Positions 1 to 64,000 of a stretch of DNA of 64,000 nt are shown here, in pieces. The stretch is taken from positions 22,283,452 to 22,347,451 of the forward strand of contig OX637294.1 in NCBI GenBank assembly GCA_951799445.1, read 5' to 3'. The position numbers were made by a program, and so were the translations under genes. Each line of letters begins with the position of its first letter. Within the stretch, counting starts at the first letter, position 1. The stretch is from Pseudisothecium myosuroides (Eukaryota > Streptophyta > Bryopsida > Hypnales > Lembophyllaceae). A model generated the notes under the pieces. It was not told the DNA's origin. It searched no databases and saw nothing but the letters and a program-made list of their open reading frames with translations.

Positions 1-1320
1 TCCAACGTTGCCAATTGGACCATGGAAGGAATAACTTAGTGCGAGCTCCCAATTTGTCACTTGGGACTCATAGAATTATTTTTTTGGAATTTGCAATTTT
101 AAGTTGATAAAAGTATACAAAAACCCATAAAAAGAGTGTAGAACCGAAATAGGGTTGTGTCATACCCATTATAGTATTTGGTCTAGATTTGTGTTTTTTA
201 CTTAGAATCCCCCAAATCTTGCCTAAAAATAATATAGAAATAACAAAAAGGTTAGATTTGGAGGATTCGAGTCACACAGCCTCAAAAGGGCTAAATCCCA
301 CCATGAATGTGGCGATTCATGGCTAGGTCGGTCCGAAGGATCCACAACAAGGCCACTAGGTCGGGTCCTAGAGTTAGATTTAGAATTCCCCATTAGATCG
401 ACGAATTCCCAAAATCCCGATTGTTAGCATGCAGGAGCCACTCACGCAAGACCGGGCCCGTGGAGGAATCTACAGCCAGGGATGGTGTTCTAGGGTGAAA
501 CCCATGCCAGGAGTCCAACGGCGAAATCGGTTCGCCAAGATTCCTCCACCTGCAGAAGATTTCCGCACCGTCGCTAATTCAAGGAGATGTCCAGTTTTAA
601 TCTCCATTGACCAATCGTGCCAGGTACGGAAACACACCCGCACGTCTTTCATGCGACTCCCTGAAAGGTCACGTGAAAAATCCCGGCATCTTCCGACTTG
701 CAGAAGAATTTTTTTCCGGGTGGTCAACCCTCCTAATCTCCAACGGGAATTTCATGGAAATTATCCAGGTTACAATAAAATCTCACTAAAAATTAGACTA
801 GCTTGTTTTATGTTAATAATGCGCTGCGTGAAGTTTCACGACATTCCGATAGCGGCAAATATCCGAACCGGCAAGATTCCTCGGGAATTAACCACGTGGT
901 AGGGTCCCCGCCACGTTGACCGGCATTCCGGGACCATACGATGGCGAAACGAAGTCAACCAAAAGTCCTTCCCGACTCTCTCGCACCTACCGGAGACCCT
1001 AGGCTATTCACATTTCTCAAAATAGGAGACCCCAAGATCTAGGATTTTATCACGATTTGTTTTTTAAACTAAATTAGCCTACGATGGATTTTTGGCCTCG
1101 GTACGAGGGGTAGAGAGGTCTAGGTCTAAACACGGCGATTTGGATCCAACGGCGCAATCCGTTCGGCGATTGGAGCTAATCTCCAAAAGTTAGGATGTTG
1201 GTCCAGCATAGATGGTAGAAGTAGAAATTTAGGATGTAGGATGAAAATCTTTGAGGATGAGGATGAAAATCCCCGTTGATAAGGTTACCTTAGAGCTTTA
1301 GAGAGAGAGGGGTGAGCCCT
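1..1320. other. Repeat-like leader, no gene recognised
   Basis: This stretch has moderately GC-rich patches between AT-rich ones. A 157-codon open frame lies at 429-902 (+), but its translation is rich in Arg and Pro, has no recognisable domain, and overlaps another open frame on the other strand. I therefore do not call it a gene. Together with the TATA box just downstream and the tandem repeats after it, the region resembles the U3 part of a long terminal repeat or another repeat promoter. No second LTR copy and no gag-pol frame is visible, so the LTR idea stays an inference. Confidence 0.3.
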
Positions 1321-1328
1321 TGGGAAAC

Positions 1329-1339
1329 CTATATAAGGG
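1329..1339 (+). promoter_or_regulatory. TATA box of a repeat-like promoter
   Basis: A good plant TATA box (CTATATAAGGG) is followed about 20-40 bases later by a CT-rich stretch ending in ACACCCCCTCAC, as expected around a plant pol II start site. What would be transcribed is unclear: downstream there are only short open frames and tandem repeats. It could be an LTR promoter. Confidence 0.4.
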
Positions 1340-1757
1340 CCCCATTTCTCTCTCTAAAACACCCCCTCACTTTTGCTTGGGTCCGTGGGTCCAATTTGCT
1401 TTGGATATTTTGGCGTTTGAAGCCAAAAACCTCTACGGTGTTTTTGGAGCACTTTTTGCTTCATTGTTGCTAGATTTCAAGCTTTGAAGGTCCTTGGGGG
1501 TCCTTCTATCTTGCCTTGTGTACTTCTCGTGCGTTTGTTATACCCTTATTATGAATTAAGAGTCCTTGTTTCTCTCTTGTTGTACCTTTGTGAGCTAACT
1601 TGTGAGTTTAGGAGTCTTTTGGGGTCTTGTCCTAATCCTAAAGTCACCCTCCACCGTACCTTGGCGATGCCGCTTTGGGGGGCCTTTAGCTTGTAAAGTT
1701 GTGTGTCTTTACGTGTACTAAAATGTGTGTTTTCCTCACTTACGTGTCCTCACCCTT

Positions 1758-2090
1758 TTCTAATCTTTCCCTTGTTGCGTGGACCCCCCCTCGGGACGGC
1801 GAAGCTTTGGCTTTGTCACATGTGTTTCTAAGTTTGTTTTTTCTATCTTCTTCTAATCTTTCCCTTGTTGTGTGGACCCCCCCTCGGGATGGCGAAGCTT
1901 TGGCTTTGTCACATGTGTTTCTAAGTTTGTTTTTTCTATCTTCTTCTAATATCCCCCTTGTTGCGTGGATCCCCCCTCGGGACGGCGAAGCTTTGGCTTT
2001 GTCACACGTGTTTCTAAGTTTGTCTTTTCTATCTTCTTCTAATATCTCCCTTGTTGCGTGGACCCCTCAAAGCGACGGCAAAGCTTTGAA
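1758..2090 (+). repeat. 93-bp tandem repeat, about 3.5 copies
   Basis: A 93-bp unit starts near 1758, 1851, 1944 and 2037. Each copy has a CTTGTTG-GTGGA core, a GACGGC(A)AAGCTTTG block and a pyrimidine-rich end. Because 93 is a multiple of 3, one frame stays open through the copies and reads as a repeated hydrophobic peptide containing WTPPRDGEALALSHVF. That periodic open frame is most likely a by-product. More diverged GGC(A)AAGCTTTGAA blocks continue to about 2215. Confidence 0.8.
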
Positions 2091-2399
2091 CTAGTGACAA
2101 CGTCAAGTCCTACAGTGTGTGTTAAAATACTCTTAGACGGCGGAGCTTTGAACCCGTGGAGTGTCACAAGTCCTAAAGTTGGTGTTAAACCCAATTTTAC
2201 GGCAAAGCTTTGAACCTCCATAGCCTTAGATTCCAAAGTCTAGTTTCCAAGATCCTTGTGGAAACCTCCAGAGTTTAGCTTCCAAGATATGTAGGTTCCT
2301 TTGCACTTATCAAGTGTAGTGTCTTCCAGAGTTTGATTTAGTTTAGTTGTTTCCCAAGGTCTTAGTGAATTTAGTACCCCCGAGGTTTTATTTCCCCTT

Positions 2400-2795
2400 A
2401 GCCTTAGCCAGCAATTCAGTATTAAAATAGCCTTAGCAAAAATCCAGTCCTAAAATAGCCTTAGCAAAAAACCAGCCTTAAAATAGCCTTAGCAAAAAAC
2501 CAGATCCGAAGCTAGCATCCGAAACCAGCATCCAGTCCAGCATTCGAAACCAGATCCAGCCAACATCCGAAACCAGCTCCAGCCAGCATCCCATCAGAAC
2601 TCAGAAGTTTTTTTTCGTTTTTTTTAAACTAAAAAAAAAAGATTTAAATTAAATCTCGACCCCCCCAGCCAGCCAGGAAGGGCCAGGCAGGCTCCGGTTG
2701 GACAGCAAGCTCCGGTTGGACAGCGGCTCTCGGTTGGGACAGCAGGCTTCGGTTGGAACAGCAGGCTCTCGGTGGGGCAACCAAGGCTCCTCCCA
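2400..2795. repeat. Minisatellite cluster
   Basis: Three short tandem families lie side by side. The first has units around AATAGCCTTAGCAAAAA (2425-2500). The second has CCAGCATCCGAAA-like units (2505-2595). The third has GGTTGGACAGCAGGCT-like units (2690-2780). No coding frame is apparent. Confidence 0.7.
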
Positions 2796-3690
2796 AATTT
2801 TGATTCCTATTTTTTTGTTTCAAATTTTGGTTCTCTCAAACCAGAACACAAACAAAGATAAAGCAAACTAAAAGAATGTTGGACTAATTAACTGCTAAGC
2901 AGGGGTGAAGTAGAATTAGGGCCAATAAAAATACGAAAGGGAGGAGGAAGAAGAGAGCGGAGCACCACCATACCTGCACACGAAATTGTTTTCTCTCACC
3001 ACTCACACCTACACACAATGGAAGGAGATTAGGGAAGGAGAAGAAGAAGTAGGTAAGGAAAGGTGAGAGATGATAAATAGTGACCTAGGTTTAGGCTAGG
3101 TAGGCTTTAGGAAGAAATCTTGGAAATTTGTGGTGACCGTTGAGAGGAGGATTAGGATGACACAAAGCAAAGTTGTGTAAGAGGGTAGGAGGAGCATTCA
3201 AACCCTTCTCGGAGTTTGAAATCATAGTGTAAGACTCATAAAAGCTTAGGTGGAATAGTGTTAGTGTAGAAGAAAGAGGAAGAAAGAAAAGAAAGGAGGA
3301 AGGGAAAGAGGGAGTTTAGATCATCAAAAATTGTAACATTTTCTAAATAAGCGGTGAACTTGGAAAAAATTCAAAACAACGCCAAAGACTATCATGGAGC
3401 GTGAGGATGTACACGTGGACATGGACGAAATTACTTCCGACACCGGTAGTGAAGAGGTGAGTTTTTGATTTAATCTTTGATGTTTTCTCCCTAATTAGCA
3501 TTTATTTTCCTAATCAGCCCTTAGAGCGTGATTAGCATCCGAGATTAGTGCAAATTAGAAGTTTAGATTCAAAAAATCATAGATTAGGAATAGAGATTTC
3601 CGAAAACATCTTATAATTAAGATTCGACCGTAAACTGACCGCATTAGGCTAAGTTAAGCGGTAGGGGGTAGGACGGAGGAATTTTGAATA
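2796..3690. other. Intergenic, purine-rich; one possible short exon
   Basis: Mostly purine-rich DNA (GGAAGGAGAAG runs near 2940-3060 and 3265-3315). The only coding-like piece is an ATG at 3394 followed by 21 acidic codons (start MEREDVHVDMDE) running straight into a GTGAGT donor at 3457. No following exon could be identified, so this may be chance. Confidence 0.25.
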
Positions 3691-4289
3691 AAATTTCATC
3701 CAAAAAGAACCATGGACGGAAATTAGGTTTAAATTAGAAGGAGAATTTAGGATTAAAATTAGGGATTAATTAGCAGTTAGAATTAAAATCAATTTACACT
3801 TTTATTTTTTAAAGTTAAACTTCTAAGGTCAAAATCTAGAGTTAACTTTGGGGAGTTAAAAAATAGAATTAATTTAGAACTTTAACTTAGGGGTTTAAAC
3901 TCTCAAGTCAAATCTTAGAGTAGGTTCATGTAAGAGTTTAGAGTTGATTAGGGAGTCAAGAATTAGAGTAGAAAGTAGAGGTCAACAGTAGAATTGAAAA
4001 TCAACTTAGGAAGTAGATTTTTGAGTTAGGAATAGAGTAAAAAGTAGAAGTCAAAACTTGGAGTAACATTTAGAGTTCATCTAGGATTAAAACGATAGGA
4101 TTAAAGTTGAAAGTAGAAAGTCAAAAGTCAAAAGTCAAAAGTTAAGATTAAATTTAAAGGTTAAACTTTAGAATCAATTGGGGAGTAAAAAGTTAGAGTG
4201 AAAAGCTAAAAGTAGAAGTTAAAAGTTAGAGGTAGAAGTTAAAGTTAGAGTTAGTTGTTGGAAGTAGAAAAAATCTAGAGTCAAAGTGA
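3690..4289. repeat. Degenerate TTAGAGTTAAA-type simple repeats
   Basis: Low-complexity DNA built from variants of TAGAGTTAAA and AAAAGTCAAAAG, leading into the ordered 71-bp array downstream. No open frame. Confidence 0.6.
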
Positions 4290-4660
4290 AAACGTAGAGT
4301 CAAACCTAGAGTTAAAATTCAAGGGTAAATCTTAGAGTTAATTTAGGAGTAAAAACCTAGGGTTAAAAGTTAAAACATAGAGTTAAAATTCAAGGGTAGA
4401 GTTTAGAGTTAATTTTAGAAGTAAAATTTAGAGTTAAAAGTCAAAAACCTAGAGTTAAAATTCAAGGGTAGAGTTTAGAGTTAATTTAGGAGTAAAACCT
4501 TAGAGTTAAAGTTAAAACATAAAGTTAAAATTCAAGGGTAAATCTTAGAGTTAATTTAGGAGTAAAAACTTAGAATTAAAAGTTAAAACATAGAGTTAAA
4601 ATTCAAGGGTAAATCTTAGAGTTAATTTAGGAATAGAAACCTAGAGTCAAAAGTCAAAAC
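4290..4660. repeat. 71-bp tandem repeat, five copies
   Basis: The marker TTCAAGGGTA recurs at 4318, 4389, 4461, 4531 and 4602, giving a period of 70-72 bp. Each unit also carries AATTTAGGAGTAAAA and TTAAAACATAGAGTTAAAA. The copies are very similar, so the expansion is recent relative to the degenerate repeats before it. Confidence 0.85.
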
Positions 4661-5680
4661 ATCGAGCACAAGTCGGTAGTTAATATTTAAGAATCAAGTT
4701 AAAGAAGTAAAATCTAGAGTTACATTCTGAAGTTGGAACTTTAGGGGTAGCTTTTAAAAGTAGAACTTCTAGGTGGAGACTTAGAAACCCAAGATAGTCT
4801 TAGGGGTTCATGGAAGGAACATAGGGGTTCCCCTTTTTACGTAGTTAGGGACGTTATAAATGACGCCAACTACTCAGTCGACCCTCGACATAGGATAGAT
4901 AGTTAGGGAGTTAGGATTTCACCATCACTCTGAACATCGCAGTTAACTTGTGAGTTACTACATGCATTACTAATTATTCGTTGCCATCCACGACACTTAG
5001 GAAACGTTAGCAAAAAAGATCCATTGCTTGGAAGGCACAGTGGACCGCGCTCACATCACCCCCATATATTAAAAAATGTGGATAAAGACATAGAACCTGG
5101 TCGGTGTTCGCTCTATTACCAAGGGTGGATAATCTAGCGCCCACACTTAGTCGCACACAACCCCCCAAATACCCCCAAATAGGGGGAAAGTTGAACAATC
5201 AACAATGTGGAGTGTAGGCGAGGCGAGGCTCCGAAAGTCCACCCACCACCATCCTCCTCATTCTATGACACCAATCTGATACTCACTCCAGTGGGTCACT
5301 GCCCATGGTGTCACCACCAGGGCTTTTTTTTTTGGCGAAATTTCGCCAGATTCCAACTCCTTCTGACAGATTTCCGCCACTCTGCCTGGCTCCCTCCAAA
5401 TATTCACCAACAAACGGAGGGCACAAAGGGACTCCACTGTTCATCTACAGTGCGAAAAAAAAAGCCCTGGTCACCACATCTCATGTGATTAATCCCACTT
5501 GCCAACTGGATTCTTTGTTTGGTTCAATCCAGCACTCAGTTCCAGCATGGCATTGAACGGAACACATCAGTCAAGCCACCACTGTAATCTTCTCTTTTCT
5601 AACTTTTCTTTACTGGGACATGAATCTGGCATGACTCTCATGGTTCAAGCTTATCTGCTATGGACTCAATTGTGCTAAAC
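4661..5680. other. Intergenic, nothing recognised
   Basis: Short open frames occur on both strands near 5007-5556, but they overlap each other and show no domain. No gene is supported. Confidence 0.4.
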
Positions 5681-5684
5681 TTAA

Positions 5685-5820
5685 GGTAGGCACACCAATT
5701 ACCGTCTGTGTACCCCATTCTGTCATCATGTACAAAAGCAATACATTTTAGAGAGGAAATGTGCGCCTATGCTACATAATGACGGAATGCGGTATACAAA
5801 CGGTAATTGGTGTGCCTACC
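5685..5820. mobile_element. Small foldback MITE flanked by TTAA/TCAA
   Basis: A 136-bp element with long inverted ends. The left end reads GGTAGGCACACCAATTACCG, and the right end is its complement followed by TCAA; TTAA precedes the left end. The inverted ends extend with mismatches through CCCATTCTGTCATCATG. It resembles the TTAAGGTAG-ended elements near 37.0 and 55.6 kb. It is non-coding. Confidence 0.65.
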
Positions 5821-5824
5821 TCAA

Positions 5825-6619
5825 CATAATGAAGGCAAACTTGTCACCATTCCATTGATTAGTTAGAAAAGCGTTATAACTCACAATGCAAACCCTCTTT
5901 CTACACCCTTAGATTTGCAAAAAGTACAAACACGAATGCAGTTGTGATGAACTATTAAACTTGACATTATGTCCTTATAATACTCTCAAGCCTCCTTGCT
6001 CTCGAGCATTATGTAGGCCAATTGTCCAAACCTTTCATTGGTTATTTTAATATTGGGGGACTCATTTCAATGACTTGGCTTGTTGTGGCGAAAGAACATG
6101 ATTGCCGTTGCAATTGATCAATTAATGGGCACTTCTTCAAATTAAAGTAATTCTATTGGACATAAGGGGATTGATGCCCTTGGGATGCCCACTCAAATGA
6201 TCACGGGGATCCCCCACCTGGTCTGGTTGACAATAGCAAGCAGATGACAGCAGTGAAAACTGGAAAGGACAACTGTCCCTTTGTACGTCAAAGGGACACT
6301 GGGGTACATTCTGAAAACAGTATGGTAGGGAGGACGCTAAATGTTAGCCTTTGAAGGTGGGCCCTGCAGGCCGAATTTTACCCTGGGAAAATGCAGGAAT
6401 TTTTTATTTGCCACAAAAGTTTTTTTTTTTTGCAAATTCTGAATTCATATTTGCAATCAAAGACCCCAAATTAGCTAGCAGGGATCTACAACATACCTGG
6501 CATGAATGGCACAAAATAGGGGGCTCTTTTTTTACTTTTACCTAGGATTTATCCTACGAGGCCCACCTTCGAAGGCAGCATTTAGTGTCTTGCGTATAGT
6601 AGTGTGTTTTCGAAGTATT
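5825..6619. other. Intergenic, nothing recognised
   Basis: AT-rich with T-homopolymers. Open frames near 6351-6780 overlap on both strands and show no domain. Confidence 0.4.
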
Positions 6620-6623
6620 TTAA

Positions 6624-7132
6624 CCCCTAAAGCTGGGAGGCATACTTCGGGCAAAAAATGTGAAAAACTGCCATTTTTAGGGCAATGAAAAAAAATTGTT
6701 GTTTCAAAATTCAAGTATACAAATTTGTATAAGACTACTATAGAAATGTGTGGAATTTTTTTTTTAAACTTTGACCGCACAAATTGAAAGATTATAACAT
6801 TTGAAGGTAGGAGAATTTTTTTTTCCAGCCTTGCCTGATAGGGCCAACAGACTTTAATTCCTCTTAGAGTGAGATTTTTACACTGTGCATGCTTTTTTTT
6901 AACATTTGCATCTTATATCATGTAAGTTACATACATGCCAAATTTCAAAAGTTAATGAGCTTTTTTGCAAAAAATTCTCAAAATATTTCCAAATTGCCCG
7001 AGCCGCAAGAAAAGTGCAAGGCAGCATAACTTTTGATCCGGGCACCCAGTCGAAAAGTAAATTAGATTTTCACTACAAGGGTACATATCTACAACTTGTG
7101 TAAAAATTTCATGAACAATTGTCCTTCAGGGG
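6624..7132. mobile_element. TTAA-flanked CCCCTAAAG-ended element
   Basis: Left end TTAA-CCCCTAAAGC, right end CTTCAGGGG-TTAA, 509 bp between the TTAAs. The match between ends is short (CCCCTRAAG), so it is assigned mainly by similarity to the better members at 7817-8741, 37665-38599 and 53250-54162. No transposase frame. Confidence 0.45.
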
Positions 7133-7816
7133 TTAAAAACACTTGAAGATATGAGAAGCCCAATGGGGTACAACATTGACAACATATTGTATTTCGTATA
7201 CTTAATATGGAAGGTGTATGAATTCAGATATACAAAAGTTTATCCTTGTATTAGATCCCTAGCCTATGAAACATGGCATTCCCAATTTGAATCATTATTG
7301 CAACTCATGCACGTATGAAGCTACTAAATAAACATGTATGCTACCTGTGCAATGCCATATTTGAGCATAGAAAAGTTTAGATGCTAATCCCTAGAGTTAT
7401 TTTTCCAGCTAAAAACGCTCAAAATTGTCATTTAAATGCAAATAATAAAAAATTTAAACATTTGATTTTTTTGATATAATCAATTGTAGGATCTTGTACT
7501 AGACTAGACAGTATGAGAATGTTTGGAAAAAATTCCATAAACTTTGACCATATCAAATAGAAGTTATAAGTGTTTAACCCCTACAAGACCAAAGTCCCTA
7601 TAAGGGACAAAATGGATATTGGGTAAGTTTCTACAGTCTCAATTTTTGGTCTAATTTCTTGAACTGTTTTTTGAAGATAGAAAAAGAGATTAGCTTTCTA
7701 AGAGTATAATTTTTATTTAAATTTGTGCATGGGAACAAAAGTTATGTCATCCTAAACACAAGTTACACATTGTCAGTTAGCAAAAGAAATCCACAAAGAC
7801 TTGGAATAATTATTAA

Positions 7817-8741
7817 CCCCTAAAGGACCAACATGCATTTTTGGGCAACATAGAAATTTTGGGCAGGTACGTGTGATTGGAGATTTGCATATTTTGGGCT
7901 GAAATTTTTATAGAAGGTGGGGACGAGGAGTATCTTTCATATGCACCAAATTTCATGACATTTGGAAATACGAGTCAAAAGTTATGGCCTAATATGTTGT
8001 TTGTTTCTCAACTCGGGCAGTTCGAGCAGATATGAAAAAATCACTTTTTTCAAAAATAAAACTTTGAAATTGGTTTATTAGATTTATATATACATGGAAA
8101 GCTTTTAATCATTCCATTTTGACCAATGAGCCAAACGTTATGTGGATTTTTAGTTTGCGGGCAGTTACGGATTGCCTACTCTAAAATAAACTTTGAAGTT
8201 GTTTATTTCACTCAATTTTCAATATTTTTCAAAAAAAAAAAATTTGTAGAATGTAGATTGTTTATTACAACATTTTAACCATTGGGATTGGCATTTTTCA
8301 ATTCCATAATTAACTTCTTAACAATTTAGTGTTTTGGACCATTCTCTACTTCTTTCTACTTACTATTTTTTTCTTATATGTTGTACAATTCCAAATGATC
8401 TGAAAATTTTCAAGCGTATTGCCAACTTGACCTGAAAAATGAATCCAAAAAAGCACAAACATTTTGAAATTTTTTCCATAATAATCTGACCTTGTGAAGT
8501 GCTGCTGCCTGGTTTTTCGCAGGGTCAAAAAAAGGACTTTTGCCACTTCAAATGCTAATATCTTCCAATCTATAAGATGGAAATTTCCGAAATTTTTTCT
8601 ACATATTTTCAAATCAGAGTACTACAAGATCCTACGGTTACATGTGTCCAAAAATGATATTTTTCAAAAATTTGAAACTTGTACTAGAAATGGCAGTTTT
8701 GGAGCATTTTTGGTGAGATCATAGTCAAGGAACTTTAGGGG
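7817..8741. mobile_element. 925-bp TTAA-flanked element
   Basis: Flanked by TTAA on both sides (7813-7816 and 8742-8745). Ends are CCCCTAAAGGACC and, on the other strand, CCCCTAAAGTTCC. The interior aligns by eye with 37665-38599, including an open frame of 88 codons on the - strand in both copies (8346-8612 and 38204-38470; shared stretch DWKILAFE). That frame is short, is mirrored by another on the + strand, and has no recognisable domain, so I treat it as a by-product of shared descent. Non-autonomous; ends and target fit a TTAA-specific (piggyBac-like) mechanism, but no transposase is present. Confidence 0.65.
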
Positions 8742-9521
8742 TTAAAAAAAATTCTTTATAGATCATATTTTTGTTTGCACGGAAAGCTTTGATTCATTCC
8801 ATTTGAAGTAGTGATATGAAAGTTATAGAGCACCTTGTTTTCCGGGCAATTTTAGCATCTTTTTGAAAAAATAACATGTTAAAATTGGTTTTTGAATCCA
8901 ATTTTTCCAACTTAAAAAAAAACATTTCACAAGGTTTAGTCTGCTTGCTAGAACAATTTGACCATTGGAATTAGTGTGTTTCAATTCTATCTTAGAAGGA
9001 CTAACAATTTAGTTTTTTTCTATCGTATAACTATTTCTAGTTAACAATTTTTTTAAGAATGAAAATTAAATCTTTTTTATTTTATTTTATTTTTCTTATC
9101 CTCAACTCAATTTTTCATATATAAAGATTTTAAGTCAAACTTTGTAGTGAAAAAATGTAAGTTAAGGATCATTGTAAGAAAGACCGGTACTGGTTATTTG
9201 TTGCAAGAGAAGTGTTGGAGCTTTATTTTGCGATAACTTTTGAATTGTGACTTGCATGAACTTGAATTTTTTATTGGAGATGTCTACCTTAAGTGCAATT
9301 ATATTTCATTTATTTCAAAAATTAAAAAAATCATTTTATATTTAAAAATCAATTAAATTAATTAGTCACGTTTCTGAGTTTTGAGGGGTTTTAATACTAT
9401 GGAATCCCCAAATTTGATGATCTAGAGCTAAAATTTCTATAATCTATTTATATAGTAAGAAGTCAAGTTTCTACCAAGGGGCATTTAAAAATATTTTATT
9501 TTGTGTCTTCTATGTTTATGG

Positions 9522-9555
9522 AAATCGCTCATGCAAGGAAATGCATGAGCGATTT
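9522..9555. repeat. Short perfect hairpin
   Basis: A 14-base arm (AAATCGCTCATGCA) and its exact complement are separated by six bases. It sits in otherwise featureless AT-rich DNA. Confidence 0.5.
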
Positions 9556-10731
9556 TAAACATTAAAAATGGTTTCAAGATCATTCTTTTGGTAAAATATC
9601 TATACCATGAGTTTTTTTCAGATTTCTAATTTTTAGTTTCTTTGAAAATTATTTTTTAAATTATTTACAAATTAAAACATTATAATATCTGTTTTCTTGC
9701 AATTCTGCACTTTTTAAGTTCTCCTTTCTAGAGAATTTTTTTGTGGTTTTCCTTCATAGGATACCTTCTTCTTATAGGTGTATACATTGGTAATATTTTT
9801 AATATTTAAAAAAAATGTTTTTTAAGTGTTCTAGCATTCCTAAAAAAAGGCTGAAAACTGTCAAAGTGGAACAAATACAATAAGGCTTTCTTACAACGCC
9901 CCTTAAAAAGGTTCAAAGTGAAATAATCTAGTCATGCAAGGTTCAAAGAAGTTGTTTTCTTCACTTTAAACACAAATATCTTGCAATCTATGCGGCCAAA
10001 GTTTTTGAAATTTCTTCCATACATTCTTATACTAGTCTAGAGTAAAATTCTATGGTTAGATATAAATTTCTAAGATTTTTTTAAAATTATTTAAAAAAAA
10101 CATTTCCTTTTTTTGCCCACCCTTGGATTTTGGATTTATTGTGGCATAATTTTTGCTTTCGGGCATTTATTGAAATAAAGATTATATTCCTAGAAAGCTA
10201 ATCTTCCTATCTTGAGTATAATTTTTTAAATATCTTGCCAAAAAATGATATTATAGATACTTGTCCAAATCTTGAAGAGTCCCTTGAGGATTTTTGGGAC
10301 TTTAGAGATTAAATGACACCCCCCAAAAGCAACTGTTGTTGAATAATCAATTGAATGGTGTTAGTATATATGTTTCGACATGTTTTTGTTTATAATTTGT
10401 ATTCTAAAGTAAATAGGGTATTGCATGTATGGTTCCCAAACTTATTCAAAAGGAAAAAAAATTCAAGTATCTCTCAATGTTGACAAAAAATTCTATTCCT
10501 TGGCTTGAATTCTAGATCGCTCCTTCTCGGCTGATCTATCCTTCACGCAATGCATGACAATTCTTAACCAAGGAATTTCACCCTTCACATTTTCAGGAAA
10601 AAAAAATTGGAGGGAGGGGGGTAAGTTAAGTTGCTAGCCAATAAACACTCAATTTTTAGGTTTGATTATAATATTTGAGGGGTAGATCTTCCCTCTTAAT
10701 TGAACTATGTAATATTGATGTCGAGATTGAT

Positions 10732-10952
10732 CACTACAAGAGAAAGGGGTGTTTTAAGTGAGTTTTTAAGTAGTGTCCTAGACACATGATTTTAAGTAAT
10801 GACCTTTAAGGAGATTTTTAGCAAAATTTGACTCAAAAACATGTATTTTAAGTCAAATTTTGCTAAAAATCTCCTTAAAGGTCATTACTTAAAATCATGT
10901 GTCTAGGACACTACTTAAAAACTCACTTAAAACACCCCTTTCTCTTGTAGTG
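10732..10952. mobile_element. CACTA-type foldback MITE, copy 1
   Basis: A 221-bp near-perfect palindrome that begins CACTACAAGAGAAAGG and ends with its complement. It is flanked by a 3-bp duplication, GAT on both sides. CACTA ends plus a 3-bp target duplication are diagnostic of the CACTA (En/Spm) superfamily. The arms are about 100 bases around a short loop. A second copy lies at 13931-14151. Transcription through it would give a long hairpin RNA. Confidence 0.9.
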
Positions 10953-11284
10953 GATGTCACTCTTGTAATTATTCATATTTAAAAATAGAACTTGATATAA
11001 ACAAGCCCTTAATTTATGCCAATGCAAAGAAAAAAGATTGGAGTTTCTTCTCTCTTCTTCATTATTGAAAGACACTTGCTTAGGAAGATAAAAGAACCTA
11101 GAGCATAGACTAAGAATATTAATCTTGCCTTCATTTAAAAAAAGACTTTCTTAGTTCCAAAGGTGCTTGATATTCAAGTTTGGAACATGCTTGCTTCTCC
11201 TTGAAAGGGTGACAAAATTGGATTAGTGTTTCAAAAACCCTCTATCATCCAATTTCATAATCCTAATTGAATCTTGTAATGTCA
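10953..11284. other. Intergenic, nothing recognised
   Basis: AT-rich, with CTTGCTTCTCCTTGAAAGG-like motifs that recur further on. No gene is visible. Confidence 0.4.
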
Positions 11285-11470
11285 ATGTGGATACTTAGTA
11301 TTTAATGGATGATAAAGAATTCTCCTGTATAAGACAAAAATATAGATGTTCATTCTTGAAATTTTATATGAAAAGGGAGGTCTTGCATGATAGTTTGACC
11401 TCCAATGAGTACTCTTGGGTTTTCTTGAGCAAATGATTCACACGGTACTTAAAAGGATGATTTCCACAAT
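11285..11470. repeat. Dispersed repeat related to 24168-24388
   Basis: The stretch from AATGGATGATAAAG to AAAAGGATGATTTCCAC is a diverged relative of the element at 24168-24388 and of 58077-58260. All three share CCAATGAG, GCAAATGATTCACACGGTA-like and AAAAGGATGATTT blocks in the same order. The element ends are not clear here. Confidence 0.6.
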
Positions 11471-11945
11471 GACTGGCTTGGCGTTCTAGGCTTAAAAAGT
11501 TAATTTGATTTTTGCACATTGCCCATGGTGTTGGAAATATCCTACTTCTCCTTGCATTTAGCTTCCAAATAGACTTGCTTCTCCTTTATGTCTTGTACTT
11601 TCTATTCTACTATATCTAGTGTTGGATTTTGAAGGTTGTAGTGTCCTTTACTTTGTAAAATGGCTCTATATGAAAGAAGGAGAATCAAAGCCCTTTAAAA
11701 GAAATGCAATTTTTCTTAACCTTTCATCAAGAAGGGCTACCAAAATTTAAAACTTGTAAATAAAGGGTGGGGTTGAATATGAAGGACAAATATTTTAAGG
11801 TATACTAGAAAGGATATCTAAGTAGGTATTGGAGCGGATATTGTAAATTGGCTATCAGAGTATGTCAACAACCTTCACAAAATAGGAATTGTTTTTGTTA
11901 ACTTCCATAATGTTTACAATTCTATGTGAGTTCAGAGAAACTACA
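11471..11945. other. Intergenic, nothing recognised
   Basis: AT-rich. A stretch near 11530-11590 (ATCCTACTTCTCC...GCATTTAGCTTCC) has a GC-richer relative near 39120-39160. No gene is visible. Confidence 0.4.
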
Positions 11946-11946
11946 A

Positions 11947-13022
11947 GGTGAATGCAAGAAACACTTGTACTATTTGTTGCGTTTTGTCACACCCTAGTTT
12001 TTGATTTTTTTTTGCCATAACTTTTGTGTTTTAGCTCCAAATGACTCAGAATTTATAGAGAAGCTACTCATAACCATTATACACCTTTTCTAATTTTTCA
12101 AGATTTTTCAAAAATAATTTGCTATTTTTAAACAGCTTCAATAATTTTTCACAATGGGTGATTTAGGGATTTATTGCACTTTTTTTAACCCAAAAAAAAA
12201 ATTTTGAGATGAAATTTTGAGAGAATGGTCTTCTATTAGATTTATAGCTACTGTCTAAAGGAATTTTAAAAATACTTATTTTTATGTGGTGTACAAGTCC
12301 ACAAAGAGAGCTCCTTTCTGCATTTTTTTTCAAAGGTATGAAACATTACTTTGGTGCATTTTTTGGTCAAAACCAATTACCAAAAAGTTTTCTCAAATGG
12401 AAAATTTTTAGATTTAAAAAAAAATCCTATTGTTTACAATTTAAAATGTCAAAAGTGGTATTTTCTTCACTAGAATTTTGGACATAGAATTCATCCTAAA
12501 ACCGGTGAAGAAAAAACCACTTTTGACATTTTAATTTGTAAAAAATAGGATTTTTTTTTTTAAATTAAAAAATTTTGCATTTGAGAAAACTTTTTGGTGA
12601 TGGATTTTGACCAAAAAATGCACCAAAATAATGTTTCATACCTTTGAAAAAAATGCAAAAAAAAACTATTTTTGTGGATTTCTAGACCACATACAAATAA
12701 GTATTCTTAAAAATCCTTTGGACAGTAGCTATAAGTCTACTAGAACACCATTCTCTCCAAATTTCAGCTCATAATTCATTTTTTTGGGTTTAAAAAAGTG
12801 CAAAAAATCCCTAAATCACCCATTGTGAAAAATTATTGGGGATGTTTAAAAATAGTAAATTATTTTTGAAAAATCCTAAAAGATTGGAAAAGGTGTATAA
12901 TGGTTATGAGTAGCTTCCCTATATATTTTGAGTCATTTGGAGCTAAAACACAAAAGTTATGGCAAAAAAAAAAAAAAAAATTAGGGTGTGACAAAACGCT
13001 TTAAGTGTTTCTTGCATTCACC
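11947..13022. repeat. 1.08-kb inverted repeat (giant palindrome)
   Basis: The left arm starts GGTGAATGCAAGAAACACTT and the right arm ends with its complement. The arms are roughly 520 bases each, with scattered mismatches and small indels, and meet near 12485. CTACA occurs just outside both ends (11941-11945 and 13023-13027) and may be a target duplication. Open frames inside are T-rich and not credible. A foldback transposon is the likeliest origin. Confidence 0.8.
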
Positions 13023-13394
13023 CTACATTTTAAACTAGCTTCGTCTTGCTACCAAACTAAAAGCAATTGAAAAACTAAAGTTTGAAGTTAAAATTATTTT
13101 TTCACAAGTTGAAAAGTTGCTTCTTTGCTTTTCATGGGCATGTTTCTACAATTTTGCTAGCCAACAATTACAATTCTCCTCTTGCAAATATTGTACACTT
13201 CTACATTGAGTTCTAGAAAATCTTTTGTTTCTTTTCGGAAAAATTTAGTCAATTTTTGTACGTGGAATTTTCCTTTAGGATTAGTTGTTTAGGTTGTTTG
13301 GCCACCAAGCTACCAAGCGTAGCCTGTGAAAATGGCTCCTCAAAACAAATTTTGGTGAAAAATAAACATCAAAGTATAATGAACTTTGAAAGTA
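13023..13394. other. Intergenic, nothing recognised
   Basis: AT-rich spacer between two transposable elements; no gene or RNA feature seen. Confidence 0.4.
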
Positions 13395-13706
13395 CACTAA
13401 AAAGGGTATTTAGTGTTGGATTACATTTAGTGTAATTACCACCCTACTTGACCCTACACTAAATGTCAATTTTAGGACGATTAATGTAGTGCTAAACTTC
13501 AATGCGCTGCCTTCGCCTTCTCTTCCCTTCTACCTTCCTTTAATAAGTTCTAACACTAAATGTAAACATTTTCAGATTTCAGATTTACCATAGAGTATAT
13601 TTAATGTTAGAAATTACATTTAATGTTACTTACTTTAGTAGGCTTAATGATATTTAGTGTCATGGTTCGCAAATAGTGTTGCCAACAATAAATACCCTTT
13701 TTAGTG
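13395..13706. mobile_element. 312-bp TIR element ending CACTAAAAAGGG
   Basis: The left end CACTAAAAAGGGTATTTA and its complement at the right end are 18-base perfect inverted repeats. TA lies on both sides (13393-13394 and 13707-13708), which suggests a TA target duplication of the Tc1/mariner kind, although the CACTA start is also compatible with another superfamily. Inside are several TTTAGTGT blocks. Non-coding. Confidence 0.7.
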
Positions 13707-13930
13707 TAGTGATGAGGATGTATTTACCTAGAAATTATAGGAAATTGAAGCCGTGAATTGATTTGGAATCTTTGATATTTGGAATGAAATGAAACATTGT
13801 AGACTATATTGATTTGTCTAATTAGTGTAGAGATGAAATCAGCAACACCTATAAAATAAGTGTCACTATACCTTTTATTTTTGTGGATATTGATATAGTA
13901 TAGCAATATATTAACTCACGTTAATTCAAA
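13707..13930. other. Intergenic, nothing recognised
   Basis: AT-rich spacer; no feature seen. Confidence 0.4.
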
Positions 13931-14151
13931 CACTACAAGAGAAAGGGGTGTTTTAAGTGAGTTTTTAAGTAGTGTCCTAGACACATGATTTTAAGTAATG
14001 GCCTTTAAGGAGATTTTTAGCAAAATTTGACTTAAAAACATGTATTTTAAGTCAAATTTTGCTAAAAATCTCCTTAAAGGTCATTACTTAAAATCATGTG
14101 TCTAGGACACTACTTAAAAACTCACTTAAAACACCCCTTTCTCTTGTAGTG
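13931..14151. mobile_element. CACTA-type foldback MITE, copy 2
   Basis: The same 221-bp palindrome as at 10732-10952, with only two base differences noticed by eye, but at a different target (AAA on both sides). The different 3-bp duplications show two independent insertions of one family, and the near identity argues for recent activity. Confidence 0.9.
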
Positions 14152-15120
14152 AAAATAGTGGAATCCACATGGTAAATTAGTGTCACATGCACTATTAGGA
14201 CAAATCAATGAAGTTGACTTGGAGGTGGACTTCAAAATTTAAAGCATACTTTATTATTTTATCAAATTCAATGAATTTTTATTTTGTCTACTTTTTCAAA
14301 TGAAAGAATTTAGAGCATGCCCACTTCCGCTCACTATACTAGGCCAGGACTCCACACTTCGAGCCCGGAAGCGAAACACCGTCACCAACACCGACACTGT
14401 CATTCAAGGCGTAGTTTTCCAAGCATTGGGCTCGCTACATTTTCTCCAAGATACCTAAGCTTGGAGTGGACATAGGAGTTTTTGCTAAAGCCCGGAGTTG
14501 ACCAATATTGGTGTTCTTTTCATTGTTTTTTTGGGTGAGGTGCCAATTCTCATAATGGCTGGACAACAAGTAAGGAGGGAGGAGTTGTTTTGCTTAAAGC
14601 ATCTACAATGCGCTCGGGAACAGTACCTGTATCGGCACTTTTCCGAGCAAGACGTCATTTGTAATAAAAATTGTGCTCCAATGCAACCTTTATGGGTCCC
14701 GACACTTCCACAGTCTCGATATGCACCCCCCCTAGGTCCTGAAAATTTCCAAAATTTGAAGGGCCTGCAAGTTGGCTCCCAGTAGAAATAATTATGATTG
14801 TCAATTCTTTTCCACATTGTTAAGCGTGCCAATCAATTCAAACTTCCCTTGTTTCAATGAAAAGTCTTTTTTGATGTAAGATTATTTTTTTTCTTCTTTT
14901 TACAATGCGAAAAGTCCATTTGACGTTTGGATTACCGGCTTTGCATTGGATCGATTTGTTCTTAAAAAAGCCCGGCATTATAAAGGCCTCGTGGATACAG
15001 GGATTGTTTACAGTGACCGCACTGGGGATGCTCTTAGAGTATCTCCAGCGGTGCTGGGTGAACGGTATAGTACACCGCCCTTCAAATTCCAGTACTGACC
15101 GTACTTACCCTTTCCGATCC
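14152..15120. other. GC-richer island upstream of polyamine oxidase copy A
   Basis: Contains GAGCATG-CCACTTCCGC near 14310 and AGAGTATCTCCAGCGG near 15036, motifs of the kind seen at ends of plant MITEs. Overlapping open frames on both strands (14485-14832 and 14498-14785) have no recognised domain. No gene is supported. Confidence 0.35.
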
Positions 15121-15968
15121 AGTCATCAGCTGCAGGCTCTGACTGCTGCAGAATTGCAGATCAGAGCCCGGGCCAGCTTTTCGTGAAGTCACGGTAAATG
15201 CGCGGTCTGCCAATCTGCCATGATCGATCGATTGCGTTGAATTTTTTTTGCGCAACTGATGACAGGCACGCTTAACAAGCTGAGCATGGACAGAGTCAGT
15301 TCGAAAATCTGAACTTCAAGGGCCGGAGGCGCCCAACTCACGTATGATCAGTGTAAATTTTTCTCTAAAATAAAACGAACTACAGTATATGGAATTATCG
15401 ATGTATTCGCCACCTCTTTCTCATGTAAAATATGTAACCCAAATGGAACATGAGTTACGAGTACGTCGAATGAGCTCTCTTGTTAGACCCCCGAAAGTCA
15501 ACACTGCTTATGGTCGAGGCATTTCCTTAGAATCAATGTGACGCAGCAGGAATGAATTAGCCAATAGGAAATACAATTTGCAGGTGTGGGAGGCCCCAGA
15601 TAGACGGATCTATCAAGAGGTTTGAATTCCTCAGTCTTCCGAATTAATAGAGGTTTAGTGTAGCTTCAGTTGCGGTGGAGTATCTTAGTTTCCTAGCTCA
15701 GCATTGGGCTTGTCCCTTTTTAGTTTTAAGAATGAAGTAGTAAATGCTAAGTACCGTTCAAGCTACTAATTGAATCACCCATTTGTTTTGACTCTCGTCG
15801 CAGGTGTTCAATTATGCCCTGGTTAGCCTTAATTGGTTTTTGTTTCGAAAAGAAGATCGAAGAAAAAATGCTTTTCCTGTTGCAGACGTTTAATTCGATT
15901 GAATCATTCCTCCATGTCGACCTGGTTCGTTGACCTTCAGTCCCCTGCCGTTATCTGCGAATCTTTAA

Positions 15969-16016
15969 TATTAGAATGCATATTAGAATGCATATTAGAA
16001 TGCCTATTAGAATGCA
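15969..16016. repeat. 12-bp tandem repeat, four copies
   Basis: Four units of TATTAGAATGCA (third unit ends CC) in the 5' flank of copy A, about 335 bases before the start codon. The corresponding place in copy B has one or two degenerate units, so the array expanded after the duplication. Confidence 0.85.
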
Positions 16017-17160
16017 GTTTCCTATATTCGATCACTCTTGGGTGGGATTAAGCTTAAGTTAATTGGGGAAGCTGGAGAAAGCCCTGAAACACATTAATCT
16101 CGTGCAGGCAATCCAGGCATACTTTAAGCTTAAACCCTGGTCTCCTGGCAGGGATGACCAAACCATGATTTTCGTAGTTATTACAGTTTGTGGCAGCTTT
16201 TGCTCCGATGTACTCGAGCTTTTGTGTTGTGGGAAAACTCGAAACCTTGAAATGCAGATTTTTTTTTAAGAGGCCGAGCTAGGCTATGTGGGTAGTGGGA
16301 ACTTCGCAGTGACGAGTCTGGTCGTCGTGGTCCCTGGTGAAGCTTCAGCTATGGCGAGGTTCGTGAGAGTGTCGCTGCTGGTTCTTGTGTTATTGTCGCA
16401 AGGTGCAGCATTCTTGCAGGCCAAGACTCCTGATCCCATTCACACGTCGGTGATCGTCATCGGCGCTGGCATTTCAGGTCGGGATTCAAGAGTTTCCGGC
16501 GTTTTGCAAACATTGAATTAAGCTGCAACTCTAAATGTGTTGCAACGTCTCGAAAACTCCGACGCGGGTTCGTTGTAAACTGAAACATCTGTTTAATGCT
16601 GCAGTTGCAGTTCTGAATGATATCATACAGGTTTTTTTTTTTGGTTTTTGGAGTAGTGCTGAAGTGGCATCATACGAGAAAATAATGTAGCCAAATATTT
16701 TAGTATTCATCTATATTTTGGATAGAACTATCTTTTCATTCACATATTTGGATGAGTTTCATTTTAAATTGACAATTTCATCCAATTTTTTTAAAATATT
16801 GGAGCAATTTGGCATCATCATCCAATTTTTCTTTAATTTTTTTCTAAAGGCTTGGTGCAGCCTATTTTTTTTTTGAGGCATTTGGGCCTCATAAGGCCCA
16901 AAAAAAACACCTGATATATCATACATGTTTTGAAGCCCGATGCTGAGGAATACGTTTTCTCAGAAAATTTCTTCTTTTTCGAAAAATCAGTGTCACTTTT
17001 TCGTTTATTCCAACCTCAACTCAAACCTGGGGTTCCTGCTTTTTCACTAAGACGTAGTTTGACTGTGTGACACGTGTGGTGTAGTCAAGGAAATCGTAGC
17101 TTGGATATAACGAATGAATTTTGGCATTAATCCTTGTACTTTGGTGATTTCTTGGGTTTT

Positions 17161-17900
17161 AAAGCGTTGCAACTCATGAAATCAGCACTTGTATTGAGTT
17201 AGTGCCAATATTTATGACAATAGTGTGACATGACCAGGATAATTTAGGATGTTTTGGTATAGTGAAAGGCAAAACAAAGAGCATTGAAGAGAACTGAAAG
17301 CTCTCGGATTGCACTTCGCTGGAAGAAGAGATGATCGTTTCTATCACAGCTAGTATTCAACAAATGAACTCGGCACTACTCCGTATAAAGTCTGTAAATA
17401 GTGCTGATTTTCTTAGAGTTCGAACACATGGAAAGCAGCACTTTTAGCGAGTTCTTGTAAAAACATATAACAATACTGTGGCAAATTGCAGGATACTCTC
17501 GCTAAATTGTTGTTTTAGAGAAGGTCATACTACAGAGGTTAGAAGAATGTAGCGAAATGAAGAATACCGACATCTCTCAGTTTCCATAATTTCCCTGGAA
17601 GGAGAGTTGGTCGTTGCTATCACAACCAGTATCCAACAAACGAATTTGGCACTCCACCGCAAAACTTCTGTAAATAATGCTAATTTTGTCGGTTTTCGAA
17701 CAGTTGAATCAGTTGAACCACATGAAAATCTGATTCAGCACTTCTGGCAAGTTTTTGTCGAAACATATCTCGGTAGTGTGCCAAATTGCAGAATACTCTC
17801 GCTGAAATGTTGTTTTAGAGAAGCTCATACAATACAGGTTTTGAAGAATGTAGCGAAATGAAGAATACCGAAAGCTCTTGCTCTGCTTTCCTCTGAAAAG
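17161..17900 (+). repeat. ~301-bp tandem repeats in intron 1 of copy A
   Basis: TGTAGCGAAATGAAGAATACC occurs near 17549 and again 301 bases later near 17850. Each is preceded by the same diverged series (AACAAA-GAATT, AGTGCTGATTTT, CAAATTGCAG-ATACTCTCGCT). A third, shorter unit lies before them. The same kind of array sits in intron 1 of copy B (40680-41400), so it predates the duplication. Confidence 0.7.
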
Positions 17901-18750
17901 AGACTTGAATGATCCTTGACGATGCAGGTATGAAAGCGGGCCAGCGACTGGCGGAGAAGGGCGTCACCGACCTGATAATCCTCGAAGCCAGAGACGAAAT
18001 CGGCGGACGCATGATGACACACAACTTCAACGGCATCACCGTCGAGAAAGGAGCCAACTGGATCGAAGGCGTGGGAGGTCCCGAGCTCAACCCCCTCATC
18101 CCCATCGCCAAGAAACTCAAGCTCATCAACACCTTGTCCATTTTCGACAACACCACTAACAACATCTACGACGCCAAGTACGCTTTCATTTCGTTAGCAC
18201 TCCATAAAAAAAATTCAAACTCAAATTCCATTTCTGACCCGCAATTCCATTCTTTGTGATGTGTTCCAGTGGTAAGGTCCCGCTGGAGGTTTGTGAGGCG
18301 ACAACTACTCTCATTGACGATCTATATGCATTCACCGAGAGCTTGGGCACTTCTTTGATAAACACAAATGAGACGGATGTCAATGTGCTCACCGCACAGC
18401 GCTTGTATAATCGGTACGTTGCGAGTCTCCTGCAGCTTGATCCGATTGCTGGTTAGGGTTTGAGGTTTGGTGTGAATGATAGTAATGGTGGTTGGGTTTT
18501 GGTTTCGCAGAGTGCCGAGATCGCCTGTGGAGATGGTGATTGATTACTATATCAACGACTTCGAATTTGCAGGTTTTTGTGTTTGAGATTGAATTCTCCA
18601 CTCGATTGCTGTTTTAGGGTTTAGATTAGTTCAGGGGGATGTGAGGAGCTGTGTTTGTTATTGTGGATTCTAGTCGCTGTCTTTGAAAGTTATGGGCTTC
18701 AAATTCCTGTGTTGCCTTCAATTTTGAGATGGTGTTTGTTGTGATGGTAG

Positions 18751-18930
18751 AACCAACGAGTGACGAGTTTGGAAACCACGCAGCCTCTGCCGACATTTGC
18801 AAATTATGGTGAGGATATGAACTTCGTCCACGACCCGCGAGGCTGCAAAGTCATCGTCCATGATGTGGCGCAGTCATTTCTCAAGCATAAGAATGACAAG
18901 ATCACGGATTCTCGCTTGAAGTTGAACAAG
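18751..18930 (+). pseudogene. Copy A exon 5 with a 2-bp deletion
   Basis: Compared with copy B exon 5 (182 bp, 42292-42473), this exon is 180 bp: the third and fourth codons (ACTAGA in B) are reduced to ACGA. Splicing at the homologous acceptor (18750) shifts the frame. An AG ten bases downstream (18759-18760) would restore it at the cost of the three or four residues EPT(R), giving ...FA-V-TSLETTQ. Whether that acceptor is used cannot be seen from DNA. The rest of the exon is open in the correct frame and well conserved. Confidence 0.75.
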
Positions 18931-21852
18931 GTAAGTGACAGTGTTGATTAAACCTAGTATTCACAGGAAAAATCCAAAATGTCTATCCATGGGATTTTTG
19001 AAGAATTTCATAGTCAATGTCCAGTGATGAAAGAATAGGATACACGTACTGGGATATCACTTCATCCTGTCCATTTGTCCAGTTTCCATACACACAGTAG
19101 GACATTTGTTCAACTTTCACTTTGGATTTCTCCAATGTGTCGATCAAACTGAGGAATTACATGGAATTTTTGAAGAGCTTTTTCCACCTTGTCCAGTAAT
19201 GATAGAATAGGATACACGTACTGGGATTTGCTAAAAATGGAAATTGGACACAAAAGGACATCTGTTCAATTTCCATAGACACCGAACGGCATTTGCTCAG
19301 TTTCCATTTTGGAAATCTCCTGTGATTGCGTTCAAATTCTTTTTGTAAACTTATCATTTATATATGATCCATTGTGTGCGTTGGTGCAGGTTGTGCGCAA
19401 GGTGGAGTACAACACGAAGGGCGTTCGCGTGACAACAGAGGACGGGTCGGTGTACACCGCGGAGTTCGCCATGCTGTCTGTGAGCCTGGGTGTGCTCCAA
19501 AGCCAGCTAATCGACTTTGTTCCTGATCTACCGGTACGGTGCAGGTCGAATTATCTATTGCAGTTCGTTCTCATCACTCCATTTCACAATCAACCAAAGC
19601 AATCATATTAAACAAAATAGAAACAAGATAGAATTGTACCCCGAAAGTATCTATTGAAACAAGATAGAATCGCATCCCGAAAATTGCATTCTCGAACTGA
19701 CGATTTCTCTGAGGAACCCAGTTTCGAAGCAAACAAAAAGGAAACTCTGATAAAATAAAATAAAATAGCATACTGAATGGATTCATACAGTTGCAAATTT
19801 TTTCTAACCAAGAGCAATGGTCTTCAAATGGTGTTTCAAATGGGTTTCGAATTCTCCCGGATTTGGAGCTGTTTCGTATTAATTTCTCGAGTTTGATAGA
19901 TGCCGTGATTCTGTTTTCTGATTTTGAGCTTAGCTTTGCAGTATTGGAAGCTGAAAGCGCTCTACTCGTTCAACATGGCTGTGATGATGAAGATCTTCCT
20001 GAAATTTCCCTCCCGGTTCTGGGACACGAACCCGGAGATGAAGTGGTGGCTTTACGCTGATGAGCGCCGCGGGTACTTCCCGATTTGGGAGGTACTGCTG
20101 GACTCTCATTACACGTTTTCCCTTCTGAAATATGAATTTCGCTTTTATTGCAGTTTTGATTGGGACCTTCAATGAAGAATGTGTGTTGAACGAGGATGTG
20201 ATTGAACCGGGGATTGAACTTGTTACTGACAAAGAAATTGTGAGGACGCGAAGTGGCACTTTTGTATTTTAAGTGATCAACAAGAGAACTTCACTGGTTT
20301 ACCTCATTAGTGCATGCGACACCAAATGGCAATTGTTAGTAATAGTACGTTCTGTAAAAGAATCACCAGTGGATTGGGATTCATCAATGCAAGGGAATCC
20401 ATCACTGCACTGGAATTCACTAAAAACAACCTTGTGAAGTATTCACTGCTGAAATCACAAAAGTTTAAACTCGACTAGATTGTGTGCACTACACGTCGTG
20501 GATTGATGTGTCGATTCTCCAATACAGAATTTGGACGTCTTCAGAGTGGAAATCACAAAAAACTGAACTCCACTAGATTGTGTACACTACTCCTCGATTG
20601 ATGCCTAGATTGACGTCTGGATTGACTCTGGGATTTGGACAGAATCGGGACCTCTGCAGCAGAATGTCCCTATTAGACACCTCCTCCATGGGTGCCTGTG
20701 TATACTGCCGGGGAGGTCCCCTATTCTACAATTCTTACCGATTTCTGGAATCCTCCAATTCAGAATTTGGAAGTCTTCACAGTGGAATTCACCGAAACCT
20801 GGACTCCACTAGATTGTGAGAACAACTCGTTTATGCATGTGTGCATTGACGTCTGGATGGCTTTCTGGATTGCTTTCTTTGGGATTGGTTCAGCACATGG
20901 ACAGCGAGTTTCCGGGTGAGAACGTTCTGCTGGTGACGGTAACTGACGAGGAGGCTTGGCGGATCGAGCTGCAGTCGGACGGGGAGACGTTGGTGGAGAT
21001 CATGGCGGTGCTGCGCACCATGTTCGGGAACAACGTCCCGAACGCCACCAGTCTTTACGTGCCTCGATGGAACGCCGACCGATTCTTCAAAGGCTCCTAC
21101 TCCAACTGGCCCATCGGCATGGACTCTGATATCTTCCTGCAACTTCAGGTGCATATATGATCACTCCCAATCTTGCAATTCATGCTTTGGTTAAAAAATG
21201 AAAATGGCTAGTACTCGAAATAGTTTGAACTCGTGCAAACATAGTCTTCGTAGACCAAGGGGAAGGACCCACGAGAAGACTTACATGACAATTTCGAATT
21301 TTTGTGGGCCATTTTTGGTCTTCGCTGACCATGTTTTCACTAAGGTAAGTGCATCCGTTATCGAATTGTTTGATCACGATTCATGTGCGATCTGCGGAGC
21401 AGAGGTCCAGTAACTTTAGGTTAATGATCACTCTTAATCTTGAATCATGCTTTTGTAAAACTACCAACAATCGCCTGCGCGCTAATGGTCACACTCGTTG
21501 AAACATGGTATGGTATTCGTAGACTAGGAAAAAGGACCCACGAGAAGACTCATGTGACGAATTTGACCATTTGTGGGTTTACTTACTGTAGTTCTTTGGT
21601 TTAGGTTAGCCGTGCTTTTACAAAGGTAAGTGCACCCATAATTGACACTCATAGTAACGGAGTGTGCTTGGTATTATAAAAATTAAATTGTTTTTATTGG
21701 ACCATATCAGTTTTTGCACATCTTGAGAAGAAATTGTAGAACCGTTGTGAGTAAATGTTTTGTTCAGGGTTGTTGTATTAATTATGTTATGTGGGTGCAA
21801 ATGGTGAGCACTATCCTAACTTGGAACTGTATGAGAAAATCTGATTGCATTA

Positions 21853-23632
21853 GGGCCTCGCACATGGGAGTTCGTGGGGGCAGCATTTGGTGCCGGATGC
21901 ACCAGGGCGGGCCCCCACCGGCGAATGAAAAAGTCCCCGTTCTGGAGTTCAGTTACCCCCGAGGCAGAGAGTTCGTTAACCCCGAGGCAGAGAGTTCGTT
22001 AACCCCGAGGCCATGGCAGGTGAAATTGAGAAGGCAACCTGGGGTTTCAAGGTTATTCATTCCTGCGCTTCTTGGCTCTTGTGCCATGTTTTCTTGCTGT
22101 GAGTTTTAGGGTTTCACTTTGTTTTCATTTATGTTTCTTGTATGTTTTTGTACTAATATTGTTATTGAATTAATATTGTTATTGAATTAGTATTGTTATT
22201 GAATTAATATTGTTGCTCCAATAAATTCACGTGTCCATGTCCATGTGTTCAAATTTTAAAAAAGAGTCTTTTATTCAATGTATTGGAATTTGAAACAAAT
22301 CAAACCAAATTCAAATCAAACCAAACCAAATTCCATACAAGATTGGAAACAAAACTCCAATACCTAAAACTCTTGGAGGGAGATTTCCAAAACTACTTAG
22401 AACTCCCAGCAGAGTCCTTGTCTTTCAGCGCATTTACAAACAAAGCTGCCATCTGCAATTGATTCTCCATCATCATGTCTCTACTCTCTATCTCAGCCCT
22501 CATCATCATCTGCCTCCCCTCTCTATCACTGTCAAGTATCTTCTCTGCTAACCCCATCTTCATCTTTTCAACCTCCAAAATCCCCTTCGAGAAGTCCTTG
22601 ATGGCTGAGGCAATGTTTTCATCTCCTAATGCCAACTTCCGCTTCCTTTTCTGTGCGCTTCGGTTCACCTGGCCTTGAACATCCGGTTGATTCACGGCAT
22701 TTGTGCGAGGGGATTGCGACGAGGCAGCAGGTGGAATGGGAGGAACTTGAGGAGTACCAGGCACGGCGTCCTCTCCATCGTCACTCAGAACCACGTGTTC
22801 TTGATGTTGCATCCTCACCTCTTGGTCCACACCATGTGGGACCCCATGTATTCTAACTGTTCCAGAATACATTTGGTCAAACAGCTCAAACCAAGGCTGC
22901 CATGTCGATGGTGGCGCTCCCGTCTCCTGCTCCTTCAACTTCTCCCTCTGATAGATCGTCTTCATGCTCCCCCATTTATCTCTCGTTTGCTGCCATGTGC
23001 ACTGCGACTCTTCAGGAAATTGGGTATTCAACTCCCTAGCAAATAATTGCCAGTTGGATTGCTTAAATGCCTTCCTGTCATACTCCCAATAAAAGCTAGA
23101 ACATAAGTCAATTAGAAATCTCACTGTAGTGTCTTTCCACTCTCTCCTGACATTCCCTGTACCACGAGAGCTTCCCTCCTGAGTTCCCTGAGAACTTCCC
23201 CCTCCCTGAGTTCCTTGAGAACCTCCTCCTACCTGAGTTCCTTGAGAACTCCCCCCTCCCTCATCATTAAACATCAAGGAAAGTAATCCTCCCCTCGGGA
23301 TCTCCATACTGTGAAACCCTAAATTTCAAAAAGCACAAACAAGTGGCAATTTGCAATTAACTAACACCCTATCCAGAACTTGCAACAACAAACAAGAAGA
23401 ACTGCTTCAAGGAAGGTTTGGTTTAGGAGGTGAAAGGAAGGAAGCCTGCGGTGACCACTTTCTACCGCATGCGGTGAAAAGTGCCACTTGAGTGGGGGTA
23501 AACCCAACCGTACGGGCTGGCCCTCTTCAGTTCTCGGGGCTGGGCCGGTTGGGCTGCCTCCGCCCGAACCCACCCTTTGCGGCCCTCACTTGGGGTCCCA
23601 AACCCAGGCGTTGGGGCTCATGTACGAGGCCC
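21853..23632. mobile_element. PIF/Harbinger-like element in intron 8 of copy A
   Basis: A 1780-bp insertion absent from the same place in copy B (47030). Ends: GGGCCTCGCACATG on the left and, on the other strand, GGGCCTCGTACATG on the right. The flanks are TTA and TAT, an imperfect 3-bp target duplication of the AT-rich kind used by this superfamily. It carries one intact ORF (22393-23307, -) for the Myb/SANT-like accessory protein but no DDE transposase, so it is a non-autonomous derivative. A 23-bp direct repeat (CCCCGAGGCAGAGAGTTCGT) lies at 21955-22012 and a 17-bp TATTGTTATTGAATTAA repeat at 22155-22213. Confidence 0.75.
22393..23307 (-). CDS. Myb/SANT-like DNA-binding protein of a Harbinger-like transposon
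   Basis: An uninterrupted 304-residue protein. Residues 17-51 are Gly/Ser/Gln-rich short repeats (GGSSQGTQ). Residues about 55-140 form a trihelix/Myb-SANT-like domain with the spaced tryptophans W57, W86, W105, W112 and W136, and TRDKWGSMKTIYQREK as the last helix. A basic patch QKRKRK near residue 220 looks like a nuclear signal, and the last 60 residues form a Met- and Glu-rich predicted coiled coil. In PIF/Harbinger elements such a protein binds the ends and helps the transposase enter the nucleus. It lies wholly inside the TIR-bounded element and antisense to the host gene. An unrelated host trihelix factor is less likely given that position. The start fits the first Met of the frame. 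Confidence 0.75.
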   Translation of the reverse strand: MEIPRGGLLSLMFNDEGGGSSQGTQVGGGSQGTQGGGSSQGTQEGSSRGTGNVRREWKDTTVRFLIDLCSSFYWEYDRKAFKQSNWQLFARELNTQFPEESQCTWQQTRDKWGSMKTIYQREKLKEQETGAPPSTWQPWFELFDQMYSGTVRIHGVPHGVDQEVRMQHQEHVVLSDDGEDAVPGTPQVPPIPPAASSQSPRTNAVNQPDVQGQVNRSAQKRKRKLALGDENIASAIKDFSKGILEVEKMKMGLAEKILDSDREGRQMMMRAEIESRDMMMENQLQMAALFVNALKDKDSAGSSK

Positions 23633-23677
23633 TATTGTTTCGAGAGTCTTACGAGTGCAATTGTGAATCGTTGACAA

Positions 23678-23759
23678 GCGCCGGTGAAGACTCTCTACTT
23701 CACAGGAGAACATACCAGTGAACTCTACAATGGCTACGTCTATGGAGCCTACTTGCAAG
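23678..23759 (+). pseudogene. Copy A exon 9 with damaged acceptor
   Basis: Codes the C-terminal FAD/substrate segment ([20 protein letters not shown]). The acceptor before it reads GACAA|GCG where copy B has GACAG|GCG. Using the AG one base later gives CGC CGG TGA, an immediate stop; extending upstream in frame meets TGA in TTGACAA. No in-frame alternative acceptor is visible nearby. Confidence 0.75.
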
Positions 23760-24167
23760 GTAACTACTAAATTGCAAGGGAAGTGTCTCTGTGAGAACAT
23801 CAGTTAATTCCTTAGATAACCCATGGCAATCCTATTGTGCCCAGATTGCACATGATTTCTAACATTGTGATAGTCAATAGTGTTGCCTGAAAAAGTGGCA
23901 TTAAAGTTGTTTTGAGTCAGATAGGTGGTCTAGAACATACTCCATTTGCACTGGCTGAAATCTTAGTATGACATTTGGGCACAACTTTCTTGCGACATCG
24001 CAAATTGTGATGATAGACAGTGAGAATACAAAGTGAATTGTGAATTGGGTACATTTGTTCCTTCGAGAGTTTGGTGAGAAAACAAAAGATGTGATATTGA
24101 AGAAGGTGATATTAATGAGGTCTATGTGTATTCTATTCAATGCTTCTACTGTCAAGACCCAACTTAA

Positions 24168-24388
24168 CCCTTAAACGTTGACACAGTCATTCTATGGCCG
24201 ATGGATGACAGAGAATCAAATTGTGTAGGACAGAAATGCAACTATTCATCCTCAAAATTTGTGGTGAAAAGGGGAGATCTTCTAGAGTAGCTTGACTTCC
24301 AATGAGCACTTTTGCAATTTTTTAAACCAATGATTCACACGGTAATGCAAAAGGATGATTTTGAGGTCACCCCTTCATCCTTCAAGGG
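24168..24388. mobile_element. 221-bp TTAA-flanked MITE in intron 9 of copy A
   Basis: Flanked by TTAA on both sides (24164-24167 and 24389-24392), with ends CCCTTAAACG and CCCTTGAAGG (complement). The paralogous intron in copy B reads straight through the place (ACCCAACTTGCTCACAAGG, around 47520-47538), which proves an insertion. Relatives of its interior occur at 11285-11470 and 58077-58260. Confidence 0.75.
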
Positions 24389-24477
24389 TTAATCACAAGG
24401 TTCAAGAAAATCTAGTTTTATCAATCAAGAATCGTTGTGTTGTAACATTAAAAGCAATTTGATCTTGCTTTTTTCAA

Positions 24478-24587
24478 GTCTTGCAACTGCAAATTCGCTC
24501 CTGGATTGCATTTTGCATAAGAAGTGTGCAGCTTCAAGCTCGGCTTATGCGAAGCTTTCAAAAGAATGCAAACGTCATCTTGATTCG
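24478..24587 (+). pseudogene. Copy A exon 10 with damaged acceptor
   Basis: Codes LATANSLLDCILHKKCAASS and onward in the unshifted frame. The acceptor is TTTTTCAA|GTC, compared with TTTTTCAG|GTC in copy B, again moving the AG by one base. The donor after it (TCG|GTGAGA) is intact. Confidence 0.7.
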
Positions 24588-25389
24588 GTGAGAAAGGCTG
24601 ATTGATTCTTTGAACTTCTGCATATTCAAGAAATTCTTTTAAGTCCATCCCTAGTTTTCATTGTGTGTTTTTACTTTGACCTTCTAGGAATAAGTTTACT
24701 TTGATAATTGTATGTACACCCTACATTTCTACAATTTTCAACCCCTTATAAACTCCCTACAAAGTATTTTAATTGATTCGAACATTGAAAATATACAAGA
24801 AATAGTGTTGAGGTCAAAAGTATTAATGAGTTCATCCAACTTTTGGTGTTTAAAAATAAGTGACATTGATCCACCTAGATTGAATACAACCTTGCAACTT
24901 GAAATGTAGTTTGTTGGACTGTTATTTATGGTTATTGGATGAAATATTGTCCGCATAAGCATTCAATCATGGTTTCTATTATTAAATTAGCTAAATTTTG
25001 TTGAATCTTATTGGCAGTCAAAGGAAGATTTAGGATCTTCTTAGCATGCATTTTTGGGACACCATAGGAATAAAGTATAAATTTGTATAGTGTTGAAAAT
25101 AGGTGTATATTCAAAAGTTACCCTAATTTCTCATGAATAGACATTTTATATATTTGGTGACGAGAATTTGTAGAGGTCAGTTTTGGGAATGGATCACAAT
25201 TGGGTGTAATTTCCTTATGCCAACTTTGGCAAATTGATTTTCATATTTTTTGCACTTGATGTATCAAAGCTGCAACACTTATTCAAATGTTTTGGTGAGA
25301 TGTAGGAAAGGGATTTGCAAAAGGACACATGTATGAAGTTGGTTGTAAAGCTTGAAAAAAAATTAGCAGACGCTAGGCAAAGGCCTTGA

Positions 25390-26740
25390 GGGATGAGAGT
25401 GTATTTTTTTGGTTTTGTTTGAATGGTGATGATATTTGTGTGAGCTCTACATGAGATCAAAGTTGAACTGTACTTTTATAATGTATCTTTATTATGAAAA
25501 GTGTTGAATAAAAAATAAAGTAGATCAATGTTTTTTAGTGTATTTCTTAAAAAAAATCATTCAACAAGGACATGCTTTTGTCATCTTAGGGAATGCACTC
25601 CCATTTCTTTGTTGTTAGCTTGCGATCAAATGAAGAGTTATTATGATTACTTTGGTCCTAAACTTTAGACAAGGCTTGGAATTAAATGAGCATCACCATA
25701 ATGGGATATTTGAAGTTTATAAATAATAAAGATAGATGATGATATTGAATTTTATCTGTTTCTTTATACAATAGCTTTACCAAAAAGAATGTAAATTTTT
25801 ATAACTACTTTAGGCTTGTGAAAAGTATTCAAGGCGGGATCCAATGTCCTTTGTACTCTCAATAATAAGTATTCAATTTTAGTCCATGAAGCTTGGAGGA
25901 TGGCAAACTATAGTTTTAGTGGATGAGAAGGTAGATGACTTGATTTTGGATGGCAACACGCACTTTTATTTCCAGACTTAGCTTCCACATATTTGGGACT
26001 GTACAAGTTGCCATCATTATATTTGTGCATTGACAATAATGCACTCATTAGGCTACCGGTTTTGTTTTGTTTTGTTCAATTTTTTAGAATTTGATTTTTG
26101 TGATACAAATATATCTTGGTATAAAATTTTGAACATAAACCCTAAACCTTTCACATTGCAGCCTTTAGTTTTTTAATACAGTTTATAAATGTTGTGTATT
26201 GTATTTGTTAATACATGCACTATTATTTGCACGTTGCCTTTTGACTCTAACTCAACCATGTATTAGTTTATATATGGTTTTATACATGGTATTGGTATCT
26301 GTATGGTTTGTATTTGAAACTAATTTGTAAACATTTGTTCTTCTTCTTGTTATCTATGTCATTTTATGTATGCACAATTTTCAATGCTAAATTTTATCAT
26401 CAAATATTTGTATATGGATTCTAAGAAACATGTTCATGTTCTTTATGCATAATGAATATGAGGTACACATAGGTAGCATGCACAGTTTTAAAAAAAAATG
26501 AAAGATAGGGTATATGGAATAAGAAGAATTTTGAAATTTTGATAAAGATAGCCCTGTAGTAATCCACAAAATCTACCTACATAGTACCCATGTAATAGGA
26601 CTTGAATACACATGATCATCAAACACCTTATGTAGTGCACTCCTTGACTTTGTCATATCATTATAAATCCTTTAATATCCAAATTTTATTATAAATTTTT
26701 ACACATTTTTGTTTTATATATATTTTATAAATAAATAATA
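25390..26740. other. 3' flank of copy A
   Basis: AT-rich. Similarity to the 3' flank of copy B persists in blocks (GTGAGCTCTA-ATGAGATCAAAGTT near 25440) and resumes at 26760-26885. No separate gene is seen. Confidence 0.45.
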
Positions 26741-26899
26741 TATCTCAATTTCATCAGTTTGATTGTCAAAGAAGAATGAAAAGGCATTTGGACAAAGTGT
26801 TGCCCTGAAGTACTTTATTCATCATCCAAATTATGAATTTTAGAGCGCTCAAGAATTCAGTGTAGATAATTGGCTAGAAGTAAATATTTTTATACCTAT

Positions 26900-27740
26900 C
26901 AAACTCTTAAAACCTAAAGTTATTTTATATATAGAGGCCCAAAATTGCCTCAAAATATCGGTCTCCAAAGTAAGGCTAAAATCTTTATTTATATTTATTC
27001 ATCAACAAATCCAACCATAGGATTTTTTATTTAACTTGTTCATATACACAATCTTAAAATTTCAAAATAAGAAACCTTACCAATTACAAGATCATGATGT
27101 TTGGATTTCAAAAAGAAACATTTTCAAATCTTTCCAAATGGTTAGATCTCATCTTTCAAACTTTTCACCTCAAAATGTGCAGGTCCTACAACTTGATATT
27201 CTCTATAATATGTTGAAGAAATAAGTTGGGAATACATATGAAAATTTCAACAAAAAATATTTCATATTCATGCTTGAAAATCATATGTAAAAAGAAGTAG
27301 AGAATAATTTAAAATACTAAATTATTAAGAATTTTGTTATAGAATTCAAAGATGCCAATCCCAATGGTTGTATGGTTGTAATGAAAAGTTTGCATCCTAT
27401 GATTTTATGTTTTTTCAAAAATATTGAAAATTGAGTTAAGTAAAAACTTCAAGGTTTATTTTCGAGTAGAAATTCCATAATTGCTTGCACACTAATATTC
27501 CTCATAACTTTCATCTCATTAATCAAAATGGAATGATTCAAAGCTTTCCACATATATATATATATATAAATCTAGGAAGCTAGTTTCAAATTTTTATATC
27601 TTTAAGAAATAGTCTTTTTTTTAGTTGTATGGGCCCCAAAAGAGACTACATAGCATACAAAAACTTTTTAACCATGTAGTTAGTCAAAAGTTATGAAAAT
27701 TGTTGCGCCTTAAAGCTACTCCTTGACTATAATCTGTCAA
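26900..27740. repeat. Degraded member of the CCCCTAAAGG element family
   Basis: The part at 27340-27560 is the reverse-complement relative of the middle of the element at 7817-8741 (CCAATCCCAATGGTTG..., AAATGGAATGATTCAAAGCTTTCCACAT). The part at 26925-27040 matches sequence just outside the element at 53250-54162 (AGGCCCAAAA...TCTCCAAAG...). The ends are not clear. Confidence 0.55.
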
Positions 27741-29640
27741 TTGTTTCATCTTTCATATGAGAATGTGAATACAAGTATCCTCTCCATAGTATGCAAATTA
27801 TATTAATAGTCATTTTTGAGTTCACAAAATTGACATTAACCCATTCTTACACTTCTATTTGTGAAGGATGTTTGGTTGCAGGAAAGCCTATCAATGCTAG
27901 TTGTGTATGAGAGAGAAAGAGCTAGTGTTTTCTAACAATGTCATCATTCCTAATGACAAATTAAATTGAAACTATTGTCTAGATGGAAAGCATACAACTC
28001 ATACTGCCTTTGAGGATTCTCCTCAAGTAATTGCCCTATAGTAGGATTGGTGTAATAGTTATTTCCATTACAAGGAACTTTTGGACACTAATTTGTAGCT
28101 AATCTGAAAAAAGTAAAAAACATTGAAAACATTGAAAAAAGTTACATTTTTGATTTTACTAACTACTAACAATTGATTTATGAGAGATTTCAATAATTAG
28201 AATTTATTAATTTTTTGCCTATTCCTATTCTATTAAATCAGATCTAGGTGTTGTATTGATTGTGTAACTAATGCTTTGCTTAAGTCAAATTTCATCAAGC
28301 TACTACAACAACATCACGACAACAAAACAAAAGTAAAAACAAAGTTAGGTTTTTAATTATACCAATCTTTATTTTCAAATTCTCACTTTACTTGTTTGAA
28401 GAGGTAAAAAGACCTTTTGCTTTCAAAAATTCTCACATATTTTCTCATTGACTCTTAGAAGCTTGACTTTTCATTTTGAAAGTCTTTGATTTTTTGCTTT
28501 CAATGGCGCTATGCTCATACTAATTTTCTTTAAAATTTTGATTTTTGCCTACATCCTGTTTTATGAAATATTCAACTTACACATTGAAAGGATTGGAAGG
28601 ATCTATCCTTCAAACATGTACCAATTTTAATTCAAGAAATGAAGGATTCAACAATTGAACCTACACTAAAGACAACCAATACTTCAACCTCTACTTAGTT
28701 ACTTGTAAGAAGACATTGTAGAGATTCCACCTTGCCCCAAAAGATCTAGACATTCAACATTCATTATAAATAGTTTGAAGATAGTCTACATTGTTGCACC
28801 TATGTAGTTATTTTCAATGTTTTAAAGATAAGGCTATTAATATAAAAAAATAATTCCTATAATAGATCCAACTATCTTTAATATATAATTTTGAAGGTGA
28901 TTGTTTAGGGCCTACACATCTTGTTTAAACATAATATAAAAATTGATAGCACACATGATAATTGTTATTTTTTATTTATTTTTAGAATTTGTTGTCAAGG
29001 TTAAGTTGCTAGATTTATACTTGATACATATTCTACTTTTATCAATTTGTGAATAGAAAGGAGATAGTGTGATGAAATGTAACAAATGCAAAGAATGTAT
29101 TGACTTTCAAGAATCAATACATTTAACTTGTTTTTTTTAATGAAAAAAAGATCACTTGAGGTTAAGAATTTCTACCTTCCCACCTATTGCATGTGGAATA
29201 GTTGGATTTTGAATGATTTGGTATATTTTTGTAACTACAGTATTGAGCTTATTTACTCAACAAGCCACCATTTTTTAGATGCTATCGTGATGGAGCTCTA
29301 AGGTCATTTAAAATAGTATACAAATGCAATTCAACATTGTCTTTAACCAGCCTTGTACTCTAATCATTAGAAAGATTTTCAGCCCTCAAGAAGGCCGTTA
29401 GTTTTTTATTTTCGAGATCCCCGGGTTGCAATTACAGAAAAAAAAATGATTTTTTTTCCCAATCTGACGTGGTGCTGATGTGGCACCAGTAGTGCTGACA
29501 TGGCACCAATAATGCCACGACATTTTTTGAATTAAAAAAAACAATTTTTTTTTCCAAAATACACCAGGTGTGTGTGCAAGACTCGCGGCCTTGTTGAGGG
29601 CTAAATTTTTTTCTAATGATACTAGCCAATACACCATCGT
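27741..29640. other. Intergenic, nothing recognised
   Basis: AT-rich with many homopolymers. A short GC-richer piece near 29400-29600 has overlapping open frames on the - strand (29398-29721) with no domain. No gene is supported. Confidence 0.4.
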
Positions 29641-29851
29641 TATCACATTGGGCAACTTAGGATCACCAGACGTTCCAATCGGGAGGACATATCGGATGGT
29701 TTGGACGGACTGGACATACAATGTGGCTATTTTAAAGTAGTTACATGGAGCAAGTCAAGGTCCCTGGTCAAACATCTTGAATAAGCAGACATATTGGACG
29801 GCTCGGACGACCGGTCAATCCAATGTGACAACTATGCAATACACTGAACTG
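29641..29851. repeat. Dispersed GGACGG-rich repeat, copy 1
   Basis: About 210 bp built from two related halves: each has ACATAT(T/C)GGA(C/T)GG, then GGACGG(A/G), then CAATGTG(G/A)C. A second copy is at 62722-62912 with the same order, including AAAGTAGT(T/C)ACAT in the middle. A short retroposon or MITE is possible; no ends are clear. Confidence 0.65.
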
Positions 29852-30368
29852 TTGGCAGAGTGGGTATGAATGTTGCCTGGGTAGATTATCTCGCAATTTT
29901 TTTTATGGTAGTTGAATCCAATAAGGTGATACTCACTATTGTATTCTCGCTCTGAATAAGGTTGTAAAACCTAAGTGCAAAATGGATTGAGTTTCTAGAC
30001 AGTTGCAAGTCTACCAAACCTGAGCAAAACTACAATCCAAAATTCAACAGATAACACTCCCGCTTCAGTGCTTCACCATATACTTTGATATCAAAAAAAC
30101 CTTCATATTGCACTTCAAGAGAATTCACAAATAAACTGAAGTATAAAGAAAATTGTACAGAAGAGACCACTTTCAACACAAAAAAACAGCCTGTCACATT
30201 GCAAGATCAAAAAAGTGAATAACCGCAGCTCACGATAGCGTCCATGGTAGCAAATATCACGGGTCACACTTGTCTACAATCTAGAACCTGAATCCTAAAC
30301 CAAAAGCGGCTGACGTCTACAAACTAGCAAATATGAAAATAGCTAAACCCTAAATTGAAATCCAATCT
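29852..30368. other. Possible 3' flank of the small - strand gene
   Basis: No coding frame recognised; lies downstream (on the - strand) of the stop codon at 30369. Confidence 0.35.
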
Positions 30369-30825
30369 CTACTTCTTTTTGGTGTTGGTGGAGAAGATGT
30401 CGATGCTAGTCTTGAGCTCCCTCATGTCAGCCTTCATATCAATTTGATCATGCTTAGCATCCTTCACCACCACCAAAACCGAGTCAATCTTCGTTTCCAA
30501 GGCGGCCATCTTTGTCTCCAAGGTGGTCAACTTTGTGTTCACCTTCTCTATGGTTTCATCCACGAACATCGTGCTTATGCCCATCGCGACTATGGCCATG
30601 ATCCCCATGCAAGAAAGCAATTTGAAGTCGTCTAAGTAATGCCTCTAGAAGCACAAAACAATAAACAATAAGTTAAAGCACAAATAATTCAAAAGCAGCC
30701 AAATCCTAGCAATAAAATAGACTTCACAAGACCCATACCTCAAGATCCACAAGTGGCTCATTAGCCACGATAGTGGAGAACTTAAAAGCCACACCCGACA
30801 CGTCCGGGCGGTCCGATCATCTCAA
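30369..30825 (-). CDS. Small membrane/coiled-coil protein, two-exon fragment
   Basis: Two exons read on the - strand. The upstream one, ending at 30739 with a GTATGG donor, encodes ...VSGVAFKFSTIVANEPLVDLE. The last one, 30644-30369 after a TTCTAG acceptor, encodes RHYLDDFKLLSCMGIMAIVA and onward. The join is in frame (phase 0) and reads smoothly from one to the other. The product has one hydrophobic segment (LLSCMGIMAIVAMGIS) followed by a heptad-like Leu/Thr/Lys coiled coil (LTTLETKMAALETKIDSVL) and a Lys-rich end. The first exon is open back to a TGA near 30827, so the true 5' end or an earlier exon is not found. I do not recognise the family; the lower bound of the first exon is uncertain. 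Confidence 0.5.
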
Positions 30826-30840
30826 AGAGAAAGTGACAAA

Positions 30841-30957
30841 GAGTGGCGCAACAAAGCCAAGAAAGCACGGACAGTGGCCCAACAAAGCCAAGAGAGCACG
30901 GACAATGGCGCAACAAAGCCAAGAAGGCGCAGACAGTGGCGAAACAAGGAAAGAAAG
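30841..30957. repeat. 31-bp minisatellite
   Basis: AACAAAGCCAAGA-type units start at 30850, 30881 and 30912, each followed by GC(A/G)C-GACA(G/A)TGGC; a partial fourth unit follows. It lies immediately upstream of the small - strand gene. Confidence 0.75.
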
Positions 30958-32460
30958 CGTGGAGTGGCAAAGAAAACAATGGCCAAAGAAAAACTGGACT
31001 ATATATACCTTTGAAGCGTACCATAATTGCTCGTCGCACTCCTCTCTTCAAAAGTGACCGCTCCACTCCTTGCGTCAAGAGCAACTGCCACTCTTCGTGT
31101 CAAGAGCAACCTCCACTGCAAAAATCAAACAAGCTAGAAGCTTAAACACCTTCTTTGAGTTCACATCAACTGTACTAGTATGCTCTGTGCCACTCCGGGT
31201 TAAAAAAATAAAATTTAAATTACCTTTTACATAAACAGTAAACAAAGTCTAGACATCTCTTTAAATACTACCAAGGTTAATAATATTAATAGCAAAGTAA
31301 AAGATAGCATACAATATAAGATTTAACTAAAATATTAAAAAAGGACTATGTAATAAAGTAAGAGTTAATAAAAGCAAAAGCAAAAAGCAAAAGCAACATG
31401 ACAAAGAATTGAAAAAAAGATTCATATAAAGTAAGAGACAATTAAAGCATAAGTGAGAGTAAAAGAAAAAAGAAAAAGGAAATACACTACAAAGTAAAAG
31501 TTAATTAAAGCATAAGCAAAAAGCAAAAAGGACATGACAAAGAAATGACATTGAATTTGATGAACACAACAAATTCCAAGTTTGTCATCAAGTTTGTTTG
31601 AAGAGCATAACTCCAACCTATTTGGAACAGACTGAAAATACAAACTTAAACTAGACGATCAAAACTCATCAATGTCAACTAAATTTCAAATGATTCGGCA
31701 AACTAACCAAGCTCACTCCAAGCTCAAATTGATCTACCACTACCAGTTCCTCATACTCATCGATCCAAATTGAAAATAAAAAACAGAGCAAAAGAAGGAC
31801 GCCCCACAACCAATGATCCAACCAACTAACTCTTGAGAAAGCTGCACAACTTAGCTAGGAAACATGAAGGCAAAATCCAAATCAATGTGAGGGCAAAGAT
31901 AAGAGTTTATATAAATGCGGAAGCTCTTCTTTGCACAGGATTGGAAGTGTGATTGCAAAATGTGATTCTCCGCAGCAATGCAAAAATGCCAAACATAATT
32001 GAGCCACAAAAAATGTTGCTGGCATGCATCCACTCCAAATTGGCCATGTACAATACACATGAGAGAGAGAGTGATGGCAAAAAAATGTGGCAAAAAATGA
32101 GACCAGAGAAAAAGGAGAGGGAAATGGCATTGTGGTTTAGGATACAACTGTTGCCCCATACCTAAATTAGAGTACCATTGAGATATCCAGGGTCCATTAA
32201 TATTGATTGCCATACCTTTAAGATATAATGTGATATATTTGGTCATAAATATCACCTACCTTAGCAATATCCCAACACAAATCATCAATCTTCTAGCTCA
32301 ACCATTAAATCATAAGTTGCCTATGCATAATTTAAAAAAATCTATACAAGTTCCCTCCAATTAAAATTAAAATTCATTTGCAATGTTTTATTTATAATAA
32401 AAAAATCTTAAATTTTTGTTAAAAAAAACCCAAAGTTGGGTAGCTTGTCCCACAAAGGTA
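30958..32460. other. Intergenic, nothing recognised
   Basis: Includes an A-rich AAAGCAAAAGCAAAA tract near 31370-31530 and a region (31850-32250) with overlapping open frames on the - strand lacking any domain. No gene is supported. Confidence 0.4.
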
Positions 32461-32469
32461 CTAGTATGT

Positions 32470-32527
32470 GAGCCCAAGAATGCGAGCTTGTGGGATCATT
32501 TAGAATAGAAGCTTGCATTCTTGGGCT
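32470..32527. repeat. Short hairpin related to the element at 36294
   Basis: AGCCCAAGAATGCGAGCT and its near complement surround a short loop. ACTAGTATGTGAGC just before it matches the end of the element at 36294-36543, so this is probably a small member of that family. Confidence 0.5.
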
Positions 32528-35150
32528 CATTTAGAATTGAAGATGCTTCATTTTAGCTTGAGCTTCTAAATTTTTTGACTTCATGTTAATATTCCTATAA
32601 CTACATGGTTACAATCAAGGCTTTTTTTCTCTAGCAAAATTTCTCTAGCTTTGACAATTCTGACCTCTCTAGCTTCATCCCTCCAAAAATTGGCCTACTC
32701 AATGAAGCCAACAGGGGGACATTGATCTAAAATAAAAACCCTGGTTACAATTTTGCTAAATATTGTTATAATATAGTTTATCCTTTTGAATATTTGGCCC
32801 CAACATGCTCAATTACTTTGAACATATGTTTCTTTGTCATTCGGTTGCATAATTTTTGAACTTTTTGAACAATTGCTTACCATTCTTTAATTTCTCTCTA
32901 TAGGTAGGGGCAATACAGTTATCTTTTTTTGAATGAACCTCAATAATATTCTACTACCATTTTTTAATAATAGTATGACATAACAAGAGTGACAAAAGAA
33001 TGGCAACTATTTTTGCCACTTATTTTAAGCATCCTAGACCCTCCAAAAAATAGATGAAAATTGTGCAATTATTGCTTCAATCCACCTTTAGATTCTCCTT
33101 GTTATCATAAATAAGCAAATTTTAGCAAAGTCAACAATTCATCCAAATTATTACATTTTTTTATGAATAAATATATTGGCATAATAAATAATGGAGCCTC
33201 TTTTGGCTTTTGCACAACTCATGGGATATACAATGCATTCAAAATTACTATAAGATGAAACTATCTAAAAACCGTTCATTTAATCAAATATGCATAGCTG
33301 GAGTCAAAATTCAACTACACCATGCTATTTTAAGCCATTAAATGAATGAAAATCATAAATTTTTGAAAATATGTTTATATATATATATAATTGGAGTTTT
33401 ATAATTTCTATAAATCTTCATAGACAATACTTAAGAAAATCTTAAATTGTCATACTAGTGTTTTGTTTGTATCGTCTTCAAATAGAATCAACACTATTCA
33501 ATACATATTCTATACACTTTTTTGTAAAGTTGTAAACATTCCACATGAATAGAAGGATAGTTTAAGGTTCTATTGGTAGCACTTCAAAAGCCCCTCACAC
33601 AATATAATTAATTGTGACAAGATGGGAGATAGACAGATAGTTTGAGGTACTTTTATCTTCCTAAGTTGCACAAGTGAAGTAAACAAGCAACCACACCAAA
33701 ACGGAGCCTCTGTTTGCGGTGAACATAACATTGTTAACCCCTAAATGACGGACCCATGACCATTGATTTCAAGCCTCACTGCCCATTACTTAGTTTGCTG
33801 CCATTTTGCAACTAGAAATGTATGAAAAAATTTATATTTATTTTTCAAAGATGAAAATACACGTCTTCTTCATTTCACAAAAAAAATAGATTCTTTTTGT
33901 GGATAATTGATTTTTTTGAGAATTTTTAAAGAAAAAGTGAAGAAAAATCGTATCACTAAGAAAATTATTTCAAAAGATTTGAAAATTTCATCATGTGTGT
34001 ATATTACAATGACAAACATCATGGTGTAAGCTCAATTTTTGTGTCATTCTATAATTAGAAAATAATAGATATTGAAAATATATCCAAAGTTCAAATTGCA
34101 ATAAAATATACAATATTAGGAATCTTTTCAAAATTTAAATTGGAATAGAAATTAGAGTAGATTACCTTCATTTTGCTAGTTGGTCTCAAATTCGAAAAAT
34201 ACCATTTTTTGGAGAAATTTCAGATTTAGAGCAAGGAGCAACAACTTCCCAAAATACACTAAAAAAACATATTTTTTTATTTGTTTTTTTAACAGTTGCT
34301 TCTCATGTAAGTGAAGACAAACACTAAAAAGACCACATACTCAATTGGATACTCTTTTTAACCCATCATGAAAGGTCATCATGGAAAAGGGGGATGAAAA
34401 AAATGCTTTGAATAGTAGCTTTGCTCCCTGGATTGTCATCCAAACGCCAATGAGTGGCGCCAACGCCGTTCCAGGTTTAAACCACAAGTGGTTCTATTGC
34501 TACCCTAGGTTGAGGTATATCCTTCCCCAACTACCTTATTGTTGGCCTTCAATTCAATTGAAGTATGTTCATTAGTCTGTACTCACTCTTGAGGAGTGTT
34601 GTAGCCAATGTAAGGGAAGCAGCTACCCATGATTTAGAGGAATCTAAAAGGGACCCCCAACACATTGTTGTATAACCGTTTGCCTTGCCTTTTTGAGTAA
34701 ATAATGCCCTACTGAAACTACCTCACATGTAACTTTTGTCATTGCAAAGTTCCATCCAGAGCCAATATTCAAGTGACCTAGTGATTTGCCTTTCTAACCG
34801 GCATTGGCTACAATGCACTAAGGTAGGAATATTGTAAATAGTCCCCCCCCCTCTAGGTGACACGATTGGGTGTTATAAAATGGACTCCTATTGTTCATTG
34901 AAAAGACTTGATTTGCTCACACTTGATTAGAAACAAGTTCCAAGGGTAGCCGTTTTAGATGAAGGTACAAATCAGGAATGGGGTTTAGATGAAGAATTTA
35001 CATTTACATTGAATAAAATATTCATTTTGAACTTTCCTTCTTTTTTGCATTCTTCCTCATCCTTATTTCTACACACATTGAGCTCAGTTTCTCAACGAAT
35101 TCCCCACAAATCTTATAGGCTAAAATGACTTATTTTAACAGTCTATAGAC
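32528..35150. other. Intergenic, nothing recognised
   Basis: AT-rich. GTTAACCCCTAAATGACGG at 33734 looks like one end of the TTAA-CCCCTAAAGG family, but no matching second end was found. An open frame at 34381-34575 has no recognised domain. Confidence 0.35.
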
Positions 35151-35153
35151 TAG

Positions 35154-35276
35154 ATAATTGCAAAGCAGATCAAGTTATCAAAAATAATCACCAGATAGAA
35201 CCTACCAAGCTGCGGGCAACAAGGTTGGTACTAACCGGCGATTATTTTTTGATAACTTGGTCTGCTTTGCAATTAC
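35154..35276. mobile_element. ~123-bp foldback MITE
   Basis: Arms of about 36 bases: the left begins TAATTGCAAAGCAGATCAAG and the right is its near-complement. They enclose a GC-richer centre that is itself partly palindromic (CTACCAAGC...GGTTGGTA). Non-coding. Confidence 0.65.
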
Positions 35277-36283
35277 CGGACATAATGTCAATGTAGGAGA
35301 GTTGAGTTGTTTGACTTTTTTGATTGCTTAATCAATCAAAACATACCACAACAATAAAAATCTCTTGCATTTAGATTATATTAGGTGGATCCGCACTCAA
35401 TAAGGTTGGGAACTAGGAAATCTATTTAATCCTCAAATTGCAAGTATAAAAATCCTACCACCTTGAGGGGCTTCTATCAAGCTTGTTTTAGCAAATCGCA
35501 TGTTCTCCTTCCTTCTATATTTCTCCGCATTTCTTAGATCTTGCATTCCAATGCTTTTCCATTTCAAGTTTAGCCTCTTTTGTCCCTTTTTGTTACCAAG
35601 AACACTTAAATTCCAAAGATGTTCAAAATCTAATTTAAAACATGTATGCTTCTCTTTTGAAAGGATGGCAAAAGCAATGGAAACATAAATGCATCATGGA
35701 ACTTATTTAGAGTTTTTTTAGCAACTATGTCCAAGACACTTGGAAATATTCTAGCACCTCGATTTCCTAGCTCCCAATATCTACCCGCAAATTATTCAAT
35801 AGATTTATAATCAATGGATCTTTAAGTCAATTTTTTTGCGTAAGAACTTTTATCTTTAATTGACTATGAAGCCCAATTTGGGCTTTTCAAAAACTCAGAC
35901 AACCTCTATTGATTCCCTAATTTGAAATTTTAGAATGAATTTTTTAGAATGCATTCTAATCATCCTAATCTATACATGAAGTTTTATTCCATTCTAATAA
36001 ATATTGCAAAAGTTGTAAGTTTTTTTAAATTTCAATATTAAAGCAAGCAAGTGAAATACATTCTAAAAAAATTTAATTAGTTTTATTTGATTGTTTCAAT
36101 TGATACTTATGCAAATACATTTGTACCAATCAATTCCAAATATGAGATGAAAGTTATGAAGATCAATTTTTTTTGGTGAGCAATGAAGGTAGAAAAACAT
36201 ATGAAGTCATTTTTTGAATTCAATTTTGGAAATTTTCAAATAAATGAAAAACAAAGCACCGTAGCAAATTATGGATTAAGGGT
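35277..36283. other. Intergenic, nothing recognised
   Basis: AT-rich; open frame 35500-35688 shows no domain. Confidence 0.4.
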
Positions 36284-36293
36284 GACTTGGACC

Positions 36294-36543
36294 AAGAGTT
36301 GCTATTATGTGAGCATAGGAGTGTGGGCCCATGAGCCTAGAACACAACACACCTATGTTATAGGGTGTATATACTATAGAAACCGTCTATGATTATAGGG
36401 TATAAATGTTACAAATACCCATATTATAGGTGTTTATGATACATACACCTTCTATAGTATGTGGTATCTGTATTATAGGTACCTATATTGTAGGCTCAAT
36501 GCTCACAAGCTCACATTCTTGAGCTCACATACTAGCATTGTTG
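36294..36543. mobile_element. Mutator-like MITE with 10-bp target duplication
   Basis: A 250-bp element lies between two exact copies of GACTTGGACC (36284-36293 and 36544-36553). The inverted ends share TGCTA-TATGTGAGC after six bases, continuing with mismatches. A 9-10 bp duplication is typical of Mutator-like elements. The interior has repeated TATAGG(G/T)TGTAT motifs. Confidence 0.7.
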
Positions 36544-36553
36544 GACTTGGACC

Positions 36554-37033
36554 CGCAAGAATCCACCTATAGGTCTTGTAGGTGTAGATGCTCTGTCCTT
36601 CGGCCCTTTTCCCTTAGAGATTGTATTTTATGCTTATAAATCCTCTCTTGTTCCAATAAAATAAATTAAAAAAGAAGCAAAACCAACTTAATTTTTCAAC
36701 TTCCTTCCATCAGTATAAATGTTTTCTGCAATTTGTTCCAAGAATCAACTTGGTCCAAGGTTTAGCAAAAAGCCTATAGGAAATTAGAGGTTTTTGGGAG
36801 CAATTTTTCACCAATTCTATCTAAGCTTGAACCTTGAATTTGCCAAATCTATTTTAAATTTTTAATATAACAAATTATCTAACTCAAATGGATCAACAAG
36901 AATCAATAGAATTTAAAATAGCAAAAAAGGCCTTTTCATCCCACAATTGATTGCTACATTGGTGATATTAAAAATTCAAAAAAATTATGTTGGCCTCCAT
37001 TGATTATTTAGTTCTAAGTTCTAATGCCCCCAA
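36554..37033. other. Intergenic, nothing recognised
   Basis: AT-rich spacer before a TTAA-flanked element; no gene seen. Confidence 0.4.
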
Positions 37034-37037
37034 TTAA

Positions 37038-37426
37038 GGTAGAAACACCTAAAAGTAACATTTTTTGTTTTCAAATACGTAAATGTAGCCTTGAATGAAA
37101 ACTCCCAAGACTCAAAACCACCACAATTTTTTTAGATACAACCAATAATTGGTGAGGAGTTTTTTGAAGTAATCAATGAAAGTTGAGACATTTAGTACTT
37201 CAAAGGTGTCTTTTCAAGATGAATCTAGTGTTAAGAGGCTACGTGATGTTTTCCACTTTGAAAATTTGTAAAGTATTATTTGAGTGTCGAAAAATTACGA
37301 AACCACTTCTAAAGAGGAAAGATTTCATTTTTCTTAAACTTGCAATAATCTCATCCAATTTTGTTGGTCATTTGACCTTTGAGATATTTGGACCAAAAAA
37401 AAATGTTGCTTTTAGGTGTTTCTACC
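37038..37426. mobile_element. 389-bp TTAA-flanked element ending GGTAGAAACACC
   Basis: TTAA lies at 37034-37037 and 37427-37430. The terminal inverted repeats begin GGTAGAAACACCTAAAAG and continue imperfectly for about 30 bases. It ends directly before a TTAATCCCTAAAGG motif of the other TTAA family, so the two families have inserted side by side. No transposase frame. Confidence 0.7.
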
Positions 37427-37664
37427 TTAATCCCTAAAGGATGAGGTGTTCAAATTTTGAACAATGGATGAACGCAAACACATCCGCCTAAGTACACAAA
37501 AGTGAGTTTTTTCATCCATTTTTTGTTGAAGATTTTTGTATTAAATTTTGAACATTTGTACAATATATTGAATATAGATTCTAAAGATTCTAAAGACTTT
37601 GCAAGTATTCTATAATTCAAACTAAGGGTATTGGTAGGTCTAGCCTCAAAAAGTAACCTTTTAA

Positions 37665-38599
37665 CCTCTAAAGGTCCAAACACCGTTTTTTGACAACATA
37701 GCGATTTTGGGTAGCTCACTACGAGTGGAGTTTTTATTTTTTTTCTTTGAAATTTTCACACAAGATGTGACCAAGGATTATCTTTAAGGCCCAACAATTT
37801 TCATAACTTTTGACTACATGATTAAAAAGTTATTGTATGATATGTAATTTTTGGTGCGTGGTGGGCAGCCCGGGCAGCTCAAAAAATTCTTTAAAAATCA
37901 TTTTTTTTTTAAAAATAAAAATTTGAAATTGGTTCTTTAGATTTATATGTACGTGGAAAGCTTTAAATCATTCCATTTGGATTAATGAGTCAAAAGTTAT
38001 GAGGATTCTTAGTTTGAGGGTAGTTATGGAATCTCTACTCTAAAATAAACTTTGAAGTCGTTTATTTCACTCAATTTCCAATATTTTTGAAAAAAAATAA
38101 AACATTGGATGTAGATTATTTATTACAACATTACAACCGTTGGGATTGGCATTTTTCAATTCCATAAATAAATTCTTAACAATTTAGTGTTTTGAATCAT
38201 TCTCTACTTCTTTCTACTTACTATTTTTTTCCTATATGTTGTGCAATTCCAAATGATCTGAAAATTTTCAAGCATGTAGCCAACTTGCCTAGAAGAATGA
38301 ATCCAAAGAGTAACCACCATTTGGGGCATTTTTTCATACAAATGTGACCTTGTGAAGTGCACTTGCCCGGATTTTCGCAGGGACAAAAAAAGGGTTTTTG
38401 TCAATTCAAATGCTAATATCTTCCAATCTGCATGGTGGAAAATTCTGAAATTTTTTCCACATCTTCTCAAACCAGTGTTCTATAAGATCTTACGGTTACA
38501 TGTGTCCAAAAATGTTTTTTTTATAAAATTTGGTACCTGTATTAGAAATGGCAGTTTTGGAGCGGTTTTGGTGAAAACATAGTCTTAGACCTTTAGGGT
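37665..38599. mobile_element. 935-bp TTAA-flanked element
   Basis: A second long member of the family at 7817-8741. Ends are TTAA-CCTCTAAAGGTCC and, from the right on the other strand, TTAA-ACCCTAAAGGTCTAAG. The interiors align over nearly the whole length, including the rare block AATTCCAAATGATCTGAAAA (8389 and 38246). Non-autonomous. Confidence 0.65.
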
Positions 38600-38603
38600 T
38601 TAA

Positions 38604-39194
38604 GTTCAAAAAATGACTCTTTAAAAATGACTTGAATAAAAAGGTAAAATAAAAATCATCAAAAATCACTACGATTTAATACTTAACATTTTGAACATAA
38701 AGGAAAAAATTTCTTGTAAAAATCGCAAATATTCAAATTGTTGTTGATTTTAGAAGGAATTTTCAATTTTTAGTTCCAAATATTATTGAAAAATATTGGT
38801 TTGTATAATGTATACTCTACTGTAGTTGATAATAGCCATTCAAATTTGATCTAAGCTAATGGATGGATGGATTCACTATTTTATTTATTTTATTTTATTT
38901 TTTATTTACACAAATGAAACGGAATTCCATTGCACAGAGTAAAATACAGACCTGCCAGCCACAAGTGGCCTTGCAGGGAGAAAACCCGACCCGACACTAA
39001 GTTAATGGATTTACAATTTTGGAAATCTGTACTAGCTGTGGTCCTTTAGGGGTCAAGCAAGTGGATCCGCATTCTGAAAGGACGGTTTCGAACATTTCCA
39101 TTGACCCGGGCGCTGGAAACATCCTACCTCCGCAGCGCCGCTTGCATTTAGCTTCCGGACAGACTCGTCTCGCCCTTTGGGAGCCTTTCCAGCG
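38604..39194. other. Flank of duplication unit B
   Basis: AT-rich to about 38990, then GC-richer. Open frames on both strands overlap at 38997-39357; none is credible as a gene. Confidence 0.4.
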
Positions 39195-40679
39195 GAGCCA
39201 GCTACAGGCCCTGCTGGAGAATTGCAGATCAGAGCCCCGACCAGCTTTTCGTGAAGTCATTCTACCAATCTGCCATGAATCGATCGATTCCGGTACCAAT
39301 CCCCTGCCGGCAAGGATTGCCCTCGCACATGCCAATGATCCATGCATATATGGCTAGTCGAACTACCCTACATGCATATTAACAGACTCTTCTTTCACGA
39401 TGCACTCGGGGCCGTTATGATTACGTACGTGATCGCTGTATTGAGCTCTCTTGTTGGACCCTTAGAAATTAACATTGCTCATGAGCGATCGGGGCATTTC
39501 CATAGAATCCATGTGAGGAGAGTTCGCCAATAGGATATATTTGCTCCTGCTAGACGGACCTATCTGGACCTATCTGGTGGTTTGATTGGTCTAGTGTTGT
39601 TAAACCTACAGTAGTTTTCACCCATCTGTTCTAACTGTCACTCCAAGTGTTCAATTACGCCCTTGGTTTGCCCCGGTTTTCCTGTTGCCCTGGACCTTTT
39701 TTCCGGTTAAACCGTTACACTTCATGTCGACCTGTTCGTTGACCTTCAGCCGATCCCACTGCCGTTATCTGCGAGTGTCCAATATTAGAAAAGCAAGTTA
39801 GAATTGCCGCTTCCTCTATTCGATTTGGATGAGATAGGGGAAGCACTGGAACGCATTAACCTCGTGCATGCTAAATTTAATTCCATCAACCTTTAATCCT
39901 GACTTCCAGCCAGGTCTACTTTCAGGAGCCCAAACCATGATTTTCAAATGCGTAGTATCCCCAAAACTATAGATTCCAGGTTTCGCTGAAACCATTGTTT
40001 CAAAACATGAGCTGCTTGTCCTTCGTGAATGGAGGCTATTCGTAGTTATTACAGTGGGCGAAGTTTATGGGGAGCATTTGCTCCGATATACGCGAGCTTT
40101 CGTATTGAGGGTGAAGTTGACACCTTGAAATGCAGTGCATCTGTGTAGTGGGAACTTCACAGTGACGAGTCTGGTTGTTGTTGTTCCTGGTGAAGCTTCG
40201 GCTATGGCGAGGTTCCTGAGAGAGTCGCTCCTGGTGCTGGTGTTGTTGTTGCAAGGTGCAGCGTTCTTGCAGGCAGCAAAGACTCCGGATCCCGTTCACA
40301 CGTCGGTGATCATCATCGGTGCTGGCATGTCAGGTCGGGATTCAAGCTAGCTGCTTTGTTTGTTACAAACTGAAACGTTCATTTAAATATCATGTTTTAA
40401 ATATTTTATATTGTACCCGATTGCGTTTACGGAAATGTCCATTTCATCAGCTGCACTTTGGGACAATCATGTTTATAGTACCTGCTGCGTAGCTATACCT
40501 TTTCTCAAAAAAGTTCAATTTTTCTTAAAATCAATGTTTTTTCAGTTTTTCCAACCTCAACTCAAACCTCTAAGCTTCTAGGGTCTTCACTACGATGTAG
40601 TTTGAATGTGTGATGAGTGTGCTACAGGCAATAGAATCCCAGCAAATGAATGTCTGGAAGTAATCCTTTTAAAGTGGTG

Positions 40680-41400
40680 ATTTATTTGGGTTTCGCAGAG
40701 TAGAAACACACGAAATTCAGCACTATTTGTGGGTTAGAGTCAAAATATAGAGCCCATCAATAGTGTGACCAATGACCAGGAATATCTAGAATGCTGTTTT
40801 AAAGAGAGCCCACAATAAAAAGGATTGAGTGTATTGAAATGAAGAATACTGGAGTTCCTGGTTTACACTTCGCCGTTGTTAGAGTTAATCGTTGCTATCA
40901 CAGCTAGGATTCAACAAATGAATTTGACACTATTCCGCGAAAAGCCCGAAGAAAGTGGTGACTTTTGGGGTTTCAAAGAGTTGAGACTCATTATAATCAG
41001 CACTTTCAGTAGTTTAGTGTCAAAACATATACATCAATAGTGTGACAAATGTGCTGGTTAACCCGAAATGTCGTCTCCGAGACTTCAGGGCATATAATAA
41101 AATCAGAGGATCAAGTATACCGGGAAAGCTCTTAGTTTGCATTTCGCTGGAAGAAGACCTGATCGTTGCTTTCACAATTAGTATGCAGCAAACGAATTCG
41201 GCATCAATTCTTTGAAAAGTCCGTAGAAAGTGGTGATTTTCTCGGTTTTCAAAGAGTTCAAACACATGAAAATCAGCACTTCTAGTGAGTTCTATTCAAA
41301 ACATCCATCAGTAGTGTGGCAAATTGCAGGATATTCTCGCTGGAAGGTTGTTTTCGAGAAGGTCGTTTGAAGAATGTAGCGAAATGAAGAATACCGATCG
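40680..41400 (+). repeat. Diverged tandem repeats in intron 1 of copy B
   Basis: Repeated series of AACAAATGAATT-like, GAAAGTGGTGATTTT, AATCAGCACTT(C/T), TCA(A/G)TAGTGTG and GAAATGAAGAATAC blocks, roughly every 270-290 bases. Homologous to the array at 17161-17900. Confidence 0.65.
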
Positions 41401-42574
41401 AGAGCTTTTGCTGTGCACTTCTCTGTGATTATGAGTGCTGACCCTTGACGATGCAGGTATGAAAGCGGGGCAGCGATTAGCGGAGAAGGGCGTCACCGAC
41501 CTAATAATCCTCGAAACCAGAGACGAAATCGGCGGACGCATCATGACCCATAATTTCAATGGCATCACTATCGAGAACGGAGCCAACTGGATCGAAGGCG
41601 TGGGAGGACCCGAGCTCAACCCCATCATCCCCATCGCCAAGAAACTCAAGCTCATCAACACCATGTCCAACTTCGAAAACACCACTAACAACATCTACGA
41701 TGCCAAGTACGCACGATCATCTCACTGGAATTCATCAACATTCCACATACAAACACAATTTCAAAAATTTCCCGTTTCTGACAATTCTTTGTGTTGTGTT
41801 CCAGTGGTAAGGTCCCGCAGGAGGTTTGTGAGACGACAACCACTCTCATTGACGATCTGTATGCATTCACTGAGACCTTGGGCACTTCTTTGATAAACAC
41901 TAGTGAGACGGATATCAATGTGCTCACCGCTCAGCGCTTGTATAATCGGTACGTTGCGAGTCTCCTGGAGCTTTCTTGATCCAATTGCTGGTTTAGGATT
42001 TTAGAATTTCGTTTTGATTGACAGTGATGGGGATTGGGTTGGGGTTTCGCAGAGTGCCGAGAACGCCTGTGGAGATGGTGATCGATTACAATATCAACGA
42101 CTTTGAATTCGCAGGTTTTTGTGTTTTGAGATTGAATTCTCTCTCGATTCCGATTTTAGGGTCTAGATAAGTTCATGGGGAAATGAGGAGCTGTGTTTGT
42201 TATTGTGGATTCTAATCGTTGTCTCCGAGTTGCTGAGCTTCAAATTACTACGTTTACTTTAATTTTGAGATGGTGTTTGTTGTGATGGTAGAACCAACTA
42301 GAGTGACGAGTTTGAAAAGCACGCAGCCCCTGCCGACATTTGCAAATTATGGTGAGGATTTGAACTTCGTCCACGACCCGCGAGGCTACAAAATCGTCGT
42401 CCATGATGTGGCGCAGTCGTTTCTCAAGCACAAGAATGGCAAGATCACGGACCCTCGCTTGAAGTTGAACAAGGTAAGTGAAAGCGTAGGTCAAACCCAG
42501 AATTCACAGGAGAAATCCCAAATATCCATCCATGGAATTTTTGAAGAGTTTTTCCTTAGTCAATGTCCAGTAAT

Positions 42575-43459
42575 CGCAGCGGACCTTTGTGGAATTCCCT
42601 GCGACTGTTTTGGAGATTATGTAGGTTTTCATGCAAGTTTCTCCTAGTTTTTATGTTTCCCTGTGTTCTAATGTGATCATGGAGGGATTTTCAAAGAGTT
42701 CCTATGCAAAAGGAAATTGTGGGTTTTCTTTGTAAGGATTTTCATAAATTTCCCCCAAATCCCCCGTGTGCAATCCAAATTGGTAGACTTTGCAACACAT
42801 TGACACATCTTACATTTCAATGTTTTTTCCACCTAATATTTGGTAGATTCAAATTGTCCCATATCGATTGTCGAGGGTACCATGAGGTTGGACACATAAG
42901 ACTTGTAAGTTGTCAATCTTCATGTGGATGTATTCAATTCTTAGAAACCTAACGTTTCTACAGTTGGTACATTTTAGAAATCTCAGAAATTTTACAATAC
43001 ATGAAATTGTAAAATGTTCAAACAAATGAATCTACATATTACTAATATTTTGAACTATTGAAATCTAGCTAACGGTCTAGACTAAAAATTCTGAAATGTA
43101 CAAATCATTAAGATTGGAAATTCAAAATCTACACATCTGTTAGATTTCAACTTCCAAAATCTACAAACTGAATTGATTATGCAAACTAAAATCTACATTA
43201 AAATTAGATTTTAGATGCTTAAATCTACATTCTAGATTATTAAATTCTACAAATTGAGTTGATTTTGAGGTGGGGAGATCTTCAAATAACACTAAAGAAC
43301 GCACAAATTTCCCCCTTAAAACTCCCTTAAAATTCCCTGTCTCACATTTCCCTGTGAGAGTGATATTCCCTATGAACAACAATTTGTAACTTTTTCTTGT
43401 TTCTTAGGAGGGGATTTGGAGTACAATGCCTGCGGGGAATTCAGAAAAGGCTTCCTGTG
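42575..43459 (+). mobile_element. 885-bp CACTA-like element, left inverted partner
   Basis: Begins CGCAGCGGACCTTTG (CACAG... in the partner) and ends GGCTTCCTGTG. The ends are imperfect inverted repeats that share GAATTCCC-GC near base 18. Flanks are now AAT (42572-42574) and CTT (43460-43462). Several AATCTACA motifs lie inside, like the subterminal binding repeats of CACTA elements. Open frames inside have no domain. CAC ends and 3-bp target duplications point to a CACTA-superfamily non-autonomous element. Confidence 0.8.
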
Positions 43460-43999
43460 CTTTGATTTGATCAGAGATTTGTTGTACGTACTTGCTTCGA
43501 CTTTGAGTTCCCCAGTGAAATTGTAAGCTTGCGAATGCGCGCAATTTTGATACTCTCGAGATACGATTCTATCTTGTTTCTATTTTGTTTACTATAATTG
43601 CTTTGGTTGATTGTGAAGTGGCGTGATGAGAACGAACTGCAATAGATTCGAATTGCACAGTACCGGCAGATCAGGAACAAAGTCGATCAGCTGGCTTTGG
43701 AGCACACCCAGGCTCACAGACAGCATGGCGAACGCCGCGGTGTACACCGACCCGTCCTCTGTTGTCACGCGAACGCCTTTTGTATTGTACTCCACCTTGC
43801 GCACAACCTGCACCAATGCATACAACGGATCATATATAAATGATAAGTTCACAAGTAGAAATTGAATGCAATCACAGGTGAAATCCAAAATGGAAACTGA
43901 GCAAATGTCCTTCTGTGTTTATGGAAATTGAACAGATGTCCTTTTGTGTCCAAATATCATTTCTAGCAAATCCCAGTACGTGTATCCTATTCTATCATT
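43460..43999 (-). other. Inverted 540-bp segment of copy B
   Basis: Reverse complement of the sequence expected here from copy A (about 19198-19750, intron 5 end, exon 6 and intron 6 start). Both junctions fall exactly at the ends of the 885-bp elements. On the - strand it reads AATGATAGAATAGG..., intron, TTGGTGCAG|GTT, exon 6, CCG|GTACTG, then intron. Confidence 0.9.
43664..43807 (-). CDS. Exon 6 of polyamine oxidase copy B, inverted
   Basis: A 144-bp exon with intact GTGCAG acceptor and GTACTG donor on the - strand, phase 0 at both ends. It encodes the 48-residue FAD-domain piece starting VVRKVEYNTKGVRV and ending QLIDFVPDLP. It differs from copy A exon 6 by one residue (AAF for AEF in VYTAEF), so it shows no decay since inversion. 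Confidence 0.9.
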
Positions 44000-44884
44000 C
44001 ACAGGAAGCCTTTTCTGAATTCCCCGCAGGCATTGTACTCCAAATCCCCTCCTAAGAAACAAGAAAAAGTTACAAATTGTTGTTCATAGGGAATATCACT
44101 CTCACAGGGAAATGTGAGACAGGGAATTTTAAGGGAGTTTTAAGGGGGAAATTTGTGCGTTCTTTAGTGTTATTTGAAGATCTCCCCACCTCAAAATCAA
44201 CTCAATTTGTAGAATTTAATAATCTAGAATGTAGATTTAAGCATCTAAAATCTAATTTTAATGTAGATTTTAGTTTGCATAATCAATTCAGTTTGTAGAT
44301 TTTGGAAGTTGAAATCTAACAGATGTGTAGATTTTGAATTTCCAATCTTAATGATTTGTACATTTCAGAATTTTTAGTCTAGACCGTTAGCTAGATTTCA
44401 ATAGTTCAAAATATTAGTAATATGTAGATTCATTTGTTTGAACATTTTACAATTTCATGTATTGTAAAATTTCTGAGATTTCTAAAATGTACCAACTGTA
44501 GAAACGTTAGGTTTCTAAGAATTGAATACATCCACATGAAGATTGACAACTTACAAGTCTTATGTGTCCAACCTCATGGTACCCTCGACAATCGATATGG
44601 GACAATTTGAATCTACCAAATATTAGGTGGAAAAAACATTGAAATGTAAGATGTGTCAATGTGTTGCAAAGTCTACCAATTTGGATTGCACACGGGGGAT
44701 TTGGGGGAAATTTATGAAAATCCTTACAAAGAAAACCCACAATTTCCTTTTGCATAGGAACTCTTTGAAAATCCCTCCATGATCACATTAGAACACAGGG
44801 AAACATAAAAACTAGGAGAAACTTGCATGAAAACCTACATAATCTCCAAAACAGTCGCAGGGAATTCCACAAAGGTCCGCTGTG
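44000..44884 (-). mobile_element. 885-bp CACTA-like element, right inverted partner
   Basis: Exact reverse complement of 42575-43459 by eye, except that its outer end reads CACAG rather than CGCAG. Flanks are ATT (43997-43999) and AAG (44885-44887). The intact CACAG end supports CACTA-superfamily membership. Confidence 0.8.
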
Positions 44885-45340
44885 AAGTAGCAAAGTAGAA
44901 AAATAAATGGATACATATATACCATTGCAAAGTTTGTCTAACCAAAAACAGTGATTTTTAAATGGTTGGGGTTTTCGAAATCTCAGTATTTGGAGTCGTT
45001 TCGTATTGATTTCTCGAGTCTGATTGATGTTGTATTGGGTTATCTGATTTAGAGCTTCGTTTTGCAGTTTTGGAAGCTGAAAGCGCTCTACACGTTCGAC
45101 ATGGCTGTGTACATGAAGATCTTCCTGAAATTCCCTTCTCGGTTTTGGGACACGAATCCGGGGACGAAGTTTTGGTTGTACGCCGATGAGCGCCGCGGAT
45201 ACTTCCCGATCTGGGAGGTACTATTGAACTCTCATTACACGTTTTCCCTTCTGAAATATATGGAATTTGATTTCTGTTTTGTTGCAGTTGTATTTCGGAC
45301 TTTGAATGAAGAATGCGTGTTGCACGAGAATGTGATTGAA

Positions 45341-45648
45341 TGGCGAATTTCATTAAAATGACGGTATTCCATGTGCCATTTTCACACCATGACATCTAGG
45401 ACAAGTGTACATTGCTAACATCTAGGTCATTTTCAGATTTCAGAAGTCTAGGTCTGACAGAGATTTCAGATTGTGCAGTCTGAAAAACCTAGGATTGGTA
45501 TAGATTTTAAATATCTAGGACAACTATAGATTTCAAAATCTAATACAAGTATAGATTTTGGTACACAAAAAACAGTTCAGACTGGGCAGTCTGAACTGCT
45601 AAAAGTGCCAAATTAACGGAATACTGCCATTTTAATGAAATTGGCCAT
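45341..45648. mobile_element. ~308-bp TIR element in intron 7 of copy B
   Basis: Ends TGGCGAATTTCATTAAAATG and, on the other strand, ATGGCCAATTTCATTAAAATGG; the inverted repeats extend to about 30 bases. TTGAA flanks both sides (45336-45340 and 45649-45653). Copy A reads straight through (GTGATTGAACCGGGG near 20200), giving a paralogous empty site. The interior has repeated (A/T)ATCTAGG and CAGTCTGAA motifs. Confidence 0.75.
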
Positions 45649-48374
45649 TTGAACCGGGGATTGAACTTGTTACTGACATAGAAACTTTGAGGAGTTCAAG
45701 TGGCACTTATAATCTGTGATCAACAAAGAAACTTCTGTCACTGGATTATCCCATTAGTGCATGTGACATTAAATGACCATTGTTAGTAATAGTTTTCACC
45801 AAAGAATCAGCAGAGGATTGAATCGGAATTCATCACTGCAGTGGGATCTACTAAAATATCCTCTTCTAATTTTTCAGTGAAACTAATCAGTGCACCATCA
45901 GTAATATGATAAATCACTGTAGTTATATCACTGCAGTTTAACGATGAAGCGAAGTCCCATCCCAAGTTTTCACTTGAACTTACGCGCGGATTCACCTTTA
46001 AAAGTATCCACTGGAATGCATCGAAGGCTGAACTCCACTAGTTTGTGTGCACTCCAGTCCTCACAGATTGATGTCTGGATTTTCCAGTGCAGAATTTGGA
46101 AGTCTTCACTACAAAATTCACCAAAGTCTGAACTCCACTAGTTTGTATGCACGACTCCTTGATTGATGTGTGCACTATTGCTCATGGATTGGCTTCTGGA
46201 TTGTTTTTCTGTTGTTTTTTAACAGAATTTGGACAGCGAGTTTCCGGGTGAGAATTTGTTGATGGTGACGGTCACGGACGAGGAGGCTCGGCGGATCGAG
46301 CTGCAGTCGCACGGGGAGACGTTGGTGGAGATCATGGCGGTGCTGCGCACCATGTTCGGGAACAACATCCCCACCGCCAGAAGCCTTTACGTGCCTCGAT
46401 GGAACGCCGACCGACTCTTCAAAGGCTCCTTCTCCAACTGGCCCATCGGCGTGGACTCCGACATCTTCTTGCAACTGCAGGTGCGTATATGGTCACTCCC
46501 AATCTTTCAATTCATGCTCTGGTAAACAAAACAGCAATTGCTAGCACTTGGAATGGTTTGGACTCATGGAAACATGGGTTGCGTAGTAGACTAGGGAAAT
46601 GAACTCCCAATCTTTTATACTTTTGTAAGGAAAGATCAATAGTTAGCACTCGAAATGGTCATGGAAACATAGTTTGCAGAGTGTAGGGAAATAGACTCCC
46701 AATCTTTCATGGTTTTTGAGGTCTGCACCTTGGTCTGCACTGTTGATAACTTTTGAGGTCGATTGTACCACGATGCATTGAAGCCTTGCTAAATATTGTT
46801 AACAATTTTTTTATCAAAGTTTAATATTTTTGACAACACTGTACAGATGAGGGCTGGTTAGAATTCCAAATTTGGAGGGAAAGTTTGATGGTGACCACTT
46901 TTTAACAAATAACTTACTATTGTGAATGAAGAGTTTATGGAGGCCGAGTAGTTCTATTAGTCATGATACATAGTGCAGATAGTGAGTGCTACCCTAACTT
47001 GGGACTGTATGAGAAAATCTGATTGCTATGTTTAAGAGTCTTACAAGTGCAATTGTGCATCGTTGACAGGCGCCGGTGAAGGCTCTCTACTTCACAGGAG
47101 AACATACTAGTGAACTCTACAATGGCTACGTCCATGGAGCCTACTTGCAAGGTAACTACTAAATTGCAAGGGAAGTGTCTCTGTGAGAACATTAGTTAAT
47201 TCTTTAGATTACCGAGTCCCATTGTGCCCAGAATGCACATGATTTCTAGCATTGTGATAGTCAATAGTATTGCGTAAAAAAGTGACATTAAAGTTGTTTT
47301 GAGTCAGATAGGTGGTCTAGAACATACTCCATTTGCACTCGTTGAAATCCTTAGTATGACATTTGTGCGCAATTCTTGCAATGTAATAGATTGTGAATAC
47401 AGTGAGAGTATAAAATGAGTTTTGAATTGGGCACATATGTTCCTCTGAGTGTGATATTGAAGGAGATGATATTAAAGGGATCTCAGTAAATTCTATTTAA
47501 TGATACGTTCTTCAGTCAAGACCCAACTTGCTCACAAGGTTCAAGAAAATCTGGCATGATCAATGAGGGACTGTCTTGTTGAATGTGATATTTAAGGGCA
47601 ATTTTATCTTGCTTTTTTCAGGTCTTGCCACTGCAAATTCGCTCCTGGATTGCATTTTGCATAATAAGTGTGCAGCCTCAAGCTCGGCTTATGCAAAGCT
47701 TTCAAAAGAATGCAGCCGTCATCTTGATTCAGTGAGAAAGGCTGATCGATTCTTTGTAACAATGTTTGTGTGCTAGAGAAATCCTTTAATTAAGTCCATC
47801 CCTAGTTTTTCGTTTTATGTTTCTACTTTGACCTCCTGCAAATAAGTGTATTTGATAATTCTATGGTATACACCCTACGTTTCTACATTTTTTCATAATT
47901 GAACCCTTGCAAATTCAAATTTTTAATTTATTCAAATGTTGAAGATATATGAGAAATAACATTAATAGAGATCAAAAGTTATTAATGAGTTCATCAAACT
48001 TTCGTTGTTTAAAAATAAGTGGCATTGATCCACATAGATTGATTTACAACCTTGCAACTTGAAATGTAGTTTATTAGTCTATAATTTATGGGTAGTTGCC
48101 GCCAGTATTGTCCAAATAAACATTTTAGCATGGTTTCTATCATTGAATTATCTAAGTTTTTGTTGGATCTTGTTGAAAATTAGAAGGATTTTAGATTTAG
48201 GAACAAGTGACAATTGTCATGTTGATTGTGCTTGTTGGGGAAAAGTTGCAGGTCTTACTCACTTGTATCATTGTCTTTGGTGAAATGCAGGAAAGGGATC
48301 GACAAAAGAGTACATGCATGAAGTTGGTTGCAAAGCTTGAAAAACAATTAGCAGAAGCCAAGAGAAGGCTTTGA

Positions 48375-50650
48375 GAGATGAGTGTATTTTTTTAATTTGT
48401 TTGAAAGGTGATGATACTTATGTGAGCTCTATGTGAGATCAAAGTTAAATTGTATCTTTATCATTTATGATTTATCATGAAACATATTTGATAGAATATA
48501 AAAGCAGGTCAATTCTCTCTAGGGTGAAAACAGTCCCTAGACTTCTACTGAATGTGTCCTTCAAAAGCATCATTAAATTGTCCCTTTACTTAATTTTGAT
48601 TAGTTGATTGTCGCTTTGTCAAATTTGGGTTTCAGGTCTAGCTATATGATGGTTTCAGTGCTCTAGGGAGCTTCTACTTTGAAAAATCGTAGAAATTACA
48701 TGCCATCTCTAAATTTTTATTTTTTTTAATTCATGATTTTCAATTGCTAATACTACAAAAATATTATTTTAAGGATAAAGTGTCTCCAACTATACTAAAT
48801 TGCTTATTTTGACAGTTTTAGGTGTATCTATGGTAGTGTATTTCTCAAAAGTGGCCATTCAACAAGTTATCATAATATTATATACCCATTGATGTCCAAA
48901 TCCTATTTTGAATTTTTGCACAATTTTGTTAAATATATTTTTGTATAAATGCATTATTTAACTTGATTTCATCAATTGGTCATGAAGGAAGAATGAGAGG
49001 TTCTTTGCCAGACAAAGTGTTGGACTAAAGTACTTTGGTCATCATTGACAATATGAACTTTAGAGACCTCAAGGATCAAATGCAATTAAGGATTAAACAT
49101 AGTTAATTGGCTAGAGATAGAATATGCTAAATATATCAAAATCTTAACCTGAAGCAAATAGACCATAACTATAAACCTAGTTTAAGAAATAATAAACTCA
49201 AATCATGTATTAGATTGGTATAAATAAAGTTATTGACCCACCTTCAACTTAGTAACACAAGTGACTCCAAAATTACATCACACCACTAGACGAGAGGCTC
49301 TTTTATCCTAGTAATGGTTAGGTATAACATAAATTAAATTCATTATCACAATAGGTTACGAACAAATAGACAAGCATCAACTTTGACTATAAAAGATCCA
49401 AGATGAAACTACCTATATTTGGCACACAAACCACATCCGAATTCCACAATTTATGCATATGAAAACACAAACAATGCTAGCAAAAATATATTTTTTTACC
49501 TTCCTACAAATTATTCTATCAACAAGACATAAATAAATAAAAGAATTTAAATATTTTTCTATTGTCCTCAATGTCACTCCCATCATATCCTGCAAATCCA
49601 AAAGCAAATCATAAGTTAGTTTGAAAAATTAGTATGTTTGTTGTATTCTTTAAAAAAATTGAGTCACATCAATATAAATTTTATGATTCACCAAAGCATA
49701 TTATGCTATTGGAGTTGTTTTTATGCACTTGTCAAATATCAATATGTAGATTGAAGCACAATATTGTATAAAATAATAATCTCTTCTTTGAAAGGACAAT
49801 AAAGTAAAGAAAACCTTGTTTTTCAAACTTGGTTTAAGAAAATTCTTAAAATTCTTAAAATTCTTAAAATATTATGAAGTGATGCATAAGAAATGTCTAT
49901 ATTTTTTCTTCCATACAAATATTTTAGATTTAGGATAAGTGATAAAATAAATGCCCTTGAATTTGTCATAAGAGCTTGGATACTTTGTTTTCAAGTCTAA
50001 AAGAAGAGGAATTTAGGAAAATTGATTTACAAGTTTTAGTGTATTCATGTTTTTGTTACAATGTGCAATATTGTTAATACTGTTGTAGGAATTTTAAAAA
50101 TTCCTTTTACAAAATGCAAATTGAATTTTTGGGATTGAAGAATTTTTTTTATCAAGTAGATCTATCTAAGCCACATAACTACATTGAAAATATTTACAAC
50201 AAACTATAAATGATCTAAATGAAAAAATTTACTATAAAAGTGTCCTTTGCCACAATGCTTTTAAATCTCAATGATAAAAATTGAGATCATTTTTAAATCT
50301 TTTAATAAGTCTTTACAATTTTAAGGATTGTACTTTCCTTATTTAATTTTTTTTTTTAAATTTTTATATTTGACTTTGAAGTCCAAGATCTTTGAAAAAT
50401 TATTAAGGCCTTAAAAGAACATATTTTTTGCTTTTATTTTTTTGGATGTGCATTTAAAAAAATATGAGGTAAGAATATCTATGTACAAAAATGGGTATTT
50501 TTGTGTAAAATTTTGGTTTGCCTAACAAACCACATTTATCCCATTTAAAGTTTAAAAACCTAAATTTGAAATTAAAGAATTATAACTTTGCAGTACATAA
50601 TAATAATAATCCAGCATTCAACTTTTGTTGAAGTTTAGAGTTTAAGATTT
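48375..50650. other. 3' flank of copy B and intergenic DNA
   Basis: Similarity to the 3' flank of copy A continues in blocks to about 49120 (GACAAAGTGTTG...ACTAAAGTACTTT). After that it is AT-rich and unrecognised. Confidence 0.45.
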
Positions 50651-50657
50651 TAAAACT

Positions 50658-51290
50658 TTAATCATCCATGCCATGGGTGATGCATTTAGGCAAATACTTC
50701 ACCCAAGGTGTCTCATTGAGGATAACATTGTAAGGAGCAATTGAATGAAACCATGCAGTTCCCTCTGGAAAAATTGGAAATCTCCAATCTAAGTCCCAAG
50801 TGTTTTTCTCACAATCGTAGACTGCACCTTGTGTCATTCCGTCTGACCGTCTAAGCCAAATTTTATCTTGAAAATTGTACGCTTGCATATAATCCCATGA
50901 TTGGACTTGAAAATGACACTTTACATAATTGTCTGGCATACTACTAACTTCAAACCAAGTTTTTTCCTCAAAATCATATTGCAAAATGTCTATGGTTTTC
51001 CATTGAGACTCGTGGTAATTGAAACGCCCAGTGAGAGCTTGAAGTTTATGATCATGTTTGGGTGGGTCATTGTTAAGCTCTAAAGGCATACTAAAACCTT
51101 TAAGTGGCCAAAGGGAGCTATAGAGGGGCCTCCTTGGTGCATAACATACACACCTGTAATTATGTGCAAGGTGATACATATCCCCTTCTTTTCTCTCTTC
51201 TTCATATTGACTTTGTTCTTTCCTCTCCCGGTCTCTACTAATGTGAAAGTCAACTATTTGCTTTACCTCTTGATTATGAGCCATTTTCAC
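50658..51290 (-). CDS. Kelch/F-box-associated-like protein, intron-free ORF
   Basis: A 210-residue open frame. The first 40 residues are charged (DRERKEQSQYEEERKEG). The rest carries two kelch-like elements, ILQYDFEEKTWFEVSSMP (about residues 102-119) and AVYDCEKNTWDLDWRFP (about 156-172), with many tryptophans. This resembles the C-terminal propeller of plant F-box/kelch proteins, but no F-box is visible, and a full propeller would need four or more further blades. It may be a truncated gene, a retrocopy or the last exon of a longer one. Composition is clearly more protein-like than the surrounding AT-rich DNA. Confidence 0.5.
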   Translation of the reverse strand: MKMAHNQEVKQIVDFHISRDRERKEQSQYEEERKEGDMYHLAHNYRCVCYAPRRPLYSSLWPLKGFSMPLELNNDPPKHDHKLQALTGRFNYHESQWKTIDILQYDFEEKTWFEVSSMPDNYVKCHFQVQSWDYMQAYNFQDKIWLRRSDGMTQGAVYDCEKNTWDLDWRFPIFPEGTAWFHSIAPYNVILNETPWVKYLPKCITHGMDD

Positions 51291-52334
51291 TTGATTTTTT
51301 AATTGAAAAGATCAATAATCACAATTTTTTAAAATTAATTAAAGAAGATTTCTAATTATAATTAGCAACTTGGAAAAAAAAATGAAGTGCAAAAAATTGT
51401 GATAACTGATTTCTTTCTTAAATTGCTATTAGACAATCTAAGAGGATACACTTATCTGATTGATTTGTTTGCCGAAATAGATTGGTTAAGACCAACCAAT
51501 CCATAAAATCTTCACTTATTTTGGCCTATTGCAATCATCAATTAAATAATGTTTGATCAGAAAATAGCTTTAGTTACAATCTCAACAATTTTAGTTGCAA
51601 TTTCATGATAGTGATTGAAATGTGCATTAGAATTTAGAAGCACTTACCTACTAAGGAAGCATACAAACGAATGTATAAATATTTATAAAATATTCTAAGT
51701 TTACATTTGTAATAGATGTTGAAAATTGTATTTTTGTATATTGATTGAATTGCAATAACTTGGGAAATCATCAGTAGACGGTATCATGTTAGAATATGAA
51801 GAAGGATAGTGAAATGGAAAACCTATGCAAATGTAGAGAGGTCATGTCTTTTCATATTCAAGCGGTGCACACTTAGAAAATGTTTTTTTAGGCTCACTTA
51901 GTGAGAATTATGAAAGTAAATTTTGAATAACTTAAAATAATCTTACCATGGATAATATATGTAAAGTTTTGAAGGGGATACCATGGAGACAAATTGTAAC
52001 ATTTCAAAAAAATCTACTTTGTGGTGCTCAAGAAGTAGTCTTTTGCATAACATTTCTATAAAAATATGGATGAAATTTCTAATTTTACATTAAAAAGGGA
52101 AGGAAAGTAATAAAAAAAATCTTCTTTAAAAGATAGATGAAAATAGAAATTTAATGATTCACCAAAATATAAGTGATTGTTGTCTTAGCACTTAATCCTT
52201 AACTGTTCAACCGACCATATATGGTCAATTCAAAGTTTTGGGCTTGTTTTGGTGTGGGTAGTTAAATTCCTTTGACAGTTAATTATTTTTTTACAGCCAG
52301 TATTGAAGGTTAATTATTAATAGATTTTATTTTT

Positions 52335-52377
<43 letters not shown>

Positions 52378-53245
52378 ATTTTTGAAAGGTCCTCAAAGGC
52401 ATGTATGTACAATTGTAGAAGAATAAAGCTTACAAACTTTACTTGATTTCCCGGTTTTAAGCAAAGCTTGCCAATTTCACTTGAATTGAGATCTAAGAAA
52501 TTATACTTGTCCATTTGCTTTGAAATGGTCCCAATGGAAAGAGTAGAGTGTTTCCATGATTTTCACTATTGAAAATTTGAACATTCAATTATTAATTTGA
52601 AGTTATTTGTAATTTCTACGTATAAAAAGAATTTGCATTTCAATAATTGCAAGGTGGATTGTATAATGAGTTTGATAGCTCTTTATTTTAATTTAAGTTT
52701 TTTGGAAGTGCATTCTATTGTGCTAACACAATTTATAGTTGTTCATGTCACCTCCAATCCCAAGAAACTCTTATATGCAAATACCACAAACATTGTGGGA
52801 AGCGGCAACATACTAAATATAAAATATGCACATTTTGCTTATTATAATCTCACAACTCCTAAGCAATTTTGCACTCAAAATTGGTAAGCATCCTAATAAG
52901 CAAGCTCTTTAAACATCTATATGGTTAGATTTTGAAAAAAAACAATTTGTCTCCTTGGAAATAGCTATGAGCTCATGTTCTATTTTTATAGGAAAAACAC
53001 TTAGAAAGGCTTGGGCACTTAAGGGATTAATTGAGTGTGAAATATGCGGTGACCTCTAATTAATCTAATGATAAAAAACAAAATTTGAAAATTTAAGGTG
53101 TATACTTAGACATTAACATTAAGAAGAAGGGAGTGACAATGGTGATTACTTGACCTACTTTAAAAGATGTTTGTCAAACCTTTTAAACTAAGTTGGTATA
53201 TTTAGGTACTATTACCTTTAGATAATCTCTAAAGTTCTATTATAT
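51291..53245. other. Intergenic, nothing recognised
   Basis: AT-rich. The open frame at 52597-52887 (+, 96 residues) has no recognised domain and is not called. Confidence 0.4.
52336..52374. repeat. (AT)n microsatellite
   Basis: About 19 uninterrupted AT dinucleotides. Confidence 0.95.
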
Positions 53246-53249
53246 TTAA

Positions 53250-54162
53250 TCCCTAAAGGACAAAGGCCGTTTTTCTGCCAAAAAACACTCAAAACTGCCA
53301 TTTCTATAGCAAAGAGTAAAAAAATTGAAAATTGTTTTTTTTGCACATCTAACTATAGGATCTTACACCTAATAGTATGAAAATGTGTGGAATTTTTTTT
53401 AGAATTTTTGACTGCAGAGATTGTAAGATATTTGCGTTTAAAGTTTAAAAAAACAAATTTTTCAGCACATTGTAGGACTAGATTTTTTGACTTTGAGCAT
53501 TTTTAACTTAAAGTTTTTGCACTACAAAGTTTTGAGCTTTAAATCTTTATAGAAGAAAATTGAGTTGAAGGTCTAGGAAAAAAAATAAAAATTCAAAGAA
53601 ACTTAATTTTCATTCTTAAAAAAATTGTTAGGTAGAAGTAGGTACAAGATAGAAGGAAAATCTAAAATCTTTTAGATGGAATTAAAATGCACTAATGCCA
53701 ACGGTGAGATTGTTTTAGAAAGAAAACTATACCATGTGGAATTTTTATTTTTTTTAAATTGCAAATATTGCATTCAGAAATGAATCCAATAGGTTATTTT
53801 TTTGAAAGATGCTCTAATTGCCCCAAAAACAAGAATGTCCATAACTTTCTCAAAACAAATTCAAATGAATGAATCAAAGCTTTACACATAGAAACAAATA
53901 TAATGAATGAGAAAAAAAATTCACAAAAAAAAATTTAAATCTTTGCAAATTTTTTTTTATTGCCCCTCATCCCCTATTTTGAGCTTATTTGGTCATAATT
54001 TTTTTTCCTAGGCATTGATTGTGAAAAAAATTATATTCCCACAAAGCTTATCAGTTTTTCTATCTTCAAAAAAAGTTTCAAAAAATCATGACAAAAACTC
54101 AGCCTGTAGGTACCTACCCGAAATCCTATTTGTCCCCCAAAGGGACAATGGGCCTTTAGAGG
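53250..54162. mobile_element. 913-bp TTAA-flanked element
   Basis: TTAA at 53246-53249 and 54163-54166. Ends TCCCTAAAGGAC and, on the other strand, CCTCTAAAGGCCC. The interior near the left end (AACACTCAAAACTGCCATTTCT) is an inverted relative of the right part of the element at 7817-8741. No transposase frame. Confidence 0.6.
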
Positions 54163-54166
54163 TTAA

Positions 54167-55391
54167 AGGCCCAAAAATGCTTCGAAATACTAGTCTCTAA
54201 AGCAAAGCTAAAATTTTCATCTGTATTTATTCATTAACAATTCTAACTATGAGATCCTTTAGTTAACTTTTTAAAATACACCCTCCTAAATATTGTTTTA
54301 GGGCTTGAAGGTCATGACAGATCTTCGGTAAATGCTTCCACCTTGGATGAAAGTAGAAGCAACCATTCCAAAATGTTAACAACTTAGATGAATGTCTAAC
54401 TTATTTTAATTATATTTACAAAAATCCAATTTTAATATATTATTTTTGGATTGTTTGACTATTTTTTGCACTTTAATTAATTATTAGGAAAAAAGCTACC
54501 CAAGCTTCTAGGAAGCTATAGTATTAGGTGCAGGTGCTTCTCTATAAAATCTCTTGGAGATTGAAGGGAATTTGTTGGCAAACAATCATTTTTCTTCAAC
54601 TAGTCTTTTCATTTAAGACCACTCTTAAGATGGAATACACTCAAACCTCTTAATTTGACTACCTACAATTTTTGTTTTTTCAATATGCCATACTTTAGAA
54701 GTGTAACAAGCAGGCTACACTAAATGATATTGTGGCAAGTGTAAATCTTGTTTTAAAATGTATTGTCTAAAGGGCTATATTAAAGAGGTTTGAGTACAGG
54801 TAAGATAGGGTTAATCAAAATTGAGCAAAATTCTCTACTAGCCATCATGTAGTCACATGTAGGTAAAGTCCAAAAGTGCTATTTAAATATTATATGTACA
54901 AACTGCATGAGGTCAAAATTTGATCAATTGATAACTTGGCTCTCTTTGGTAAACATGCTCACAATTGGATGATTGTGCAAGTTCGCCTATTATAGTTGTG
55001 GCAACACCATAAACTATACAACTATCAATTGCGAGCATGCTTCTAGAATATTTATTTTGATTCACAAATACCATGAGGCATCAATTGATTGGCCAACACC
55101 TATGCTATCCACACATCAAAATTGAATTCAGCAAATGCAAAGTGCCTAATTTGCTACCTACTTACAATATTGTACTAAGAGCCTACAATCAATTTTGAAA
55201 AACACAGGCCTACAATTCATTAATTCAAAAATTCTTAATTTATTCATACATTTTCCTAAATATGCATGCTGAAATGCATTAAAATTATTTTTTCACTGAC
55301 TAATAAGAGCCAACAAAAATGATAGGGACCCTACTTTAAAAACACCATAACACATCACCAAAACTAAAGTAGGAGGTTCTCAAAGCACTTA
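54167..55391. other. Intergenic, nothing recognised
   Basis: AT-rich; the first 100 bases are similar to 26930-27040. No gene is seen. Confidence 0.4.
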
Positions 55392-55503
55392 GGCTCTAAA
55401 ATTGTCCACCTCCTCAAATGTACACTATTTGTACATGTTACTTTTTCGTTGTACCAACAACGTACAAATATGTTCATTTGTGGAGGTAGGCAAGTTTAGA
55501 GCC
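55392..55503. repeat. 112-bp hairpin
   Basis: The left arm starts GGCTCTAAAATTGTCCACCT; the right arm is its imperfect complement over about 42 bases. Part of a cluster of foldback sequences. Confidence 0.65.
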
Positions 55504-55573
55504 CTATGCCATTTCAACTTCAAAATTTCATAACTAATTCTACAAAGCTCCAAAAAATATGAAATGACTTAGG

Positions 55574-56270
55574 TTAAGGTAGGAGGTCCATAAAGCGACC
55601 ATCTAAGCGTTGAAACTGAATTTTGGGGAGGTAAAACATCTTGAAATATTTTTCAATAAATTTTCCTTGAAAAACAAGTGGAATTGACATCTAACCCAAG
55701 TCGTTTCATATTTTTTGGACCTTTGTGGAATTAGTTACAAATTTTTGAAGTTGGAAAAAAGTGGTCATTTGTGGTCATCAAAAGCGACCAACTCCTGAAA
55801 TGTGCACAATTGGTACATTGAAGAAAGCAAAATGTACCTCTGAGTCATGTTCGCTTCTAATGCCCGGTCGGAGTTTGAGCCTCCTATCTTAGATGCCAAT
55901 TCCATTTGCCTTTCAAGGAAAATTTAGTGAAAATTATTTCAAGAGGTTTCACCTCCCCAAATTCAAGTTTCAGCTCTTAAAGTAGGTATCCCAAAACCGC
56001 CACTGAACTTAAAGCGCCATCTTCATTGTGTGTACACCTCCAAAATCAGTCCTGTACCTCTGTGAAAGAAACGCTTTTAGAACCAAACTTTGTTCCTTTA
56101 AAACTTTTGCATACGATATCCAAATGTCGCGTTCTTTGGTGTGTTGGAACCTCCTTTCCCTTGCCAATAAGAATATAGAAGAATTTGAATAGTCTAATAG
56201 TAGTAATTAGGCACAGTAGCAATTTGTGGCGGTTTAAGGATACCTACCTTAGATGGACCTCCTACGTTAC
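55574..56270. mobile_element. Foldback element cluster starting TTAAGGTAGGAGG
   Basis: The left end TTAAGGTAGGAGGTCCAT recurs inverted near 56245-56265 (ATGGACCTCCTACG). Inside, 55605-55692 and 55893-55980 are inverted repeats of about 88 bases (GGGGAGGT-AAAC-TCTTGAAAT... against its complement). Probably one or two nested foldback elements. Exact ends are uncertain. Confidence 0.5.
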
Positions 56271-56725
56271 TACCAGAATTTTGGGACCTACGGTGTGCAG
56301 ATGAGACCTGGCACAGGGACACGGTGTCGCACATGACAGGCCACGTTTTTCCCGCGTGCCACCTCACCGGTCCCGACTCCTCAACATAAGACCTCTATCC
56401 CCGCACCTACCCTTGCGACCCAGTCAGCATGTCCACCTGTCAGTCCACCACCCCTTTACTGCCGTGTTTGGCTTTTCTACAGCTGTACCTCCACCACACG
56501 TGTCATCCCATCTCGGCTCCACGTCATCGTCTCGCACCTTCTTATTACCCAGTCGACTTGTCACTGTCCTCATTCCAAAAGCTCCACTATCCCTTTGCAT
56601 CTTCAGCTCCTCACTCAATTTCAGAGCACCCATTCTCGCTTTCTCGAAGCTTCAGAGTTTTTAAGGATTTAGGGTTTGGGTTCCTTTTGTTGGAGTTCAG
56701 ACATTCGAGTAAATTTATCGGCGAT

Positions 56726-57010
56726 ATGTCGCACGCGATGGATACCGTGGCGGCGCAAGCAGCCGGATCAGCCAACCCGCCGTGCTGCCCTTTCGTGCCG
56801 CTCTGCTTCGAGTGCGGCACTCGGCGGAACCCGTGCCATTGTCGAATTCTGGGCCCGACGGTAGGGTTTGTGGCGTTCGCCGTGGCTGCTGTGGTGGAGT
56901 GGCCCGTGGGGATGTTCGTGTACTGTTTCCGTCACTTGAAGGGACGCCGCATCATGGCGCATCCGGCGGCAGTGGTGTACCCTCGCGTCTCGTCCTGCTT
57001 CCCCATCTAA
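56726..57010 (+). CDS. Small Cys-rich single-pass membrane protein
   Basis: A 94-residue protein, GC-rich compared with all neighbours. Residues 1-18 are polar. Residues 19-40 hold seven cysteines in a PCCPFVPLCFEC...CHC pattern. A hydrophobic segment GPTVGFVAFAVAAVVEWPVG (about 43-62) follows, then VYCFRHLKGRRIMAHP and a conserved-looking C terminus YPRVSSCFPI. I chose ATG 56726: the frame is open further upstream (from 56429), but that part is a pyrimidine-rich 5' leader with low-complexity translation, and an ATGTCGCACGCG start fits the GC shift. I do not recognise the family; the Cys cluster could bind metal or be lipidated. The last codons and 3' region are repeated downstream. Confidence 0.75.
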   Translation: MSHAMDTVAAQAAGSANPPCCPFVPLCFECGTRRNPCHCRILGPTVGFVAFAVAAVVEWPVGMFVYCFRHLKGRRIMAHPAAVVYPRVSSCFPI

Positions 57011-58075
57011 GCAGCAATTTCTTGAAAAATTTATCGCTCAGGGTTTTTCCCTATGAAGGCTTTTTTATGAAGGCTCTGTGACCCATGAGATGTTTGCAGA
57101 TTGTACAGTACAGGACTTTGGTATTTGGTTGTGTGATCGATTTGGGGTATTAAAGGTTTAGCTAGAAGGGCTGTAATCTTATTAGTTTGAGCTCCTTCAG
57201 TTTTGTGGTGGATCTGGTGTGGTGATGTATTTGTTAGAGTCCCATTGAACTCTCAATCATCACTCATGTATAATAAACTGACGACTTTCATGTCATCGTA
57301 TTCTCGCACTTGGGGTGTTGTGCATTGTGTTTATGATGATTTGATTCTAGAGTTTGCTTCCCCGTCTAAGCAGCTGCAGCAATTTCATGAAAAATTTATC
57401 GTTCAGGGTTTCCCTATGAAGGCTTTTTTATGAAGGCTCTGTGACCCACGAGATGTTTGCAGATTGTACAGTACATGACTTTGGTATTTGGTTGTGTGAT
57501 CGATTTGGGGTGTAAGGTTTAGCTAGAAGGGCTGTAGTCTTATTAGTTTGAGCTCCTTCAGTTTTGTGGTGGATCTGGTGTGGTGATGTAATTGTTGGAG
57601 TCCCATTGAACTCTCAATCGTCACTCATGTATAATAAACTGACTTTCATGTCATCGGAGTCTCACACTTGGGGTGTTGTGTGTTGTGCATTGTGTTTATG
57701 AGGATTTGATTCTAGTGTTTGCTTCCCCGTCTAAGCAGCTGCAGCAATTTCTTGAAAAGTTTATCGCTTAGGGTTTCACTTTGAAGACTTTCCTATGAAG
57801 ACTCTGTGATCCACGAGATGTTTGCAAATTGTACAGTACAGGATTTTGGTTATTTGGTTGTGTGATCCGTTCTGGGGTGTAACAGGTTTAGAATCTTAGT
57901 TTGAGCTCCTTCAGTTTTGTTGTGGATCTGGTGTGGTGATGTAATTGTTGAAGTCCCATCGAACTCTCATCACTCATGCATTGAATAAACTGACTTTCAT
58001 GTCATCGTATTCTTGCACTTGGGGTGTTGTGTGTTGTGCATTGTGTTCATGATGATTTGATTCCTAGTGTTTACA
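56997..58075 (+). repeat. Threefold tandem duplication of the 3' end of the Cys-rich protein gene
   Basis: Three units of about 360 bp begin with TGCTTCCCC(A/G)TCTAAGCAGC at about 56997, 57357 and 57720. Each includes the last two or three codons and stop, then TTTATCG(C/T)(T/C)(C/T)AGGGTTT, GATGTTTGCA(G/A)ATTGTACAGTAC, ATAATAAACTGA or a relative (poly(A)-signal-like), and CACTTGGGGTGTTGTG. The second and third units carry an extra CTGCAG after AGCAG. Only the first follows the coding sequence, so alternative polyadenylation sites may result. Confidence 0.85.
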
Positions 58076-58076
58076 A

Positions 58077-58260
58077 TGGATGATAGAAAATACTTCTAAT
58101 AGAACAAAAGTGCAACCATGTATCCTTAAAGTTTTATTGTGTAAAAGGATGGTCTCCTATAGTAGTTTGATTTCCAATGAGTGCTTTTGCAATTTTTTAA
58201 GCAAATGATTCACATGGTAACCAAAAGGATGATTTCCACGGTCGGCAATCCATCCTTTAC
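58077..58260. repeat. Dispersed repeat related to 24168-24388
   Basis: Shares TTTGATTTCCAATGAGTGCT, TTTTGCAATTTTTTAA-CAAATGATTCACATGGTAA and AAAAGGATGATTTCCAC in order with the intron 9 element of copy A and with 11285-11470. Confidence 0.6.
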
Positions 58261-58265
58261 TCCCT

Positions 58266-60033
58266 AAGACCTAGTTTATACTTGGGGCTAGATTGAAGGC
58301 TGGCTGGAACTTACCAAGTTTGACCCAATAGGATCACTCAATTTTTCCAAATCTAGCCCAAGGGCTTTATATTTGGGGCCGGATGGAACTACAATCTATC
58401 CTATGTTTTGTCTTAGGTGGCATTGTTTTGGTGCCAAACCATCCGGCCCCAATGAAGAAATGGTGGTGAGCTTTTCGGTGGCCCAAAGTTCCCTCTAGAC
58501 CCAAATTGGGCTCCTCCGTTGGATTGTACAAATCTCCATTGTCTACCAATGCAAGGTCTTTTGTTTTATTTTTTTGTTACATGTTTATTAATTGTGTTCT
58601 CAAGAAACTTCCTTCCATTTGCATTGCTGAAATTTTGAGTCTTTGCTGTCAATCCCAAGCTTGCTTAGTGCAGGTACAGTATAATGTCAAGGACGTTACA
58701 TCAAGGATACTCTATGCAAGCAAATTATTATTTTGTTATTCACAGGCCTTACTTAAGTTAACACTAACAAAAATGTAATTTAAGGGACGTTCCCACTTGG
58801 TCTTAGTAGGGAGGTTTTTGAGGAGGAAAGCTACAAGAAAAAGAGGGTCGTTCTCACCAATGTGCGTACGTAAACACCGAACTGAGCTGACATCTGAGGT
58901 GGCGGACCGGTAAGACCATTATTACAAGCATTTATTGTTGTAGTGTTGTTGGCCCACCACTACGAAAATAGCCATCAAATAGAAGTATTGAATCTTTTAT
59001 GGATGTAGATTTTGTAATTGTGATAGCGCTTTTAGTTACAGGGTGGGCCAAGGATGCCCTTAAACAAAGACCCTCCGTGGTTTGTAGACACTCAACGGTG
59101 AAAACCTCCTGCAACGTTGAAGGACCCCACCTATGTTTGTGAAGCTACTAACAAAGCTAGTGGAAACGCCTTTTGTGAAAACTTCATAATGCCCACTTCA
59201 CTTCATAGTTCATATAAAACTCTGTCAATGGGAATGCCCTTCTCCACAGCACGTACGTCATCACATGCTTATCGCCTTCATATTTGGCCATAGTGTGAAC
59301 TCACATTCATCTGGATTTCACTGTGCTCTTACAATTTAACTGCAGTTCCTATATAAAGCCAGGTAGGAACGTTCCTTTAGCAGTTAGCACTAACATGTCA
59401 CTTTGCAAGTTTACCAATATATTGTTTGATATTTGACTGGGTTTGGAGAACGGAGTTGATTTTTGACTTTCAGTACCACATTTTAACTAGTGTAATAATA
59501 AGGCCACTTTCTAATTGGGAAATCAAGCACATTAATTAAAAATAATATATAATCTATATTTTCTTGTTTTAGTCGTGTGATTATCTTCAAACCCACATAG
59601 TGATAGGTCTAAAATTATTTTATTGCAAGAAGAAAAATGAAAAGTTTCAAAAAAAATAAAAAATCACTTTTCCATTTTTCAAATAGGAAAAATAGGAATA
59701 GAAGGGGAAAATTCATAAAAAATAAAAAAACTCTTTTTTCTATTTTTGAAATAGAATAAATAGGAAGAAAAATAAAAAATAAAAAACAAATTTTATTATA
59801 AAAAAGATAGGAAAGAAAGGAAGTAAACAAAAAACATGCATGTTTTTATTTATATTTTTTATTGAGCATTGAGAAAATCCAAAAGCACATGAATTGGAAA
59901 TTGGGCCCTAGAATCCAACCCAAGGGTTTTACATTAATTGGGGCCGGATGAAAGAACTAGGGTCGGATCGAGGGCCTGATTGAAGGCAAATGGGGCCCTC
60001 CATCCGGCCCTAGACCAAGTATAAAGCTGGCCT
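58266..60033. mobile_element. Possible 1.77-kb TIR element
   Basis: The left end CTAGTTTATACTTGGGGCTAG and the complement of the right end (TTTATACTTGGTCTAGGGC) are similar. Further in, both carry GGGGCCGGATGG motifs (58377, 58440 and 59940-60020). The middle includes unrelated AT-rich and low-complexity DNA (59615-59830) and two CACTA-like ends (TTGTAGTG near 58947 and CACTACGAAAATAG near 58959). No ORF of note. The pairing of ends is tentative. Confidence 0.35.
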
Positions 60034-62196
60034 AAATGCCCGAGGCACCAAATTTTGGTGCCTAACCAAGTTTAAAGTTATATAGAACCTAACAAAGTTG
60101 CTATTTTTAATAGTTTATATTTTTAAATTTTTTTTGAAGTCTAGTTTTAGCATCAAAAATCCAATTTTGAAAATTATTGATTATGTTTTTTCTATTCAAG
60201 ATTTTGTGCAAGGGGATCCATTGCAATCTTGACTTTTTGTAGTGTTGAGGGCTCTTGGGATGAGCCTCAAATACACTAAATTTTGGAGGACAAATCACAT
60301 TAGAAATTCATTTGAAAAATTGTAGAGTAGATTTTGAGAAGCTATAAATTGATTAGGATTCTGCATGTTAGGCCCTTTCAATTACTTTTTTGGTGACCAA
60401 CTTTTTAGATTGACATGTGAAAAGAGGATTGAAAGACTTTAAATCACTTTTGTAGTTTTAACACCCTCATGATTAAACATTATAATCTTTCAATCCATAA
60501 GTTATATTGTTGTGTTTTTACTTCCTATGTAATCACTAACATGTCTAGTTTGAATTTGTACAATTAAAATTTTAAAAAAATTGATTCAACTTATCAAAAT
60601 GTTGGCTTTTTGTTCAATTTAGAACAAATTTTAAGAAACTCAGAAAAGGGCCTTTGGCATTTACAGATTAAGGATTAAAGACAAATTTAATGATATAACA
60701 TTTAATAAATATAGAAATGTGTTGTACAAGTTACAACAAATAACAAGTAAATAATAAGTCAAATCATAAACACAGGTATGTTCATCCAAAGGCTAGGTCA
60801 TAATTTTAAAATAATTAATAACAGTAAAATAAAATAAAATAAAATATATTATTTAGGTGAATGTAGATGTTATAGTGTTTTTTGTGAGATTGTAGTATAC
60901 TATAAAAAAAACCCAATAAACAGTTGCATGAAGTTGCTGCATGAACTCCGTGAAGTTATTTGTTTCAAATTTTAAAACCCTAGTTTTACAAAGTTGTTGT
61001 TCCGCCGCTCCTTTTTTGCTTGTTTTCTTTTCATTTGCCTCCTTTCTACTTGCCTTAATTTTTGCTTCCTACTTCCAAACTTTGTATACCATTGCTGCTA
61101 TTAGCAATAACAAACACGAAGAACGTGCCGCAAACAAATGCAAAGCTTTGAGGCCACAGATACAATAAGGCAGCAATGGTATAAAAAAGAATTCCAAGTG
61201 ATATTTTGCTTGCTTTTATTCATTGGTGCTTTGGCAATTCCTTTTGTTTGAGTTATAGCATGTTGATGTTTTGTGGGCATTCACTTGATACTATATAACT
61301 TTGATAGAAAAAATTCTTGTTAAGTCGGATGTTTGTATTACACCAAACAATGATGGCAATGTAATTTGACCTAGTGTTCCTCAACTAATGGCAAATGGAA
61401 AGAAGGTACTTAACAAATCATTGATTTATAAAATTTTGCACGTTGATGTAGTGTTTGTCTATTGGATTTTTAGTTCATTAGAGAGAATTCGGGCCCTCTA
61501 AAGGGCCACGAGTTCCCACGAGTTCTTTCACAAGTTTTGGTGAATTCCCAACTGCCGGAACTGCGCCACTGCAGTAGGGTGACATGACCAAACTTCGGCC
61601 ACATCATATTTAAAAATTAAAAAAAAAAAATTCTTAAAATGAGATTTGAAAAAATTATTTTTTTATTATTTTATTTTATTTTATTTTATTTTTAAATATA
61701 TTTTTCTGACAGTCCATACCATTGTTCACAGCATGGAAAAAAATTGGGGAACAGGCATTAGGAAAAAAATGGAGCTTGCAAAGGACCATCTAATGTTCGT
61801 TTCCAAGCCTCTGGTTACTATATTCTCAAATCCAGTCAACATCAGGGAGCAGGTTCACATGTAGGCACTTGTTACTTGAAGCTCTGATTCTCTGATGGGA
61901 TGCAAGACGGGTTCAGGACGGGTTTGAAGGCTATGATTTGGCAGGGCTCGTGGGCATGAGTGACGTGTCTAAACCTCTTCGCAGGTGGCAATTTCTGAAA
62001 GATAGCACCCCCGACGTCCAAGGTTCCTGACAACTTTAGATGATTGCCTGTATGGAATATCTTTCATGAGAACAGAACAAGAATCCCCCGGAATGTAAAA
62101 AACTCGCGGCCCTTTTACACCTCCCTTTCCCTTCTAATGCTTGAAACAGTCTCCTTGGCCCCAAATCCCTTCTAATGTGCTTTCTTCTTAAGGGCT
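60034..62196. other. Intergenic, nothing recognised
   Basis: AT-rich, with TTTTA repeats at 61655-61695. An open frame at 60941-61168 (+, 75 residues, one hydrophobic stretch) and one at 61646-61864 have no recognised domain. No gene is supported. Confidence 0.4.
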
Positions 62197-62523
62197 ATGA
62201 CTTATATTTTGTGGTTTGTTGATTATGTCCGAGCTATTCCTTTTGATGAATGTGATATTAGTATCTTGCCTAGATATTACAAGCATGTAGTTGGTTCTTG
62301 TTATGAATATGGTGGTTTTGGTAGTGAAGAAGTTGATTTGGTGAGATTAGATCATGTCATATGTGTAGTTTCTCTAACATTTGATGAAGGTACCGGACTC
62401 GATATCTTATCAAAAGAAGATAAGAAAATACTTGATAGTTTTATCAAAGAATGCACCAATAGTTTGAAGAAAAAAAATATAGGTGTTGGTTCATCAAAGA
62501 AGAGTGATGCCATTGCTAATTAA
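62197..62523 (+). CDS. Unrecognised 108-residue ORF
   Basis: An open frame of even amino-acid composition (WFVDYVRAIPFDECDISIL near the start, LDILSKEDKKILDSFIKE near the end) with an AG acceptor-like TTCTTAAG just before it. It looks more coding-like than its neighbours, with a charged Lys-rich C terminus, but I cannot assign a family. It could be one exon of a gene or transposon relic. Confidence 0.35.
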   Translation: MTYILWFVDYVRAIPFDECDISILPRYYKHVVGSCYEYGGFGSEEVDLVRLDHVICVVSLTFDEGTGLDILSKEDKKILDSFIKECTNSLKKKNIGVGSSKKSDAIAN

Positions 62524-62721
62524 AATGACAACAACAATATAGAAGAATGGAGGTAATAGGATGGCAACAAAGACTAGATCAAGGCGGCTTGCAATAAAAT
62601 TTCAATTTGTACAGTCATGATAATTTTGTTTACATAGATTTATAGTGGTTTGTAAACTTGTCTACAAACTTTGGTAGCAAATTCATACTAATCAAATGAT
62701 GTAGGTGGTTTGAAATCATTG

Positions 62722-62912
62722 TGGTGACATTGGTTGAATTAGGATCATTAGACGTCACTAGTGGATGGACATATTGGACAATTTAGGCGGACAGACGGAC
62801 AATATGACTACCTTAAAGTAGTCACATCGCACAAGTTAGAGTCATCGAATGTCTCGGATGGGTAGGCAAATTGGACGGTTTGGACGGACAATCCATCCAA
62901 TGTGACAACTGT
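62722..62912. repeat. Dispersed GGACGG-rich repeat, copy 2
   Basis: Same order of motifs as 29641-29851, including AAAGTAGTCACAT and the closing CAATGTGACAACT. Confidence 0.65.
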
Positions 62913-63493
62913 ATTTGAAATAATAGTTTTAACTACCAACTAAATGTATATTTTTTCCTTTAAATATGATATCTTATTTTAAAATTTGAGTTATTATATC
63001 ATGTCAACTTTAAAAAAAATTCAAAATATTTATTAATTAAAATTTATTTCACTTATTATAATTACGTAATTAGCTTGAAAATAGATTTATGATCCAAGCA
63101 TTCCTAGAGATAATAGTGGAGTTGCTTACTCGGGCACATGACTAAATGGTCCATGTCACTAGTACTACTAGATTTGTGATATATTTGTGATATATTTAGA
63201 GTAAACTTTGGAAGGGTTTCAATTAACAGTGCTTTGGATTTTAGTGTGAATATTTAGATTTGTAGAGGGTGGTCAAACTCCTTATTTTTCTACAATAAAC
63301 CAATTTTCATGTCATTGCAAGGCCTTAACAATTGCCAAAAAAATATATTTTTGGATATATATTGCCACCTTATTTTGGCATATCTACTACAGTATCTATA
63401 AATATGGGCATCATGCGAGTCTTGTGTCCGCAAAATTGGCCAAAGAGCCCGTTCCAGCCTTTGTGAGCTCATGAAAAGAATTTAGTAAAGTTG
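62913..63493. other. Intergenic, nothing recognised
   Basis: AT-rich; no gene seen. Confidence 0.4.
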
Positions 63494-63770
63494 GATATAG
63501 ACAGACAATTGTGGATGCATGATGTCCTTTGTGACATGGATAGAGATATTATAGAGGATGTTGTCGACATTGGGGGTCTTATTAGGTACGTAGGGTGAAT
63601 TTCACTAGTGGGATCTTGAATTAGCCAATGTCGTTTTGTGGCGCAGAAAGATATCCTTACTTTTACCTATTTTCAAGGATGGATTGCACAATTTCAGTCG
63701 CCTTAATTTGAATTATTGCAAGAAGGACCACAAGTGCAAGATTGAATTTGATACTTGTAAGAGGAGTTAA
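63494..63770 (+). pseudogene. Fragment of an NLR-type resistance gene
   Basis: The frame from 63494 reads DIDRQLWMHDVLCDMDRDII, the pattern of the MHD motif at the end of plant NB-ARC domains (MHDvLrdMGreI), and stops at 63598. From 63666 another frame reads PIFKDGLHNFSRLNLNYCKK, compatible with a leucine-rich repeat, and stops at 63770. The two frames differ and stops intervene, so it is a relic. The P-loop and other NB-ARC motifs are absent upstream. The short match leaves chance similarity possible. Confidence 0.4.
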
Positions 63771-64000
63771 GTATGGGCAATGTTCCAGGCCCCAAGATTT
63801 ACCTTTTTTGACGTTGTCTCTAGATTTTTGATTGGTCATAGGTTGGAGATTGTTGAATTCATGGATTTCATGGTAGGATAAAGAATTTATACAAGTTTTC
63901 TTTTGGCATTTCTAATTTATGAGATATTGTCTTTGATATTGGTACGGGACTTTTCAAGAGCAAGGCGAGACAGAGCAGGTGATACTAGTATCTCGACTTA

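Follow-up and report, generated by a model that had tools for sequence, protein, structure and literature searches.

The sixth exon of the polyamine oxidase gene described here is assembled on the opposite strand to the other nine exons, inside a 540-bp inversion that has one of two homologous, oppositely oriented transposons at each breakpoint. The 3-bp target-site duplications of these elements are exchanged between them. From this arrangement we infer both that the plant really carries the flip and that it was made by homologous recombination between the inverted elements, the latter being the best explanation available and, in our assessment, a probable one. The mechanism is a known one, and the locus is likely a new and unusually clean case of transposon-driven inversion, with the observation confirmed and the mechanism unproven.

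The window, i.e. the whole 64-kb stretch of DNA that was analysed, contains two tandem copies of the gene. The rearranged gene, copy B, carries both elements, and its exon borders were placed by hand from the reading frame and the AG/GT splice signals. The reference for the empty insertion sites is the other gene, copy A, which is a paralogue and not an allele, within a single assembly. The features of both genes and of the element pair are collected in Table 1.

Table 1. Positions in the window of the two gene copies, the element pair and the inverted segment
Feature	Position	Strand	Description
Copy B, exons 1-5	40204-40333, 41457-41706, 41805-41948, 42053-42114, 42292-42473	+	From frame and AG/GT signals
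Copy B, exon 6	43664-43807	-	144 nt, phase 0 to 0, 48 aa; GTGCAG acceptor and GTACTG donor on minus strand
Copy B, exons 7-10	45068-45217, 46226-46480, 47070-47151, 47622-47776	+	Coding part only for the last exon, stop TAG; from frame and AG/GT signals
Target-site duplication 1, outer half	42572-42574	+	AAT; partner ATT at 43997-43999, on inverted middle
Element 1	42575-43459	+	885 bp, intron 5 of copy B; non-autonomous CACTA-like; first bases CGCAG
Inverted segment	43460-43999	-	540 bp; exon 6 with the adjoining end of intron 5 and start of intron 6; aligns to copy A in reverse complement only
Element 2	44000-44884	-	885 bp, intron 6 of copy B; both ends CACAG
Target-site duplication 2, outer half	44885-44887	+	AAG; partner CTT at 43460-43462
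Copy A	16351-24596 (~16.3-24.9 kb)	+	Tandem paralogue lacking both elements; exons 1-8 span 16351-21148; exons 9 and 10 lie near 23675-23761 and 24474-24596

The element pair and its breakpoints

A preliminary description of this DNA had reported two facing 885-bp copies that differ by one base, and this is confirmed: the elements are equal in length and the only mismatch is at their second base, which is G in element 1 (left) and A in element 2 (right), with the other 883 bases past it identical. The chance of a sole mismatch lying so near an element edge is about 0.5% (4/885). An inverted-repeat search returned arms of 886 nt (42574-43459 and 44000-44885), since the flanking T and A pair too. 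Read from left to right, the trimers at the four element borders are AAT, CTT, ATT and AAG. Reversing the middle turns AAT/CTT and ATT/AAG into AAT/AAT and AAG/AAG, and so restores, base for base as had been claimed, two 3-bp duplications whose halves now stand exchanged between the elements. By simple arithmetic, two swapped 3-mers would agree by chance about once in 2,500 to 4,000 cases. The trimers lie at the exact element ends, which bears out the claim of base-exact breakpoints, and the interval originally given, 42572-44887, is correct: it runs from one outer trimer to the other and takes in both elements and the middle.

The earlier statement that the 540 bp are the reverse complement of what copy A predicts is likewise upheld, both by direct comparison and by collinear alignment. 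In reverse complement the middle agrees with copy A at 415 of 454 aligned positions (91%) in a BLAST match that leaves out its final ~90 bp. Removing the elements and turning the middle gives agreement with copy A at 1764 of 2061 aligned bases (85.6%), as against 1539 of 2053 (75.0%) with the middle in its assembled orientation. Copy A had further been described as empty at both sites, and it indeed has no element at either, although the two sites are not equally clear. At site 1 the joined sequence and copy A agree over 44 unbroken bases, and AAT is uninterrupted (19198-19200). The surroundings of site 2 are A-rich and align with small gaps, and AAG itself is unmatched. A second region of copy A resembling site 1 is found ~170 bp upstream (19027-19055), the empty site being one of two alike; this leaves the inversion reading unchanged. 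The possibility that copy A is itself the rearranged copy was rejected, as its exons 1-10 share one order and strand. Predicted RNA folding of the 540-bp middle was unexceptional (z 0.52).

The gene and its tandem paralogue

Once exon 6 is taken from the minus strand, the ten exons of copy B form an open frame of 517 codons that ends at the stop codon at 47774-47776. The splice signals are complete, with AG at nine of nine acceptors and GT at nine of nine donors. The orientation of exon 6 is the only defect that we see in this copy, and the inversion is therefore probably recent. Protein searches were run with the first 506 residues of the ten-exon product and gave 533 relatives, 120 of them listed. 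The same 506 residues align with the maize polyamine oxidase (PAO) structure 1b37 from query position 33 to 483 (residues 5-463, E 4.5e-154), and on this sequence evidence the predicted product is a plant polyamine oxidase of the maize PAO type, matched across the whole enzyme. The best-scoring protein match, from Nymphaea thermarum, has 43% identity over 82% of the query, and two proteins of the moss Ceratodon purpureus, which are among the matches listed, have 66% identity to the copy B product. The plant is therefore probably a moss. The highest identity among the 120 of 533 matches listed is 68% (P0006), and none of these is close enough to be copy B itself.

Of the 48 residues encoded by the inverted exon, 17 are invariant across nine aligned plant PAOs, namely copy B and eight sequences picked by hand from the 120 listed relatives. 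Exon 6 of copies A and B differs by five synonymous changes and one non-synonymous change, a pattern suggesting that the exon was under constraint, with no sign of decay. Skipping it would keep the frame, since both of its ends are in phase 0, and would leave 469 codons. The transcript would now be made without exon 6, in frame and with 48 residues fewer encoded.

Copy B has no stop codon corresponding to that of copy A (RKAD followed by TGA) and runs a few codons further to a TAG (47743-47776). Intron 7 contains a 309-bp MITE (45340-45648) that is absent from copy A; its terminal repeats start ATGGCGAATTTCATT and ATGGCCAATTTCATT, and it has an apparent 4-bp duplication, TTGA.

Copy A, the reference, is itself damaged. 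Exon 5 has a 2-bp deletion (18751-18930 region), for which splicing at an AG farther downstream might bring back the frame at the cost of four residues, and the acceptor AGs of exons 9 and 10 are each one base out of place (23640-23680 and 24470-24480). Copy A may be a decaying copy. Its intron 8 carries a 1782-bp insertion (21852-23633) with ends AGGGCCTCG and flanks ATT and ATT, which encodes a 310-residue Myb/SANT-like frame on the minus strand (22393-23325; Pfam PF13837, E 3.9e-07) and which we presume is perhaps PIF/Harbinger-like.

Across exons 1-8 the two genes show 58 silent differences in 293 sites and 54 replacement differences in 1000 sites, a count that does not include exons 9-10, the part of exon 5 preceding the 2-bp gap, the exon 1 codon that copy A lacks, or any codon interrupted by an intron. 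The difference between the two elements (1/885) is about 175 times below this silent difference. This implies that the insertions, or the last event that homogenised the elements, are far younger than the gene duplication.

Origin of the inversion

In the sequence of events that we favour, two copies of one non-autonomous CACTA-like transposon would have inserted in opposite orientation into introns 5 and 6, each generating its own 3-bp duplication, AAT in one case and AAG in the other. A crossover between the inverted, near-identical copies, either within one chromatid or between sisters, would then have flipped the intervening 540 bp together with exon 6, and in doing so would have swapped the inner halves of the duplications. 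This is supported by the exact coincidence of the two exchanged 3-mers with the element ends, and by a copy A that lacks both elements. Some observations weigh on the other side. The sole mismatch, at base 2 of 885, fits gene conversion and fits a pasted consensus repeat equally well; the join at site 2, being gapped relative to copy A, is less well supported than that at site 1; and both paralogues would then be damaged, which we count against recombination.

Exchanged duplications have been argued to be the mark of recombination between inverted elements in the case of Galileo in Drosophila buzzatii, according to the available excerpt of that study (PMC2775673), and mismatched duplications have served to test which state is ancestral for L1/Alu inversions of primates, some of which invert exonic regions, in the portion available of a second report (PMC2603318). 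The other signature of recombination, chimerism, is uninformative here because the elements are all but identical. The exchanged duplications, together with the lack of deletions at the element ends, therefore make recombination the best reading. The preliminary description went further and held that the mechanism was pinned. Its reading stands as the best one, resting as it does on an accepted signature, but "pinned" is too strong, given that the 883-bp identity leaves room for an assembly error, that chimerism gives no information, and that a precise cut and rejoining would give the same sequence.

An error of assembly would mean that the gene in the plant is collinear and contains the two elements, and that one repeat consensus was laid down twice with the middle joined backwards. 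A wrong join of this kind should yield exactly exchanged duplications and so mimic every feature of an inversion. The 883 identical bases in a row, with the sole mismatch 2 bp from the unique flank, are the pattern of a collapsed repeat, and copy B is otherwise an open gene. Because the copies are identical over 883 bp, reads that fail to span a copy could not have oriented the middle. A read spanning just one copy would also set the orientation of the middle, so that the join would have to have been guessed, and the 64-kb window has no N, which speaks mildly against a guess. On balance we consider such an error unlikely, while taking it seriously.

Breakage and rejoining linked to transposase activity, in which either both inner or both outer ends of the elements are cut and the segment is religated backwards, would produce the same final order, and the one altered base, located at the outer end of an element, might be a scar of repair. 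Footprints are the usual result of end-joining after excision; here, however, the trimers pair up and no other terminal base is altered. In the excerpt of the Galileo study, aberrant transposition involving a hybrid element is said to give an inversion accompanied by deletions (PMC2775673), whereas the element ends here show none. This route seems to us very improbable. An older small inversion, with elements inserting at its two ends afterwards, has nothing specific in its favour, would need two insertions exactly at both breakpoints and would leave the exchanged 3-mers unexplained, and can be set aside as next to impossible.

Recombination between the inverted elements, the reading that we prefer, has close parallels. 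As in Galileo inversion 2z3 of D. buzzatii, opposite copies lie at the breakpoints, the duplications are exchanged and the uninverted state has single copies of the target, here clearly so at site 1. According to the excerpt, that case is a chromosomal inversion in which the duplications are 7 bp long, the elements are chimeric and uninverted chromosomes can be compared (PMC2775673), whereas the present one covers 540 bp within a gene, with 3-bp duplications, near-identical elements and a paralogue in a single assembly as the empty-site reference. The human-chimpanzee retrotransposon inversions resemble it in that inverted repeats recombine, mismatched duplications reveal the derived state and exons are inverted at some loci; these involve L1 and Alu retrotransposons in primates, so far as the portion available of that report goes (PMC2603318), unlike the DNA transposon and the one whole exon of a plant gene here. 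Recurrent human inversions likewise have inverted repeats as their substrate and show a high degree of recurrence, as stated in the available part of that work (PMC3961182). No description of the present locus was found among the titles and opening lines of abstracts listed.

If the inversion is real, it provides a very clean, exon-sized plant example of transposon-driven inversion, with base-exact breakpoints, a frame that is open except for the flip and a paralogue to compare. It would also provide a simple test locus for repeated flipping between inverted elements in nature. Mosses (Physcomitrium) are noted for efficient homologous recombination. One could go further and regard the element pair as a reversible switch, in which exon 6 flips both ways by homologous recombination, both orientations occur among individuals or cells, the gene is turned on and off accordingly, and gene conversion keeps the elements identical. 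Gene conversion enters this proposal because of the 883 identical bases and the location of the only difference at the very edge; we think it doubtful that the pair works in this way. An inversion that is both real and fixed would leave the two tandem genes impaired. Should the assembly instead be wrong, the locus would be a useful warning that exchanged duplications are not in themselves proof of an inversion if the repeats are identical.

The element family and other repeats in the window

Three of the four element ends read CACAG and the left end of element 1 reads CGCAG; none has the terminal CACTA motif, which is why we limit the label of the element to CACTA-like. The terminal repeats are imperfect, with 20 of the first 33 positions alike. 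The target-site duplication of 3 bp (AAT and AAG after reversal) is as in the CACTA (EnSpm) superfamily. The motif AAATCTACA occurs four times inside the element, at positions 551, 583, 615 and 647 of 885 with a spacing of 32 bp (43125-43233 in element 1, mirrored in element 2), far from the ends; these repeats are possibly protein binding sites. A search for transposase in four stop-free stretches of element 1 gave no Pfam match at E values up to 1, as would be expected of a non-autonomous member of only 885 bp. The CACTA group is characterised, in the available text of one account, by terminal CACTA, subterminal repeats and a 3-bp duplication (PMC8978399). The present element is like this group in its 3-bp duplication, its ends starting CAC and its repeated AAATCTACA motifs, and unlike it in its CACAG ends, the lack of a detected transposase and the internal position of the repeats, which do not adjoin the ends.

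No third copy of the element and no further ends of the family were found in the 64-kb window, the four end matches being the ends of these two copies. A 16-bp match to the element at 55717-55732 was rejected as a further copy, since no element end precedes it. An Rfam search of the 64-kb window gave 0 matches.

Two 221-bp elements with CACTA ends (CACTACAAGAGAAA) lie at 10732-10952 and 13931-14151 and are ~98-99% alike. In each, 212 of 221 positions agree with the reverse complement of the same element, and they are recent palindromic CACTA MITEs. Their 3-bp flanks match (GAT..GAT and AAA..AAA), and exchanged trimers are therefore not the rule in this window. A tandem array at 57011-58072 consists of ~2.9 copies of a 365-bp unit (88% matches).
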